From Desulfobacterales bacterium (GTDB lineage: Bacteria; Desulfobacterota; Desulfobacteria; Desulfobacterales; JAAELO01), in assembly GCA_024226555.1 (NCBI GenBank), contig JAAELO010000592.1, positions 1-50,771 of the forward strand: 50,771 nucleotides of DNA. Reading direction: 5' to 3'. The translations under genes were made by a program, and so were the position numbers. The first letter of the stretch is position 1; every line of letters begins with the position of its first letter. Below are positions 1 to 50,771 of this stretch, piece after piece. Under the pieces are notes generated by a model. That model saw only the letters and a list, made by a program, of their open reading frames with translations. It was not told the DNA's origin and did no database searches.

Positions 1-55
1 AGTTGTTTTTTTGAAAAAGCAGTATTTCGCAAAAAGATCAGTTATTAGCGACTCC
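1..55 (-). repeat. R1 element, partial copy cut by the window edge
   Basis: On the minus strand this reads CTAATAACTGATC followed by TTTTTGCGAAATAC. That is the left-hand module of the R1 copies at 3029 and 33207. The outer end is degenerate: the expected GGGAATCT is not conserved here. The rest of the element would lie before base 1. Confidence 0.6.
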
Positions 56-72
56 TCCAGAATAGATATTCT

Positions 73-150
73 GGAACCTAACTGCCTAATAACACATAAT
101 ATATAAAAAGTGTTACTTAGAAGAGGTTCCCTAAAGGGAATCTCTAATAA
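73..150. repeat. Compact R1 copy abutting a second R1 end
   Basis: A short element runs from GGAACCTAACTGCCTAATAA (73) to AGAGGTTCCC (122-131). Four bases later a new left end, GGGAATCTCTAATAA, begins (136-150). The two facing ends form a near-perfect 10-bp palindrome around TAAA. The second element has no obvious partner end before the next gene. A separate small hairpin, CCAGAAT/ATTCTGG, lies at 57-74. Confidence 0.55.
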
Positions 151-170
151 TTATGTCTTTATTGGAACAT

Positions 171-202
171 AAGGTACGTTATTAACCCCAACAACGCACC
201 TT
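171..202 (-). terminator. Hairpin downstream of the binding-protein gene (R4-type stem)
   Basis: AAGGTACGTT (171-180) pairs with AACGCACCTT (193-202). Read on the minus strand the stem is AAGGTGCGTT/AACGTACCTT with a single G-U wobble. It lies about 30 bases past the stop of the minus-strand gene that ends at 233. The GTGCGTT/AACGTAC core recurs in hairpins at 28151 and 32540. There is no long T-run, so termination is inferred. Confidence 0.5.
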
Positions 203-232
203 AATCCTATTTTCAAAAATCAAAATATAATT

Positions 233-1012
233 CTATTTTGTTCCAAAACGCTCTTTCCCTAATTTTTTAGCCTTATGTCCCCACTTTGAATAGATTTTTT
301 GAATTTTTCCGGATTTCACCAGTTTGGTCATTTGTTTATCAAAGATTTTAATAAGTTTTTTAGACCTGTCTGTATTAGAAAATTTTAAAAATAACTTATT
401 ACCCAATTTCATTGTTTTCATTTCAAAATTTTTGATATTTAATCCCAGTTTCTTACCAGCTTGTTTAACACCATTCTCATAATCTATTAATCCAAATATC
501 CTGTTGGCAGATAACATTTTAACACCTTGACTCAGATTGGTTAGCTCATATTTTTTTACTTTGACATTAAGCCATTTTTTTTTATGGTAGTCATATCCTC
601 TGATCCAGCCTACTTTTTTTCCAGATAACGATTTAATACCTTTTTTCTTCCAATTAACCTGATCCTTTTTGAAAAATATAACGATAGGGTCTTCAACGCT
701 TATATGCCATTTAGGATATAAATAATTTTTTCCCGATTGTTTCTTGTAGAAGTAATCTCCAACTATTGCATCTGCTTTCTTTAATAAAACAATGTTATCA
801 GCACGTTTCCAGGGCATAACTTTTGTATTAACTTTTACTCCCATTGGTTCATAGATCGCCTTTATAATCTCCCAGTATACACCAGTTCCATTTTTATTAG
901 TAAACCCTGACCATTCTTCACAAACCACAGTAATATTATTCGAGAATGCTGTTGACTGAATTACAAAAAAGTTAACAATTAATAGTAAAATGAACATCTG
1001 AAATCTTTTCAT
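233..1012 (-). CDS. Periplasmic solute-binding protein, family 3 (SBP_bac_3-like)
   Basis: A 259-residue protein with a Sec signal peptide (MKR, hydrophobic to about residue 22, cleavage near TAFS-N). The body has the layout of family-3 extracellular solute-binding proteins, the amino-acid/opine periplasmic sensors. Visible landmarks are GTGVYWEII, the MPWKRA segment, GDYFYKKQSGK, the hinge-region GWIRGYDYHKK and a C-terminal IYSKWG. No permease or ATPase gene is adjacent, so it is an orphan binding protein. In other bacteria such proteins feed a distant transporter or a sensor kinase. It is a close paralogue of the protein at 3999-4790, sharing VYWEI, MPWKRA, WHISVEDPI, GWIRGYD and FLKFSNT. 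The ligand cannot be told from sequence. The start has only a weak AGGACC-type ribosome site. Confidence 0.85.
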   Translation of the reverse strand: MKRFQMFILLLIVNFFVIQSTAFSNNITVVCEEWSGFTNKNGTGVYWEIIKAIYEPMGVKVNTKVMPWKRADNIVLLKKADAIVGDYFYKKQSGKNYLYPKWHISVEDPIVIFFKKDQVNWKKKGIKSLSGKKVGWIRGYDYHKKKWLNVKVKKYELTNLSQGVKMLSANRIFGLIDYENGVKQAGKKLGLNIKNFEMKTMKLGNKLFLKFSNTDRSKKLIKIFDKQMTKLVKSGKIQKIYSKWGHKAKKLGKERFGTK

Positions 1013-1144
1013 AGGTCCTCCACGAGAGATTTGAATTTTTAAAACTATTTCTTTAAAAGGGTTATGATATTTAGATAGATTAATGAAAAAATTAAAACTT
1101 TAGGAATTATAACAGATTGAAAATTAAAACGAAAATTATATATT

Positions 1145-1357
1145 GGGAATCTCTAATAATTAGAATTTTGATTGAAATACAAGGATGAGAAAAAAATAAC
1201 GAGCTGATTCGTTTATAAAACGCTTTTATTTATAAACATTATAACAGTTCTTTTTTAGAAATAATTCTGTTGTTTTGCTTTTTTAAAACAACTTAAGTAG
1301 TTCGGTTAAACAAACAAAACTAAAGCCTTTTGTTTTATAGACGGTTATTAGGTTCCC
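1145..1357 (-). repeat. R1 element, complete 213-bp copy (interior inverted)
   Basis: It runs from GGGAATCTCTAATAA (1145-1159) to TTATTAGGTTCCC (1345-1357, lacking the AG of the usual end). The interior contains GAGCTGATTCGTTTATAAAA, shared with 18914-19031, and its reverse complement is found in the copy at 13894-14120. So the interior lies in the opposite orientation to most copies. It fills most of the 443-bp gap between the binding-protein gene and the GNAT gene. A further CAGGTTCCC at about 1374 may be another end. Confidence 0.8.
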
Positions 1358-1455
1358 AATTGAAATTTTTTGTCAGGTTCCCCCACTTGAAATTTCAATA
1401 AAACCACTATAATTAGTAATAGGGTAATCTTTAATAATATAAAGGTGTAAAAATT

Positions 1456-2193
1456 ATGGACTTCATTTCAATAGAAAAGGCAGGTTTTGAGGCTTGGCCA
1501 GCTTTTGAACAGCATGACAGAGATGGTTGGATTATTCGTTTTGCTGAAGGTTATACAAAAAGGGCGAATTCGGTTAACCCTCTGACTAATGCTGGGAATT
1601 CTGTCGAAAAACAGATTATTAATTATGAAGAGGAATACAACCACAGAAAACTTCCATGCATATTTAGATTACTATCATTCAATGATAATTCACAAATAGA
1701 GACTATTCTCGATTCCCGTGGTTATAATCGGGACGATCATTCTCTTGTACTCGTTCAGGAACTTCAAAGCAAAGAGTTTGTTTCTACTTCACTGGAACGT
1801 TTGGAAGTTGATGAATGGATGACCTGTTATTGCGAACTAAGTAAAAAAAATATAGAAGATCATAACACCCACATTAAAATGATCAATAGAATCAAGGATG
1901 GAATTTTACTTGTTGTTCTTAGAAGAGCTTCAAAAGAAGTATCATGTGGGTTAGGAGTAATTCATAATGGTATTTTTGGCATATTCGATATTGTTACTCA
2001 TAATGAGTATAGAAATAAAGGATGTGGGACTGAATTAATCAATGGAATGTTGTCGTGGGCAGTTTACAACGGAGCTCATACAGCATATGTTCAGGTGGTT
2101 GCTGAGAACAGACCAGCGATTAATTTATATAAAAAACTTGGCTATATTCCAGGATATGAGTACTACTACAAAATTCAAAATTATAAACGATAA
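1456..2193 (+). CDS. GNAT-family N-acetyltransferase (double-domain type)
   Basis: A 245-residue protein. The C-terminal half is a typical GNAT fold: the acetyl-CoA motif A is YRNKGCG at 185-191 (R/Q-x-x-G-x-G), followed by ENRPAINLYKKLGY. The N-terminal half holds the block DGWIIRFAEGYTKRANSV (24-40). This block marks a group of long GNAT proteins in which the first half is a degenerate acetyltransferase domain. The acyl acceptor is unknown. The start follows AAAGGTG. The gene stands alone between an R1 copy upstream and an R1 fragment downstream. The family assignment is firm; the substrate is not. Confidence 0.85.
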   Translation: MDFISIEKAGFEAWPAFEQHDRDGWIIRFAEGYTKRANSVNPLTNAGNSVEKQIINYEEEYNHRKLPCIFRLLSFNDNSQIETILDSRGYNRDDHSLVLVQELQSKEFVSTSLERLEVDEWMTCYCELSKKNIEDHNTHIKMINRIKDGILLVVLRRASKEVSCGLGVIHNGIFGIFDIVTHNEYRNKGCGTELINGMLSWAVYNGAHTAYVQVVAENRPAINLYKKLGYIPGYEYYYKIQNYKR

Positions 2194-2220
2194 GGTGAGA
2201 TCGTTAGGTTTACCTTCATA

Positions 2221-2276
2221 GTCATTTTTTTCTCATATCTTGTATTTGAATCAAAACTTTTATTATTAGAGGTTCT
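2221..2276 (+). repeat. R1 element, right-half fragment
   Basis: TTTTTTTCTCATATCTTGTA leads to TTATTAGAGGTTCT (2263-2276). This matches the right-hand module of other copies and is the reverse complement of the first 57 bases of the copy at 1145. No matching left end is visible, so this is a fragment. Confidence 0.65.
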
Positions 2277-2379
2277 TAAACTATTCTAACTTTTTATTCA
2301 CTTTTCAAAGTGATTCTCTTCATTTGCCTGATTCCTGTCAAAACTGTATCAATGTATAAAACTAAAAAGGAAGAGAAGA

Positions 2380-2988
2380 ATGGATCAGAAATATCTTGAT
2401 AAACTACTTTTTAATGCACTTAATAGTAACGACATTGAGGGAATAAAAGATGCTCTTGAAAAAGGAGCGAATGGAAATGTGGAAACAAAAAAAGGAGCTA
2501 CTCCTTTAATGATTCTATCAAAATTGAACCACAACTCCATACCCTTAATAGAGCTTGCCGATTGTTTAATAGAAGCTGGTGCCGATGTCAATTACATCAA
2601 TAAAAAGGGATTCACAGTTCTCTCAAATATGATGAAATCTGCATTTGTAGAGATCAATCTGTTTTCCCACTTAATAAAAAAGCACAATGCAGATATAAAC
2701 CAAACTGTTAAGATTAAACAGGATGGGGAATTAAAAGAGTTTTCACTACTTGAGTTTGCATATATGAACTCTCTCGATAAAAGCATTATTGAGTTTCTTG
2801 AAAGTCTTGGAGCCAAAAAACTATTTGATAGTGATGAGCTCAAAGAGAGTTTTGAATCAAGATACGAAATAATGGATAAGGGTTTCAGAGATAGTGGCAT
2901 TTATGACATTATCGAAGAAAAGACTTCTGGCAGGAAAAAGAATATCTTCCAAAAAGCAAAGAATTTTATTCTGAAATTATTTAAATAG
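2380..2988 (+). CDS. Small ankyrin-repeat protein
   Basis: A 202-residue protein without signal peptide. About three ankyrin-type units are visible: LLFNALNSNDIEGIKDALEKGAN (9-31, in pieces), then KKGATPLMILSK ending in LIEAGADVNYIN, then KKGFTVLSNMM ending in HNADINQ. The C-terminal 60 residues are charged and helical with no recognised domain. Ankyrin repeats mediate protein-protein contacts; the partner is unknown. A good ribosome site (AAAGGAAGAG) precedes the ATG. The gene is a single unit flanked by R1 sequences on both sides. Confidence 0.8.
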   Translation: MDQKYLDKLLFNALNSNDIEGIKDALEKGANGNVETKKGATPLMILSKLNHNSIPLIELADCLIEAGADVNYINKKGFTVLSNMMKSAFVEINLFSHLIKKHNADINQTVKIKQDGELKEFSLLEFAYMNSLDKSIIEFLESLGAKKLFDSDELKESFESRYEIMDKGFRDSGIYDIIEEKTSGRKKNIFQKAKNFILKLFK

Positions 2989-3028
2989 AATTTTCTGAAT
3001 CAAAGGTCTCTAATAAAAAAGCATATGT

Positions 3029-3155
3029 GAATCTCTAATAACTGCTCTTTTTGCGAAATACTTCGTTATTACCAAAAAAAACTGTTGTAAAATCGGTTCG
3101 TTATTTTTGGTCATGCCTTGTATTTCATCAAAAATTCTAATTATTAGAGGTTCCC
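3029..3155 (+). repeat. R1 element, complete 127-bp copy
   Basis: The left end is GAATCTCTAATAA (3029-3041) and the right end is TTATTAGAGGTTCCC (3141-3155). The left module, ACTGCTCTTTTTGCGAAATA, matches the copies at 33207 and at the window start. The right module, CCTTGTATTTCATCAAAAAT, is also shared. An extra left-type end, AGGTCTCTAATAA, sits just upstream at 3004-3016. Confidence 0.8.
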
Positions 3156-3180
3156 ATGTTCCCTTAAAGAAAAAGATATT

Positions 3181-3216
3181 GATCTGATTTGGTTCATACA
3201 ATAACCAAATCAGATC
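3181..3216 (-). terminator. Perfect 14-bp hairpin after the 3222-3935 gene
   Basis: GATCTGATTTGGTT (3181-3194) and AACCAAATCAGATC (3203-3216) form a perfect 14-bp stem with an 8-base loop, six bases past the minus-strand stop. On the minus strand it is followed by AATATCTTTTTC. It is most likely a terminator. Confidence 0.7.
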
Positions 3217-3221
3217 TTGAG

Positions 3222-3935
3222 TTATTTCACATATTTTTTAATAATTGCATTATATCTACCGGATTTTCTAAGCATTTTGAGGCCTGCATTAAAATCATTT
3301 CTAATTGATGCATCATTAAAAAGTACTTTGTATTTAACTCCTTTAAAGAGTTCATGGAGCTTTATTTTAGCAGTAGTCTTCATACCCTTAACCTTTTTCT
3401 TATAAAACTTAAAAATATTTATATCAGAAACTATCAGGTCTGTTCTGCCTGAGTAAAGTAGTTTTACCTGTAATACCTGTTTTGCAATTTCTGAATATTT
3501 TGGATTTGATTTAACAGTTTTAGCATATAAAGGGCCAAGGTATTTTGTTGCATTCTGAAAAGCTACTATTTTTTTATCTTTCAAATCATTTATAGAATTG
3601 ACCTTCACACTATTCTTCTTTAGAGATATAGCATAATTTTTATAGGTCATGACATCATTTGAGTAATTACCCTTAATACCAGATGATTCATTTATAGTTA
3701 CTGCACCATCAACTTTTTTATAATCAACAGCTACTCTGACAAAAGGGACATATTTTATTTTCAGCACATGACCTTTTTTTGCAAGCGCTTCTTTAATAAT
3801 ATCATACTCCATCCCTGAGTTACTCTCCTGAATGATATAGGGTGGTAAGGACAGGCCCGCTACAAGAGTAACTTCTTTAGCGGTTGCTGAAAATGCGATG
3901 AACATAATAAAAATGAATAGGGCTAATCTTTTCAT
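3222..3935 (-). CDS. Periplasmic solute-binding protein, family 3
   Basis: A 237-residue protein with a clear signal peptide ending near FSATA-KEV. Family-3 landmarks are LPPYIIQESNSGMEYDI near the N-terminus (lobe I, ligand pocket), DGAVTINESSG, then the second lobe with LKDKKIVAFQNATKYLGP and the short C-terminal helix MLRKSGRYNAIIKKYVK. It is more distant from the other two binding proteins nearby than they are from each other. No transporter genes adjoin it. It lies about 60 bp downstream of the 3999-4790 gene on the same strand, so the two may be co-transcribed, ending at the hairpin at 3181. Ligand unknown. Confidence 0.85.
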   Translation of the reverse strand: MKRLALFIFIMFIAFSATAKEVTLVAGLSLPPYIIQESNSGMEYDIIKEALAKKGHVLKIKYVPFVRVAVDYKKVDGAVTINESSGIKGNYSNDVMTYKNYAISLKKNSVKVNSINDLKDKKIVAFQNATKYLGPLYAKTVKSNPKYSEIAKQVLQVKLLYSGRTDLIVSDINIFKFYKKKVKGMKTTAKIKLHELFKGVKYKVLFNDASIRNDFNAGLKMLRKSGRYNAIIKKYVK

Positions 3936-3998
3936 AATAATCTCCGATCTTTTAGGTGTTAATAGAACATATATAAATGCAATATAATTATTTTATAT

Positions 3999-4790
3999 TC
4001 ACTCAATTCCATAACGATCTTTTGAAAATTTATTTGCAGTGTGTCCCCATTTTTTATAAATATTTTCAATTTTTCCTGATTTTGAAAGTATGGTCATCCT
4101 TTTATCAAAAAATTTTATTAGCTCTTTTGAATTTTCTGTATTGGAAAATTTCAAAAATAATTTTTCGCCTAATCTAACTGTTTTCAGATCATATTTTTTT
4201 AAATCAATTCCTAATTTTCTGCTTTCAAATTTGATCGCTGATTCGTAATCTATAAATACATCTAATCGGTTTGCAGCTATCATTTTAATCCCCTGGGTAA
4301 GGGTTGTTAGTTCAACCTTTATTACATTTGCTTTAAACCAGTTTTTTTTATCGAAATCATAACCCCTGATCCATCCAACTATTTTGCGATCTATCGCTTT
4401 TACTCCTTTTTTTTTCCAGGCAGTTATTGTTCCTTTTTTAAAAAAGGCAATGATAGGGTCTTCAACACTTATATGCCAGTTAGGATATCTGAAATCTTTA
4501 CCGGATTGGTTTTTATGATAATAATCACCAAGTATAGCATCTGCTGATTTGTGTAATACTTGATGGTTAGCCCTTTTCCATGGCATTATTGAAGTTTTTA
4601 CTTTTATGCCGACAGGTTCATAAACTGCTTTTACAATTTCCCAATAGACTCCGGTTCCATCCTTGTTTGTATAACCAGGCCAGTTTTCACAAACAACATA
4701 AACGCTGTTTAAATTCCCAGCAAAAGCGAATGTGTTTTCAATACAGATAACTACAATTATAATACGAATAAATATTAATACCCTTTTCAT
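3999..4790 (-). CDS. Periplasmic solute-binding protein, family 3 (paralogue of 233-1012)
   Basis: A 263-residue protein with signal peptide (MKRVLIFIRIIIVV..., cleavage near AFAG-N). It is collinear with the 233-1012 protein over its whole length: GTGVYWEIVKAVYEP, IMPWKRAN, GDYYHKNQSGKDF, WHISVEDPII, GWIRGYDFDKKNW, FLKFSNTENSKELIKFFDKRMT, IYKKWGH. The pair looks like a local duplication later separated by other genes and R1 elements. It is an orphan binding protein with unknown ligand. The ATG follows CATGAAAAGC..-type context with AGGACAT just upstream on the minus strand, a modest ribosome site. Confidence 0.85.
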   Translation of the reverse strand: MKRVLIFIRIIIVVICIENTFAFAGNLNSVYVVCENWPGYTNKDGTGVYWEIVKAVYEPVGIKVKTSIMPWKRANHQVLHKSADAILGDYYHKNQSGKDFRYPNWHISVEDPIIAFFKKGTITAWKKKGVKAIDRKIVGWIRGYDFDKKNWFKANVIKVELTTLTQGIKMIAANRLDVFIDYESAIKFESRKLGIDLKKYDLKTVRLGEKLFLKFSNTENSKELIKFFDKRMTILSKSGKIENIYKKWGHTANKFSKDRYGIE

Positions 4791-4958
4791 GTCCTGCTTT
4801 CATAAATAGAAGAGTTGGAGCTGATCAGTTCTCCCGAATTCATTTTGTTTTTAGATTTGGTTGCTAAAATGCTGATTTGTTGCCCTTCAATTTAGATAAT
4901 AATATCAGTTTATTAAAAATATTAAAATCTTATTTTACAATAAATCAACAAAAAGGTC

Positions 4959-4986
4959 TTGCAATTATTTTCAGGCACTGTTAATT
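4959..4986 (+). promoter_or_regulatory. Possible sigma-70 promoter of the tRNA cluster
   Basis: TTGCAA (4959-4964) and TTAATT (4981-4986) are separated by 16 bases, about 22 bases before the first tRNA. The boxes are reasonable but imperfect, and the surrounding DNA is AT-rich, so chance matches are likely. Confidence 0.35.
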
Positions 4987-5008
4987 GACACTCCGTAGTT
5001 TTGAGTAA

Positions 5009-5084
5009 GCCGATATAGCTCAGTTGGTAGAGCATCTCACTTGTAATGAGAATGTCCTCCGTTCGATTCGGGGTATCGGCTCCA
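5009..5084 (+). tRNA. tRNA-Thr (anticodon TGT)
   Basis: The acceptor stem is GCCGATA/TATCGGC with encoded CCA (5082-5084). The D-arm is AGCTCAGTTGGTAGAGC. The anticodon stem is TCTCA/TGAGA with loop CTTGTAA, giving anticodon TGT. The T-arm contains GTTCGATTC. This is the first of three tRNAs in tandem. Confidence 0.97.
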
Positions 5085-5098
5085 TTCAAATGCTATTA

Positions 5099-5183
5099 GG
5101 TGGGGTTCCCGAGTGGTCAAAGGGATCAGACTGTAAATCTGACGGCTAAGCCTTCGGAGGTTCAAATCCTCCCCCCACCACCA
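5099..5183 (+). tRNA. tRNA-Tyr (anticodon GTA)
   Basis: A class II tRNA with acceptor GGTGGGG/CCCCACC and encoded CCA (5181-5183). The anticodon stem is TCAGA/TCTGA with loop CTGTAAA (GTA). A long variable arm (CGGCTAAGCCTTC region) is followed by the T-arm GGAGG-TTCAAAT-CCTCC. Only 14 bases separate it from tRNA-Thr. Confidence 0.97.
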
Positions 5184-5191
5184 CAAAATGA

Positions 5192-5267
<76 letters not shown>

Positions 5268-5509
5268 TTTCTCGAATAAAAATCATACATGAAATTAATT
5301 TAACCCCAATCATTGAATCTTCGATTATATATTTAGCATTAAATTTATTTGATTTTTATGTATCTCTTCAATCTTGTTAGACTTCATAATGTCTCAAATA
5401 AAAAATTACGACCTCTCTTTGTTTATAAGGATCATAAATCAAATGTATTTTTTTTCTTAATATATGCTATATACTCAATCCTAAAAATAATAAGCTGGAG
5501 AATTTATAA

Positions 5510-6577
5510 ATGGCATTTGAAAACGAGATGGTAGAAATTTTAAAGGATCTGATCCGATTTGAATCTGTTCACAGTAAAATTGGTGAAATTGAAAAATGTT
5601 CCTTATATATAGAGAATTTTCTTGAAATTAACTCTATCTCATTTGAGAAGATTGTTCATAATGGTTACCCTTCAATACTTGTTACCCCAAAAGCAAAAGA
5701 AGCTGATGTGATTTTTATGAGTCATATGGATGTGGTAGACGGATCAAAGGAGATGTTCAATCCGTACATAGATGGTGACAGGCTATATGGAAGAGGTAGT
5801 GTGGATGATAAATACGCCATAGCCTTATCTCTGATGCTTTGTAAGAAATATTATAGAAAAAACTCTGGAACAGAAGATTTACCATTTGGTATTCTAATCA
5901 CTTCAGATGAGGAGATAGGTGGGGAGAATTGTGCAAGGAAAATTGTTAAAGAACTGAAAACAAGTTTTTGTGTTGTTTTAGATGGTGGGAATCCTGAAAA
6001 AATCGTTATTGAAGAGAAAGGTTTTTTAAAGGTTAAATTAGTATCCCAGGGGAAATCTGCCCATGGTTCGCGTCCCTGGCTCGGTGAAAATGCAATTGAT
6101 AAATTGATATTGGATTATGATAAATTGAAGACTCTTTTTATCGAAAAAAAGGAAGGAAACTGGAATAAAACCATTAATTTGGGGATCATAAATGCGGGAA
6201 GTGCCCACAATCAGGTTCCGGAATCTGCAACAGGGATTTTTGATCTCAGATTCACAGAAGAGGATGATGTTGAAGAGTTGATAGATGAGATCACAAAAAT
6301 AACTGATAGCGAAGTTACAGTTGAAGCCATAGGTCCGGTCTTTTCAGGCGGTCAATCTCCTTATCTGGATAAGCTTTTAGAGATCAGCTCTTCTAAAACA
6401 GGGACAGAACATGGTGCAAGCGATGCAAGGCATATCTCTGAATTTGGCATAAAGGGTGTTGTTTGGGGAGCAGAAGGGAATAAGACACAACACTCTAAAG
6501 ATGAACATGTGGAAATTCCAAGTATTGTTAAGTTATATGAAATATTTGATGTTTTTATTCAGAATTTTATGAAATAG
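5510..6577 (+). CDS. M20-family metallopeptidase (ArgE/DapE/dipeptidase-like)
   Basis: A 355-residue cytoplasmic hydrolase of the M20 zinc peptidase family, which removes acyl or aminoacyl groups from small peptides or amino acids. The di-zinc ligand set is present: H72 and D74 in SHMDVVDG, the bridging D99/D100 in GRGSVDDK, the catalytic E134 and ligand E135 in TSDEEIGGEN, and a late His (H328 or H333) in KTQHSKDEH. The dimerisation domain lies around residues 170-280 (GKSAHGSRPWLGENAID). Exact substrate (dipeptide, succinyl-DAP or acetylornithine) cannot be fixed. It is followed 340 bp later by a peptide importer, so a role in using imported peptides is plausible but inferred. The ATG follows GCTGGAG with normal spacing. 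Confidence 0.85.
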   Translation: MAFENEMVEILKDLIRFESVHSKIGEIEKCSLYIENFLEINSISFEKIVHNGYPSILVTPKAKEADVIFMSHMDVVDGSKEMFNPYIDGDRLYGRGSVDDKYAIALSLMLCKKYYRKNSGTEDLPFGILITSDEEIGGENCARKIVKELKTSFCVVLDGGNPEKIVIEEKGFLKVKLVSQGKSAHGSRPWLGENAIDKLILDYDKLKTLFIEKKEGNWNKTINLGIINAGSAHNQVPESATGIFDLRFTEEDDVEELIDEITKITDSEVTVEAIGPVFSGGQSPYLDKLLEISSSKTGTEHGASDARHISEFGIKGVVWGAEGNKTQHSKDEHVEIPSIVKLYEIFDVFIQNFMK

Positions 6578-6921
6578 CCTAATATATGAAAAAAGTTTAA
6601 CAAATCCTAAATATTTTTTTATTTTAAATGTATTAATTTTAGTCAAACACACGGGATTTAACTGATTTAGAGGTTCTCAAACCACCTTTTTGCCTTGACA
6701 CAGAATAGTTATTTCTTCTATTATTCAATAATTTCTTAAGCTATATTTTTCCGTATAAAGTAATTTTTCTCCAGAACTTTTAGAATGGCGTAAAATTATG
6801 CTGAAAAATATTTTAGTTTTGGAAATTTGATTACCTTGCAATTCAAAAGAATTAAAAGTTTTTGATTTTTATAAAGTTTTTAAACTTATAAAATTTTTTA
6901 ATTAAACTAAGGAGGGGAAAT
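6578..6921. other. Intergenic leader of the peptide-transport operon
   Basis: A 344-bp AT-rich gap with no credible reading frame. It holds a solitary R1-type end (TTTAGAGGTTCTC near 6667-6679), not part of a recognisable element. The last 15 bases contain the strong ribosome site AAGGAGG that fixes the TTG start of the next gene. No clear promoter or operator could be picked out by eye. Confidence 0.5.
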
Positions 6922-8544
6922 TTGAAGGCTACTAAAGGACTAGTATATTTAATGATTTGTCTGGCTCTCACGATGCTGGCTGTTGGTTGTGGTGACAGCA
7001 AAAAAACATCAAAGGGCGGCGTTTTAGTGTTTGGTCGTGGTGGAGATAGTGCGGGTCTTGATCCTGCATATGAAACAGATGGTAACTCATACATGATCTG
7101 TGACAATATCTATGACCAGCTCGTTTTATATGCTGATGAATCAACTGATATTGTACCTGGTCTTGCAACATCATGGGAAGTTGCAAATGATGGACTAATG
7201 TACACTTTCAAACTAAGAGAAGGTGTTAAGTTTCATGATGGAACAGATTTCGATGCTGATGCTGTTGTCTTTTCTCTTGGTAGAATGATGAAAAACAAAA
7301 AGGTAAAGTTTTTCAAGAAAACCTGGGAATTTCCAAAAGGAAATCCTCCTGCTGAGTATTGGCTGAGCATGGAGATGGATGATATGATCGATAGCATTGA
7401 AGCAACAGATGCAAATACAGTTGTTTTCAAGCTAAAGAGAAAAGAAGCACCTTTTATTGCTAATCTTGGAATGGATTTTGCTGGAATAGTAAGTCCTGCA
7501 GCTGTTCTGAAGTATGGGATTGAATTCAAAAGTCATCCTGTGGGAACAGGACCTTTCTCATTTGTTGAGTGGGTTAAGGGAGACAAGATTGTTATCAAAG
7601 CTAATCCTAATTATTGGGGTGGAGCACCAAAGCTGGCAAAAGCAATTTTCAGATCAATTCCTGATAACTCAGTTAGATTTCTTGAGTTAAAAGCTGGGAA
7701 CATTGATATTTGTCAGTTCCCAAATGCTGCTGATATTGAACTTGCTGAAAAAGACACTAATCTCAAGCTTGTTAAGCAGGCTGGTATGAATGTTGGTTAC
7801 TTAGGTTTTAACCACACAAAACCACTATGGCAGGATAAAAAAGTTAGAAAGATTATCGCTGCTGCAATCAACAAAGAAGCAATAATCTCCAATATCTATC
7901 ACGGTCTTGGCCAGGTAGCAAAGAACCCTCTTCCTCCAACAATGTGGGGATATAATAATGCGATACCTGAAACTACTTATAATCCTGAATTAGCTAAGAA
8001 GCTAATAAAAGAGACTAACTTTTTAGAAAAACTTAAGAAGTCAGGTAAAGATAAAATAACAATCTGGAGTATGCCGGTTCCACGTCCTTACAACCCTGAA
8101 GGGATGAAGGTTGGTGAGATTATGCAGGCAAATCTTCAGGCAGTTGGAATTAAAGCTGAGCTTGTTACTTTTGAGTGGGGAACATACCTTAAGAAGCAGA
8201 GAGAGCAGGATAAAACCATGGACCTTTTCCAGTTAGGCTGGACTGGTGATAACGGTGACCCTGATAACTTCCTTGCAGTTCTTTTTGATGGTATGGCAGA
8301 TCCAAACATCAGAACACAATGGAAGAATGAAACTTACCATAACTTCATGTTACAAGGTAAGCAAACTTCTTCAAAAGCAGCAAGAACAAAGATTTATGAA
8401 GATGCTCTACAACTGATTTATGATGAAACTTCTGTTATTCCCGTTGCTCACTCTCTGGTTGTTTGGCCAATGAGAAAAAGAGTTATGAACTTTAAACTTC
8501 ATCCAACAGCAAGTGTAAGACTTCATAACGTTTATCTTCAGTAG
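6922..8544 (+). CDS. Peptide ABC transporter, substrate-binding lipoprotein (SBP_bac_5; DppA/OppA-like)
   Basis: A 540-residue family-5 extracellular binding protein. It starts at TTG (6922): AAGGAGG lies 7 bases upstream and no ATG fits. The signal peptide ends in LAVGC, a lipobox-like site, so the mature protein is probably a lipoprotein on the periplasmic side. Family-5 hallmarks are LDPAYETDGNSYMICDNIYD, GLATSWEVANDGLMYTFKLR, GVKFHDGTDFDADAVVFSL (the SBP_bac_5 signature region), HPVGTGPFSFVEW and NPNYWGG. It delivers oligo- or dipeptides (or nickel/other cargo in some relatives) to the permeases encoded just downstream. A strong hairpin follows the stop, which probably makes this gene the most expressed of the operon. 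Confidence 0.92.
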   Translation: MKATKGLVYLMICLALTMLAVGCGDSKKTSKGGVLVFGRGGDSAGLDPAYETDGNSYMICDNIYDQLVLYADESTDIVPGLATSWEVANDGLMYTFKLREGVKFHDGTDFDADAVVFSLGRMMKNKKVKFFKKTWEFPKGNPPAEYWLSMEMDDMIDSIEATDANTVVFKLKRKEAPFIANLGMDFAGIVSPAAVLKYGIEFKSHPVGTGPFSFVEWVKGDKIVIKANPNYWGGAPKLAKAIFRSIPDNSVRFLELKAGNIDICQFPNAADIELAEKDTNLKLVKQAGMNVGYLGFNHTKPLWQDKKVRKIIAAAINKEAIISNIYHGLGQVAKNPLPPTMWGYNNAIPETTYNPELAKKLIKETNFLEKLKKSGKDKITIWSMPVPRPYNPEGMKVGEIMQANLQAVGIKAELVTFEWGTYLKKQREQDKTMDLFQLGWTGDNGDPDNFLAVLFDGMADPNIRTQWKNETYHNFMLQGKQTSSKAARTKIYEDALQLIYDETSVIPVAHSLVVWPMRKRVMNFKLHPTASVRLHNVYLQ

Positions 8545-8595
8545 TTAAAAGTAAGTAGAGGTTGTATTTAGTCTTCTGCTTAAACAAGAAATACT

Positions 8596-8627
8596 GGTGA
8601 GGGTCATTTTTGACCCTCACCTTTTTT
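8596..8627 (+). terminator. Intra-operon terminator/attenuator between binding protein and permease
   Basis: A perfect 11-bp stem, GGTGAGGGTCA (8596-8606) and TGACCCTCACC (8611-8621), has a TTTT loop and is followed by six T (8622-8627). This is a textbook intrinsic terminator. It lies between the binding-protein stop (8544) and the permease start (8643), in the same transcription direction. Partial read-through would set a high binding-protein to permease ratio. Confidence 0.85.
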
Positions 8628-8642
8628 ATGTCGAGGTTACCC

Positions 8643-9662
8643 GTGTCTAAGTACATACTTAAACGGATTTTGTCTATCATTCCAACCCTGTTTTTTGTTA
8701 CTCTGTTTGTATTTTTAATGATTCACCTTGTTCCAGGTGATCCTGCAGAGATGATTTTAGGGGAAAGAGCGAATGAAGCGTCCCTTACACAGCTAAGGGA
8801 GCATTTAGGTCTTAATGAACCACTTTACATTCAATATGGTAAGTTCATGGGCCGTCTTGTCCAGGGTGATCTGGGCAGATCTATAACAACAAATGAAACC
8901 ATTTTATCTGAGATTGGTCATAGATTTCCTGCTACTCTAGAGCTGGCAATATTTGCACTCACATTTGCTTCAATAGTAGGTGTTTTTGCAGGTATTATAT
9001 CAGCCACAAAACAGTATTCAATTTTTGACTACACCAGTATGATTGCATCATTAACAGGTATCTCAATGCCTATATTCTGGTTAGGTCTGATTTTAATGAT
9101 GATATTTTCAGTTAGTCTTCCACTACTGCCCTGGGACTTTTTACCACTATCCGGAAGAACAAGTCCAACTATGGAAATAGAGAGAATCACAGGATTCTAC
9201 GTTATTGATACAATATGGATGCGCGATTGGGAAGGTTTAAGAGACGTTCTCTGGCATCTGATTCTACCAGCTATTACTTTGAGTACTATCCCAATGGCTA
9301 TTATAGCCAGAATCACACGATCCAGTATGCTTGAGGTTTTAAGGCAGGATTATGTGAGAACTGCAAAAGCAAAGGGTTTATCACAGTTTTTTGTAAATTA
9401 TAAGCATGCATTAAGAAATGCAATGATTCCGATTATAACAGTAATTGGTTTGCAGCTTGGTATTGCCATGGCTGGAGCTATCCTTACTGAGACAATATTT
9501 TCCTGGCATGGAGTTGGAGAGTGGATAATTCACGCGGTAAATCAGCGTGATTTTAATGCTGTCCAGGGAGGAACAATCGTTATAGCAGCAGTATTTGTTT
9601 TTATAAACTTGATTGTTGACCTCTTGTATATATGGATTAATCCAAAGCTCAGGGTGAATTAA
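8643..9662 (+). CDS. Peptide ABC transporter permease (DppB-like)
   Basis: About 340 residues; inner-membrane subunit of a dipeptide/oligopeptide importer. I take the GTG at 8643 (VSKYILKRIL...) as start: GAGG is 6 bases upstream and this matches the usual DppB N-terminus. The ATG at 8628 abuts the terminator T-run, and longer forms would begin inside the hairpin. Features are TM1 (IPTLFFVTLFVFLMIHLVPGDPAE, in part), the conserved LGLNEPLYIQYGKF, and the EAA loop DYVRTAKAKGLSQFFVNYKHALRNAMIPIITV. The C-terminal TM pair follows GGTIVIAAVFVFINLIVDLLY. The next gene starts 1 bp after the stop. Confidence 0.92.
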   Translation: MSKYILKRILSIIPTLFFVTLFVFLMIHLVPGDPAEMILGERANEASLTQLREHLGLNEPLYIQYGKFMGRLVQGDLGRSITTNETILSEIGHRFPATLELAIFALTFASIVGVFAGIISATKQYSIFDYTSMIASLTGISMPIFWLGLILMMIFSVSLPLLPWDFLPLSGRTSPTMEIERITGFYVIDTIWMRDWEGLRDVLWHLILPAITLSTIPMAIIARITRSSMLEVLRQDYVRTAKAKGLSQFFVNYKHALRNAMIPIITVIGLQLGIAMAGAILTETIFSWHGVGEWIIHAVNQRDFNAVQGGTIVIAAVFVFINLIVDLLYIWINPKLRVN

Positions 9663-9663
9663 T

Positions 9664-10596
9664 ATGGAAGCTGTAAATAAAGATATAGAAATTGAAAAAT
9701 TAAAAGGAAGTGATCATCATTCGCCTCTTTATGAAGGAATGATGCGTCTTCGGAAAAATAAAATAGCAATAGTAGGACTTGTTATAGTTCTGTTTTTTGT
9801 TTTTGTTGCAATTTTTGCAAATTTTTTAGCACCATATGACCCTACATTTCCACATACAATGCCTGACAATCCAAATAAATACAGAGCTCTTGTAGAGCCT
9901 TCATGGGCCGAAAGTGGTACAATTGAATTTATTCTGGGAACAGATGACATTGGAAGGGATATTTTAAGTCGTTTGATTTATGGCGCTCGTGTGTCCATGG
10001 CAGTGGGTTTTACTGCAGTAAGTATTGCCATATTCTTTGGAACGCTCGCAGGAGCTCTTGCAGGATATTACGGTAAAAAAACAGACGAACTGATAATGAG
10101 ATCCATGGATATTCTTCTCACTATTCCGTCACTTCTACTTGCAATTGTTATTGTTACATTTTTAGGGCCAAGTCTTAAAAATGCGATGATTGCAATTGGT
10201 ATTATATACATTCCAAGATTTGCAAGAATTGTTCGAGGAGCTGTGATTGAAGAGAAGGCCAAGGATTATGTGCAAGGCGCCCGTGCAATAGGTGCCGGAG
10301 ATTCAAGACTTATATTTATTCATATATTACCAAACTGCATGGCACCTCTTATTGTACAGGGAACTCTTGCTTTTGCAGAGGCTATCCTTGAGGCTGCGGC
10401 ACTTAGCTTTCTTGGCCTTGGGGCTCAACCACCAACACCTGAGTGGGGAGCGATGCTTTCCCAGGGAAGAAGTCTGATACTTAGGGCATGGTGGGTTATG
10501 ACTTTTCCAGGATTAATGATACTTTTTGCTGTACTGGGCTTTAACCTGTTCGGAGACGGACTTAGAGATGCTCTTGACCCAAGGCTTAGAGAATAA
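9664..10596 (+). CDS. Peptide ABC transporter permease (DppC-like)
   Basis: A 310-residue partner permease. It has the N-terminal MRLRKNKIAIVGLVIV segment typical of DppC/OppC, a periplasmic region with LGTDDIGRDILSRLIYGARVS (208 of the protein lies after this), and the EAA loop region KDYVQGARAIGAGDSRLIFIHILPN. It ends with the conserved WGAMLSQGR and GLRDALDPRLRE motifs. It starts at ATG one base after the previous stop and so is translationally coupled. Together with the preceding permease it forms the heterodimeric channel. Confidence 0.93.
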   Translation: MEAVNKDIEIEKLKGSDHHSPLYEGMMRLRKNKIAIVGLVIVLFFVFVAIFANFLAPYDPTFPHTMPDNPNKYRALVEPSWAESGTIEFILGTDDIGRDILSRLIYGARVSMAVGFTAVSIAIFFGTLAGALAGYYGKKTDELIMRSMDILLTIPSLLLAIVIVTFLGPSLKNAMIAIGIIYIPRFARIVRGAVIEEKAKDYVQGARAIGAGDSRLIFIHILPNCMAPLIVQGTLAFAEAILEAAALSFLGLGAQPPTPEWGAMLSQGRSLILRAWWVMTFPGLMILFAVLGFNLFGDGLRDALDPRLRE

Positions 10597-10605
10597 GAGG
10601 ATAAT

Positions 10606-11583
10606 ATGATTCAACCATTATTAGAAATACAAGGATTAAAAACACATTTCTTCTCCGATAAAGGTGTAGCAAAAGCAGTAGATAATGTGAGTTTTAAAAT
10701 ATATGAGGGGGAAACCCTTTCAGTTGTTGGAGAATCAGGATGTGGAAAGAGTGTAACAGCGCTTTCTGTTATGGGTCTGATTCCAAACCCTCCTGGTAAG
10801 ATTGTAGATGGCTCCATAAATTTTCAGGGACGAAATTTATTAGATCTTAGTGAAAGAGAGATGAGAAAGATCAGGGGGTGTGAGATATCCATGATATTTC
10901 AGGAACCCATGACTTCTCTAAACCCTTCATATACAGTTGGTAACCAGATATATGAGGTTTTAAAGCTCCATCAGAGTCTTAATAAGAATGATGCGAAAGC
11001 TAAAACAATAGATCTTCTGGACAGGGTTAAAATTCCTTCTCCTGAGAAAAGAATTAATGATTATCCCCACCAGATGAGTGGTGGTATGCGACAAAGGGTT
11101 ATGATAGCGATGGCTCTTGCATGTGACCCAAAACTTATAATTGCAGATGAACCAACAACAGCTCTTGATGTTACTATTCAGGCTCAGATTCTTGACCTTA
11201 TGGAGGAGCTCAGTGACACAACAGGTACATCAATATTGATGATCACTCATGATCTGGGTGTTGTGGCTGAATGTTCAAAAAATGTTGTTGTCATGTATGC
11301 TGGTCGTGTTGTTGAAAATGGAGATGTTCATCAGATATTTAATAACCCTCTGCATCCATATACAAGGGGTTTGATGAAATCTATTCCTGGAATTGGAAAG
11401 ACCAGAGAGATTGGTCTTGATGTTATTCCAGGTACAGTTCCAAGTCTTTTCTCGCTTCCTGCGGGATGTAAGTTCTGCACAAGATGTAAAGATGTTATGG
11501 ACCGTTGCATGATAGAGGAACCAAGGCTAAAACACATCGAAAATGGTCAGCATGTTCGCTGCTGGCTTCATGAGGAGGCATAA
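10606..11583 (+). CDS. Peptide ABC transporter ATPase (DppD-like)
   Basis: 325 residues. Walker A GESGCGKS (43-49 region), Q-loop [13 protein letters not shown], signature MSGGMRQR, Walker [13 protein letters not shown] and the H-loop MITHDLG are all intact. The C-terminal oligopeptide-type extension carries [14 protein letters not shown]...C, the cysteine cluster that binds an iron-sulfur cluster in some DppD proteins. The ATG follows AGAGGAT, 9 bp after dppC-like. Its stop overlaps the next start by one base. Confidence 0.93.
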
Positions 11584-12659
11584 TGGAGCCGGAAAATGAA
11601 ATCCTTTTTGATATAAAAGGACTAAAAAAACATTACAGTGTTAAAAGTGCCGGGTTCCAGAGTGACCTTGGTGTTGTAAAAGCTGTTGATGGAATTGATA
11701 TTCAAATAAAAAAAGGTGAAACCCTTGGACTTGTTGGAGAGAGTGGTTGCGGTAAATCCACATTGGGTCGTGCAATTCTTCAACTTGAAGTCCCTGATGG
11801 CGGTACCATTGCGTATGATGATAAGGAACTAACAGATCTTTATAAAACCTCTTTTACTCAAAAGTTTATAAGAACACTATCTCTGTTTTTCTCTAAAAAA
11901 ACCGTAGAGAAAATGTTTGGAGATAATGAAGAATATAAGAAACTAAAATATCAAATCGATATCAGGAAGCATATTCAGGTTATATTTCAGGACCCATTCT
12001 CATCTCTTAATCCAAGACATACCGTTGGAAGAATTATTGGGGAGGGTCTTATGATACATGGACTTGCTACTAAAAAGGATAGAATTAAAAAAGTTCGTGA
12101 CCTAATGGATCTTGTAGGTTTAAGACCAGAAAGTTACATGAGCTATCCCCATGAATTTTCAGGTGGGCAGAGACAGAGAATAAGTGTTGCAAGAGCCCTT
12201 GCAATGAATCCTGAGTTTATTGTTTGTGATGAACCGGTATCCGCGCTTGATGTTTCTATTCAGGCCCAGGTTATTAACCTTTTGATAGATCTTCAGAAGA
12301 GATTTAATCTGACGTATCTTTTTATATCCCATGATCTGTCTGTTGTGCGTTACATCAGTGACAGGGTTGCTGTTATGTACTTAGGAAGAATTGTCGAGCT
12401 TGCTGATAATGAAGAACTTTATAATAATCCTAAGCATCCGTACACTAAAATTCTGCTTGAAGCAGTGCCTGTACCAGATACATCAAAGAAAAGAAAAAAA
12501 TCAGGGATCACTGGTGATATTCCAAGTCCTTTATCACCACCAGAGGGTTGTCACTTTCATCCAAGGTGTCCTGAAGTTATGGATATTTGTAAGAAGAAAG
12601 TTCCGCAGCTAATTGAAACAAACGGACATAAAGTTCGTTGTTTTCTGTATGATAAATAG
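11583..12659 (+). CDS. Peptide ABC transporter ATPase (DppF-like) with helical-domain insertion
   Basis: 358 residues. Walker [10 protein letters not shown] (52-60), Q-loop FQDPFSSLNPRH (135-146), signature FSGGQRQR, Walker B FIVCDEPVSALD, H-loop ISHDLS, and a C-terminal domain with CHFHPRCP are all present. It starts at ATG overlapping the previous stop (TAATG). Between Walker A and the Q-loop there is an extra charged stretch of roughly 35-40 residues (about 87-125, from LYKTSFTQKF to EYKKLKYQ), which ordinary DppF proteins lack. It is the last gene of the operon before the terminator at 12681. Confidence 0.92.
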   Translation: MEPENEILFDIKGLKKHYSVKSAGFQSDLGVVKAVDGIDIQIKKGETLGLVGESGCGKSTLGRAILQLEVPDGGTIAYDDKELTDLYKTSFTQKFIRTLSLFFSKKTVEKMFGDNEEYKKLKYQIDIRKHIQVIFQDPFSSLNPRHTVGRIIGEGLMIHGLATKKDRIKKVRDLMDLVGLRPESYMSYPHEFSGGQRQRISVARALAMNPEFIVCDEPVSALDVSIQAQVINLLIDLQKRFNLTYLFISHDLSVVRYISDRVAVMYLGRIVELADNEELYNNPKHPYTKILLEAVPVPDTSKKRKKSGITGDIPSPLSPPEGCHFHPRCPEVMDICKKKVPQLIETNGHKVRCFLYDK

Positions 12660-12680
12660 TTTTTAATATTATTAATAATA

Positions 12681-12710
12681 AGAGAGCCTTAATAGGGCTC
12701 TCTTTTTTTT
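12681..12710 (+). terminator. Intrinsic terminator of the peptide-transport operon
   Basis: AGAGAGCC (12681-12688) pairs with GGCTCTCT (12696-12703), with a 7-base loop followed by a T-run to 12710, 22 bases after the operon's last stop. A solitary R1-type end, AGAGGTTCCC, lies 25 bases further on (12735-12744). Confidence 0.9.
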
Positions 12711-12849
12711 GATATAAGAAACTCAAACTGCTTCAGAGGTTCCCATTAGCTATCAAATCCTCTTTTCTGAAGTATTGACTTGTCAGAAAATCTGCAAAAC
12801 GTTATATAATAAGGATTAAATATTCCTAAAATCATCGAGCTGGAGATAA

Positions 12850-13863
12850 ATGGAAAGCGAAAAACATCTAATTAAAGTAGTTCTTTTATCATTTCTCACC
12901 TTCATTATCGGAACATCAGGCTATATGATTATAGAAGGGTGGAATTTGATAGATGCGATTTACATGACAGTTATTACCTTAACAACAGTTGGTTACGGTG
13001 AAGTCAAAATTGTAAGTACCACCGGAAGGATATTTACAATATTTCTTATTGTAGTTGGTTGTGGACAGATACTCTATGTGGCCGGTGTTGTGGTGCAGTA
13101 TTTTATAGATGGCAGAATAAAAGATCTAATGGGGAGAAGAAAGTTGGATAACAAAATCAGTAAACTAAAAAACCATATTATTGTTTGCGGATACGGAAGA
13201 ATAGGAAGGGTCATATCTGAAAGTCTCCGTGAAAAAAGGGAAGATGTTGTTGTGGTTGAAAAGGACGAAACGCTGATAAAAGAGCTTGATGAATCAGGAG
13301 TTCTATACATTACTGGTGACGCAACAGATGAGGAAAATCTGATAAAAGCAGGTATTCACAGAGCAGAGTATCTTGTTGCAGCCCTGGCAACAGATTCAAA
13401 TAATGTTTTCCTTGTTCTTACAGCAAGACAACTAAATCCACATATTTTTATTATGGCAAGAGCTGGAAACTATAAATCAAAATCAAAACTTATTACGGCA
13501 GGAGCTGATAAGGTTGAGTATCCATATGATATGGGTGCATTTTCTATGGCCATGGGTGTTTTAAGGCCAACGGTTACAAGTTTTTTAGATATTGCAATGG
13601 GTGGAAAAGATAAGAAGATTCAGATTGAGGAGATATCAGTTCAGGAATCTTCAAGTCTGGTAAATGTGATGCTTAAAGATACTGGTATTCGTCAGAAATA
13701 CGAACTTATTATAATCGCTATAAAAAAAGAGGATGGGGGAATGCTTTTTAACCCATCATTTGATACAACTATCCATTCAGGTGATACTGTTATTGCTGTG
13801 GGGGAAAAAGATAATCTTATAAGGCTTGAGAAAGCTTTAAACCCTAAATCATTTAAACGATAG
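12850..13863 (+). CDS. Two-TM potassium channel with TrkA-N/RCK and TrkA-C domains
   Basis: 337 residues. TM1 is at about 8-27, the pore helix and selectivity filter TTVGYG at 45-50, and TM2 at 61-86. From residue 109 an RCK domain begins with the Rossmann motif IVCGYGRIG (111-119) and an acidic strand end VVEKDE. A TrkA-C-type domain fills the last 80 residues (NVMLKDTGIRQKY...GDTVIAVGEK). The plan matches MthK/Kch-type ligand-gated K+ channels of the inner membrane, where RCK rings gate the pore in response to Ca2+, nucleotides or similar ligands. It appears to be a single-gene unit with ATG after GCTGGAG. A short TAGGGG/CCCCCTA hairpin lies directly after the stop. Confidence 0.93.
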   Translation: MESEKHLIKVVLLSFLTFIIGTSGYMIIEGWNLIDAIYMTVITLTTVGYGEVKIVSTTGRIFTIFLIVVGCGQILYVAGVVVQYFIDGRIKDLMGRRKLDNKISKLKNHIIVCGYGRIGRVISESLREKREDVVVVEKDETLIKELDESGVLYITGDATDEENLIKAGIHRAEYLVAALATDSNNVFLVLTARQLNPHIFIMARAGNYKSKSKLITAGADKVEYPYDMGAFSMAMGVLRPTVTSFLDIAMGGKDKKIQIEEISVQESSSLVNVMLKDTGIRQKYELIIIAIKKEDGGMLFNPSFDTTIHSGDTVIAVGEKDNLIRLEKALNPKSFKR

Positions 13864-13893
13864 GGGTCAAAACCCCCTAAACATTGGAGGTTA

Positions 13894-14120
13894 GGGAATC
13901 TCTAATAACTGCCTTTTTACCGAACTACTTAAGTTGTTTTAGAAAGAAACAAAAACAAAACAACGGAGTATCTTCAAAAAAAAGAACTGTTTTAATGTTT
14001 ATAAATTAAGGCGTTTTATAAACGAATCGGCTCGTTCTTTTTTTCTCAACAGAGATTTTATAAAACTAAAAGCTTTTATAAACGTTGTATCCATCAAAAT
14101 GCAAGTTATTAGAGGTTCCC
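13894..14120 (+). repeat. R1 element, complete 227-bp copy (longest)
   Basis: From GGGAATCTCTAATAA (13894-13908) to TTATTAGAGGTTCCC (14106-14120). The interior includes TACTTAAGTTGTTTTAGAAA and TTTTATAAACGAATCGGCTC, found in reverse complement within the 1145 copy. It sits exactly between the convergent channel and cyclo-ligase genes, ending 10 bases before the latter's stop codon. Confidence 0.85.
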
Positions 14121-14130
14121 TATATATTAT

Positions 14131-14718
14131 CTATATTTTGTAAACAATTCTTTTATCTGTAATAATGATATCCAGATTCTTATTTCTAAACTCAGAAGGA
14201 ACCTGCTGTACAAGTTGTTCTTCAAAGCATAACGCTACTTTTCTAATTGTTGAGGAGAGCTTTGGTATAAATTTGTTATAATATTTATCACCGGTTCCAA
14301 CCCGTCCACCCTTTTCATCAAAGCAGATTCCGGGAATGATAGCTATGTTGATATCATTTAAATTAACAGATTTGCATTTTGCAGGATCCGGAACTTTTAA
14401 CCCATTATATGATGGGATCAGGTTTGCTTCCAGATTAGTTATCTTAAACATTGAGTTTATTTGAAGCTCAGTGCTTATAGATGGTAATACAATAGATTTC
14501 TTTGTATTTAAGCTTCTGTTTATTATACCGGTTGTATCTACTTCATAATTTCGAGGAACATAAAGAAGCGCTGTCTGGGCTTCAAGGAAATTTGCAAAAT
14601 CAAAAAGCCTCTCTTCGATAGCAGCTGTTTTTTCTGCCAACTGTTCCTTTGAAAGTCCTTCGACTTTTTTGATTATGTTATCAATAAAATCAACCCTTTT
14701 TTCACCGCCATTATCCAT
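14131..14718 (-). CDS. 5-formyltetrahydrofolate cyclo-ligase family protein
   Basis: A 195-residue cytoplasmic protein. The family converts 5-formyl-THF to 5,10-methenyl-THF using ATP. The hallmark C-terminal segment is recognisable as IIPGICFDEKGGRVGTGDKY (128-147), where the usual family form is P-G-x-x-F-D-x-x-G-x-R-[LI]-G-x-G-x-G-[YF]-Y-D. Here the last part is GTGDKYYNKF, so one glycine is replaced by Asp-Lys and the final Asp by Asn. The N-terminus also lacks the usual basic R/K-rich ATP-binding start and begins acidic. The fold assignment is fairly secure; full catalytic competence is less so. The ATG follows a GGAGAT ribosome site. Confidence 0.75.
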   Translation of the reverse strand: MDNGGEKRVDFIDNIIKKVEGLSKEQLAEKTAAIEERLFDFANFLEAQTALLYVPRNYEVDTTGIINRSLNTKKSIVLPSISTELQINSMFKITNLEANLIPSYNGLKVPDPAKCKSVNLNDINIAIIPGICFDEKGGRVGTGDKYYNKFIPKLSSTIRKVALCFEEQLVQQVPSEFRNKNLDIIITDKRIVYKI

Positions 14719-14864
14719 TCATTATCTCCAGTTCTTATTTTTTTATTAATTATACAGTATAGAATATTTCACTGAAAAAGTCAAGTTTTCTTCATTTTAA
14801 TGATTGACTCTCTAAATACCTCATGATACTTTTTAGGTTTATAACAAAGTTCTCTTTTAATAAA

Positions 14865-15051
14865 GGAATCTCTAATAAATGCCTGTAAAACAAAAGGCTT
14901 TAGTTTTGTTTGTTTTGACCGAACTGCTGTACTATAAAAAAAAAAAGAGCTGTTCAAAATACAGCTAGTTTTTTTCATATGCTAGTTTTTATAAAACTAA
15001 AGCTTTTATAAACGGTGAATTTCAATCAAAATTCTAATTATTAGAAATTCC
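14865..15051 (+). repeat. R1 element, complete 187-bp copy upstream of serS
   Basis: From GGAATCTCTAATAA (14865-14878) to TTATTAGAAATTCC (15038-15051). The interior has AAAACAAAAGGCTTTAGTTT and GTTTGTTTTGACCGAACTGC, the reverse complement of part of the 1145 copy, plus TTTATAAAACTAAAGCTTTT shared with 13894. It ends 32 bases before the serS start, so any serS promoter must lie in or before this element. Confidence 0.82.
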
Positions 15052-15083
15052 ATAAATAATCATTAAAAAGTAGGTATCAAAAA

Positions 15084-16355
15084 ATGCTTGAATTAAAGTT
15101 TGTTAGGCAAAATCTGGATAAGGTAAAAGACTCTCTTGAGAAACGTTTTACAGAAGCGGACCTTGCAACTTTTTCGAAATGTGATGAAGAGAGAAGATCA
15201 ATTCTACTTAAGATTGAAGATTTAAGACATCGAAGAAATGTAGTTTCCGATGAGATAAAGGAGCTTAAAAAAGCAGGGGAAGATGCTGAAAAACTTATCG
15301 GTGAGATGAGAGAAGTTTCCTCTGATATTAAGGGTATGGACGGATCTTTGTCAAAGCTTGAAGAGACAATTAATGATATAATTATAGGTATTCCAAATAT
15401 TCCACACCCATCCGTTCCATCAGGAAAAACCGAGGATGACAATGACCTCTTAAAGGAAGTTGGAGATGTTCCAACGTTTTCATTTGAGCCAAAAGCTCAC
15501 TGGGACATTGGGGAAGATCTGAAAATATTCAATTTTGAAAAAGCATCACAGATAACTGGTGCAAGATTCCCACTTTATCTTGGTTTAGGAGCAAGGCTTG
15601 AACGTGCATTAATCAGTTTTATGCTGGATATTCATACAGAGGAACATGGATACACTGAAGTTCTTCCTCCTTATATAGTGAATAGAAAGTCTATGACAGG
15701 AACAGGTCAGCTTCCAAAATTTGAAGAGGATCTTTTTAAAATCGAAGGGTGGGATTATTTTCTAATTCCAACAGCTGAAGTACCTGTTACAAATATTCAT
15801 GCTGGTGATATTTTAACAGAAGATGAGCTTCCTATTAATTACACGGCTTTTACGCCATGTTTCAGATCAGAAGCCGGGTCTTACGGAAGAGATACAAGGG
15901 GATTAATCAGGCAGCACCAGTTCCATAAAGTTGAACTTGTAAAATTTACAAAAGCTGAAGAATCTTATGATGAGCTTGAAAAACTTCTTTCAAATGCTGA
16001 AACAATCTTAAAAAGACTTGGGATTGCTTACAGAGTAGTAACACTATGTGGTGGAGACCTTGGTTTTTCAGCTGCCAAGACTTATGATATTGAGGTGTGG
16101 ATGCCAGCACAGAATGTTTACAGAGAGATATCTTCATGCAGTAACTTCGAAGATTTCCAGGCAAGAAGAGCAGGGCTTAGATTTAAAAGAAAAGGTCAAA
16201 AAGGGACAGAACTTGTTCATACATTAAATGGTTCAGGGCTTGCTGTGGGTAGAACAGTTGCTGCAATTTTAGAAAATTTTCAGCAGGAAGATGGTACAGT
16301 TTTAATACCGGAAGCGCTACAACCATATATGGGTGGACTGAAAAGGATTGAATAA
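15084..16355 (+). CDS. serS: Seryl-tRNA synthetase
   Basis: A 423-residue class II aminoacyl-tRNA synthetase, charging tRNA-Ser. The N-terminal helical-hairpin (tRNA-binding) arm covers about residues 1-110 with a coiled-coil pattern. The catalytic domain has motif 2 [20 protein letters not shown] (split here from FHKVELVKF) and motif 3 [19 protein letters not shown]. The length is normal for bacterial SerRS. The ribosome site is weak. An R1 element lies directly upstream. The stop overlaps the start of thrC (TAATG), so the two are translationally coupled. Confidence 0.97.
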
Positions 16356-17842
16356 TGAAAATAGAAAACTTTCCAGATGATATTAAGGAATATATCATTC
16401 CCGGTGAGAGTGGTTCACTTATATACAGGTGTCTTGATTGCAGAGAAGAGTTTGGCATAGATAAGCTGCTTTATACATGTCCTTCGTGCGGAAAAGTGCT
16501 CCTTATATTTGATGAAAAAAGTGATCGTCTTAAAGAGATAGAAGGTTCGACCTGGAGAAAGATTTTTGATTACCGGAAGATGATTAATCTTCCGGCTTTA
16601 AAAGGCATATACAGATTTCATGAATTCATAGGCCCGGTTGTTCCCCTTGATTCAGTAGTATACTTAGGTGAAGGTCACACATCGGTTGTAAAAGCCAATG
16701 AAAAATTAACCAGACTTTCAGGGTGTGATTTCTATTTTAAAAATGATGGACAAAATCCAAGCGCATCTTTTAAAGACAGAGGAATGGCAAGTGCTTTAAG
16801 TTATATCAACTATCTTGTTCAAAAAGGTGCTACTAAAGATATTTTAGCTGTTTGTGCATCAACTGGAGATACATCTGCTGCTGCAGCTCTTTATAGTTCC
16901 TATTTAAGTGATTCTGTGAAATCTGCAGTACTTCTTCCACATAAGAAAGTTACTCCTCAGCAGCTTTCACAACCTCTTGGAAGTGGAGCAAAGGTTTTTG
17001 AGATACCTGGTGTTTTCGATGATTGTATGAAGGTTGTTGAAAATCTCTCGGAAAATTATGATGTTGCACTTTTAAATTCAAAAAATGCATGGCGTATATT
17101 GGGTCAGGAGTCATTCTCATATGAGATAGCCCAGGATTTTGATTACGATCTTAAAAATATTGTGGTTGTTGTTCCTGTGGGAAATGCAGGCAATGTTACT
17201 GCCGTTATGAATGGTTTTTTAAAGTTCTATGAAGCAGGTATTATTGAGGATCTTCCAAAAATAGTTGGTGTACAGTCAAAACATGCAAATCCTGTTACAA
17301 AGTATTATAGCGAAAGCGATCCAAAAAACAGAGTGTTTAAGCCAGTTAAGGTCAAAGCAAGCGTTGCACAGGCTGCAATGATTGGGAACCCTGTTTCCAT
17401 GCCGCGGGTTATATATCTGACAGAGAAATATAATGAGATATCCCAAAAGGAAAATGTTTTCTTTGTTGAAGTTACAGAGCAGGAGATCATGGATTGTGAA
17501 CTTATTGCCAACAGGAACGGGCATATAGCATGCACCCAGGGTGGTGAATCTTTTGCAGGGCTAATAAATGCAAGGAAATCAGGTATCGTTTCTGAAGATG
17601 AAACAGCAGTTGTGGATTCCACAGCCCATGCAATAAAATTTTCCGGTTTTCAGGATCTTTATTTTGGTGAAGGTTTTGATGATGAGTTTTCTGTTACACC
17701 CGATGAAAAGCTTGTGAACAAGCCAATATATATAAATCCCAATGTTAAATCTCCTAAAAAGGGAGAAAATTTAACTGACGAAGAGTTTAATACTTTTGTT
17801 AAAGTAGTATCTAAAGATATCGCTGATTTATTGAAACTTTAG
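16355..17842 (+). CDS. thrC: Threonine synthase
   Basis: A 495-residue PLP enzyme converting O-phosphohomoserine to threonine. The N-terminal zinc ribbon has CLDC (C26, C29) and CPSC (C42, C45). The PLP lysine is K140 in NPSASFKDRG. The phosphate-binding PVGNAGN motif is in the middle (VVVPVGNAGNVTA). The length fits the longer bacterial/plant-type threonine synthases with a zinc-ribbon N-terminus. Coupling of thrC to serS is an uncommon arrangement, and both serve amino-acid supply and charging. A terminator follows. Confidence 0.93.
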   Translation: MKIENFPDDIKEYIIPGESGSLIYRCLDCREEFGIDKLLYTCPSCGKVLLIFDEKSDRLKEIEGSTWRKIFDYRKMINLPALKGIYRFHEFIGPVVPLDSVVYLGEGHTSVVKANEKLTRLSGCDFYFKNDGQNPSASFKDRGMASALSYINYLVQKGATKDILAVCASTGDTSAAAALYSSYLSDSVKSAVLLPHKKVTPQQLSQPLGSGAKVFEIPGVFDDCMKVVENLSENYDVALLNSKNAWRILGQESFSYEIAQDFDYDLKNIVVVVPVGNAGNVTAVMNGFLKFYEAGIIEDLPKIVGVQSKHANPVTKYYSESDPKNRVFKPVKVKASVAQAAMIGNPVSMPRVIYLTEKYNEISQKENVFFVEVTEQEIMDCELIANRNGHIACTQGGESFAGLINARKSGIVSEDETAVVDSTAHAIKFSGFQDLYFGEGFDDEFSVTPDEKLVNKPIYINPNVKSPKKGENLTDEEFNTFVKVVSKDIADLLKL

Positions 17843-17849
17843 AGTTTTG

Positions 17850-17888
17850 CTATGGGTTATTGGATATCAATAATCCATAGTAGTTTTT
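17850..17888 (+). terminator. Intrinsic terminator of serS-thrC
   Basis: CTATGGGTTATTG (17850-17862) pairs with CAATAATCCATAG (17868-17880), 13 bp with one G-U, followed by TAGTTTTTT. It lies 8 bases after the thrC stop. Confidence 0.88.
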
Positions 17889-18097
17889 TAACAACAAAGT
17901 TCACTTTACAAATTCATCTATCAAGCTATGTTTAATTTTTACTCTCACGATCATAGTCCCGCTCTTATTTTTAGTTCGTATAATTAAATATTCAAAAAAT
18001 GAGCGTGAAACCATAACAAGTTCCGTTACATATTTGAATATACTTACTGAAAATTGAATTTAATTTGGAACATTTGTTCAACAAATTGAAAGGATTT

Positions 18098-18136
18098 ATA
18101 AACGACAGTTTTATAGGGGTAACAACTGTCGTTTAT
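18098..18136 (-). terminator. Perfect 13-bp hairpin at the 3' side of the 18147 gene
   Basis: ATAAACGACAGTT (18098-18110) and AACTGTCGTTTAT (18124-18136) form a perfect stem 10 bases after the minus-strand stop. No proper T-run follows, so it could be a terminator or an mRNA 3'-end stabiliser. The rest of 17890-18146 shows nothing recognisable. Confidence 0.55.
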
Positions 18137-18146
18137 ATATAATTGA

Positions 18147-18617
18147 TTAGAAGGCAAATCCAAAATTAATAACAGGTAAGAAAATAGGATCTTTTTCATT
18201 GGTATGAGGGTGGTCATATCCGAAAATCATTCTTGCTCCAACACCAACAACAAAATGTTCTGCAGGACTTGTTTCATAACCAAACTGGGCAAATCCACCT
18301 ATCTCTTCATCATCTTCACCTTCGTCAAGCATAACAAAAGTAGCTCCACCTTCAATATACATCCCATCATGATATTTGCCAATATAATGTCTGTAAGATC
18401 CATCTATAATATTTGCATCAGATGAACTTGAATAAGCAATGATAAAAGCAGACGATTTTGTAATATCCATTTGAAAATAGACATTCATCATGCCCTCATA
18501 CTGAGCTTGATCAACTGATCTAACAGCATCAGTTCCTACTGTTATTTGAATTGCTGATGCAGCAGCAGGCATTATTAGTATTAAAGCAATCAATATTATT
18601 TTTCTTAAGTGTTTCAT
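18147..18617 (-). CDS. Small outer-membrane beta-barrel-like protein, unknown function
   Basis: 156 residues. The Sec signal peptide MKHLRKIILIALILIMPAAA ends near SA-IQ. The mature part alternates hydrophobic and polar residues in strand-length runs (MNVYFQMDI, SAFIIAYSSSS, MYIEGGATFVML, GGFAQFGYE, HFVVGVGARMIFGY, PVINFGFAF) and ends in Phe. This is the pattern of an 8-stranded OmpA/OmpX-like barrel in the outer membrane. I recognise no specific family. The ATG follows a perfect AGGAGGAAATCT. Confidence 0.7.
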   Translation of the reverse strand: MKHLRKIILIALILIMPAAASAIQITVGTDAVRSVDQAQYEGMMNVYFQMDITKSSAFIIAYSSSSDANIIDGSYRHYIGKYHDGMYIEGGATFVMLDEGEDDEEIGGFAQFGYETSPAEHFVVGVGARMIFGYDHPHTNEKDPIFLPVINFGFAF

Positions 18618-18913
18618 AGATTTCCTCCTAATAGATTTTCACTGTTTTAATCTTTTACGTTAGTTTTGGTATCAAACATATATTAAAAAAAAAAGAATAA
18701 AGTATGATGCTTTTCACATTAGACAATCTCTATCTTATTGATGATTTTGGGGAAAACGCTGTTATTAGAGAATATAGGCAATATCTGACTATGAAATAAT
18801 CATAACTAAAGATGTTAGTTTTTACATTTTTTTGACAATTGATAATTTTTTTATAAAATAAATGTCTATTTTTACAAGTATATTTTAAGTTGACTTTAAC
18901 TTAAGGGGGCCTT

Positions 18914-19031
18914 TGATTAATTAGAGTTTTGCTTAAAATTCAGACTATAAAACTTTTAGATTTTATAAAAATCTCTACATGGAAAAAATAAAGAGCTGAT
19001 TCGTTTATAAAAATACTGTTGTTTTATTAGG
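18914..19031 (-). repeat. R1 element, degenerate copy
   Basis: It contains GGAAAAAATAAAGAGCTGAT and TCGTTTATAAAA as in the copy at 1145, ends TTTTATTAGG at 19022-19031, and begins with a weak AATTAGAGTTTTG. Its ends are eroded compared with intact copies. It directly abuts the IS-like remnant at 19028-19185. Confidence 0.6.
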
Positions 19032-19185
19032 AAGCTGGCAATTCCTGCATAGTAAATAACTTTTTGAACACTATGGCCTTGTTCAATGAAGATAGTTGCT
19101 ATCTCTATTCTTTCAGCCAGAGTTGGTTTTTTTTTAAAGATCCTTTAAAATTCTTACTATATGTTTTTAACTTTTTTGAATTCAA
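19028..19185 (-). pseudogene. Remnant of an insertion-sequence transposase (IS3-like, uncertain)
   Basis: On the minus strand, AAGGAG precedes a TTG opening the frame LNSKKLKTYSKNFKGSLKK. At a run of nine A the frame breaks, and the reading continues in the next frame as PTLAERIEIATIFIEQGHSV, QKVIYYAGIASF. The second part resembles the helix-turn-helix N-terminus of IS3-type OrfB. No catalytic domain follows, because the sequence runs into the degenerate R1 copy. So this is a broken remnant. The family call is from pattern memory only. Confidence 0.35.
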
Positions 19186-19262
19186 ATTTATTTGCTCCTT
19201 TCAGGAAAATCTTAATACCTGATTACGAGCAAAATATCTCCACATTATATAGGGAGTTAGAG

Positions 19263-19322
19263 TAGAAACAAGCAATAAAAACGTACATCTTCCTGATCGA
19301 ACACTGGCGCCTTGCAAATGAA
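19263..19322 (+). repeat. R2 repeat, half copy
   Basis: TAGAAACAAGCAATAAAAAC, GTACATCTTC and CCTTGCAAATGAA match, in the same order, the reverse complement of 45111-45173 (roughly 50 of 60 bases). The 45-kb copy is a long palindrome; this one begins at its central hairpin, so it is a half element. Confidence 0.75.
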
Positions 19323-19401
19323 TTTTTTCCTGCCACAAGTGATAAGCCTAAAAAAATTTGGTGAATAAATTGTATTGGAATTCTAAAATATTTTTATGTA
19401 G

Positions 19402-19420
19402 GTAGGGGAGCTGCCTGTTC
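19402..19420 (+). repeat. REP sequence at the broken end of the transposase
   Basis: GTAGGGGAGCTGCCTGTTC resembles the core GTAGGGGAG...GCCTGCTCCC seen at 27726 and, in reverse, at 19657. It lies just inside the 3' end of the transposase frame. Confidence 0.6.
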
Positions 19421-19484
19421 TTTATATATTTTAGATACTCTAAAAATAGATTTGGATTTAAATGATCGTATAATTTGAGAGATT

Positions 19485-19511
19485 GTAGGGGCCGTGCTTG
19501 CCTCGGCCTGG
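19485..19511 (+). repeat. REP-like sequence inside the transposase frame
   Basis: GTAGGGGCCGTGCTTGCCTC followed by GGCCTGG; the GGCCG/CGGCC stem can fold. It is a diverged member of the same REP family within the decayed gene. Confidence 0.5.
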
Positions 19512-19656
19512 TTTTTAATAATCAAAATTCCATGAATATGGTTAGGCATTATTATAAATTCATCAATATCAATGTTTTCATTTTGGTTTGGAATATCCTT
19601 CCATTGATTTTCAATAGTTTGTCCGACTTTGGTTAATTTGATACTCTTTTTAGAAA

Positions 19657-19681
19657 GGGAGCAGGCAAGCGGCTCCCCTAC
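19657..19681 (-). repeat. REP sequence embedded near the transposase 5' end
   Basis: On the minus strand this reads GTAGGGGAGCCGCTTGCCTG then CTCCC, with a GGGAGC/GCTCCC stem. It is translated as VGEPLACS in the transposase frame. Confidence 0.7.
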
Positions 19682-19730
19682 AAATCGGCTGAATATATTT
19701 TGTCTTTGCTTTGAGCAGATCGGAGAAATT

Positions 19731-20138
19731 TTACAACGCCGCATTCTTACTAGCTTCAGTTAATCTCTCAGCTAAATATTTCACATCACCTTCGTTGAAC
19801 TCGTCTAAATCAAAGCAGTATGCATCGTCACCAGCAAGTCCGCCTGGAACCATGTCACCCATCTCATTAGGGTCTGTTAAATAATCTTCATAAAAACAGA
19901 TAGAAAGCCATCTGTCATCTGGATCATCATCAATAACATCAAGCATACCGAAAAGATTACGATCCTTTTGATTTTGATGTTTTGCGCGAAGAGAATATGT
20001 AACTCCCGGTCTTCCAACAAATGTTAGTTCAAGATTTTCGATGGATTCAAGATGCTCTTTAAGAGTTACAAATGCTTTGAACATCTCACTTGGGTTTTCT
20101 TCCCAGCTTTTGGTAAATTTGTTTAGTTCATCTGACAT
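19731..20138 (-). CDS. Conserved-looking hypothetical acidic cytoplasmic protein
   Basis: 135 residues, no signal peptide, strongly acidic. Composition and pattern suggest an alpha/beta protein: an N-terminal helix with FKAFVTLKEHLESIENLEL, then strands TFVGRPGVTYSLRAKH, LFGMLDVIDDD, DRWLSICFYEDYLTD, and a C-terminal DVKYLAERLTEASKNA helix. I do not recognise a family with certainty. It stands alone. AAGGAAAT precedes the ATG. The final codons coincide with the beginning of the decayed transposase frame, so the original 3' end may have been altered. Confidence 0.7.
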   Translation of the reverse strand: MSDELNKFTKSWEENPSEMFKAFVTLKEHLESIENLELTFVGRPGVTYSLRAKHQNQKDRNLFGMLDVIDDDPDDRWLSICFYEDYLTDPNEMGDMVPGGLAGDDAYCFDLDEFNEGDVKYLAERLTEASKNAAL

Positions 20139-20282
20139 TTTATATATTTCCTTAAGAAGTGGTTAATCAAAAAATATTTTTCCAAATCTTAGAAAAATGA
20201 AATTTAAGTGTCAACACTTATAAATAAAGTCTGTATTCTTGGATAGAAATAGGGAAAAATTACAAACAGGAAAGATGGAATT

Positions 20283-20310
20283 AAAACCCCTTAAAATTTA
20301 AAGGGGTTTT
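20283..20310 (-). terminator. Bidirectional-type terminator
   Basis: AAAACCCCTT (20283-20292) pairs with AAGGGGTTTT (20301-20310), 10 bp, 14 bases past the minus-strand stop at 20324. T-rich sequence lies on both sides. Confidence 0.85.
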
Positions 20311-20323
20311 ATTTTAGTAATAT

Positions 20324-20866
20324 TTAAAGCTTTTTTATCACAAACTCAATCTGAAACTCACCTTCACCGTGCTCGTTTGGATCATCAACCGCCACATCGG
20401 CTCCATATCTTCGGATATATATAAGCTCGTATTCTTCATCAACAAGAGCCCCTTTAATCATCTGCTTAACACCAATCGTATGGGGTGGATCATGTTTTTC
20501 AAGTAGAAAAAATATTTTATGATCCCGATTCCATTTTGATGGAAGTAAGGTTCGTTTTTCATAAAGTTCCCGATCAGGAATTGAAATTAAAAGATACCCA
20601 CCTTTTTTAACAACCCTAAACCAGTGCCATAGTGCGAAATAGGAGTTTGGCATATGTTCCAGGCAATGAGATGAGTATACATAATCATATGTTTCATCTT
20701 CAATACCATAAAGATACTGCGCATGACCCTGAGGCATATCCCACGTATCTACATCAGGTAGAATAGGGTCATCACCACATCCTATATCAAGACCTTTACC
20801 GTTAATATATTCTTTGTAAAATCCTTCTTTTTCTCTTCTTTCCCTGGACTTTGAAGTTTCACCCAT
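20324..20866 (-). CDS. SAM-dependent methyltransferase, class I
   Basis: 180 residues. Motif I is LDIGCGDD (26-33). An acidic residue at the next strand end lies in DVDTWD. The post-I region is YDYVYSSHCLEHMPN, and motif III is VVKKGGYLLISIPD. This is the Methyltransf_11 arrangement. The substrate is unknown; small soluble enzymes of this type methylate sugars, lipids or small metabolites. The RDGHK-like basic stretch KWNRDHKIFF and the conserved HDPPHTIGVK could be the acceptor side. It is second in a two-gene unit, 30 bp after the zinc-ribbon membrane protein. GGAGA precedes the ATG. Confidence 0.85.
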   Translation of the reverse strand: MGETSKSRERREKEGFYKEYINGKGLDIGCGDDPILPDVDTWDMPQGHAQYLYGIEDETYDYVYSSHCLEHMPNSYFALWHWFRVVKKGGYLLISIPDRELYEKRTLLPSKWNRDHKIFFLLEKHDPPHTIGVKQMIKGALVDEEYELIYIRRYGADVAVDDPNEHGEGEFQIEFVIKKL

Positions 20867-20896
20867 TATTTTTCTCCATATGGTTTTAAATACTTT

Positions 20897-21211
20897 CTAT
20901 TTCACGAACTTTGAATATGAATATGTAGCTGAATGTCCACAACTTACACAGGTTCGTTTTAATATTTTTTCAGTTTTAATCTCTTCTGAGACTTCGTAAC
21001 TTTTTTGTTTATAACATGATGGACAGATAAGCGGTTTCATAAGTTCTGAATGAGGTGTTACAGGGAAGGCTCTGTGTTCGACACCTGTCATAAAATACTG
21101 ATAAAAACAATAAAGAAGATAAGCAATAACAATCCAGATACTAAAATATGACAGTATTGCCGTTAAAATCAGGATAATAATATTATTTCTTGTAGCGTTT
21201 ATACTTTTCAT
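20897..21211 (-). CDS. Membrane protein with C-terminal zinc ribbon, unknown function
   Basis: 104 residues. One or two tightly packed TM segments occupy residues 10-38 (IIILILTAILSYFSIWIVIA, YLLYCFYQYF). A zinc ribbon follows: CPSCYK (about 63-68) and CVSCGHS (about 90-96). It is most likely an inner-membrane protein with the ribbon in the cytoplasm. It is probably co-transcribed with the methyltransferase that follows. No family recognised. GAGGAAGCCCCC precedes the ATG. Confidence 0.65.
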   Translation of the reverse strand: MKSINATRNNIIILILTAILSYFSIWIVIAYLLYCFYQYFMTGVEHRAFPVTPHSELMKPLICPSCYKQKSYEVSEEIKTEKILKRTCVSCGHSATYSYSKFVK

Positions 21212-21310
21212 GGGGGCTTCCTCTTTTATTTACAATGCTTTTGTGCAAAAAATCCTAATTTAGTGTATTTATCAAGATAATTCAAGTGAACTTATAATAA
21301 TTTGAAGTAA

Positions 21311-21344
21311 TTTAAACAGTGCGTTTTCTATTTCGCTGTTTAAA
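21311..21344. other. Hairpin between divergent genes
   Basis: TTTAAACA (21311-21318) pairs with TGTTTAAA, extended inside by GCG/CGC. It lies between the divergent zinc-ribbon gene and hrpA, so it is in a promoter region rather than a 3' end. It shares AACAGTGCGTT with the hairpin at 32540. An operator or cruciform role is possible; the function is unknown. Confidence 0.4.
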
Positions 21345-21444
21345 TAGATATAAAAATAATTTTGCCAAATCATGTAAAAGTGATATTTAAGTGTCAAAAC
21401 ATATAAATGGGCAATTAAAAAGATTTGGTAGAATAGGTTAAAAA

Positions 21445-24400
21445 TTGAAAGAAATAAAAGAACAAATTGGTAAACTGGAAAGCTCTCTTGGGCAGGTTTT
21501 AAAAAAAGACAGATTTATAATATCAAAAAAGATCAAATCGTTAAAAAATAATATAAATAGAGATGATTTTTCAACTGATAATAGAACAGACAATAATGGA
21601 AAAGAAAAAGTTCAAAAAAGTATAGATAAAATAAAAGAGTCTGTTTCTGTATCCATTGAAAAAAAACGAAAGAGGATCGAAAGAAAACCCGGAACCAGTT
21701 ACGATGAATCCCTTCCAATTAATACAAGAAGAGAAGAGATCATTGAGACCATAAAAAATAATCAGGTCGTAATTATTTCTGGTGAAACAGGATCTGGTAA
21801 AACTACTCAGATACCAAAATTCTGTATTGATGCAGGCAGAGGAATAGATGGAAAAATTGGTTGTACTCAGCCAAGAAGAATAGCTGCCGTTAATGTGGGG
21901 AAAAGAATAGCGGAAGAGCTTAATGCTGAGGTTGGAAAATCTGTAGGATATAAAATTAGATTTCAGGATAAAAGTTCTGCTAATACATACATAAAGCTTA
22001 TGACAGATGGAATACTCCTTGCTGAAGCCCAGGGAGACCGGTTTCTAAATGAGTATGACACCATAATCGTTGATGAGGCCCATGAAAGAAGTCTCAATAT
22101 CGATTTTGTCCTTGGAATACTGAATAATCTTATTAAAAGGCGTAAAGATCTAAAGCTTATTGTAACTTCAGCAACAATAGACACAGAAAAATTTTCCAAA
22201 GCCTTTGGTAATGCACCGATCATTGAAGTATCAGGAAGAACATTCCCCGTTGAATTAAGATATGATCCAATTATAGTTGAAGAGAAAACCCATGTTGAAA
22301 AAGCTGTGGAGGTCATTGAGAAAGTTATTGTTGAAAACCCTGTTGGGGATATTCTTGTTTTTATGCCCACAGAGCAGGACATTCGGGTAACGATTGAACT
22401 CCTTGAAGGTAGAAAATATTCAGGTCTATCTCTTCTTCCCCTATATGCAAGGCTTGCATCATCGGATCAGTCAAAAATATTTTCAGGAACAGGTCTTCGA
22501 AAAATTATCGTTTCAACTAATGTTGCTGAAACGTCCCTTACAATTCCCGGAATAAAATTTGTTATAGATACTGGCCTTGCAAGAATTGCAAGTTACTCCC
22601 CAAGGTCAAGGACAACCTCCCTTCCCGTTGTGCCAATCTCCAAAAGTAGTGCAGATCAAAGAAAGGGTAGATGTGGTCGTGTTGAAAACGGTATTTGCAT
22701 AAGGCTTTTTGAGGAGGAGGATTTTGAAACAAGGCAACTCTTCACAGCGCCGGAAATATTGAGAGCAAACCTTGCTGAAGTTATTTTAAGGATGGTTGCT
22801 TTAAAACTTGGAGATGTTGAAGCATTCCCGTTTATCGACAAGCCCTCAAAAGGAAGCATTCAAGATGGATTTAATCTTCTTCTTGAACTTTCAGCCATAA
22901 AGGTTGTTACAAAAAAGCGTGGAAAAAAGAGTGAGAAGCAAACTGTACTTACTGAAAAAGGTGCGGTTATGGCAAGGCTTCCGGTTGACCCGGGTCTTTC
23001 CAGCATGCTTCTTTGCGGTTTTGATGAGGGAAAGATCGAGGAAGTAGCTGTTATTGTTTCAGCACTGACAATTCAGGACCCAAGGGAAAGGCCATCTGGA
23101 AAAGAGAAGGAAGCAGATGCTAAACAGGCCTTATATAAAGATGAATCATCTGACTTTTTGTCACTTCTCAAGCTCTGGAAAGATTATCAGGAGAAGAGGA
23201 GAAAATTTAAAACATGGGGGCAGTTAAAACGATATTGCCTTGATAAATTTGTATCCTTTCGAAGGATGCGTGAATGGGTTGATATTCATAATCAGCTCAT
23301 TTCAACCCTTAAAGAGAACGGCTTTGATTGTAAAAACAAACAGATTAAGAAAGAAAAAGAGAAGCAGGGCCAGTTCGATCAAACCTACTCTGCAATTCAC
23401 AGGTCAATACTAAGTGGCTTTCTTTCCAATATTGCTCACATTAAAGAGAGCAATATGTACAATGCAGCAAAGGGAAGAGAAGTTATGGTTTTCCCAGGCT
23501 CAGGTCTTTTTAATAATGCTGGAAAGTGGATTGTATCTGCAGAGATGGTCGAAACCTCAAGGCTTTTTGCAAGAATAAATGCAAATATAGATGTTTCATG
23601 GCTTGAAAAAGCAGGTGGAGATCTTTGTAAATATTCATATTTTGAACCACACTGGGAGAAGAAAAGAGGTGAAACCGTAGTTTCTGAACAGGTTACACTC
23701 TTTGGGCTTGTGATCATTCCCAAAAGAAAAGTCTCCTATGGAAAGATAAATCCAACCGATGCAACTCAGATTTTTATACGTTCAGCACTCGTGGACGGAG
23801 ATATAGATTACAATCATCTTGGCAAAGAGTTCTCATTTATGGAGCATAATCTATCCCTTGTAAACGATGTGGAGGCCCTTGAGGATAAGGTAAGGAAGAA
23901 AGATATTCTTGTTTCTGAAGATGAGCTTTGTACATTTTACCATGAGAAGCTCCATAATATTTATAGTGTTGCAGCTTTGAAAAAGCTTATCAAGAAAAGG
24001 CGAGGATCAGAATTTCTATATATGGATAAAGAGTCTCTTCTAAAGTACACACCGGAAGAGGAAGAACTTAATCTTTATCCAGATACCGTAAAACTTGGAA
24101 ATAACGTTCTTTCCGTTGATTACAACTTTAACCCGGGAAAAGATCAAGATGGTGTAACCCTAAAGGTTCCATCTGAAAAAGCCCATCAGATTCCTGTGGA
24201 TTCACTTGACTGGCTTGTACCCGGTCTTTTTAAGGAGAAGATTACTACGCTTATTAAAGGCCTTCCAAAAGAGCACAGGGTTAAACTCGTACCAGTATCA
24301 ACAACTGTGGATATAATCATAAAAGAGATGGAGAAAGTAGACGGCCCACTTGCAACTTCTCTAAGTCTTTTCATCTTTAAAAGATTAAATATTTCGATTC

Positions 24401-25455
24401 CTGCAACAGCCTGGGATGATTCGGAACTTCCTGATTATCTTAAGATGAGAATCACAGTCACAAATCAGAAGGGTGAAGAGATTGAGTCAGGGCGTGATAA
24501 AAGTCTTCTTAAACAGGACTACGGAGCAGCCCCATCCCTCGATCTTTTTGAAAAAGAGAAGAAAAAGTGGGAGAAGAAAGGTATAACAACATGGGACTTT
24601 GGAGATCTGAAAGAAACTATAGTTCTTGAAAACAGTGGTGAGGTCTGGGCTTGTTACCCGGCTCTTCAAGATGAGGATAATTCAGTTGCTCTAACTCTTT
24701 TCATGGAGAGAGATAAAGCTCTCATGGCCCATAAAAAAGGAGTTTTGAAACTTTATTCTTTAAAGTATAAAAGCGATCTGAAGCATCTGAAAAAATCACT
24801 CAAAATAGGATCTGGTTTTGATAAGCTCACAAACTACTTCGGTGGAAGAACCACTTTTGAAAAAAGGTTGCTCGATAGTTATATCAGAAAAATCTATGAA
24901 AAAAATATCAGAACCAGTGATGCTTTTATAAAGCACGGGGAGGATATCTCCAAAAACCTTCTGAAAGAGAGCGCTAAATTCTTAAAAAGGGTTGAATCTA
25001 TTTTAAACGAATACCACGAGACCCGAACTATTATTTATAATTTTGAGATCTCATCAAGGGGTAATCAGGTACTTTTAAGCTATTTCGAAAAAATAAGAGA
25101 AGAGCTTGCAAAACTAATCCCTGAAAACTTTATGGAGATATATAAACCAGATGATCTCAATCATCTCGTAAGATTTATTAAAGCACATGGAATAAGGGCA
25201 AAAAGAGGTTTTGATGATCTTGAAAAAGACAGACAAAAAGAAACAGAGGTAAATATCTTTAGTGTAAAATTGATAGAAGAGCTTAAAGGTCTTTCAGAAG
25301 ATGTTTCCCAGGAAAAGAGAGATGCAGTTGAAGAGTTCTTTTGGATGATAGAGGAATATAAGGTTTCTTTATATGCACAGGAGGTTAAGACAGCGAGGAA
25401 AATCTCCAAAAAACGATTAGAGAAGTATTATAACAACCTAATTCTAATGGTGTGA
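21445..25455 (+). CDS. hrpA: ATP-dependent RNA helicase HrpA (DEAH box)
   Basis: 1336 residues, the size expected for HrpA. It starts at TTG (21445). DEAH-family motifs: I GETGSGKTTQ (113-122), II DEAH (210-213), III TSATID (241-246), V with ETSLTIPGIKFVIDTGLAR, and VI DQRKGRCGRV, the QRxGRxGR form. The OB-fold region and the long C-terminal DUF3418-type domain fill residues from about 640 onward. HrpA acts on structured RNA and has been linked to mRNA processing and rescue of stalled ribosomes in E. coli. It is a single-gene unit. An R3-type hairpin lies 42 bases after the stop. The ribosome site is weak, which may mean low expression. Confidence 0.95.
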   Translation: MKEIKEQIGKLESSLGQVLKKDRFIISKKIKSLKNNINRDDFSTDNRTDNNGKEKVQKSIDKIKESVSVSIEKKRKRIERKPGTSYDESLPINTRREEIIETIKNNQVVIISGETGSGKTTQIPKFCIDAGRGIDGKIGCTQPRRIAAVNVGKRIAEELNAEVGKSVGYKIRFQDKSSANTYIKLMTDGILLAEAQGDRFLNEYDTIIVDEAHERSLNIDFVLGILNNLIKRRKDLKLIVTSATIDTEKFSKAFGNAPIIEVSGRTFPVELRYDPIIVEEKTHVEKAVEVIEKVIVENPVGDILVFMPTEQDIRVTIELLEGRKYSGLSLLPLYARLASSDQSKIFSGTGLRKIIVSTNVAETSLTIPGIKFVIDTGLARIASYSPRSRTTSLPVVPISKSSADQRKGRCGRVENGICIRLFEEEDFETRQLFTAPEILRANLAEVILRMVALKLGDVEAFPFIDKPSKGSIQDGFNLLLELSAIKVVTKKRGKKSEKQTVLTEKGAVMARLPVDPGLSSMLLCGFDEGKIEEVAVIVSALTIQDPRERPSGKEKEADAKQALYKDESSDFLSLLKLWKDYQEKRRKFKTWGQLKRYCLDKFVSFRRMREWVDIHNQLISTLKENGFDCKNKQIKKEKEKQGQFDQTYSAIHRSILSGFLSNIAHIKESNMYNAAKGREVMVFPGSGLFNNAGKWIVSAEMVETSRLFARINANIDVSWLEKAGGDLCKYSYFEPHWEKKRGETVVSEQVTLFGLVIIPKRKVSYGKINPTDATQIFIRSALVDGDIDYNHLGKEFSFMEHNLSLVNDVEALEDKVRKKDILVSEDELCTFYHEKLHNIYSVAALKKLIKKRRGSEFLYMDKESLLKYTPEEEELNLYPDTVKLGNNVLSVDYNFNPGKDQDGVTLKVPSEKAHQIPVDSLDWLVPGLFKEKITTLIKGLPKEHRVKLVPVSTTVDIIIKEMEKVDGPLATSLSLFIFKRLNISIPATAWDDSELPDYLKMRITVTNQKGEEIESGRDKSLLKQDYGAAPSLDLFEKEKKKWEKKGITTWDFGDLKETIVLENSGEVWACYPALQDEDNSVALTLFMERDKALMAHKKGVLKLYSLKYKSDLKHLKKSLKIGSGFDKLTNYFGGRTTFEKRLLDSYIRKIYEKNIRTSDAFIKHGEDISKNLLKESAKFLKRVESILNEYHETRTIIYNFEISSRGNQVLLSYFEKIREELAKLIPENFMEIYKPDDLNHLVRFIKAHGIRAKRGFDDLEKDRQKETEVNIFSVKLIEELKGLSEDVSQEKRDAVEEFFWMIEEYKVSLYAQEVKTARKISKKRLEKYYNNLILMV

Positions 25456-25496
25456 TAAGAAGTTCGATTTTTAGCGAATTCCCGCTTTAAATTTCA

Positions 25497-25543
25497 GTTG
25501 ATAGTCCTCGAAGTATTAAAACCATACTCCTCCGGGTATCAAC
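25497..25543 (+). other. R3 structured 3'-UTR motif, copy 1
   Basis: Outer stem GTTGATA (25497-25503)/TATCAAC (25537-25543) and inner stem AGTAT (25512-25516)/ATACT (25524-25528). The apical loop is TAAAACC, and the internal loop sides are GTCCTCGA and CCTCCGGG. The same layout, with covarying inner stem, occurs at 31476-31520. Flanks extend the palindrome (TTTAAA on both sides). Confidence 0.65.
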
Positions 25544-25587
25544 TTCGTTTAAAACAGGACTTCATCTAAAACTCAAATTCTTAAGGC

Positions 25588-25620
25588 TCGTCATTCCCAA
25601 CTTGATTGGGAATCTCATGT
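25588..25620. repeat. Short palindromic repeat of the TCATTCCC...GGGAATC type
   Basis: TCATTCCCAACTTGATTGGG then AATCTCATG: ATTCCCAA (25593-25600) pairs with TTGGGAAT (25606-25613). Similar TCATTCCC-x-GGGAATC palindromes are common dispersed repeats in many proteobacteria. This is the only good copy seen here. Confidence 0.55.
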
Positions 25621-25678
25621 TTCTAAATAAACACTTTGATTATCCCTTTATTCTGAACATGCTATCTTCGAAAAACCT

Positions 25679-26095
25679 TTAAATCTTACGTTCTATTTTA
25701 ATAATTTCAGCCACCACTTGTAAAGACTCTACTTCCGCTGAAGGAAAAATAATGTCAAAGTTAGTTTTGAGACTTGAAAAAAATAGTTTCTTTTTATCTC
25801 TTGATACTTGTTTTATCTCTGCAAGAGCTTCTACGTATTCACCTGAGCCTTTTGCAATATCTATAGAAAGATTGTTAAGGTTGTCAGCTACGAACCTGTT
25901 TAGTGATACTTGTTTTTTATTTTTTGAATCTCCAAATGTGTAATTTGAAGATGCTGTTGTTCCATTTGTAGAGGTAGTTAGATAGAAAGGCCCGTTATTC
26001 GGTTGTCCGGGGCCTCTATATTTTACACGCTCAGCAAAGGATGATGTACATAAAAACAACGTTGATAACAAGGTAATTAATAGAATATTTTTCAT
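25679..26095 (-). CDS. DUF3015-family secreted protein
   Basis: 138 residues with signal peptide (MKNILLITLLSTLFLCTSSF, cleavage near FAE). The mature protein has the DUF3015 layout: an N-terminal PGQPNNGPF region, LTTSTNGTTASSNYTFGDS, then FVADNLNNLSIDIAKGSGEY, VEALAEI, and the end FDIIFPSAEV. DUF3015 proteins are periplasmic/secreted and of unknown function. Family members usually carry paired cysteines near GCGLG and after the TFG segment. Both are absent here, where PGQPNNGP and SKNKKQV take their places. AAGGAAACC precedes the ATG. Confidence 0.8.
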   Translation of the reverse strand: MKNILLITLLSTLFLCTSSFAERVKYRGPGQPNNGPFYLTTSTNGTTASSNYTFGDSKNKKQVSLNRFVADNLNNLSIDIAKGSGEYVEALAEIKQVSRDKKKLFFSSLKTNFDIIFPSAEVESLQVVAEIIKIERKI

Positions 26096-26206
26096 TATGG
26101 TTTCCTTTTAAAAAGTAAAATATTTATTTATATCAATATAAATCAAGCTAATAGACTTAATTTTAATATCTTTGAATTTCTTGGGACATTAAAAAAGAAC
26201 TGACTT

Positions 26207-26761
26207 TTAAAATGATGCTTGAAACCCAATATTATAAATCCAGTAATTATATTCATCCCCTTTGTCTGTAAAATAGTACTTTGCAGATAAAATTAATTGG
26301 TATTCATCACCTAATTTAACTGCTAATCCTGCCTCTGGACATAATGCTGATAAAAAAGTATCTTTATACTCATCAAAAGACTCCTCATCGGATTCATCTT
26401 TGGTTCCATCATTATCATTATCAACCCCATCTTTAGTCCCATCAAATGTTTTATCACGACCCGCTCCTACAAAACCATGAATACCAATAAATGGACAAAT
26501 TACATAAGGTGTTTTAGTTCTAAAACCAATTGTTATACCACTATAATTATCAGGTCTATCCAAAAACTCTAAACCAATCAAACCTGTAAAGTATGGATTA
26601 TCTCCAACACATAATCCAAATCTTAAATTATTAGCATCATCTTCATTCATACCACCTTCAATAAAAGCTCCCAGATTTTCACTTGGGTTTGATTCAGCAA
26701 AAGCAATTGAGGGTAGAAAAAAGAGTACTAATAAGATTGAAATTTTAAAAAATCTAAACAT
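26207..26761 (-). CDS. Outer-membrane beta-barrel-like protein with acidic DxDxDG-type loop
   Basis: 184 residues with signal peptide ending AFA-ES. The mature part has amphipathic strand patterns (LGAFIEGGM, LRFGLCVGD, FTGLIGLEFL, SGITIGFRT, EAGLAVKLG, QLILSAKYYF, IYNIGFQASF) and ends in Phe, as expected for a small barrel in the outer membrane. Residues 103-131 form an acidic loop, DGTKDGVDNDNDGTKDES, that resembles thrombospondin type 3 calcium-binding repeats (D-x-D-x-D-G spacing). The loop would face outside or the periplasm. Function unknown. Confidence 0.7.
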   Translation of the reverse strand: MFRFFKISILLVLFFLPSIAFAESNPSENLGAFIEGGMNEDDANNLRFGLCVGDNPYFTGLIGLEFLDRPDNYSGITIGFRTKTPYVICPFIGIHGFVGAGRDKTFDGTKDGVDNDNDGTKDESDEESFDEYKDTFLSALCPEAGLAVKLGDEYQLILSAKYYFTDKGDEYNYWIYNIGFQASF

Positions 26762-27173
26762 TTTGATTGTCCTTTATTTTGAATTTAATAATTTTTCCAT
26801 TGTTATAGCATCTACCGTGCCATTCTGATAAAAGCCTTTAAACATGGGATTTATATATTTTTATAAGATATATTGGATTGTAAGTTATTCACTGAATGAT
26901 CATGATGTGTACAAGATGTTGGGTGGTTTCGTAGGTCGCACTCAGACTTTCAAAGAAAGTAGGGAATCCATATTATTTAAAGAAAAAATGAATATATCGA
27001 AGTTTTGAATACATTTTTCTGGCCTGAAATCCTACCAAAAAAATAAAAAAAAGAAGAGTTTTATTCCATTGCTAAAAAAAAATAAATTTACCCTTGTGTA
27101 AATAAAAAACTATGTTTAAAGTGATAATTGATTGTTTTAGATTAGATCGTTTTGTATTATCAAATGTACTTGC

Positions 27174-27666
27174 GAGCCGGAAAGGAGGTACGAACTCCAA
27201 ACCGACTCTGAACACAAATCTTCTCACACAAGGAGAAAATCTATGCCTGTAATCTTTTTTACAGAAACCTATCCATTCCGTCAACGCCTCTTTCACACGT
27301 CGGGGCAGTTTTTTCACTCAAACACAATAAAACCAAGACAAAACGTTTACTTAAAGGTGTTGCAAATGTGGAACCTGTTTGCAAATTGGACCTGTTTTTT
27401 ACAACGTTCATACTTGATTGTTGAGTGAATTGAACTGGGTCTGCATAAAAACACTTTAGTTTTTTATGTTAGTGCAACATAAAAATACTTCCGTTTTTTA
27501 TGTCATAAAAACTTTTTTCTAAGATTTTTTAAGAAAAAAACAGTAACTGAAGAATCCCTTCAGTTTGACACCAGTTTTGCGCGTGAAAGAGAGTACACTT
27601 AAACTACATATGAAAGAGGCGTTAATAGGTGTGGGAAGAAGCTGTCCCCTCCCATACCTTTTTTTC
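27174..27666 (+). ncRNA. Candidate structured non-coding RNA ending in an intrinsic terminator
   Basis: The gap 26762-27825 has no convincing protein gene, yet carries a dense series of plus-strand hairpins: 27174-27211 (GAGCCGG...CCGACTC with GGAG/CTCC inside), 27221-27237 (TTCTC/GAGAA), 27247-27264 (CTGTAA/TTACAG), 27444-27468 and 27477-27503 (two related CATAAAAA/TTTTTATG hairpins), 27512-27539, and 27545-27565 (AACTGAAG/CTTCAGTT). A perfect 13-base inverted repeat, AACGCCTCTTTCA (27283-27295) with TGAAAGAGGCGTT (27611-27623), encloses most of them. The strong terminator at 27627 follows three bases later. AT-rich DNA folds easily, so this is a hypothesis. The 26762-27173 part shows nothing recognisable. 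Confidence 0.35.
27627..27666 (+). terminator. Strong plus-strand intrinsic terminator with no upstream gene
   Basis: AGGTGTGGGA (27627-27636) pairs with TCCCATACCT (27650-27659), 10 bp with one G-U in the plus-strand RNA. The 27660-27665 T-run follows. On the minus strand there is no T-run, so it serves plus-strand transcription. The nearest annotated plus-strand gene upstream is hrpA, over 2 kb away. Confidence 0.8.
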
Positions 27667-27725
27667 TAATAATCTTTTTTAAACGAATTATTAGATCTAC
27701 AATTTAATTGAAATAGCGTTTCTTT

Positions 27726-27751
27726 GTAGGGGAGTTGCTCGCCTGCTCCCG
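27726..27751 (+). repeat. Solitary REP sequence
   Basis: GTAGGGGAGTTGCTCGCCTG then CTCCCG; GGGAG/CTCCC can pair. It belongs to the same family as the REP copies in the broken transposase 8 kb away. Confidence 0.7.
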
Positions 27752-27825
27752 TTATAAATAAACCTGTTTTATAGGAAACTTCCTGTTTGCACATTATACA
27801 GACAATTATCAGGAGACAATCTAAA

Positions 27826-28146
27826 ATGTACGTATATACGAAACCAGGTCTGATCAGCAATGTAAGCTCATTTATAAGTTGTATGAGAATATTCGGCGGA
27901 AATAATAGAGAGTGGTATGTTGGATTAACAAATGATCCTAAACATAGCTTTCTAAGCATTCACAATGTAGATATTCAGGAAATAGGATGGATTCTCAGTG
28001 AAAGAACTCCACTACATCAACTGAATTTCCTGAAAAACTACCTGACTCAAATAGGCTGCCAGAACAATCCTGAACTGGATATGTCTGATCCAGATCAAAT
28101 TTACCTTTATAAGATAAATGATAATACAAAGGAGGAAAAATTTTAA
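27826..28146 (+). CDS. GIY-YIG-like small protein
   Basis: 106 residues from the ATG at 27826, which has AGGAGA 9 bases upstream. A TTG 13 codons earlier lacks a ribosome site. The segment NREWYVGLTNDPKHSFLSIH then NVD, and the later QLNFLKNYLTQIGCQ and DPDQIYLYKI, resembles a group of short bacterial proteins with a divergent GIY-YIG-like core, where the usual form is WYVGIT-x-D-x-x-x-R-L and an HNV motif. The catalytic Arg expected after the first motif is not evident (KHSF here). A nuclease function is therefore doubtful. The protein is cytoplasmic and stands alone between a REP sequence and a terminator. Confidence 0.55.
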   Translation: MYVYTKPGLISNVSSFISCMRIFGGNNREWYVGLTNDPKHSFLSIHNVDIQEIGWILSERTPLHQLNFLKNYLTQIGCQNNPELDMSDPDQIYLYKINDNTKEEKF

Positions 28147-28150
28147 GGCT

Positions 28151-28201
28151 AAGCCTGTGTAGTTTGCGCTAATTATTTATTAACGTACACTACACTGGCT
28201 T
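28151..28201 (+). terminator. Long R4-type hairpin between convergent genes
   Basis: A 23-base arm (28151-28173, starting AAGCCTGTGTAG) pairs with 28179-28201 (ending CTACACTGGCTT) around a 5-base loop, with about four mismatches or wobbles. It contains the TGCG.TAA/TTAACGTAC core seen at 171 and 32540. It lies 4 bases after the stop of the plus-strand gene and ahead of the convergent barrel gene. Confidence 0.75.
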
Positions 28202-28237
28202 ATCATTGATGGACATTACTGAAAAACTAAGATTTTT

Positions 28238-28756
28238 TTAGAAGTGAAAAACTAATCCTAAACTTATATAGTTAATATCTACTTCAACGAGTGTATATTC
28301 GAGTTCTAACATAACATTCGCAGCTCTTAATCCTACACCAAAACCATAGGATGAACCAGTATCAGTACCATCTGCTGTGGCACCAGCTACACTGATATAA
28401 ACATCTTCTCTAAGCATACCTGCCTTAGCTTTAAAGTAAAGCGTATCTGGAGTTCTATATGCCAGATATATAGCGGCTGTTTCAACTTCCCAATAACCTG
28501 TGTTACCGTTAATTGTTATATCGCCTTTAGAGATTACTTGTGTAAATTCTCCTTCAAGAGCAATATTTCCATAACCACCTGATTCAAATTGGTAACCAAT
28601 TAATAAACCACCATTTGTTGCATTTGTTGTACTTGCGATGGCTATGTCATCTATAACCATATAGCCTGATTTTGCCCCCACATAAAATGTGTCTTCAGCC
28701 GATGCAACAAATGGTAAAAATAAAACAAATAATAAACAAAACTTAAAAACTCTCAC
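28238..28756 (-). CDS. OmpA-like small outer-membrane beta-barrel protein
   Basis: 172 residues from a GTG start (28756) with GGAGG directly upstream. The signal peptide ends FVASA-ED. The mature part begins TFYVGAKSGYMVIDD and shows eight alternating strand-like runs (LLIGYQFES, GNIALEGEFTQV, ETAAIYLAYRT, LYFKAKAGML, GFGVGLRAAN, VMLELEYTLVEV, YISLGLVFHF). The terminal Phe is preceded by a Y-x-S-L-G-L-x-F-x-F pattern, typical of OMP_b-brl-type barrels recognised by the BAM machinery. Function unknown. It is the third small barrel gene in 11 kb. Confidence 0.78.
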   Translation of the reverse strand: MRVFKFCLLFVLFLPFVASAEDTFYVGAKSGYMVIDDIAIASTTNATNGGLLIGYQFESGGYGNIALEGEFTQVISKGDITINGNTGYWEVETAAIYLAYRTPDTLYFKAKAGMLREDVYISVAGATADGTDTGSSYGFGVGLRAANVMLELEYTLVEVDINYISLGLVFHF

Positions 28757-29183
28757 AATAATCCTCCGTAAAATTAATATTAAAAAGAGCTTTTATGTAT
28801 ATGAACTATACATTTTAAACAATGAAATGCATCATAGAGTTTTTAAAAAACATCAAAGCATCAATAGGTTCCTAAAATCATAGGTTAATTTTCATTTTTT
28901 GTCAGGAAGTTCCGACTTTTATTTTACAGAAAATTATTGGTAGTTTAATTTGAGGTCGTACCAAGGACCAAAAAAAAGTCATGCTTAAGAGAAATTAAAA
29001 AAACTAAAAGCAATTTTCATATCAAATTAGAAATAAACTTTCCTTCAAAACCAGTTTGGAAAACTCTACATTAAAAATGTTGTTTTCTGGCATTTTATGT
29101 AATCAAAAGTTTGGCCTCCGGCAGGAGTTTTATTTATTACTTATTTATTTTTGAGATGGATTCTAATAATTTCCAAAAGACAG

Positions 29184-29243
29184 ATCTGGTAATTTTCTCT
29201 TGTCTACCTTAATAAAATTAAGATATTCTAAAGATTACCAGAT
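29184..29243 (+). promoter_or_regulatory. Two-tier stem-loop in the leader of the antiporter gene
   Basis: ATCTGGTAAT (29184-29193) and ATTACCAGAT (29234-29243) form a perfect 10-bp stem enclosing a second hairpin, CTTAAT-aaa-ATTAAG (29208-29222). It ends 66 bases before the antiporter ATG. It could be an operator or a structured mRNA leader. The rest of 28757-29309 holds no gene and nothing else recognisable. Confidence 0.45.
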
Positions 29244-29309
29244 AGATAAAGTTACTATTAAACCAACAGAAAAAAATATCAACATCAATACATCACCCCG
29301 GGGTAAAAC

Positions 29310-31451
29310 ATGGAAGAAGTAACCTTTGCACTTTCAGTTCTATTAATTGCCGGATTTGTAACGGCAAAATTAGGTCAGTTAATAAAATTACCTTCAGTTA
29401 CAGGTTATATTTTTGCGGGTTTAATTTTAGGTCCCACAGGTTTTAATTTTGTCAGCGAAGAAGCAATTGGTGACAAGCTGGATCATTTTACATCCATAGC
29501 CCTTATGCTTATTGCTTTTGGAATCGGAGAACATCTTGAATTAAAGCGATTAAAAAAAATATTGAAAAATATCGGCATCATAGGTATTGGCGAAACATCC
29601 GGTGCTTTTTTACTGGTTTTTGTCAGCTCCTTTTTAATATCAAAATATACAGGCATAGGTGAAGCATACTGGACAACAACAAACTTTATAATTCTTGCAT
29701 TACTGCTTGCTGCTGTTTCAGTAGCCACTGCTCCAGCCGCAACACTACACGTAATGAGGGAATTAAAAGCAAGTGGTCCTCTTACAACAACTCTGATGGC
29801 GGTAGTAGCAGTTGATGACGGGCTGGCAATAATGTTTTTCGGTATTTCTGTTTCGATGGCCCATCATATTCTGGGTACACATGGAAGTTCCTTTTTAGCT
29901 TCAATTTCAGGTGGTTTGTTAGAAATAGTACTTTCGCTGGGATTAGGAGTTGTGACAGGTCTGGTACTGGATTTTGCCGTTAAAAAAATGAAAAGTCAGC
30001 CAGAAAGATTAACCGTGGGTCTGGCGCTTCTTCTTTTATGCGGTGAAACAGCTCGTTTACTTCATTACTCACCACTTCTTGCCGGTATGGCAGCCGGATT
30101 TACAATCATTAACAGAGACAGACGAGATGTTAGGATTTTCAAAGCATTAAACATGTTTGAACCGCCGATTTATGTCCTTTTTTTCACACTTGCAGGAACC
30201 CAGCTTCATTTATCAGCTCTATATGCTGCAGGTTTCCTTGGTATTTCATATTTTTTTGCAAGGGGAATTGGAAAAATATCAGGAGCATACATTGGTTCAT
30301 TAATTGCCGGAGCCCCGAAGGTTGTCCAGAGATTTCTCGGTATAGCACTGGTACCACAGGCCGGAGTTGCTATTGGTCTAATATTCTTAATTAGAAACGA
30401 TAAAGCACTTTCGAGTTATTCAAGTATAATAACTCCTGTGGTTTTAGCTGGAGTTGTGATTTCAGAATTAATTGGCCCCCTTTGTGCAAAATTTGCATTC
30501 ATAAAAGCAAATGAAGCAAAAATAGAAGAGCCGGACAGCAGAGAGATAGAAGAGATAGAAAATGGAAATAATATCAGTATTGCGACCTGGAAAGATGAGA
30601 AAATAACCAATGAAGAGTGTAGTTATTCTGAAGAAGCAGAAACAATAGTTTTTGGTATATCAGAACCGGAAACAGCCGCATTCCTTGGAAGAATAGCATC
30701 TTTGGTTGCAAACCACTACTGCGCAGTACCACTTGCAACATATGTAATTTCAGATGATTCCGAAGAAAACATTTTGAATGAGTATTTAATGATTCACAGG
30801 CTGTTTAGTTTGATTCGGGAAGAGGTGGATATACTTGGGAGTGATTTTAAAGTTGAAACAGTGCATGCTGAAAAAGTATCCAAAGGATTGATTGAAAGTG
30901 CAGTCAACAACGGTTCAAAGTGCATAGTAATTGGATATCCTTCAGCTAAAAGGTTAATGGAATACAAAAACGTAATGGAGACAATTGTAGAATCAACTTA
31001 TTGTCCTGTTATTACAGTAAGGTGTTCAGGGAAACTTGATACTCAAAATACCATTATCCCCATTACAAAAATTGAAGAATTAAGTTATGTTCAAACCATG
31101 ATTCAGTCTTTTGCAGTTATTGCTAATCACCGTCTAACGATCCAATACCTAATGCCACCCAATCAAACAGATGAGATAATTGAAGAAACCGAAAATGAAA
31201 TCCTCACCTGGATAAAATCAAGAAAGCTTAATTCTAATATAAGCTATAATATAAAGTCTTCGGAATCTTACCTTGAAGCAATTGTCGAGGAATCAGCCGA
31301 ATATGACCTTATCCTGATGTCGGCATCAGATAACCTTGGTTTTCAGCGAATATTCTTTGGCTCTCTGGAAGAAGAGGTGGCTAAGAGTACAAATAAAACT
31401 ATGGTAGTAATACAACCCCAGAATTTCCATGTGACACGAATTGTCTTTTAA
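29310..31451 (+). CDS. CPA2-family cation/proton antiporter with C-terminal UspA-like domains
   Basis: 713 residues. The first ~405 residues form a KefB/Nha-type membrane domain with about 12-13 TM helices. The N-terminus is ALSVLLIAGFVTAKLGQLIK, LPSVTGYIFAGLILGPTGF. The discontinuous-helix region holds AVSVATAPAATL and VVAVDDGLAI; VDD-type acidic residues are the expected ion-binding pair of the antiporter family. From about residue 440 to the end there are two domains with the alpha/beta UspA pattern (NNGSKCIVIGYPSAKR and YDLILMSASDNLGFQRIFFG, SLEEEVAKSTNKTMVVI), ending in the usual G-S-x-x-x-x-V nucleotide-binding region. It exchanges Na+ or K+ for H+ in the inner membrane; the tail probably gates activity. 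A structured leader precedes the ATG. Confidence 0.88.
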   Translation: MEEVTFALSVLLIAGFVTAKLGQLIKLPSVTGYIFAGLILGPTGFNFVSEEAIGDKLDHFTSIALMLIAFGIGEHLELKRLKKILKNIGIIGIGETSGAFLLVFVSSFLISKYTGIGEAYWTTTNFIILALLLAAVSVATAPAATLHVMRELKASGPLTTTLMAVVAVDDGLAIMFFGISVSMAHHILGTHGSSFLASISGGLLEIVLSLGLGVVTGLVLDFAVKKMKSQPERLTVGLALLLLCGETARLLHYSPLLAGMAAGFTIINRDRRDVRIFKALNMFEPPIYVLFFTLAGTQLHLSALYAAGFLGISYFFARGIGKISGAYIGSLIAGAPKVVQRFLGIALVPQAGVAIGLIFLIRNDKALSSYSSIITPVVLAGVVISELIGPLCAKFAFIKANEAKIEEPDSREIEEIENGNNISIATWKDEKITNEECSYSEEAETIVFGISEPETAAFLGRIASLVANHYCAVPLATYVISDDSEENILNEYLMIHRLFSLIREEVDILGSDFKVETVHAEKVSKGLIESAVNNGSKCIVIGYPSAKRLMEYKNVMETIVESTYCPVITVRCSGKLDTQNTIIPITKIEELSYVQTMIQSFAVIANHRLTIQYLMPPNQTDEIIEETENEILTWIKSRKLNSNISYNIKSSESYLEAIVEESAEYDLILMSASDNLGFQRIFFGSLEEEVAKSTNKTMVVIQPQNFHVTRIVF

Positions 31452-31475
31452 GCGAAATTCTGCGTTATGCTAAAA

Positions 31476-31520
31476 TTGATATTCCTCAAAATGTTAAAAA
31501 CACATTCCTCCAGATATCAA
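31476..31520 (+). other. R3 structured 3'-UTR motif, copy 2
   Basis: Outer stem TTGATAT (31476-31482)/ATATCAA (31514-31520). Inner stem AATGT (31490-31494)/ACATT (31502-31506). The apical loop is TAAAAAC, and the internal loop sides are TCCTCAA and CCTCCAG. It begins 25 bases after the antiporter stop. Flanks GCGAAATTCTGCG and CAATGCC...AAATTTC extend the palindrome. The rest of 31521-31786 shows nothing clear. Confidence 0.65.
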
Positions 31521-31786
31521 CTTCAGCAATGCCTTAAATTTCATCTTAAAATCCTAATTCTTATGGATTACTTAATTTAGTGTTTCAAACTTTTCAACAG
31601 GCACATAAAAAGCACAGCATTTTTTATTTTTGATTGAGCCGTGGGTTTTTTAAATTTTGTTGGTTTGTCTTTATGAGTTTAAGGTTTGACACTTTCTCAT
31701 TAAAATAATATTTTCAAAAAGATTTGAATTGAAAACTTTCTACAGAGTTTAGAAATTAATTAGAATAAAAATATTAAGGAATAAAA

Positions 31787-32524
31787 ATGCAGCTTGAATT
31801 ATCAACATGGTGTGAGGTTGAGGACTATTTAAAAACGAGAAAAGATATCATAATTCCAATTGGTTCGATTGAGCAACATGGACCAATGGGGCTTATTGGC
31901 ACTGATTCTATCTGCCCTGAGGTTATAGCAAAAGGGATATCGGAAAGAGACAATACGCTGGTTGCTCCGGCAATAAAATTTGGAATGTCACAGCATCACA
32001 TGTCGTTTCCGGGTTCGATCACATTAAGACCAACGACTATGATTGCACTATTAAAAGATGTGATTCTCTCTTTAACAAATCATGGTTTTACACACTTATT
32101 TTTCATTAACGGTCATGGTGGAAATGTGGATTCAACAAAAGCAGCTTTTTCAGAGATATATGCAGAACACAGCTTCTCAAAGAATCCATCATCTACTCAT
32201 TTTCATTTATGGAACTGGTATACTGGTGATCGTGTAAAAGCAATTACTGAGAAGTATTTTAAAGATACTGAAGGTTCTCATGCTACACCTTCTGAGCTTT
32301 CACTTAGTTTTTATGCTCACCCGGATAAAGTGAAAAAAGCTGATCTATCTCAGGATGTATCAAAGAAAGATAATTTTAGAGATTGTTTTGATTTCAGAAA
32401 CAATTTTCCCGATGGAAGAATGGGAGCAGATTCATCCCTTGCATCTGTTGAAATTGGAAAAGAGTTATTTGAAGGTGCAGTAGAAGATATTTCAGAATTT
32501 TATAAGAGTTTTGTAATCAGCTAA
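31787..32524 (+). CDS. Creatininase-family amidohydrolase
   Basis: A 245-residue cytoplasmic metal-dependent amidohydrolase of the creatininase fold. Metal ligands and catalytic positions can be read directly: E29 and H31 in GSIEQHGP, D40 in GTDS, H110 in NGHGGNV, and E162 with the following SHATPSE (H165, E170). Family members act on creatinine, on formamides in pyrimidine/riboflavin-related pathways, or on peptide precursors (for example MftE), so the substrate is open. No mycofactocin or creatine genes are nearby. AAGGA precedes the ATG. An R4-type terminator follows. Confidence 0.88.
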   Translation: MQLELSTWCEVEDYLKTRKDIIIPIGSIEQHGPMGLIGTDSICPEVIAKGISERDNTLVAPAIKFGMSQHHMSFPGSITLRPTTMIALLKDVILSLTNHGFTHLFFINGHGGNVDSTKAAFSEIYAEHSFSKNPSSTHFHLWNWYTGDRVKAITEKYFKDTEGSHATPSELSLSFYAHPDKVKKADLSQDVSKKDNFRDCFDFRNNFPDGRMGADSSLASVEIGKELFEGAVEDISEFYKSFVIS

Positions 32525-32539
32525 TTAGGCAAATAAACA

Positions 32540-32572
32540 GTGCGTTAAATATTTCTATTAACGTACATTTTT
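32540..32572 (+). terminator. R4-type terminator of the creatininase-family gene
   Basis: GTGCGTTAA (32540-32548) pairs with TTAACGTAC (32558-32566) with one G-U, followed by ATTTTTA, 16 bases after the stop. The same core is found at 171-202 and 28151-28201. Confidence 0.75.
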
Positions 32573-32696
32573 AAGCATCTTTAAAATAAATCATTTTTTC
32601 ATCTTTTATTCTGTATTACCCATTCTAAGGGAATAAACTCAGATACAGTTCACGTTTTTTACCCAAAGCAGACATAAAGATATTCTTTTTTAGTTG

Positions 32697-32741
32697 CCAA
32701 GGAAACTATATTAAGCTATATTAGTATCCATGGAAACTATA
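32697..32741 (+). promoter_or_regulatory. Pair of 14-bp direct repeats upstream of the MarR gene (possible operator)
   Basis: CCAAGGAAACTATA (32697-32710) and CCATGGAAACTATA (32728-32741) match at 13 of 14 positions and start 31 bp apart, close to three helical turns. They lie 25-70 bp before the chosen MarR start. The second copy overlaps an alternative upstream ATG, which also argues against that start. Autoregulation by the MarR protein is a plausible reading, but MarR sites are usually inverted repeats, so the site could belong to another regulator. Confidence 0.5.
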
Positions 32742-32765
32742 ATTTGTAAAAAAATAGGAGCTCCA

Positions 32766-33218
32766 ATGGATAATTTACAAATGGCACCAATAATAATCGG
32801 GAAGTTATTAAATATTAGCGGTATGCTCCAGCGCCACAGCAATAACATTACCCAGCCTTTTGGCCTTAATCAGCAACAGTTTACAATCTTTTTTGAGATT
32901 GCAAATGCAGGAAAAGTAAAACAGAAAGATATGGTTAATCGTCTTTTACTGGAAAAAGCTCATGTGTCTAAAGTTGTAAAAAAATTGCACAAGATGGAGC
33001 TGATTACTATTACGACATCAGATGAAGATAAACGTTCAGCCTGGTTAGCACCAACCCCGGAAGGAAAAAAAATATTGAAAAAGTGCAGAGGGGAGTTCAG
33101 AAAATGGCACAAGGAGTGGACAGAAGCATTTGATGACAAGCAGTTAAACTCAATACTTGAAAATATATCACATCTTCAGGCTGTGTTTGAAGATAAATTA
33201 ATAGGAGGGAATCTCTAA
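32766..33218 (+). CDS. MarR-family transcriptional regulator
   Basis: 150 residues from the ATG at 32766, chosen because AGGAG lies 5 bases upstream; a start 12 codons earlier has none. The winged-helix core is clear: LNQQQFTIFFEIANAGKVKQ, KDMVNRLLLEKAHVSKVVKK (recognition helix) and the wing ITTSDEDKRSAWLAPTPEGK with the conserved D-x-R. Dimer helices lie at both ends. It probably senses a small molecule or redox state and represses nearby genes. The last codons and the stop (GGG AAT CTC TAA) are the left end of an R1 element, so the native C-terminus may once have been different. The EFR1-type gene follows and is a likely target or operon partner. Confidence 0.88.
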   Translation: MDNLQMAPIIIGKLLNISGMLQRHSNNITQPFGLNQQQFTIFFEIANAGKVKQKDMVNRLLLEKAHVSKVVKKLHKMELITITTSDEDKRSAWLAPTPEGKKILKKCRGEFRKWHKEWTEAFDDKQLNSILENISHLQAVFEDKLIGGNL

Positions 33219-33341
33219 TAACTGATCTTTTTGCGAAACACAGAAAACTTTATAAAATAAAACCTTTTTTATAAACGAATCAACCGTTGTTTTTTGTTAT
33301 GCCTTGTTTTTCATCAAAAATTCTAATTATTAGAGGTTCCC
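33207..33341 (+). repeat. R1 element, complete 135-bp copy overlapping the MarR stop codon
   Basis: From GGGAATCTCTAATAA (33207-33221) to TTATTAGAGGTTCCC (33327-33341). The left module is ACTGATCTTTTTGCGAAACA and the right module is CCTTGTTTTTCATCAAAAAT. It supplies the last three sense codons and the stop of the MarR gene, and ends 2 bases before the ribosome site (AGGAGG, 33344-33349 region) of the next gene. Confidence 0.85.
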
Positions 33342-33355
33342 AGGAGGTAAATAAA

Positions 33356-34156
33356 ATGAAAATTGAATCTGTGAAATTAGTTTATTTTTCACCTACCGGA
33401 ACAACAAAAGCGGTTGTTCAGGGCATTGTAAATGGTATTAATCCAGACACCACGGAATTAATAGATATAACCAGTCCGGAAGCAAGAAGAAAGCCTCTGG
33501 AGACCTCGGATAATGAATTACTTATCGTTGCAGTTCCCGTTTATATGGGGAGAGTGCCGGCTTTATTAAATGAATGGCTGAATTCAATTAAAGCTCATAA
33601 TACTCCAACGGTCTGTGTTGTTGTCTATGGTAATCGTGCATATGAGAATGCACTACTTGAATTAAAAGATATCGTAGTATGCTGCGGGTGTATTCCCATT
33701 GCCGGTGCGGCATATATAGGGGAACACTCATTCTCAGATTCCGAGACACCAGTAGCATTAGGACGTCCCGATGAAGATGATTTAAACAATACAAAAATAT
33801 TTGGGCAGAAAATACGTGAAAAGATAGAATCTGTTTCATCCATCTCTAACATTTCTGAACTATCTGTGCCCGGAAGTTATCCTTATGAAGGAATTACAAA
33901 GTTATGGGATGTGGATTTTATTGAAGTGAGCGATCAATGCACACAATGTGGTCTTTGTGCAGAGGTGTGCCCTGTTGGTGCTGTGGATTCTGAAAATAGT
34001 GCTATGATCAATAAAGAAAAATGCATAACTTGTTGTGCATGTATCAAGAGTTGTCCTGAAAACGCCAGAACAATTAAACCCGGTCCGTTGAGAGAAGCAC
34101 AAAAAAGGCTTATTAACCTTTATAAAGAACCAAAAAAGCCGGAATATTTTTTGTAA
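33356..34156 (+). CDS. EFR1-type flavodoxin/ferredoxin fusion protein (cytoplasmic)
   Basis: 266 residues from the ATG at 33356, which has AGGAGG 7 bases upstream. A longer frame starting in the R1 element is not believable. Residues 7-160 are a flavodoxin domain: the FMN loop SPTGTTKAV (12-20), then VAVPVYMGRVPALLNEWL. Residues 190-240 hold two [4Fe-4S] motifs: C195, C198, C201, C205 and C223, C226, C229, C233. EFR1-family proteins pass electrons between iron-sulfur and flavin centres in anaerobes. It is probably regulated with the MarR gene just upstream. There is no signal peptide, unlike its relative at 39958. Confidence 0.88.
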   Translation: MKIESVKLVYFSPTGTTKAVVQGIVNGINPDTTELIDITSPEARRKPLETSDNELLIVAVPVYMGRVPALLNEWLNSIKAHNTPTVCVVVYGNRAYENALLELKDIVVCCGCIPIAGAAYIGEHSFSDSETPVALGRPDEDDLNNTKIFGQKIREKIESVSSISNISELSVPGSYPYEGITKLWDVDFIEVSDQCTQCGLCAEVCPVGAVDSENSAMINKEKCITCCACIKSCPENARTIKPGPLREAQKRLINLYKEPKKPEYFL

Positions 34157-34309
34157 TAAACAGAAGACTTTTCTAAAAGGTTCGTTTATAATCAGCAGCT
34201 TTTGAGATAGTAAGTTTACCTTACAAATGTATTTTGAATGTTATGTCAAATATACCAATGCTTAATGAAAGCAGTTCAACCATATGATTTTAAACTTTGT
34301 TGAGGAAAA

Positions 34310-34810
34310 ATGATTCGTTTAGTAATATCCATTATAACTTTTTTGATTTTTGTTGGTTGTACTCCAATTAATAAAAATCCTGATATTTTGCTTGAGGAGC
34401 CTTATTCGAAAGTAAAATATATTGCCGAACCTGACTCCAGATACAGAAAAGTTGAAGTTGTACAAATTGAAACAAGAGGTGATAATGCAAATATTCTAAA
34501 TACACTACCATTGTTGTATAAAAAAGCTCTTGGTTATTCAAAAAATTCAGAAGTTTTAATTGGTAATATTTCTATATCTTCTTATACAAAGCTTGAAGAA
34601 GTTCAGGTTCCATATCAGGAATGCAGATCTGTATACAGAATGGTTTCTGTACCAAACACGTCTTGTTATAATGGAAGATGTACAACATCTTACTCTTATC
34701 AAAACCAAACGACTCAGGAATGCACAACCCAATATAGAACAGAAGAAAGGAATGTTTTATATCAAGTTGCATCAGCCGATATCTTAGATTCTGGAGAATT
34801 AATAAAATGA
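34310..34810 (+). CDS. Putative lipoprotein, cysteine-rich, unknown function
   Basis: 166 residues. Lipobox IFVGC at residues 13-17 after a short hydrophobic segment, hence a lipoprotein anchored in the periplasm or outer membrane. The mature part contains four further cysteines in a Tyr/Thr/Gln-rich stretch (YQECRSVYRM, TSCYNGRCTTSYSYQNQTTQ, ECTTQYRTEE), suggesting two disulfides. I recognise no family. TGAGGAAAA precedes the ATG. It overlaps the next lipoprotein gene by four bases (ATGA), so they form an operon. Confidence 0.75.
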   Translation: MIRLVISIITFLIFVGCTPINKNPDILLEEPYSKVKYIAEPDSRYRKVEVVQIETRGDNANILNTLPLLYKKALGYSKNSEVLIGNISISSYTKLEEVQVPYQECRSVYRMVSVPNTSCYNGRCTTSYSYQNQTTQECTTQYRTEERNVLYQVASADILDSGELIK

Positions 34811-35184
34811 AATTGAAGTTATTAATATGTGTTCTTTTCTTTGTGTTTTTGTCATCTTGTTTTAGCATTAAAACCATGACCAAGGGGAGTTTTATCAGAC
34901 TCATTCCAAATACAAAACCAGAGATTACCTTTAATGAAGAAAGTGCTTCCAAAATTGAAGTTTTCTATCAAAAAAAACCAAATTTTGAATATATTGAAAT
35001 CGGAATTATTGAATCTATTGCATATGGTGGTGATGTAGGTTTAAAGGACCTTTTTCCCGAACTTAAAAAACAAGCATTTCTTGCTGGTGGTGAAGCAATA
35101 CATAAAATTCAGCTTAAACGGCATAATCAAACCGGTGATACTTTACATGCAACTGCTGTTGCTATTGTTCGGAAACTAAAATAA
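34807..35184 (+). CDS. Putative lipoprotein, unknown function
   Basis: 125 residues. Lipobox FLSSC (about 14-18). The mature domain has IEVFYQKKPNFEYIEIGIIE and a conserved-looking FPELKKQAFLAGGEAIHKIQ stretch followed by a terminal strand HATAVAIVRKL. This resembles small periplasmic domains that sort heavy-metal or stress-related lipoproteins (the YbjQ/Rcs-like alpha-beta type), but I cannot assign one. It starts within the stop of the preceding lipoprotein gene, so the two products probably act together. Confidence 0.72.
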   Translation: MKLKLLICVLFFVFLSSCFSIKTMTKGSFIRLIPNTKPEITFNEESASKIEVFYQKKPNFEYIEIGIIESIAYGGDVGLKDLFPELKKQAFLAGGEAIHKIQLKRHNQTGDTLHATAVAIVRKLK

Positions 35185-35259
35185 TTATTAGCCAGGTAGT
35201 TCCGGCTATATGAAATAATTTACAACCAATAATTACGATAACAAGCAGGAGTTTTTACT

Positions 35260-36150
35260 ATGAATACTATTCCCAATGGATTGCATCATGTCGGAAGTTG
35301 TATCCGCCCACCAAGTGAATACAATGCTATACTTTTACAGGCAACTCTGGGTTGTTCCCATTCTAAATGCACATTTTGTGGAGCATATAAGGATAAAACC
35401 TTTGCCATAAAAGATAGAAAATTTCTGGAAGATGATTTCGCTTTTGCAAGTAGGTACTGTACTCATCAGGATCGGGTTTTTGTGATGGATGGCGATGCAT
35501 TTATAATGCCCATGGATAAATGGACATGGATTCTTTCCGAGATAAAGGAAAAACTTCCCTGGGTCAAACGAACCACCTGTTATGCAAATTTAAAATCAAT
35601 TAAGATGAAGTCAGATGAAGAGCTGGCAAAATTGCATGAAATGGGGTTGAAGGCTGTTTTTCTTGGTCTGGAATCCGGTCACGCAGGTGTGAGAGAGGCA
35701 ATACAAAAAGGTGGAACACCCGAAGAGCTGATCTTCCATACTAAGCGACTTAGAAAGTCAGGTATCAAATTAGTGACGATTGTTCTTATGGGGCTTGGAC
35801 AGATTGAGTTAAGCCTTGATCATGCAAGAGAAACAGGAATTGCTTTAACGGCAATAGATCCTGAGGCAGTAAGTGTTCTTTCACTGATTCCTTTGCCTAA
35901 TACACCTCTGGGGCAGGCATTTGAAAAGGGAGAATTTAAAGTACCGGATGATATTGGTATGATTGCTGAACTTCGGGAACTTGTTAAGCATACCGATCTT
36001 TCAAGGGGAGCTTTTCGCTCTGTCCATGCAAGTAACTACCTGTCAATTGATGCTAAGTTTCCTCAGGATAAGGAACGGGTTTTAAAAACTCTTGATAATG
36101 CATTGGCGGGTAATGTTGAGCTAAAACCTGAATGGATGCGCGGGCTCTAA
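35260..36150 (+). CDS. Radical SAM protein (CX4CX2C type), unknown function
   Basis: 296 residues. The SAM-radical cluster motif is GCSHSKCTFC with C32, C37, C40, a CX4CX2C spacing rather than the usual CX3CX2C. An RPPSEYNAILLQATLG segment precedes it. The partial barrel is seen in KAVFLGLESGHAGVREAIQK (SAM-contact strand with GLESG) and KLVTIVLMGLGQ. The second radical SAM gene at the window end starts the same way ([20 protein letters not shown]). The reaction is unknown. It probably works in the cytoplasm under anoxic conditions. GCAGGAG precedes the ATG. The gene stands alone. Confidence 0.85.
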   Translation: MNTIPNGLHHVGSCIRPPSEYNAILLQATLGCSHSKCTFCGAYKDKTFAIKDRKFLEDDFAFASRYCTHQDRVFVMDGDAFIMPMDKWTWILSEIKEKLPWVKRTTCYANLKSIKMKSDEELAKLHEMGLKAVFLGLESGHAGVREAIQKGGTPEELIFHTKRLRKSGIKLVTIVLMGLGQIELSLDHARETGIALTAIDPEAVSVLSLIPLPNTPLGQAFEKGEFKVPDDIGMIAELRELVKHTDLSRGAFRSVHASNYLSIDAKFPQDKERVLKTLDNALAGNVELKPEWMRGL

Positions 36151-36454
36151 AAAAAGTTCTGCAATAAAAAGCAGGACTGTAAAGAAAACTTGTAGCTATC
36201 ATGGTGCATCTCTGGTTAATGCACCATATGAAAATGACTTAATAGTCAAAAGAAACTCCCATTCGAAAACCTTTCTAAATTTAATAATCTGTTTAGCTTT
36301 TTGAATTCTAAATCTAAATGTTATATACTAATCGATAATATCATTTTCTAATTATTATTTAAAATCTCAATAAGCTTAATTTTCCAATTAGATAAGGCAA
36401 TATGTGGAGTTCTATCTATTGCATCATTTACATTAATTATAAATAGGTAAAGAT
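36151..36454. other. Intergenic region, no gene seen
   Basis: 304 bp of AT-rich DNA between the radical SAM gene and the next binding-protein gene. ATGGTGCATC and GATGCACCAT-like words near 36200-36230 (TGGTGCAT...ATGCACCA) form a possible terminator hairpin for the radical SAM gene. Nothing else recognisable. Confidence 0.4.
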
Positions 36455-37282
36455 ATGAAGAATAGTATTATACAAATAGTTGTATTTATTTCATGTATTA
36501 GTTATTTCGCCAATGCAGAGCCAATCAAAGTCAGATTTCCTGAAAGTTACCCGGTTTCTTTTAAAACATCCAAAGGATTTAAAGGTATGGATGTTGAGGT
36601 AATAAAATTAATTTTATCAAGAGCTGGTTTGGAGTTTAAGACAGTTAGCTGGCCCTTTAAAAGATCTTTATATAGTATGAAGACTGGTGAGATTCATGTA
36701 ATGACAAACTTAGTTAAAAATGAAAAAAGATCAGAATATATGCATTGGATAGGACCAGTGAGGTATACTTCAATTGGGTTGATAGTATTGAAGAAAAACA
36801 GGGACTTAAAAATTCAAAACAGTGACGATTTGATCAGGGTTTCAAAAGAAACAGGACGAAAAATTGGAAGTCTGATAGGCGGAAGTTATTCCGATTATTA
36901 TGATAATCGTTTAATTAGTGATCATTCCTTCAAAGAAAGTTTTGAGTTTGTCGCATACGTTGAACAAAACTATAAAAAACTGAATGCAGGCAGAATCATA
37001 GGTTTTTTATATGATGATTTTGAAGTGAAGTGCTTGATAAACAAACCACAAAAAAAAGGTTCTGAAAAGCTCGTTGATAAGTTTGTTATCCATTCTTTTC
37101 GGGTTGAAGGGTCAGAAGGTGGCGCTTTCATAGGATTATCCAGGAAACTTGACAGGAACACAGTAAAAAAAATCAAAGCCTCCTATCGAAATATATTTAA
37201 TAATGGTAGTTTTGAAGAGGTATATTATAAATGGTGTGGAGAAAAGATACCTGATGAATTGACCAAAATCCAGATAAATTAA
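36455..37282 (+). CDS. Periplasmic solute-binding protein, family 3 (fourth, divergent)
   Basis: 275 residues with signal peptide ending YFANA-EP. Family-3 features: FPESYPVSFKTSKGFKGMDV then EVIKLILSRAG (lobe I), SWPFKRSLYSMKTGEIHVMT, WIGPVRYTSIGLIVLKKN (hinge), and the C-terminal helix with EEVYYKWCGE. It is related in plan to the three binding proteins at 0.2-4.8 kb but clearly separate in sequence. No transporter genes nearby. Ligand unknown. The ribosome site is poor (AATAGGTAAAG). Confidence 0.82.
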   Translation: MKNSIIQIVVFISCISYFANAEPIKVRFPESYPVSFKTSKGFKGMDVEVIKLILSRAGLEFKTVSWPFKRSLYSMKTGEIHVMTNLVKNEKRSEYMHWIGPVRYTSIGLIVLKKNRDLKIQNSDDLIRVSKETGRKIGSLIGGSYSDYYDNRLISDHSFKESFEFVAYVEQNYKKLNAGRIIGFLYDDFEVKCLINKPQKKGSEKLVDKFVIHSFRVEGSEGGAFIGLSRKLDRNTVKKIKASYRNIFNNGSFEEVYYKWCGEKIPDELTKIQIN

Positions 37283-37420
37283 AGAACCGTCATGTTTAGG
37301 TGAGTTTTCCCGGTGTATCAAAATATATCTTTGTTTAATTTGACACTGTTTAACCATTAACATATTCTTTTCAAAAATTTTTATCTGACGAAGAAATTAA
37401 TCAAAAAGGGCCTTATAAAA

Positions 37421-38551
37421 ATGAAAAGCAAAGTATACTTTATAGATTTTAGAGTAACCCCAAGAGAAAATATTTTTGGGAAAATTGGAAGGCTTCTTGA
37501 GGAAGCAGGCCTCTCAAAAATTATTTCAGATAGAGATCTAACTGCTCTTAAGATCCATTTTGGTGAAAGAGGTAATACCGCTTTTATAAGACCTGTATAT
37601 GTTGCTCAAATTGCTGAGGCTGTAAAAAAAGCAGGTGGATCACCATTCTTAACAGATACAAATACACTATATGCAGGAACCAGAAGTGATGCTCCAAGTC
37701 ATTTGAAAACAGCAATAAAAAATGGATTCACGTATTCAACAGTTGAAGTTCCTGTGGTTATTGCTGATGGACTAAGAGGTGCTTCTGAAACAGTAATCAA
37801 TTCGAAAGGTAAGCATTTCAAAAAATTTTATATAGGTTCTGAAATATACAATGCAGATGCAATGATCTCTATAGCTCATTTTAAGGGTCATGAACTGGCT
37901 GGTTTTGGTGGAGCGCTGAAAAACATTGGAATGGGATGCGCCTCAAGGAAGGGGAAATTAGCTCAACACTCCACAGTCTCTCCAAAGGTAAAGAGAAAAC
38001 TTTGTGTTGCTTGTGAGGATTGTCTCTCACACTGCGCTGTTTCAGCAATCTCAATGAAGGATGAAAAAGCATCTATAAATAATGATACCTGTGTTGGTTG
38101 TGGAGAATGTATCTTAATATGCCCCAGTGAAGCTATACAGATTCAGTGGAATCAATCAATTCCAGTATTTTTGGAAGGTATGATAGAGTATACGAAAGCT
38201 GCTCTCGATAATAAAAAAGATAAAACCCTATACATAAATTTTATAAACAGTATTTCCCCGGCATGTGATTGCGCGGATTACAGCGATAGCCCAATAGTCC
38301 ATGATATTGGAATTGTTGCATCAACAGATCCTGTTGCTATCGATACAGCATCAGCAGATCTTGTAAACAGTAAGAAGGGAATTGAGAGTTCAGCTCTAAC
38401 AACAAATCTTGGTGAAGGTGAGGATAAGTTTAAGGGACTTTATCCGGCAGTTGACTGGCCACTTCAGCTTAAGTATGCAGAGGAGTTAGGGATAGGAACC
38501 AGGTCATATGATCTTATCACAATAGACCCCCTTCGTTGGAAACAAGGCTGA
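37421..38551 (+). CDS. DUF362 protein with two [4Fe-4S] clusters
   Basis: 376 residues. The N-terminal DUF362 domain has LTALKIHFGERGNTAFIRPV, GGSPFLTDTNTLYAGTRSDA and AHFKGHELAGFGGALKNIGM. A ferredoxin insert follows: C195, C198, C201, C205 and C224, C227, C230, C234. The remainder returns to the DUF362 fold (DPVAIDTASADLVN). Such proteins are common in anaerobes and are thought to be iron-sulfur redox proteins; no reaction is established that I can name. No signal peptide. It stands alone, with a nested palindrome directly after the stop. Confidence 0.88.
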   Translation: MKSKVYFIDFRVTPRENIFGKIGRLLEEAGLSKIISDRDLTALKIHFGERGNTAFIRPVYVAQIAEAVKKAGGSPFLTDTNTLYAGTRSDAPSHLKTAIKNGFTYSTVEVPVVIADGLRGASETVINSKGKHFKKFYIGSEIYNADAMISIAHFKGHELAGFGGALKNIGMGCASRKGKLAQHSTVSPKVKRKLCVACEDCLSHCAVSAISMKDEKASINNDTCVGCGECILICPSEAIQIQWNQSIPVFLEGMIEYTKAALDNKKDKTLYINFINSISPACDCADYSDSPIVHDIGIVASTDPVAIDTASADLVNSKKGIESSALTTNLGEGEDKFKGLYPAVDWPLQLKYAEELGIGTRSYDLITIDPLRWKQG

Positions 38552-38559
38552 TTTTACCA

Positions 38560-38634
38560 CAAATGCATTGTTGTGAGCCCTTCGTAGTATGATGTTTTTT
38601 TGATACGACTTCAGGGCTCAACGCCTTGTATTTG
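38560..38634. repeat. Nested palindrome downstream of the DUF362 gene (R2-like)
   Basis: Three tiers pair: CAAATGCA (38560-38567)/TGTATTTG (38627-38634), TGAGCCCT (38574-38581)/AGGGCTCA (38613-38620), and TCGTA (38582-38586)/TACGA (38604-38608). TTTTTTT lies in the loop. The outer CACAACAATGCA-type flank (minus strand) resembles CAACAATGCAAATG of the R2 copy at 45111. It may act as a terminator. The rest of 38635-38894 holds only an R1-like end (GGAACCTTTGAGAACTGCC, near 38810). Confidence 0.6.
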
Positions 38635-38894
38635 CAGCAAACTAAGCTTTTCAAAACTGCAATTTCCATAAGTTTAAAAAAATACTTTCATTGAGTTTTT
38701 ATGAGTACATAAAGATTAAATCTTTTTTTATTCCTAAATATCTTAAAAATTCTGAAAGAGCCTAATGCAATCCATAAAAACAAGAGAAAATATCTAACTA
38801 ATGATTTAGGAACCTTTGAGAACTGCCTCTTGAAAGAAATTAGATTAAAGCTGAATTCTTTTTAATACAATTGCTTCATTGTACTCAAATAATA

Positions 38895-39701
38895 TCAGAA
38901 TTTATAGGATAACCCAAGAGAACTAATGAACTGATCTCTATCTTTTACAATTGGACTATCTACTGCATCTGATACGAGTCTTTTATAATTTCCAATAACC
39001 TGAAGCGTCCAGTTTTCATCCAGATGCAACATCCCAACTATGTTAGCCTCAACGGACTTAAAACCGGCTTCTGCATTATAAACAGCAAGTCCGGATCGCG
39101 AGGATTGGGTTGAATTCACACTAAAATATTTTTCCATGTATTTATCATTTGCATAAGTTGCTTTCACACCGGTCATTACAATAAAAGCTTTATTTAAAGG
39201 CAAAATCAAACCTAATCCATAGTTAAGCTTAAAACCTGTATTTTCCCCAGTAAACTGCTTCTCGTAACCTGCATCTAATCTTAGCATTCCAAGTTTTATT
39301 TTAAGGGCCACATTACCTTTTGCACCACTTTCAACATCACCAAGACCGTTCAGGTCATCAGAGTCATCTTCATCTCTACCAAATTCATAGCCAACAGCTG
39401 TACTTAATTGGATATACTTACTTTTCCACAAGAACATTCCAAGACCTTTGTTAGCACTAAAAAAGTACCTGTCATATTTGATTTCAATTATTGGGTATAT
39501 TACTTCGTTATAATCATCCGCCCCCTCATATTCAGGGATATAGAGTTCCATCACTCCTATAGAAATGGAATTTTTATCTCTTCCTTTTTTTTCTTCAACC
39601 CTCTCTTTTGCCTTTTTTAAATCTGATTGAGCAAATGAGTTCTCTACCGTTACTATTGCAAACAAACCAATTACTATTAGAATTATCAAATTGCGTGTCA
39701 T
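38895..39701 (-). CDS. MipA/OmpV-family outer-membrane protein
   Basis: 268 residues. The signal peptide ends near SFAQ-SD, then a short charged helix (LKKAKERVEEKKGRDKN) precedes the barrel. The family hallmark is IGVMELYIPEYEGADDYNEV followed by YPIIEIKYDRYFFSANKGLG. Barrel strands follow to the terminal FISSLGLSYKF. MipA/OmpV proteins are outer-membrane barrels implicated in scaffold roles for murein enzymes or antibiotic uptake. GGTGAG precedes the ATG. It is a single gene. Confidence 0.85.
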   Translation of the reverse strand: MTRNLIILIVIGLFAIVTVENSFAQSDLKKAKERVEEKKGRDKNSISIGVMELYIPEYEGADDYNEVIYPIIEIKYDRYFFSANKGLGMFLWKSKYIQLSTAVGYEFGRDEDDSDDLNGLGDVESGAKGNVALKIKLGMLRLDAGYEKQFTGENTGFKLNYGLGLILPLNKAFIVMTGVKATYANDKYMEKYFSVNSTQSSRSGLAVYNAEAGFKSVEANIVGMLHLDENWTLQVIGNYKRLVSDAVDSPIVKDRDQFISSLGLSYKF

Positions 39702-39778
39702 CTTCTCACCATAAAAAATTTAAAACGTTAATATTAAAAACATTAGTTTTGCTGTTGTTCCAGACCATCTAAGGTATT

Positions 39779-39875
39779 TATTATTAGGGGCCCTTCAAAA
39801 TACAAAAACCTATTTTTTTTAGAACATTCTGGTGTTCTGCTTTTTTAGAACAACTCAGGTAATTCGATCAAAAAC
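39779..39875 (+). repeat. R1 element fragment
   Basis: TTATTAGGGGCCC (39781-39793) is a diverged end. The following TTTTTTTTAGAACATTCTGG, TGTTCTGCTTTTTTAGAAC and AACTCAGGTAATTCGATCAA match the interior of the 1145 copy (TTTTTTAGAAATAATTCTG, TTGTTTTGCTTTTTTAAAA and AACTTAAGTAGTTCGGTTAA). Confidence 0.6.
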
Positions 39876-39957
39876 AATTATCAGATGTTGACTGTTAAAT
39901 TTTCAGTATTTGGATTTCAGATAATCTGGAAACAACAAATTTAGAGATTCCTTTATA

Positions 39958-40893
39958 TCAATACTCAAAACTGAGATTATTCTTCTTCAAATAATCATTA
40001 AAACCTACTACTCTTTTATCCCGATACATAATATTTATAGCCTGATAATCACAATTGTTTACACAACCAAGGCAAAAAATACATGTATCTGTGTTTACAG
40101 TAAAAGAATCCGGATCAATCGATTTCGTGGGACATTTCTCTCTGCATTTTCCGCATCCTACGCATTTTTCTTTTATAATATAGTGATTATCAGTAAATTT
40201 TTTTGTCCACCAGGCTGGTCCGAAAAAGGTAGAAAACTCTCTTAGAGTCAAAGATTTTTTAAAAGTAGAAGAACTCCCATTTTTTACTTCCGATATTATA
40301 GTTCCGGCATACTCCCTTACTTTTTTATAGGTCTTTCTATCAGGTAAAATAGTGTTCTCTTTTGTTTTAAAATTTTTTTCATCGTCATAGATCATTGTAA
40401 AAGAGCTTATTGATTGAAAAAAGGAGAGTCCCACTGGCACACCTTTTTTTAAGGCAAGCTCTTCCAGTATTGAACAAGCTGCATTATACTGATTTCCTTC
40501 AGGTCCGCCAAATGTAACATATGCTGCAACAGGAACACCCTCAAGATCTTGAAGGGATTGAATAAACTTTTTAACATATTCGGGAACATCATAATAAAAA
40601 ACTGGTGCTCCAATAACAAGTAGATCAATATTTTTTATTGAGTTCTCATTAAAATCACGAATCTCACCTGAAGAAACATCAATTTTATTTTTTTCGAGGG
40701 TTTCTGCAAGTACTTTTCCACACCGCATTGTGTTTCCGGTCTGGCTGTACCATAATACAGCAGCTTTGTTTATACTCTTTGTTTTCATTGGTACTGTTGC
40801 CTGTATAGAACTATAACATGAAGGCAATGTTGGTAATGCTGCCGCTGTTCCAATTAACACACTTTTCTTTAGAAAAGATCTTCTGCTTTCCAT
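39958..40893 (-). CDS. Tat-exported EFR1-type flavodoxin/ferredoxin lipoprotein
   Basis: 311 residues from the ATG at 40893. GGTGG is 8 bases upstream, and an earlier ATG 6 codons upstream has no ribosome site. The N-terminus carries a twin-arginine signal SRRSFLKKS (3-11), a hydrophobic stretch and a lipobox LPSC (C26). A flavodoxin domain follows with FMN loop SQTGNTMRCG, then two [4Fe-4S] motifs: C244, C247, C250, C254 and C271, C274, C277, C281. The protein should fold with cofactors in the cytoplasm and be exported as a lipoprotein. It is downstream of the AOR gene on the same strand, with an R1 mini-element between. A role in electron exchange with the AOR/ferredoxin pair is inferred. 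Confidence 0.87.
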   Translation of the reverse strand: MESRRSFLKKSVLIGTAAALPTLPSCYSSIQATVPMKTKSINKAAVLWYSQTGNTMRCGKVLAETLEKNKIDVSSGEIRDFNENSIKNIDLLVIGAPVFYYDVPEYVKKFIQSLQDLEGVPVAAYVTFGGPEGNQYNAACSILEELALKKGVPVGLSFFQSISSFTMIYDDEKNFKTKENTILPDRKTYKKVREYAGTIISEVKNGSSSTFKKSLTLREFSTFFGPAWWTKKFTDNHYIIKEKCVGCGKCREKCPTKSIDPDSFTVNTDTCIFCLGCVNNCDYQAINIMYRDKRVVGFNDYLKKNNLSFEY

Positions 40894-40940
40894 AAATTCC
40901 ACCGTTATCAAATAATTTATTAAATCTGATCAAAATCCAA

Positions 40941-40989
40941 GGAACCTAATAACTGTTTTTTTTATCAAAGTTCTGATTATTAGAGGCTC
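40941..40989. repeat. R1 mini-element (49 bp)
   Basis: GGAACCTAATAA (40941-40952) and TTATTAGAGGCTC (40977-40989) are joined by only about 24 bases of interior. It lies between the AOR stop and the EFR1 start. This is the smallest copy seen, essentially two ends and a loop. Confidence 0.7.
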
Positions 40990-41001
40990 ACTAATATAAT
41001 T

Positions 41002-42837
41002 TTAAATAGTAAAACCCAGTCCCAGTTCAGACAGTTTTTTATTAGTTGGTTTTGTTGTTACAGGGTCCCATTTGCGCTTTACATAGAACTCATCCATCAT
41101 AGCATTGAAATCTTCTTTGTTCAGAAGAGCTCCCTTTTCCTCGCCTTTTGTATAGGGTTCTGCAAAAAACCGGTCTGGCAGGTTATCATCTTCCCGCCTG
41201 AACCCTTCCCGAAAATTGAACATCTTTTCCAGGTTGAAGACACGTTCTCCTACTTTGATGAATCTGTCTTCATCCCAGTCAATCCCGGTAATGGCTGTTA
41301 ATAATTCACCAAGGAGGTTTTTGTCTACTCCTGGCATCAACACTTTGTTAAAATCTGTAGCAAAAAAACAAATACCCAATGAATCCACTGCAGCCATAAA
41401 ATTCTGGTCTGAAATAGTATCGCCACACAAATGGCAGGCACCACGATTTGAAACAGAATAACTAAGGGCCCTTGGTGGATTTGCATGGATATTGTGTGCG
41501 GCCAGTTCCAGACCTTTAACATGAATGGCAAAAGCATCACTTCCTTGTCCGATTTTTTGAGAAACAGCTTTTACACCATTGGCAGCCAGATCTCCGATAC
41601 CATCACGATAAGCAATTTTGGAAATAAATTTTATCACTGAATCCACATTCCCCCAGATGAGGTCAAGACCATCCAGATCTGTTTTGGTAACCAAACCTTT
41701 TTCATATGCTTCCATGAAAAAACCAATCACATTGCCTGCAGAGATTATATCCATTCCTAAATCATCTCCATCATAAATTGCCTTCATCATTCCGTTAAAA
41801 TCAGAGATCATTAAATTTGCACCGAACATGGTACCTGTTTCATATTCCGGACCATCATGCACAATAGTTTTATGTGGACCATCTTTAACAGCACCGCTTT
41901 TTTTACATGCCAGAGGGCAGCAGTAGCATGCAAAATCCCTCACCCATGCTTTTTCCCTGGCGGTTTTAGCATTAATTTTTTCAATTTCTGAATAGGTTCC
42001 TTCACGATAATTTTTTACAGCCATTAATCCATCATCACTAAGTGTTTGAAGGAAAGCTGCCGTACCCCACTTCCTGAATAAGTCTGTCTTTATCCCATCC
42101 ACAGGTCCAGTCGATGTATCACGTACTTTTTTTAAAGCTATGCTGAATTTTTTATGATCAGCAATATGTGGCATACCAGTACCTTTTACAGCGATGGCTT
42201 TCAGGTTTTTTGATCCCATCACTGCCCCAACACCCCTTCCTGCTGCCCGGGCAGTTGTGTGCAGGATACAGGCATAGGAAACAAGATTTTCACCGGCAGG
42301 TCCTATGTAACAGGTTTGAAAACGTTCGTTGTTTAGTTGTTTGACAATAGCTTTATCAAATTCGTCTGTTTTCATCCCCCAATATGCTCTGGCATCCCTG
42401 ATTTCAACCCTGTTGTCTTCAATAACGATATATGAGGGGTGTTTTGCTTTTCCTGATATCAAAATACCATCATACCCTGCAAACCTGATTTCAGGTCCAA
42501 AAAAACCACCCATATTGGAGTAGCTGACAGTGGAAGAAGACGTTAGAGATTTGTTTTCAGGTGATGTACAGGGCGATTTGGTTACAACAACCACTCTGGA
42601 AGCTGAAGGAATAGGAAATCCTGAAAAGGGACCGGGCATAAACATCAACGGATTCTCTGGAGAAAGAGCCCCAATACCAGGTTTTTTTAATCTATCCCAT
42701 ATTAATTTCATACCCAGACCCCTTCCACCTAAAAAATTTTCGATATCCTCCCTTGGGATTGGAACAGTTTTTATCTCTTTTGTAGTAAGGTTTATATCCA
42801 GTAGAACTTTATGGTATCCAAAAAAATTATCTTTCAT
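41002..42837 (-). CDS. Aldehyde:ferredoxin oxidoreductase family protein (W/Mo-pterin enzyme)
   Basis: 611 residues, the normal size. The AOR N-terminal domain has FLGGRGLGMKLIWDRL (35-50) and SNMGGFFGPEIRFAGYDGIL. The [4Fe-4S] ligands are C304, C307 and C311 in CYCCPLAC, plus C490 in DSLGICFFATDF. The pterin-binding region is seen in RAAGRGVGAVMGSKNLKAIA, GMDIISAGN and LSYSVSNRGACHLCGDT. The enzyme oxidises aldehydes (or reduces acids) with a tungsten or molybdenum bis-pterin site. It has no signal peptide itself. It follows the Tat ferredoxin gene by 9 bp (AGGAG in the gap), so the two form a subunit pair. E. coli YdhV-type AOR homologues show a similar partnership with multi-cluster ferredoxins. 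Confidence 0.93.
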   Translation of the reverse strand: MKDNFFGYHKVLLDINLTTKEIKTVPIPREDIENFLGGRGLGMKLIWDRLKKPGIGALSPENPLMFMPGPFSGFPIPSASRVVVVTKSPCTSPENKSLTSSSTVSYSNMGGFFGPEIRFAGYDGILISGKAKHPSYIVIEDNRVEIRDARAYWGMKTDEFDKAIVKQLNNERFQTCYIGPAGENLVSYACILHTTARAAGRGVGAVMGSKNLKAIAVKGTGMPHIADHKKFSIALKKVRDTSTGPVDGIKTDLFRKWGTAAFLQTLSDDGLMAVKNYREGTYSEIEKINAKTAREKAWVRDFACYCCPLACKKSGAVKDGPHKTIVHDGPEYETGTMFGANLMISDFNGMMKAIYDGDDLGMDIISAGNVIGFFMEAYEKGLVTKTDLDGLDLIWGNVDSVIKFISKIAYRDGIGDLAANGVKAVSQKIGQGSDAFAIHVKGLELAAHNIHANPPRALSYSVSNRGACHLCGDTISDQNFMAAVDSLGICFFATDFNKVLMPGVDKNLLGELLTAITGIDWDEDRFIKVGERVFNLEKMFNFREGFRREDDNLPDRFFAEPYTKGEEKGALLNKEDFNAMMDEFYVKRKWDPVTTKPTNKKLSELGLGFTI

Positions 42838-42846
42838 AACAACTCC

Positions 42847-43575
42847 TTATACGTTCAGGTTGTACCAACGCTTATTCAATTTTTCTGCAATATCTTCAGG
42901 AGACATCCTGTAGTATGGATATGCAGTATCTACACGAAGAACAGAAAGTGCCTCATATGGACAATGCTCTAAACACTTTGGGTCACCACCACACAGTGTA
43001 CACATACGCATTGGTTTATTCGTCGCAGGGTTCTGAGACAGAATGCCTACACTTGAATCAGCACAGGCAGAAACGCAATTACCACACCCAATACAACGAT
43101 CAGTATCATTTGTAATAAGATCGTATTTTCCACTTTGATAAAGAGCTCTTCTGTTTGTAACCGGATCCGGCTTTACAGGACAGGAATTTACACAAGGGAT
43201 ATCATCACATCGCGCACATGTAACCGGAACATCCACATCGGGATTAAAAGAATGAACACGGATATTTGCATGAACAGGATTTCCCAAATCTGATTTATAG
43301 CGACCATCCCTGAACAACGGGTTGTTGTATGCAGTACAAACTGCCTCACATGTGCGACAGCCAGTACATTTTGAATAATCAACGGCTATAAATGAATAAA
43401 TTTGCTTTCCTGAGCCAGTATCGAAAACAGAAGTAACTTTTGCCCCACAACCTGCAAGCAGTACTAATGATCCGCCACCAATAGCCAGTTTCATTATGAA
43501 TTCTCTTCTGGTTAAAGCTCTTTTTTCATGTGTCGAGCTCTTTCGATAAACCTCTGGTGTTTTATTATCTTCCAT
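42847..43575 (-). CDS. Tat-exported 4x[4Fe-4S] ferredoxin lipoprotein, electron-transfer partner of AOR
   Basis: 242 residues from the ATG at 43575, chosen because GGAG lies 8 bases upstream; an ATG four codons earlier has none. Tat motif LTRREFIMK (21-29) and lipobox LLAGC (C43). Four cluster motifs: C70-C73-C76-C80, C120-C123-C128-C132, C161-C164-C167-C171, C192-C195-C201-C205. This is the DmsB/HybA-like arrangement. No membrane anchor other than the lipid is seen. Gene order (regulator, ferredoxin, AOR) suggests that it either carries the AOR through the Tat system as a partner or docks to it at the membrane. Confidence 0.92.
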   Translation of the reverse strand: MEDNKTPEVYRKSSTHEKRALTRREFIMKLAIGGGSLVLLAGCGAKVTSVFDTGSGKQIYSFIAVDYSKCTGCRTCEAVCTAYNNPLFRDGRYKSDLGNPVHANIRVHSFNPDVDVPVTCARCDDIPCVNSCPVKPDPVTNRRALYQSGKYDLITNDTDRCIGCGNCVSACADSSVGILSQNPATNKPMRMCTLCGGDPKCLEHCPYEALSVLRVDTAYPYYRMSPEDIAEKLNKRWYNLNV

Positions 43576-43636
43576 TATCGACTCCATATATTTTTAACTG
43601 TTAAACTGAAATTGTTCAGGATATTAAATTTGAAAT

Positions 43637-44641
43637 TTATTGATTTTTAAACATTTCAGAACGCATTCTTTTTGGTGTGACCCCTGTCCATTTACGAAAC
43701 GCTCGTGCGAATGAATTAGGGTCATCAAATCCCAGTAAAAAAGAGATTTCTGATCCTGTTAAGGTTGAGTTTGCCAAATAGTGGCGGGAGAGTTGCTCCC
43801 TGGTCTTTTTGAGTTCAGCCTGAAAACTGGTTTTTTCAATACTTAAATGGCGTTGCATGGTTCGTTTACTTATAGCAAGTTTTCTTGCAACTTCTTCAGT
43901 AGATCCTTGTCCTGCAGGCAAAAGCTCAAGAAGAGAGCTGCGAACACGATTAGCAAACGATGCTTTTTCATCAAAGTCTGACAACCGTTTACGAAGTTCA
44001 GGTTCAAAAAACCCCCACATTCCTTGATTCTCAGAAAGAAACGGCAATTTAGCATCCTCAGATGAAAAAATAACCTGATTTAATTTACCTGATTTCGGTG
44101 TTACTCCAAAAAAATCCGTATAGGCCTTATCATTCAGAATTCGGGATAAATTGGATACACTGAGTGGATTTATCTTCTCCCGGGTAGCAAGCCTTACCAA
44201 ATGCACAAGAAAAACAAGTTCAAAGGCAATCAACGACTCAGGAAGCGGTTTATCAGTATACAGGCAGTCCAAAGTAATGATTGTTTTATCTTCATCTACT
44301 TCAACACCTAATGTCATGGGACCAATTAGTTTTTTGTATTGACTTAAACGCGATACAGCTTCATTCATATTACTGCTGCAAAATACTGCAAAAATCGCAG
44401 GGCTGAATGACTCAGCAGTAATTACAGTTCCCAGCCTAAGTGGAAATAAAGGATCATTTACAGTTTTTTCAAGACTGTCCCAAAGCCTGAAGTAATCATC
44501 TGTTGACAGGGCAATGTTTTTTCCTGATAATATACCACTGGGAAACTCACCACGTTTTAATACTTCTGCCATATTAACACCAAGGTCACTCAAAATCAGA
44601 TTCCAGGAGATATCCACTACAAATTTCATTGCTTGGTTCAT
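43637..44641 (-). CDS. AraC-family transcriptional regulator (Arabinose_bd-like sensor domain)
   Basis: 334 residues. The N-terminal ~200 residues match the ligand domain found in the OruR/AraC group (start with LGVNMAEVLKRGEF, then NIALSTDDYFRLWDSLEKTV). The C-terminal DNA-binding domain carries two HTH units: STEEVARKLAISKRTMQRHL and GSEISFLLGFDDPNSFARAF, RKWTGVTPKRMRSEM. It lies 61 bp upstream of the ferredoxin gene on the same strand and is the obvious candidate to control the ferredoxin-AOR genes in response to a small organic ligand, perhaps an aldehyde or acid (inference). Confidence 0.9.
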   Translation of the reverse strand: MNQAMKFVVDISWNLILSDLGVNMAEVLKRGEFPSGILSGKNIALSTDDYFRLWDSLEKTVNDPLFPLRLGTVITAESFSPAIFAVFCSSNMNEAVSRLSQYKKLIGPMTLGVEVDEDKTIITLDCLYTDKPLPESLIAFELVFLVHLVRLATREKINPLSVSNLSRILNDKAYTDFFGVTPKSGKLNQVIFSSEDAKLPFLSENQGMWGFFEPELRKRLSDFDEKASFANRVRSSLLELLPAGQGSTEEVARKLAISKRTMQRHLSIEKTSFQAELKKTREQLSRHYLANSTLTGSEISFLLGFDDPNSFARAFRKWTGVTPKRMRSEMFKNQ

Positions 44642-45252
44642 AACCGTACTTCGTTCCTTTTTTTATTTAAATTGAGTATTGCTGAAACTCAATTTTATTT
44701 TTTCGTAATATAAATCATTAGATGAATTTTGAATATAGCAGATCATGCCATTTTTATTGCAATTAATGACAATCACAATAATATGAAAATTAGGTTAGAA
44801 TTGGTGAAAATCCATGAAATATGTTGTAGAACTAAGAACTATGTATCAAAAACAGATTAATGCAGGTTTTTTTAGAAGCCATCTCAAAAATACATTTCTA
44901 ATACATGGATTCCCAATTCAGTTACCTTTTATAAATGTTCAAATTTTAATTATAAAAATAAGACCAGAGTTTTTTAACTATTTTGAAATGATTTCTGAAT
45001 GTTTTAGAAAATTACAACGTAGAAAAAAAATAGATTCAGCTTAAGGTGTGAGGTGTTTACTTTGCAATTGATTTTGTTTTGATGATTCTATTTTTTTGCT
45101 AAGTATAAAGCTTCATTTGCAAGGTATCAGCGTTCGGTCAGAAGTGAAGATGTACAGTTTTATTGCTTGTTTCTAAAAAACTAGAAACAAGCGATTCGAG
45201 CTTTTGATCGGTTGCTGCAACAATGCAAATGGAGGAATTTTTACAAAGCAAC
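44642..45252. other. Long intergenic region with R2 repeat
   Basis: A 611-bp gap. A 76-codon plus-strand frame (44814-45044) has no ribosome site and shows no domain, so I do not call it. The right third is the R2 palindrome. The left half is AT-rich and holds the AraC gene promoter on the minus strand, which I cannot define. Confidence 0.4.
45111..45234 (-). repeat. R2 repeat, full palindromic copy
   Basis: The outer arms are CTTCATTTGCA (45111-45121) and TGCAAATGGAGG (45224-45235). The centre is a 10-bp hairpin, GCTTGTTTCT/AGAAACAAGC (45164-45191 region). Its left half, read on the minus strand, matches 19263-19322. The hairpin may also end transcription of the minus-strand GNAT gene at 45253. 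Confidence 0.7.
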
Positions 45253-45735
45253 CTAACACTCAGCGAAGTCTTTGAGGGCCTGACCATCTAATCTATATAT
45301 AATCCATTCGTCTTGTGGGGTTGCCCCTATAGAGTTGTAGAAATCTATGGCTGGTTCATTCCAGTCAAGAACGCTCCACTCAAAACGACCACAGTCATTT
45401 TCAACGGCTATTTTTGCAATATGTTTGATAAGTTTTACACCGGCTCCTGAACCCCTGTGTTCTGGAGTGACGTAAAGGTCTTCAAGGTAGATTCCGTTTT
45501 TTCCAAGCCAGGTTGAATAGTTCAGAAAATAAACAGCAAAACCTACAGCTACACCATCAATATATGAAATAATAGCTTTTGTGGTATTTTCATCACTGAA
45601 AAGAGTTCTCTCAATGTCTGAAACAGATGCTTTAACTTCATGTTCAGCTTTTTCATATTTAGCTAATTCAGTAACAAATTTAAGAATTAATTCTGCATCA
45701 CTTACTTTTGCATCTCTAATTTCGATTTCTGACAT
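45253..45735 (-). CDS. GNAT-family N-acetyltransferase (diamine-acetyltransferase-like)
   Basis: 160 residues. It begins IEIRDAKVSDAELILKFVTE. Motif A is YLEDLYVTPEHRGSGAGVKL (84-102... in one run) with R94-G95-S96-G97-A98-G99, and motif B is FEWSVLDWNEPAIDFYNSIG. The E-W-x-V-L-D-W-N-x-x-A motif is typical of the spermidine/spermine or thialysine N-acetyltransferase subgroup. Acetylation of a polyamine or related amine is likely but not proven. It is 112 bp downstream of the TPR gene on the same strand. Confidence 0.85.
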   Translation of the reverse strand: MSEIEIRDAKVSDAELILKFVTELAKYEKAEHEVKASVSDIERTLFSDENTTKAIISYIDGVAVGFAVYFLNYSTWLGKNGIYLEDLYVTPEHRGSGAGVKLIKHIAKIAVENDCGRFEWSVLDWNEPAIDFYNSIGATPQDEWIIYRLDGQALKDFAEC

Positions 45736-45816
45736 GGCAAATATCCTCTAAAATATTTTTTTGTAGTTGAATTTGTAATAATTAAGATCTTCAGATATGT
45801 TGATAATAAGATTAAA

Positions 45817-45837
45817 GCCCTGGAAGGAATCCAGGGC
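45817..45837 (-). terminator. Terminator of the TPR-protein gene
   Basis: GCCCTGGA (45817-45824) pairs with TCCAGGGC (45830-45837). On the minus strand TTTAATCTTA follows, 11 bases after the stop at 45848. Confidence 0.75.
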
Positions 45838-45847
45838 GATGTTTTCT

Positions 45848-46513
45848 TTAAAGCTTTTCCTGAATAAATTTATAGTAGACAGAGGTTTTCTCAATCTTAC
45901 TAAACATCTCTTTGCTCTCTTTAGCTTTTTCCTGATTTTCATACAAAAGACCAAGATGAAAATAGGCTTCATCTTTTTTGTATGAACTTTCTCCAGCTAT
46001 AATAGTTTGAAAAGTTAGTTCAGCATTTTTGAAGTCTTTTTTCTGCTCATAGGTAATAGCAAGGCTGCTTAAAACAAGATTTTCAAGGCTTGTTCCACTG
46101 AAACCATCCAGTGCTTTTTTGTACAGTTCAATAGCATTGTCGTATTTTTTTTCTTTAAAGCAAAGGTCTCCAAGCTGAACCATAGCCATTTTTCCAGCCA
46201 CAGTTCCACCAAAGTCATTTATAACTTTATTATAACCCGTTTGAGCTGTCTCAAAAGTTTTCTTTGCATCTTTTTTCTCGATTTTTGAAAGGGATGCAGT
46301 CACCTGTTGAAGAGCTTCAAAACCATTAGCTTCCTGGGTTTTTGTAAAATTAATATAGTAAACTACTGAAAACCAGACAACTAAAACAGAAATTAATCCT
46401 GCAATTATTTGAACCTTATATTTTTTAAAGAGTTCAAGTCCTTTATTTATAAATTCTAAAAAAGGATCCTGTTCTTCCAACTCTTTTTTACGGGCAAGGG
46501 TTATGTCAGCCAT
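45848..46513 (-). CDS. Membrane-anchored TPR protein (YfgM-like)
   Basis: 221 residues. A short cytoplasmic N-terminus is followed by one TM helix (about 35-54, IIAGLISVLVVWFSVVYYIN) and a periplasmic domain with tetratricopeptide-type repeats: GKMAMVQLGDLCFKEKKYDN, AIELYKKAL; LENLVLSSLAITYEQKKDFK, NAELTFQTI; AYFHLGLLYENQEKAKESKE, MFSKIEK. Topology and length match the YfgM/ancillary SecYEG-associated family, which helps periplasmic chaperone networks. The assignment is by architecture. GGAGGCATAATG-type context precedes the ATG (CCGGAGGC on the minus strand). Confidence 0.8.
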   Translation of the reverse strand: MADITLARKKELEEQDPFLEFINKGLELFKKYKVQIIAGLISVLVVWFSVVYYINFTKTQEANGFEALQQVTASLSKIEKKDAKKTFETAQTGYNKVINDFGGTVAGKMAMVQLGDLCFKEKKYDNAIELYKKALDGFSGTSLENLVLSSLAITYEQKKDFKNAELTFQTIIAGESSYKKDEAYFHLGLLYENQEKAKESKEMFSKIEKTSVYYKFIQEKL

Positions 46514-46550
46514 TATGCCTCCGGGTAAAATTATTAATTAATAAAAAATT

Positions 46551-46568
46551 GTCTTTTTAAAAAAAGAC
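46551..46568 (-). terminator. Possible terminator after the PfkB kinase gene
   Basis: GTCTTTTT/AAAAAGAC palindrome (46551-46568). On the minus strand it is followed by AATTTTTTATT, 55 bases past the stop at 46624. The stem is almost without a loop, so the effective hairpin is shorter. Confidence 0.45.
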
Positions 46569-46623
46569 CAAAACATTCTTAACAGTTTTTACAAAAAAAG
46601 ACTATTAGATTCCCTATTAAGAT

Positions 46624-47610
46624 TTACAGGATATTTTTTATACGTTCCCAACCCTCATCAGGAATGCTTGCACCAACAACCTGGCATACTTCAAATCCAC
46701 ATGCAGAGGCCAATTCACCACTTTTCTCAATTGAAAAACCGTTCACAAGTCCGTATAAAAAGCCAGCAGCCCAAAGGTCTCCAGCTCCTGTTGTATCTAC
46801 CGCATCACCAGAGCCTTTTGGTTCAATTTTGGTTACTTTACCATCACAGGATATGTAACTTCCTTTTTTACCAACTTTTAAAACTGCTATTTCAGCATAT
46901 TTTGATAGAGCCTCTATTGCTTTAGCTTCATCAGTATGTCCTGTAAAAGCTTTTGCCTCATCTTCATTGGATATTAAAATATCCACGTAGTTGAGGACTT
47001 CACTTTCAAACAGATCTTTAAAAACCTCAACCACTGTAAAGCTTGAAAGGTCCATGGCTATTTTTGCACCACTGTTTTTTGCGGCTTTAAGAGCTTCTAT
47101 TGTTGGACTTGGGTCGTTAAAAAGAAGGTATGCTTCAACCAGTGCTATTGCGCTTCCATCAAAAAGGTTTTTAACAACATCATCTGGTCCAAGTGATGCT
47201 GCTGCGCCAAGATATGTAAACATAGATCTTTGAGCATCTGGTGTTATTACGGAAAGAACTCTACCTGTAGGATCATCACTGGATTTTATCATTTGAGGCA
47301 TAACATTGTTTTTTTTGATATCCTCTTCAAAGAAAGCTCCATTTTCATCATCGCCTCTTTTACCAGCAAATCTTGCTTCCCCACCTAATCTTCCAACTCC
47401 TAACAAAGTGTTGCAAGTTGCGCCTCCAGGAACAATTTCAGGATCTTTTTCAGTCATTTCAAGGGATTTATTAATAAAATCATTATCAACAAGTGTCATT
47501 CCACCTTTAATATCACTTATTTTATTAACAAATTCATCATCTTCAAATAACAAAACATCAATAAGTGATGCGCCAATTCCAGTAATAAGTTTTTTTCCAC
47601 CAAAATCCAT
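46624..47610 (-). CDS. PfkB-family sugar/nucleoside kinase (adenosine-kinase-like)
   Basis: A 328-residue ribokinase-fold enzyme that phosphorylates a sugar or nucleoside with ATP. The N-terminal substrate region has GGATCNTLLGVGRLGGEARF with AGKRGDDENG. The C-terminal PfkB signature is DTTGAGD (272-278) with D278 as catalytic base and the anion hole GAG. The AT-CNT form and the lid residues resemble the adenosine-kinase-like branch in bacteria. It begins 15 bp after the Fur-FeoA stop, with a good GGAGAT site, so the two are co-transcribed. A functional link to metal regulation is not evident. Confidence 0.85.
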   Translation of the reverse strand: MDFGGKKLITGIGASLIDVLLFEDDEFVNKISDIKGGMTLVDNDFINKSLEMTEKDPEIVPGGATCNTLLGVGRLGGEARFAGKRGDDENGAFFEEDIKKNNVMPQMIKSSDDPTGRVLSVITPDAQRSMFTYLGAAASLGPDDVVKNLFDGSAIALVEAYLLFNDPSPTIEALKAAKNSGAKIAMDLSSFTVVEVFKDLFESEVLNYVDILISNEDEAKAFTGHTDEAKAIEALSKYAEIAVLKVGKKGSYISCDGKVTKIEPKGSGDAVDTTGAGDLWAAGFLYGLVNGFSIEKSGELASACGFEVCQVVGASIPDEGWERIKNIL

Positions 47611-47625
47611 TTTTAATATCTCCTA

Positions 47626-48330
47626 TTATTTCTCTAATATCTCAACACTGATTTTTTGAGCCATTCCATAGCCAAGAACAAATCTTTTGCTATCGGCTGC
47701 AATAACAAACTGACCTTTTCCCTGACTTGTTAATATCTCAATTTTGTCTCCAATGCGAAGGCCCATATCTTTTAAATGTTTCACGCAATTCCTACCAGAA
47801 GCAAAATCTCTTATTATTAGCTTATCTCCGGGTTTAGCCATCATGAGTGGCATTGTCTGGACTCTAAGGTCAACACAATCTGAGCAGATACCGTACATTT
47901 CCAGCTTATGTTGTAGCAGATGAAACCCCTTCATCGAGGCTATTTGATTTTGGAGGGATTCAAGCTCATCGTTATGAAATTCAATAATTTTTCCGCACTT
48001 GGTACAAACCATATGATCATGATGTTGTCCAAGATGTCTGTGTTCATAAAGAGCTGGTCTGTTTTCAAACTTATTCATGTGTGCAAAGCCATATTTACAC
48101 ATATGTTCCAGAGTATCTTTTATGAAGTGGATTTCAAACTCATATCCCTTTTCATTTAAAATATCATCAAGTTTATGTAATGTGATATGTTCTTCAGTTT
48201 GTAAAAAGGCATCCAGAACAATTATTCTGTTGTCAATGCCATCAATACCTTCCTGCTTGAAGAGTTTTATAAACTGTTCTTTTTCACTTTTGTGGATCGA
48301 ATTGTTGTTTGTTTCCATTTTAAATACCAT
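47626..48330 (-). CDS. Fur-family metalloregulator fused to a FeoA domain
   Basis: 234 residues. Residues 15-155 are a Fur-family repressor: winged helix (DNRIIVLDAFLQTEEHITLH, KLDDIL), then the metal sites HRHLGQHHDHMVC (97-109), CTKC (C109, C112), and CSDC (C149, C152) for structural zinc. Residues 160-234 are a FeoA/SH3-like domain: AKPGDKLIIRDFASGRNCVK, HLKDMGLRIGDKIEILTSQG, and FVLGYGMAQKISVEIL. FeoA domains normally stand alone next to FeoB or sit at the C-terminus of DtxR/MntR-type regulators; on a Fur protein the fusion is unusual. The first ATG (48330) has AGGA 8 bases upstream. It is probably an iron-responsive DNA-binding protein in the cytoplasm. Confidence 0.9.
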   Translation of the reverse strand: MVFKMETNNNSIHKSEKEQFIKLFKQEGIDGIDNRIIVLDAFLQTEEHITLHKLDDILNEKGYEFEIHFIKDTLEHMCKYGFAHMNKFENRPALYEHRHLGQHHDHMVCTKCGKIIEFHNDELESLQNQIASMKGFHLLQHKLEMYGICSDCVDLRVQTMPLMMAKPGDKLIIRDFASGRNCVKHLKDMGLRIGDKIEILTSQGKGQFVIAADSKRFVLGYGMAQKISVEILEK

Positions 48331-48434
48331 TAAAAATTCCTGGAAAACTATAAATAAAATATATTGTTAAAGTTGTAAAATTCTATTTTATTTTTATGAA
48401 GATTGGGAAGCGTTTTTTCTTATGGTCCAATTAA

Positions 48435-48465
48435 AAAAGCTGCTGCAAAATCTGCAGCAGCTTTT
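48435..48465 (-). terminator. Intrinsic terminator of htpG
   Basis: AAAAGCTGCTGCA (48435-48447) and TGCAGCAGCTTTT (48453-48465) form a perfect 13-bp stem with a 5-base loop. On the minus strand six T follow (TTTTTT AATTGG), 9 bases after the htpG stop. Confidence 0.92.
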
Positions 48466-48473
48466 ACAATTAT

Positions 48474-50393
48474 TTACATGGCATCAGCCATTAGGTTTCC
48501 GATAGTTTTGTTGAATTTAGCCGGATTTTCAACCTTACCACCCTCACCGATAACAGCAAGATCAAGTAAAAGTTCACTATAATCTTTAAGAACTGGGTTT
48601 GTAGTGTCAGTTTCAAAAACAGATTTAATTTTGTTAATAACCGGATGATCAATATTAAGCTCTAAAATTCTTTTCTGCTTTGGAGCTGCCTGACCAGATG
48701 CCTTCATGATTTTTTCCATGTAAGCACTCATCTCAAAATCATCTCCTGAAAGGCAGGAAACAGATTCTTTAAGCCTTGTTGAAGGTTTAACTTCCTTAAC
48801 ATTTTCATCAAGCTTTGTTTTGATGAAATCAAAAAGAGGTGTAAATTCATCTTTTTTCTTATCATCAACTTCATCAAGTTCAAGATCTCCTTTTTCAGCA
48901 CTTTTCAGCTTCTTTCCATCATATTCCGGAAGAGACTGAACTACCCACTCATCAACAGGGTCTGTCATTAGAAGAACTTCGTAATCCTTATCCTTTAAAA
49001 CTTCAAGATGTGGACTGTTCATAAGAGACGCCAGGTTATCACCTGTTATATAGTAGATGGTTTCCTGTCCCTCTTTCATATTTTCAACATATTCTTTTAG
49101 AGAAACGAGTTTACCATCTGATTTTGTTGATGTGTATCTGATAAGATCAGCAAGTTTATCCTTATTTTCAAAATCTGTTGGGATACCAGATTTAAGAGCC
49201 TGACCAAACTCTTCATAAAATGTCTGATATTTCTCTTTGTCCATATCCTTAAACATGGCAAGGATCTTCTTAACAATATTTTTTCTTATATTTGTAACAA
49301 GTCTGTTTTGCTGAAGAATTTCACGGCTGACATTAAGGTTAAGGTCCGGAGCATCAACAACACCAGATATAAATCCAAGATAATCAGGAATAAGTTCTTT
49401 GCAGTCATCCATGATGAAAACACGTTTGCAGTATAGATGCATACCATTTTTTCTATCCTGCTGGAACATGTCAAAAGGTGCTTTTGATGGACAATAAAGA
49501 AGTGTGTGGTACTCTGTTGTTCCCTCAAACTTCATGTGTATTTTATCAAGTGGTGGGTTCCAGTCATGGCTCAGATGCTTATAAAACTCTTCATACTCAT
49601 CATCTGTAACATCGCTCTTGCTTCTGGTCCAGATAGCTTTCATTGAGTTCAGGGTTTCATCTTTTAGAACTTTTTTTGTTGTTTCTCCAACAGGTTTACC
49701 TTCACCATCCAAAACCTGCTCATTTTCAGGAATAGGTTCAGTTTTTTCAACATTCATTATGATTGGGTAACTTACAAAGTCAGAGTGTTTTTTAACAATG
49801 CTTCTGATTGTAAACTCTTCAGTAAAATCCTGATCTTCATCAAGATCTTTAAGCTCAAGAATAATAGTTGTTCCTCTTTCATCCTTTTCTGCTTCTTCAA
49901 CTGTGTAAGATCCTGTTCCATCAGAAGTCCATTTAACTGCTGTGTCTGAATTTGCAGTTTTTGTTAGAAGAGTTACTTTACTAGCAACTATAAAGGCACT
50001 ATAAAATCCAACTCCAAACTGACCAATAAGTTCAGGTGACAGAGTTTCCTGCTTTTTGGACTCTTCCATAGCTTTCATAAAAGCTGCTGTTCCACTTTTT
50101 GCGATAGTACCGATATTTTCAGTAACTTCATCAAAAGTCATACCAATTCCGTTGTCAGAAATTGTTATTGTCTTTTTATCTTTATCTGCAGCAAGTCTGA
50201 TATGAAGTTCTTCATCTTTAATAAGCTCTGGATTCGTTTGTGCTTCAAAATGTAATTTATCAAGAGCATCTGATGCATTTGAGATCAGCTCTCTAAAAAA
50301 TATTTCACTGTTTGAATAAAGAGAATTTATAATCAAATGAAGCATCTGCTGAACTTCGGTTTTAAATTCACGTGTTTCCTGTTTTTTTCCCAT
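48474..50393 (-). CDS. htpG: Molecular chaperone HtpG (Hsp90)
   Basis: 639 residues, normal size for bacterial Hsp90. The N-terminal GHKL ATPase has [20 protein letters not shown] with the catalytic Glu/Asn, DNGIGM, and [11 protein letters not shown]. The middle domain contains FMxxxK-like [13 protein letters not shown] and the client-binding region. The C-terminal dimerisation domain ends in [12 protein letters not shown]. It acts on client proteins in the cytoplasm during stress. AGGAG lies 7 bases before the ATG. A strong terminator follows. Confidence 0.97.
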
Positions 50394-50663
50394 TTTCTGC
50401 TCCTGTTTCTAACTGTTATTTTTAGTTAATAATTTAAATTTTATTTGTATTTTGTGTTTATAAAATTATCGTATTTTCCCTTTTGTCAACTCCCGGACCT
50501 TATTTTTATTCAAATATATGAATTTTTTAGGGGAAATCAGAAGGTAATTCTAAAAATCATGTTTTTATTTGATTTATCAAATTGTTATGATAAAGTAACG
50601 AGGTTTTAATTTTCCCAAATAGGGTTTCAAACTTTTAATTAAAGATGTAAAGCGTTAATAATT

Positions 50664-50771
50664 ATGGATTATTCAGGAAATATTTTCAGACCTCCCAGTG
50701 AGGCAAACAGTATTTTACTTCAGGTAACCGTTGGTTGTTCACATAATAAATGTACTTTTTGTGAGATGTAC
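50664..50771 (+). CDS. Radical SAM protein, 5' fragment cut by the window end
   Basis: Only the first 36 codons are present. The frame reads [20 protein letters not shown] then [16 protein letters not shown], so the CX4CX2C cluster cysteines are at residues 25, 30 and 33. It is closely related to the radical SAM protein at 35260-36150 (RPPSEYNAILLQATLGCSHS). No strong ribosome site is seen (AAAGCGTTAATAATT), so the start is tentative. It is divergent from htpG, with a 270-bp gap. Confidence 0.8.

Follow-up and report, generated by a model that had tools for sequence, protein, structure and literature searches.

A candidate envelope-side aldehyde oxidoreductase of the AOR family, encoded with a Tat-signalled ferredoxin in several bacterial phyla

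Enzymes of the aldehyde oxidoreductase (AOR) family are normally intracellular. Export as such is not new, because Tat-exported tungsten oxidoreductases (WORs) have already been described: in the 2026 classification, all exported members, E. coli YdhV included, fall "only" in Clade 41, or Class V, and are given no known activity or role (PMC13328260). The same source describes Class V enzymes as membrane-associated, reports further subunits for all of them, and mentions that no aldehyde activity was seen with a partly purified L subunit from the exported-type WOR41 of C. somerae (PMC13328260); this counts against the reading preferred below, although WOR41 is a member of the Cys-ligand clade. 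A Cys ligand at the metal is also described for the YdhV type (PMC12096430). Class II WORs, such as P. furiosus WOR5/ASOR and C. bescii GOR, consist only of a catalytic subunit (WorL) and a four-cluster small subunit (WorS), and are assigned to the cytoplasm, lacking the Tat signal by which Class V is recognised (PMC13328260). In Aromatoleum aromaticum AorABC, a WorL is likewise joined to a four-cluster, polyferredoxin-like small subunit, but this enzyme is an NAD-linked filament in which AorC, a subunit with FAD, is also present (PMC10413684).

Here we describe a gene pair that shares features with each of these systems. The window, a stretch of 50,771 nucleotides from a Desulfobacterales bacterium (contig JAAELO010000592.1), carries four genes of interest, all on the minus strand:

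43637..44641, minus strand: AraC-family regulator (Pfam Arabinose_bd and HTH_18)
42847..43587, minus strand: WorS, a four-cluster ferredoxin small subunit and predicted Tat lipoprotein
43447..43587, minus strand: N-terminal signal of WorS, residues 1-47, with TRREFIMK from 43512 and the lipobox LAGC (from the sequence)
41002..42837, minus strand: WorL, AOR-family catalytic subunit of 611 aa, without a signal of its own (Pfam)
39958..40893, minus strand: EFR1-type protein (flavodoxin plus 2[4Fe-4S]) with a Tat signal and a lipobox-like Cys26, regarded as an optional accessory
40816..40893, minus strand: N-terminal signal of EFR1, residues 1-26 (from the sequence)

An earlier note on this DNA had placed the AOR 9 bp after a four-cluster ferredoxin bearing a Tat motif and a lipobox, and both the gene calls and the sequence bear this out: 9 bp (42838-42846) separate the WorS stop from the WorL start. 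The ferredoxin boundary at 43575 in that note corresponds to a second ATG, and we call WorS from 43587. The WorS N-terminus, ALTRREFIMKLAIGGGSLVLLAGC, has a complete Tat motif followed by a canonical lipobox (TRREFIMK ... LAGC) and is thus, by motif, that of a Tat lipoprotein. WorL does lack a signal of its own, as had been claimed; its N-terminus is MKDNFFGYHKVLL. EFR1 lies 108 bp beyond the WorL end and starts at the ATG at 40893, although an upstream TTG at 40911 is a possible alternative. Its N-terminus, MESRRSFLKKSVLIGTAAALPTLPSC, was said to carry the same double signal as WorS, which is right only in part: the Tat motif is complete, but LPSC, with Pro at -2, is not a canonical lipobox. 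A Cys near this position is present again in some EFR1 homologues. It should be mentioned that our Tat calls are based on motif, hydrophobic core and conservation.

The family assignment of WorL is straightforward, with Pfam scores of 235 bits for AFOR_N (cut-off 29.8) and 375 bits for AFOR_C (cut-off 27), a match to 1aor_A in the PDB (E 7.5e-107), and WOR5 among its nine PDB matches. Its [4Fe-4S] ligands are Cys 304, 307, 311, and 490, of which the first three are kept in all 32 aligned WorL sequences and the last in 31, the remaining one having a gap. A BamB identity was considered and rejected, as AOR entries match WorL far better than 4z3w BamB does. An AlphaFold model of WorL made from a four-sequence input (mean pLDDT 36.4) was too poor for a structure search. 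The best PDB matches of WorS (6x6u_B, 6x1o_B, 8c0z_C, and 9mqx_E) are AOR-family small subunits, headed by that of WOR5, and each of its 16 cluster Cys is invariant across five sequences (the window protein and four homologues).

WorS and WorL form a conserved unit. In 62 of the 63 loci of one WorL clade, WorS precedes WorL on the same strand, and in 59 of these 62 the spacing, taken from matched segments, is below 200 bases. The clade spans the Desulfobacterota, Acidobacteriota/Aminicenantes, Bacteroidota/Chlorobiota, Zixibacteria, and one Bacillota MAG; named Geomonas and Geotalea strains are among the carriers. The earlier note had allowed that the gene order might have arisen by chance; for this pair, its recurrence in 62/63 loci rules that out. 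The count of 63 was reached after removing 15 of 77 initial loci, whose WorL are at most 38% identical (L117, L119, L122, L123, L125, L128, L131, L132, L134, L135, L136, L138, L140, L144, and L147); residues of WorL were counted in 32 of these 63 loci. Because a greedy ORF caller masked genes beneath antisense ORFs (for example WorS in L091, L106, and L143; WorL in L089), the WorS counts were taken from tblastn.

The Tat signal of WorS is conserved as well. When the 62 WorS homologues were searched between the preceding stop codon and the first cluster motif, with RK and RQ accepted besides RR, 56 showed RR, five RK, and one RQ; in other words, the second Arg is missing from six. An RR followed by a hydrophobic stretch occurs in 56/62 WorS homologues versus 18/565 other ORFs from the same loci with a length of 150 aa or more (first 70 residues of the called ORFs, RR only), a frequency beyond chance. 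A lipobox was found in nine of the 62, and many of the signals lack a clear cleavage site. By motif, then, WorS shows the feature "Tat signal and/or membrane helix" used for Class V, and this motif sets it apart from the Class II definition of a four-cluster WorS without a Tat signal, even though the two-subunit composition is that of Class II. TatC was found in all five genomes checked, and around the six further AOR-family genes in the window's genome no Tat-signalled ferredoxin was seen.

The best explanation of these observations, judging from sequence, is that WorS takes WorL out of the cytoplasm to act at the envelope as an aldehyde oxidase, to which we give a probability of roughly 0.55. 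WorS and WorL would fold in the cytoplasm as a heterodimer, with five [4Fe-4S] clusters and a metal cofactor of the pyranopterin type, and would be exported in one piece by the Tat translocase, WorL being a hitchhiker that depends on the signal of WorS. In close relatives of the window, a lipid on the N-terminal Cys would hold WorS to the membrane; in the remaining members of the clade, the signal lacks a lipobox. Once outside, at the surface of the cytoplasmic membrane, WorL would turn an aldehyde into the acid, and electrons would pass from the WorL cluster through the four WorS clusters to an acceptor in the envelope. The earlier suggestion that the AOR is a hitchhiker on the Tat ferredoxin is thus, with the pairing in 62/63 loci, the reading we prefer. 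What the sequences show directly is the gene pair and how widely it is kept, the signals as motifs, the cluster ligands, and the aldehyde-type residues; the complex, its export and orientation, and its substrate, metal, and acceptor are inferred. A different arrangement, which we consider distinctly improbable, is that WorS alone is moved out or anchored while WorL remains cytoplasmic, or that the RR signal is a membrane anchor with WorS facing inwards. The lack of a signal on WorL, the many WorS signals without a clear cleavage site, and, in L127, an EFR1-like gene immediately upstream of WorS in which no signal is visible would fit such an arrangement; on the contrary, small subunits are integral to WorL in solved AOR-family complexes (PMC10413684), 59/62 of the gene pairs lie within 200 bases, and the hitchhiking of signal-less partners is described for other Tat substrates (PMC10924467).

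That the exported WorL would oxidise aldehydes is suggested by its active site. Residues T259, E331, Y332, E333, and H469 correspond to Thr243, Glu311, Tyr312, Glu313, and His448 of P. furiosus AOR, which are tied to aldehyde oxidation in PMC12096430 and PMC13328260, and all five are kept in 32/32 aligned WorL. Of the second-shell set of aldehyde-oxidising WORs, Thr243, Glu313, and His448 are present in 32/32 and Tyr427 in 0/32, the last position being Trp in 20 and His in 12. This replacement leaves some room for the unlikely, though not negligible, alternative that the exported pair uses another substrate, for instance sulfonates as in P. furiosus WOR5/ASOR, or acts as a reductase. ASOR, itself composed of WorL and WorS, is described as acting on taurine (PMC13328260), and the PDB matches of both subunits include WOR5. 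The five intact residues speak against this alternative, as do the aldehyde-reductase neighbours at some loci. Within the 62 loci, a zinc alcohol dehydrogenase lies near WorS-WorL in seven, a YqhC-like regulator in six, and an aldo/keto reductase in five; two of the dehydrogenases were compared with E. coli YahK, to which they show 59% (L084) and 57% (L087) identity. YahK-like aldehyde reductases and YqhC-like regulators adjoin the pair in loci of the Geomonas/Geotalea type, and the aldehyde-gene context is confined to these loci, L083, and L084. In E. coli, YqhC is described as raising the expression of yqhD and its neighbour with aldehydes (PMC6115493). As a separate observation, L089, which is omitted from the neighbour counts (62 of 63 loci), has regulator, aldo/keto reductase, and flavodoxin ORFs resembling those of its Geomonas relatives.

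The question then arises how the WorS-WorL lineage is related to Class V. The two share the subunit pair and the upstream Tat motif, seen in 8/10 YdhV-type rows (it was not seen in E. coli YdhY and L151), but the Glu313 position is Cys in 10/10 YdhV-type WorL, which are without the second shell, and Glu in 32/32 of the window clade. Both free WorL trees, quick and careful, place the window clade apart from the YdhV group. The quick tree missed a better topology, so the careful one is relied on; in it, with a bootstrap that had not settled, the YdhV group sits with two BamB-type rows (support 99/99). These outgroup rows, L177 and L184, come from a Geotalea genome. L177 matches solved BamB at 3e-185, yet has Ser where solved BamB has the Cys of the MMKCF stretch, and L184 is 54% identical to L177, so that neither is established as a working BamB. 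Judged against the YdhV-type rows, Clade 41 membership of WorL is unsupported, given the free trees and the absence of the Cys ligand. A common descent, with one ancient Tat-exported WOR whose YdhV line gained its Cys later, nevertheless keeps a small share of the probability. A constraint to one clade was not rejected for WorL by AU tests in the quick tree (p 0.705; the constrained tree was 13.6 log units above the free one) or in the careful tree (p 0.185; 10.5 log units lower). On the other side stand the split of the two groups in the free WorL trees, the Cys/Glu difference, and the WorS tree, in which non-Tat small subunits fall between the two Tat groups (AU p 0.042).

We therefore propose only tentatively, at slightly less than even odds, that WorS-WorL is a second, independent Tat-exported WOR lineage outside Clade 41, found in several phyla and retaining an aldehyde-oxidising active site. 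No published description of this lineage was found in the open-access literature, supplements aside. Export is known from Class V; the differences are in lineage and in active site, a Clade 41-like export signal being combined here with an aldehyde-type active site. If the proposal is true, no earlier member of the tungsten family would be an aldehyde oxidase of the envelope; the enzyme would be pared down to WorL plus WorS, and the Desulfobacterales would have forms anchored by a lipid. Its confirmation would mean that aldehyde oxidation by the AOR family is possible outside the cytoplasm, where a different electron acceptor is to be expected, and would provide an exported WOR with a substrate open to an informed guess.

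As for the acceptor, it speaks against the preferred reading that no recurring membrane quinone subunit or module was found beside WorS-WorL in 62 loci. Nor was there a recurrent third gene resembling the FAD subunit AorC; many contigs end near the pair, and subunits encoded elsewhere could escape such a survey. Among neighbour families, WorL appears in 61 loci and WorS in 58, and the next commonest in 7/62. In the window organism, the exported EFR1 flavoprotein may serve as acceptor. It scores 111.4 bits against NF038196 (cut-off 75) and has the flavodoxin and two [4Fe-4S] clusters of that family, but its subgroup differs in being Tat-signalled and only occasionally beside a WOR. A system of four genes, in which EFR1 would be exported to serve this AOR specifically as redox partner, with AraC in control, is quite unlikely. 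The window and L071 (same contig as G014/L028) do hold all four gene types, with Tat motifs on both EFR1s, although that of L071 is divergent; L071 is also the sole other locus with the window-type AraC (48% identical). A survey of the regulator-ferredoxin-AOR-EFR1 order proposed earlier, however, leaves EFR1 and AraC outside the conserved unit, each occurring in 2/62 loci, and their placement could still be due to chance. The EFR1-like gene of L127 has no signal, and EFR1 as a general fixed partner was rejected. An RR motif is visible in 8/12 further EFR1 loci, other genomes have exported-type EFR1s with no AOR gene beside them, and the window's own genome encodes, away from its AOR genes, an EFR1 paralogue that is 80% identical.

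The genes considered here lie on the minus strand, in the order AraC-type regulator, WorS, WorL and EFR1 (44641 down to 39958), the names WorS and WorL being taken from the nomenclature of PMC13328260:

43637-44641, minus strand: AraC-type regulator
42847-43587, minus strand: WorS, a four-cluster ferredoxin of 246 aa
41002-42837, minus strand: WorL, an AOR-family protein of 611 aa
39958-40893, minus strand: EFR1, a flavodoxin-ferredoxin protein

In the window sequence, the N-terminus of WorS reads TRREFIMK, followed by a hydrophobic core and LAGC, and that of EFR1 reads SRRSFLKK with a Cys within LPSC, a non-canonical lipobox; WorL has no signal of its own. The source genome (7.69 Mb in 904 contigs) contains seven AFOR_N matches; ferredoxin-like ORFs lie near three of the six other AFOR_N genes (L031, L032, and L033), and none of the three has an RR signal. 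TatC was found in all five genomes checked (the window's genome and four relatives). It should also be mentioned that a MipA-family outer membrane protein (Pfam; 38895-39701, minus) lies directly downstream of EFR1 on the same strand, that one 234-aa protein fuses a Fur domain to a FeoA domain (Pfam FUR, FeoA; 47626-48330, minus), and that a protein resembling EFR1, with a flavodoxin-like start, a ferredoxin-like end and no Tat motif, is encoded at 33287-34156 on the plus strand.

Among 395 sampled genomes of the phylum, the window's own counted, a WorL at least 59% identical was present in three, and none of the other listed matches (E 1e-100 or better) exceeded 42% identity. A wider scan of one genome per species, queried with an alignment of four WorL sequences, yielded 77 loci; 15 of these (WorL ≤38% identical) were set aside, and the 62 retained (48-80%) make up, together with the window, a clade of 63 loci, with membership set by WorL identity independently of any signal. 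WorS is present in 62 of them and, by tblastn, is always upstream of WorL on the same strand; the gap, measured between matched segments, is at most 200 bases in 59 loci and wider in L114, L146, and L103. At the one locus without WorS (L099), the contig starts 870 bases ahead of WorL, with another ORF between. In L103, Pfam identifies a nucleotidyltransferase/HepT toxin-antitoxin type pair between the two genes (4071-4707), and WorL is split into two ORFs at L114 and L121 (Geotalea toluenoxydans and one Acidobacteriota MAG).

At the twin-arginine position of the 62 WorS proteins, RR is found in 56, RK in five (L110, L113, L116, L124, and L141) and RQ in one (L097), followed in each by a hydrophobic stretch. 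As a control, a closely similar RR test was applied to 565 other ORFs (150 aa or longer) from the same loci and was positive in 18, two of these being EFR1 proteins and a few more resembling genuine Tat signals; the regions searched differ, the control covering the 70 N-terminal residues of called ORFs and the WorS test everything between the preceding stop codon and the first cluster motif. The small subunits adjoining the more distant WorL of L117, L119, L123, L032, L052, and L056 carry no such signal. The locus L058 (genome G323) has a WorL at 1501-3267 only 36% identical to the window's, and its adjacent upstream small subunit has a Tat motif and an AxA-like site (SRRSFLKGAGTAAGL...AHAQ); Tat-bearing WorS is therefore not confined to the clade, occurring with at least one WorL from outside it. 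A lipobox occurs in nine WorS (the window, L071-L075, L081, L118, and L142), all paired with a WorL that shares 73% identity or more with the window's. The earlier note's central idea, an AOR carried out by a Tat-bearing ferredoxin, is well supported. WorS-WorL with a Tat signal is a real, conserved feature and a variant of an already known kind of exported WOR.

In PMC13328260, WORs are divided into five classes, and Class V, in which WorS has a Tat signal and/or a membrane helix and at least one further subunit is present, is described only in Clade 41. We mapped residues against the P. furiosus AOR in a 78-row alignment, examining 32 clade members: Thr243, Glu311, Tyr312, Glu313, and His448 are conserved in all 32 WorL and Asn93 in 30, and the Tyr427 position is occupied by Trp (20 sequences) or His (12). 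According to PMC12096430, Glu313 and His448 are proposed to act in aldehyde oxidation. Whereas the window's clade keeps Glu at position 313, the ten YdhV-type enzymes compared have Cys there (10 of 10, including E. coli YdhV and one C. somerae gene); because a second alignment method placed this part of the YdhV sequences several residues away, the Cys assignment relies also on the same review, in which Cys336 of YdhV is an extra metal ligand and the second shell is absent, as it is in BamB. The C. somerae gene has ABC-transporter, FdhD, TatA, TatC, and MoeA genes as neighbours, an arrangement consistent with what PMC13328260 describes for CsWOR41.

In a quick tree of 78 WorL, the clade formed one group (97), with the YdhV group separate on a long branch; in a careful tree of 51 rows, the clade received 100/99 and the YdhV and BamB-type rows stood opposite (99/99), the bootstrap being unsettled. 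The two BamB-type rows were L177, a BamB homologue from the G. toluenoxydans genome G446 (3e-185 to solved BamB, with Ser aligned to the Cys of the latter's MMKCF stretch), and L184, 54% identical to L177. A WorL topology constrained to unite the clade with the YdhV group was not rejected, either against the quick tree (p 0.705, with the constrained tree 13.6 log units ahead) or against the careful one (p 0.185, 10.5 behind). On WorS, non-Tat small subunits fell between the two groups and the constrained tree gave p 0.042, in a tree of 157 columns with several long or gappy rows and the clade WorS not recovered as a single group. On these comparisons, the lineage differs from Clade 41 both in its sequence and in its active site, and the Tat signal may have had either one or two origins.

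Relatives of EFR1 at E 1e-20 or better occur in 14 of 297 sampled genomes of the phylum, the window's genome counted, and we examined 12 of the 15 places beyond the window's own. The called EFR1 ORF has an RR motif at eight (L202, L203, L204, L206, L207, L208, L209, and L211) and lacks it at two (L212 and L213); at L205 and L210 the gene was missed by ORF calling. No WorL or WorS match was found among the called ORFs of the 12 places. Among the 12 is an 80% identical Tat-EFR1 paralogue on another contig of the same genome (G000:C405:8861-9793; L202 8861-9796), with no AOR gene among the called ORFs around it. Exported EFR1 adjoins WorS-WorL in two of the 62 loci, and L127 has a distant EFR1-like protein (26%) with no visible signal. 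Exported EFR1 is therefore a family in its own right that occasionally neighbours WorS-WorL. The four-gene system with EFR1 that had been proposed is not well supported.

When neighbour ORFs of the 62 loci were clustered, the only common families were WorL (61) and WorS (58). The third commonest, a zinc alcohol dehydrogenase, occurs in seven (L084, L087, L088, L090, L111, L114, and L120); two of these, from L084 and L087, were compared with E. coli YahK, whose annotation is aldehyde reductase, and share 59% and 57% identity with it, respectively. A YqhC-like regulator (32-37% identical to YqhC) is found in six loci, an aldo/keto reductase in five and a Flavodoxin_4 protein in four. In connection with aldehydes, PMC6115493 describes upregulation of yqhD and its neighbour by YqhC. 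Because the window and L071 have a different AraC type and EFR1 beside the pair, a direct aldehyde context is confined to L083, L084, and the Geomonas/Geotalea loci.

The most likely course is that WorS and WorL would assemble in the cytoplasm, Tat would export them as a single folded unit, and WorL would oxidise an aldehyde on the outer face and pass the electrons out through WorS. Pairing of large and small subunits is known from solved AOR-family complexes (PMC10413684), and hitchhiker export from other enzymes (PMC10924467). PMC13328260 places the aldehyde/acid couple at about -500 mV, so that passing electrons to an envelope acceptor of higher potential would pose no energetic difficulty. 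In the window's organism, our guess from gene adjacency is that exported EFR1 might be this acceptor.

Near the WorS-WorL pair of L071, on the same contig (genome G014, L028:2419-6488), an FmdE domain is fused to a molybdopterin-binding (MoCF) domain, adjoining a molybdopterin oxidoreductase.
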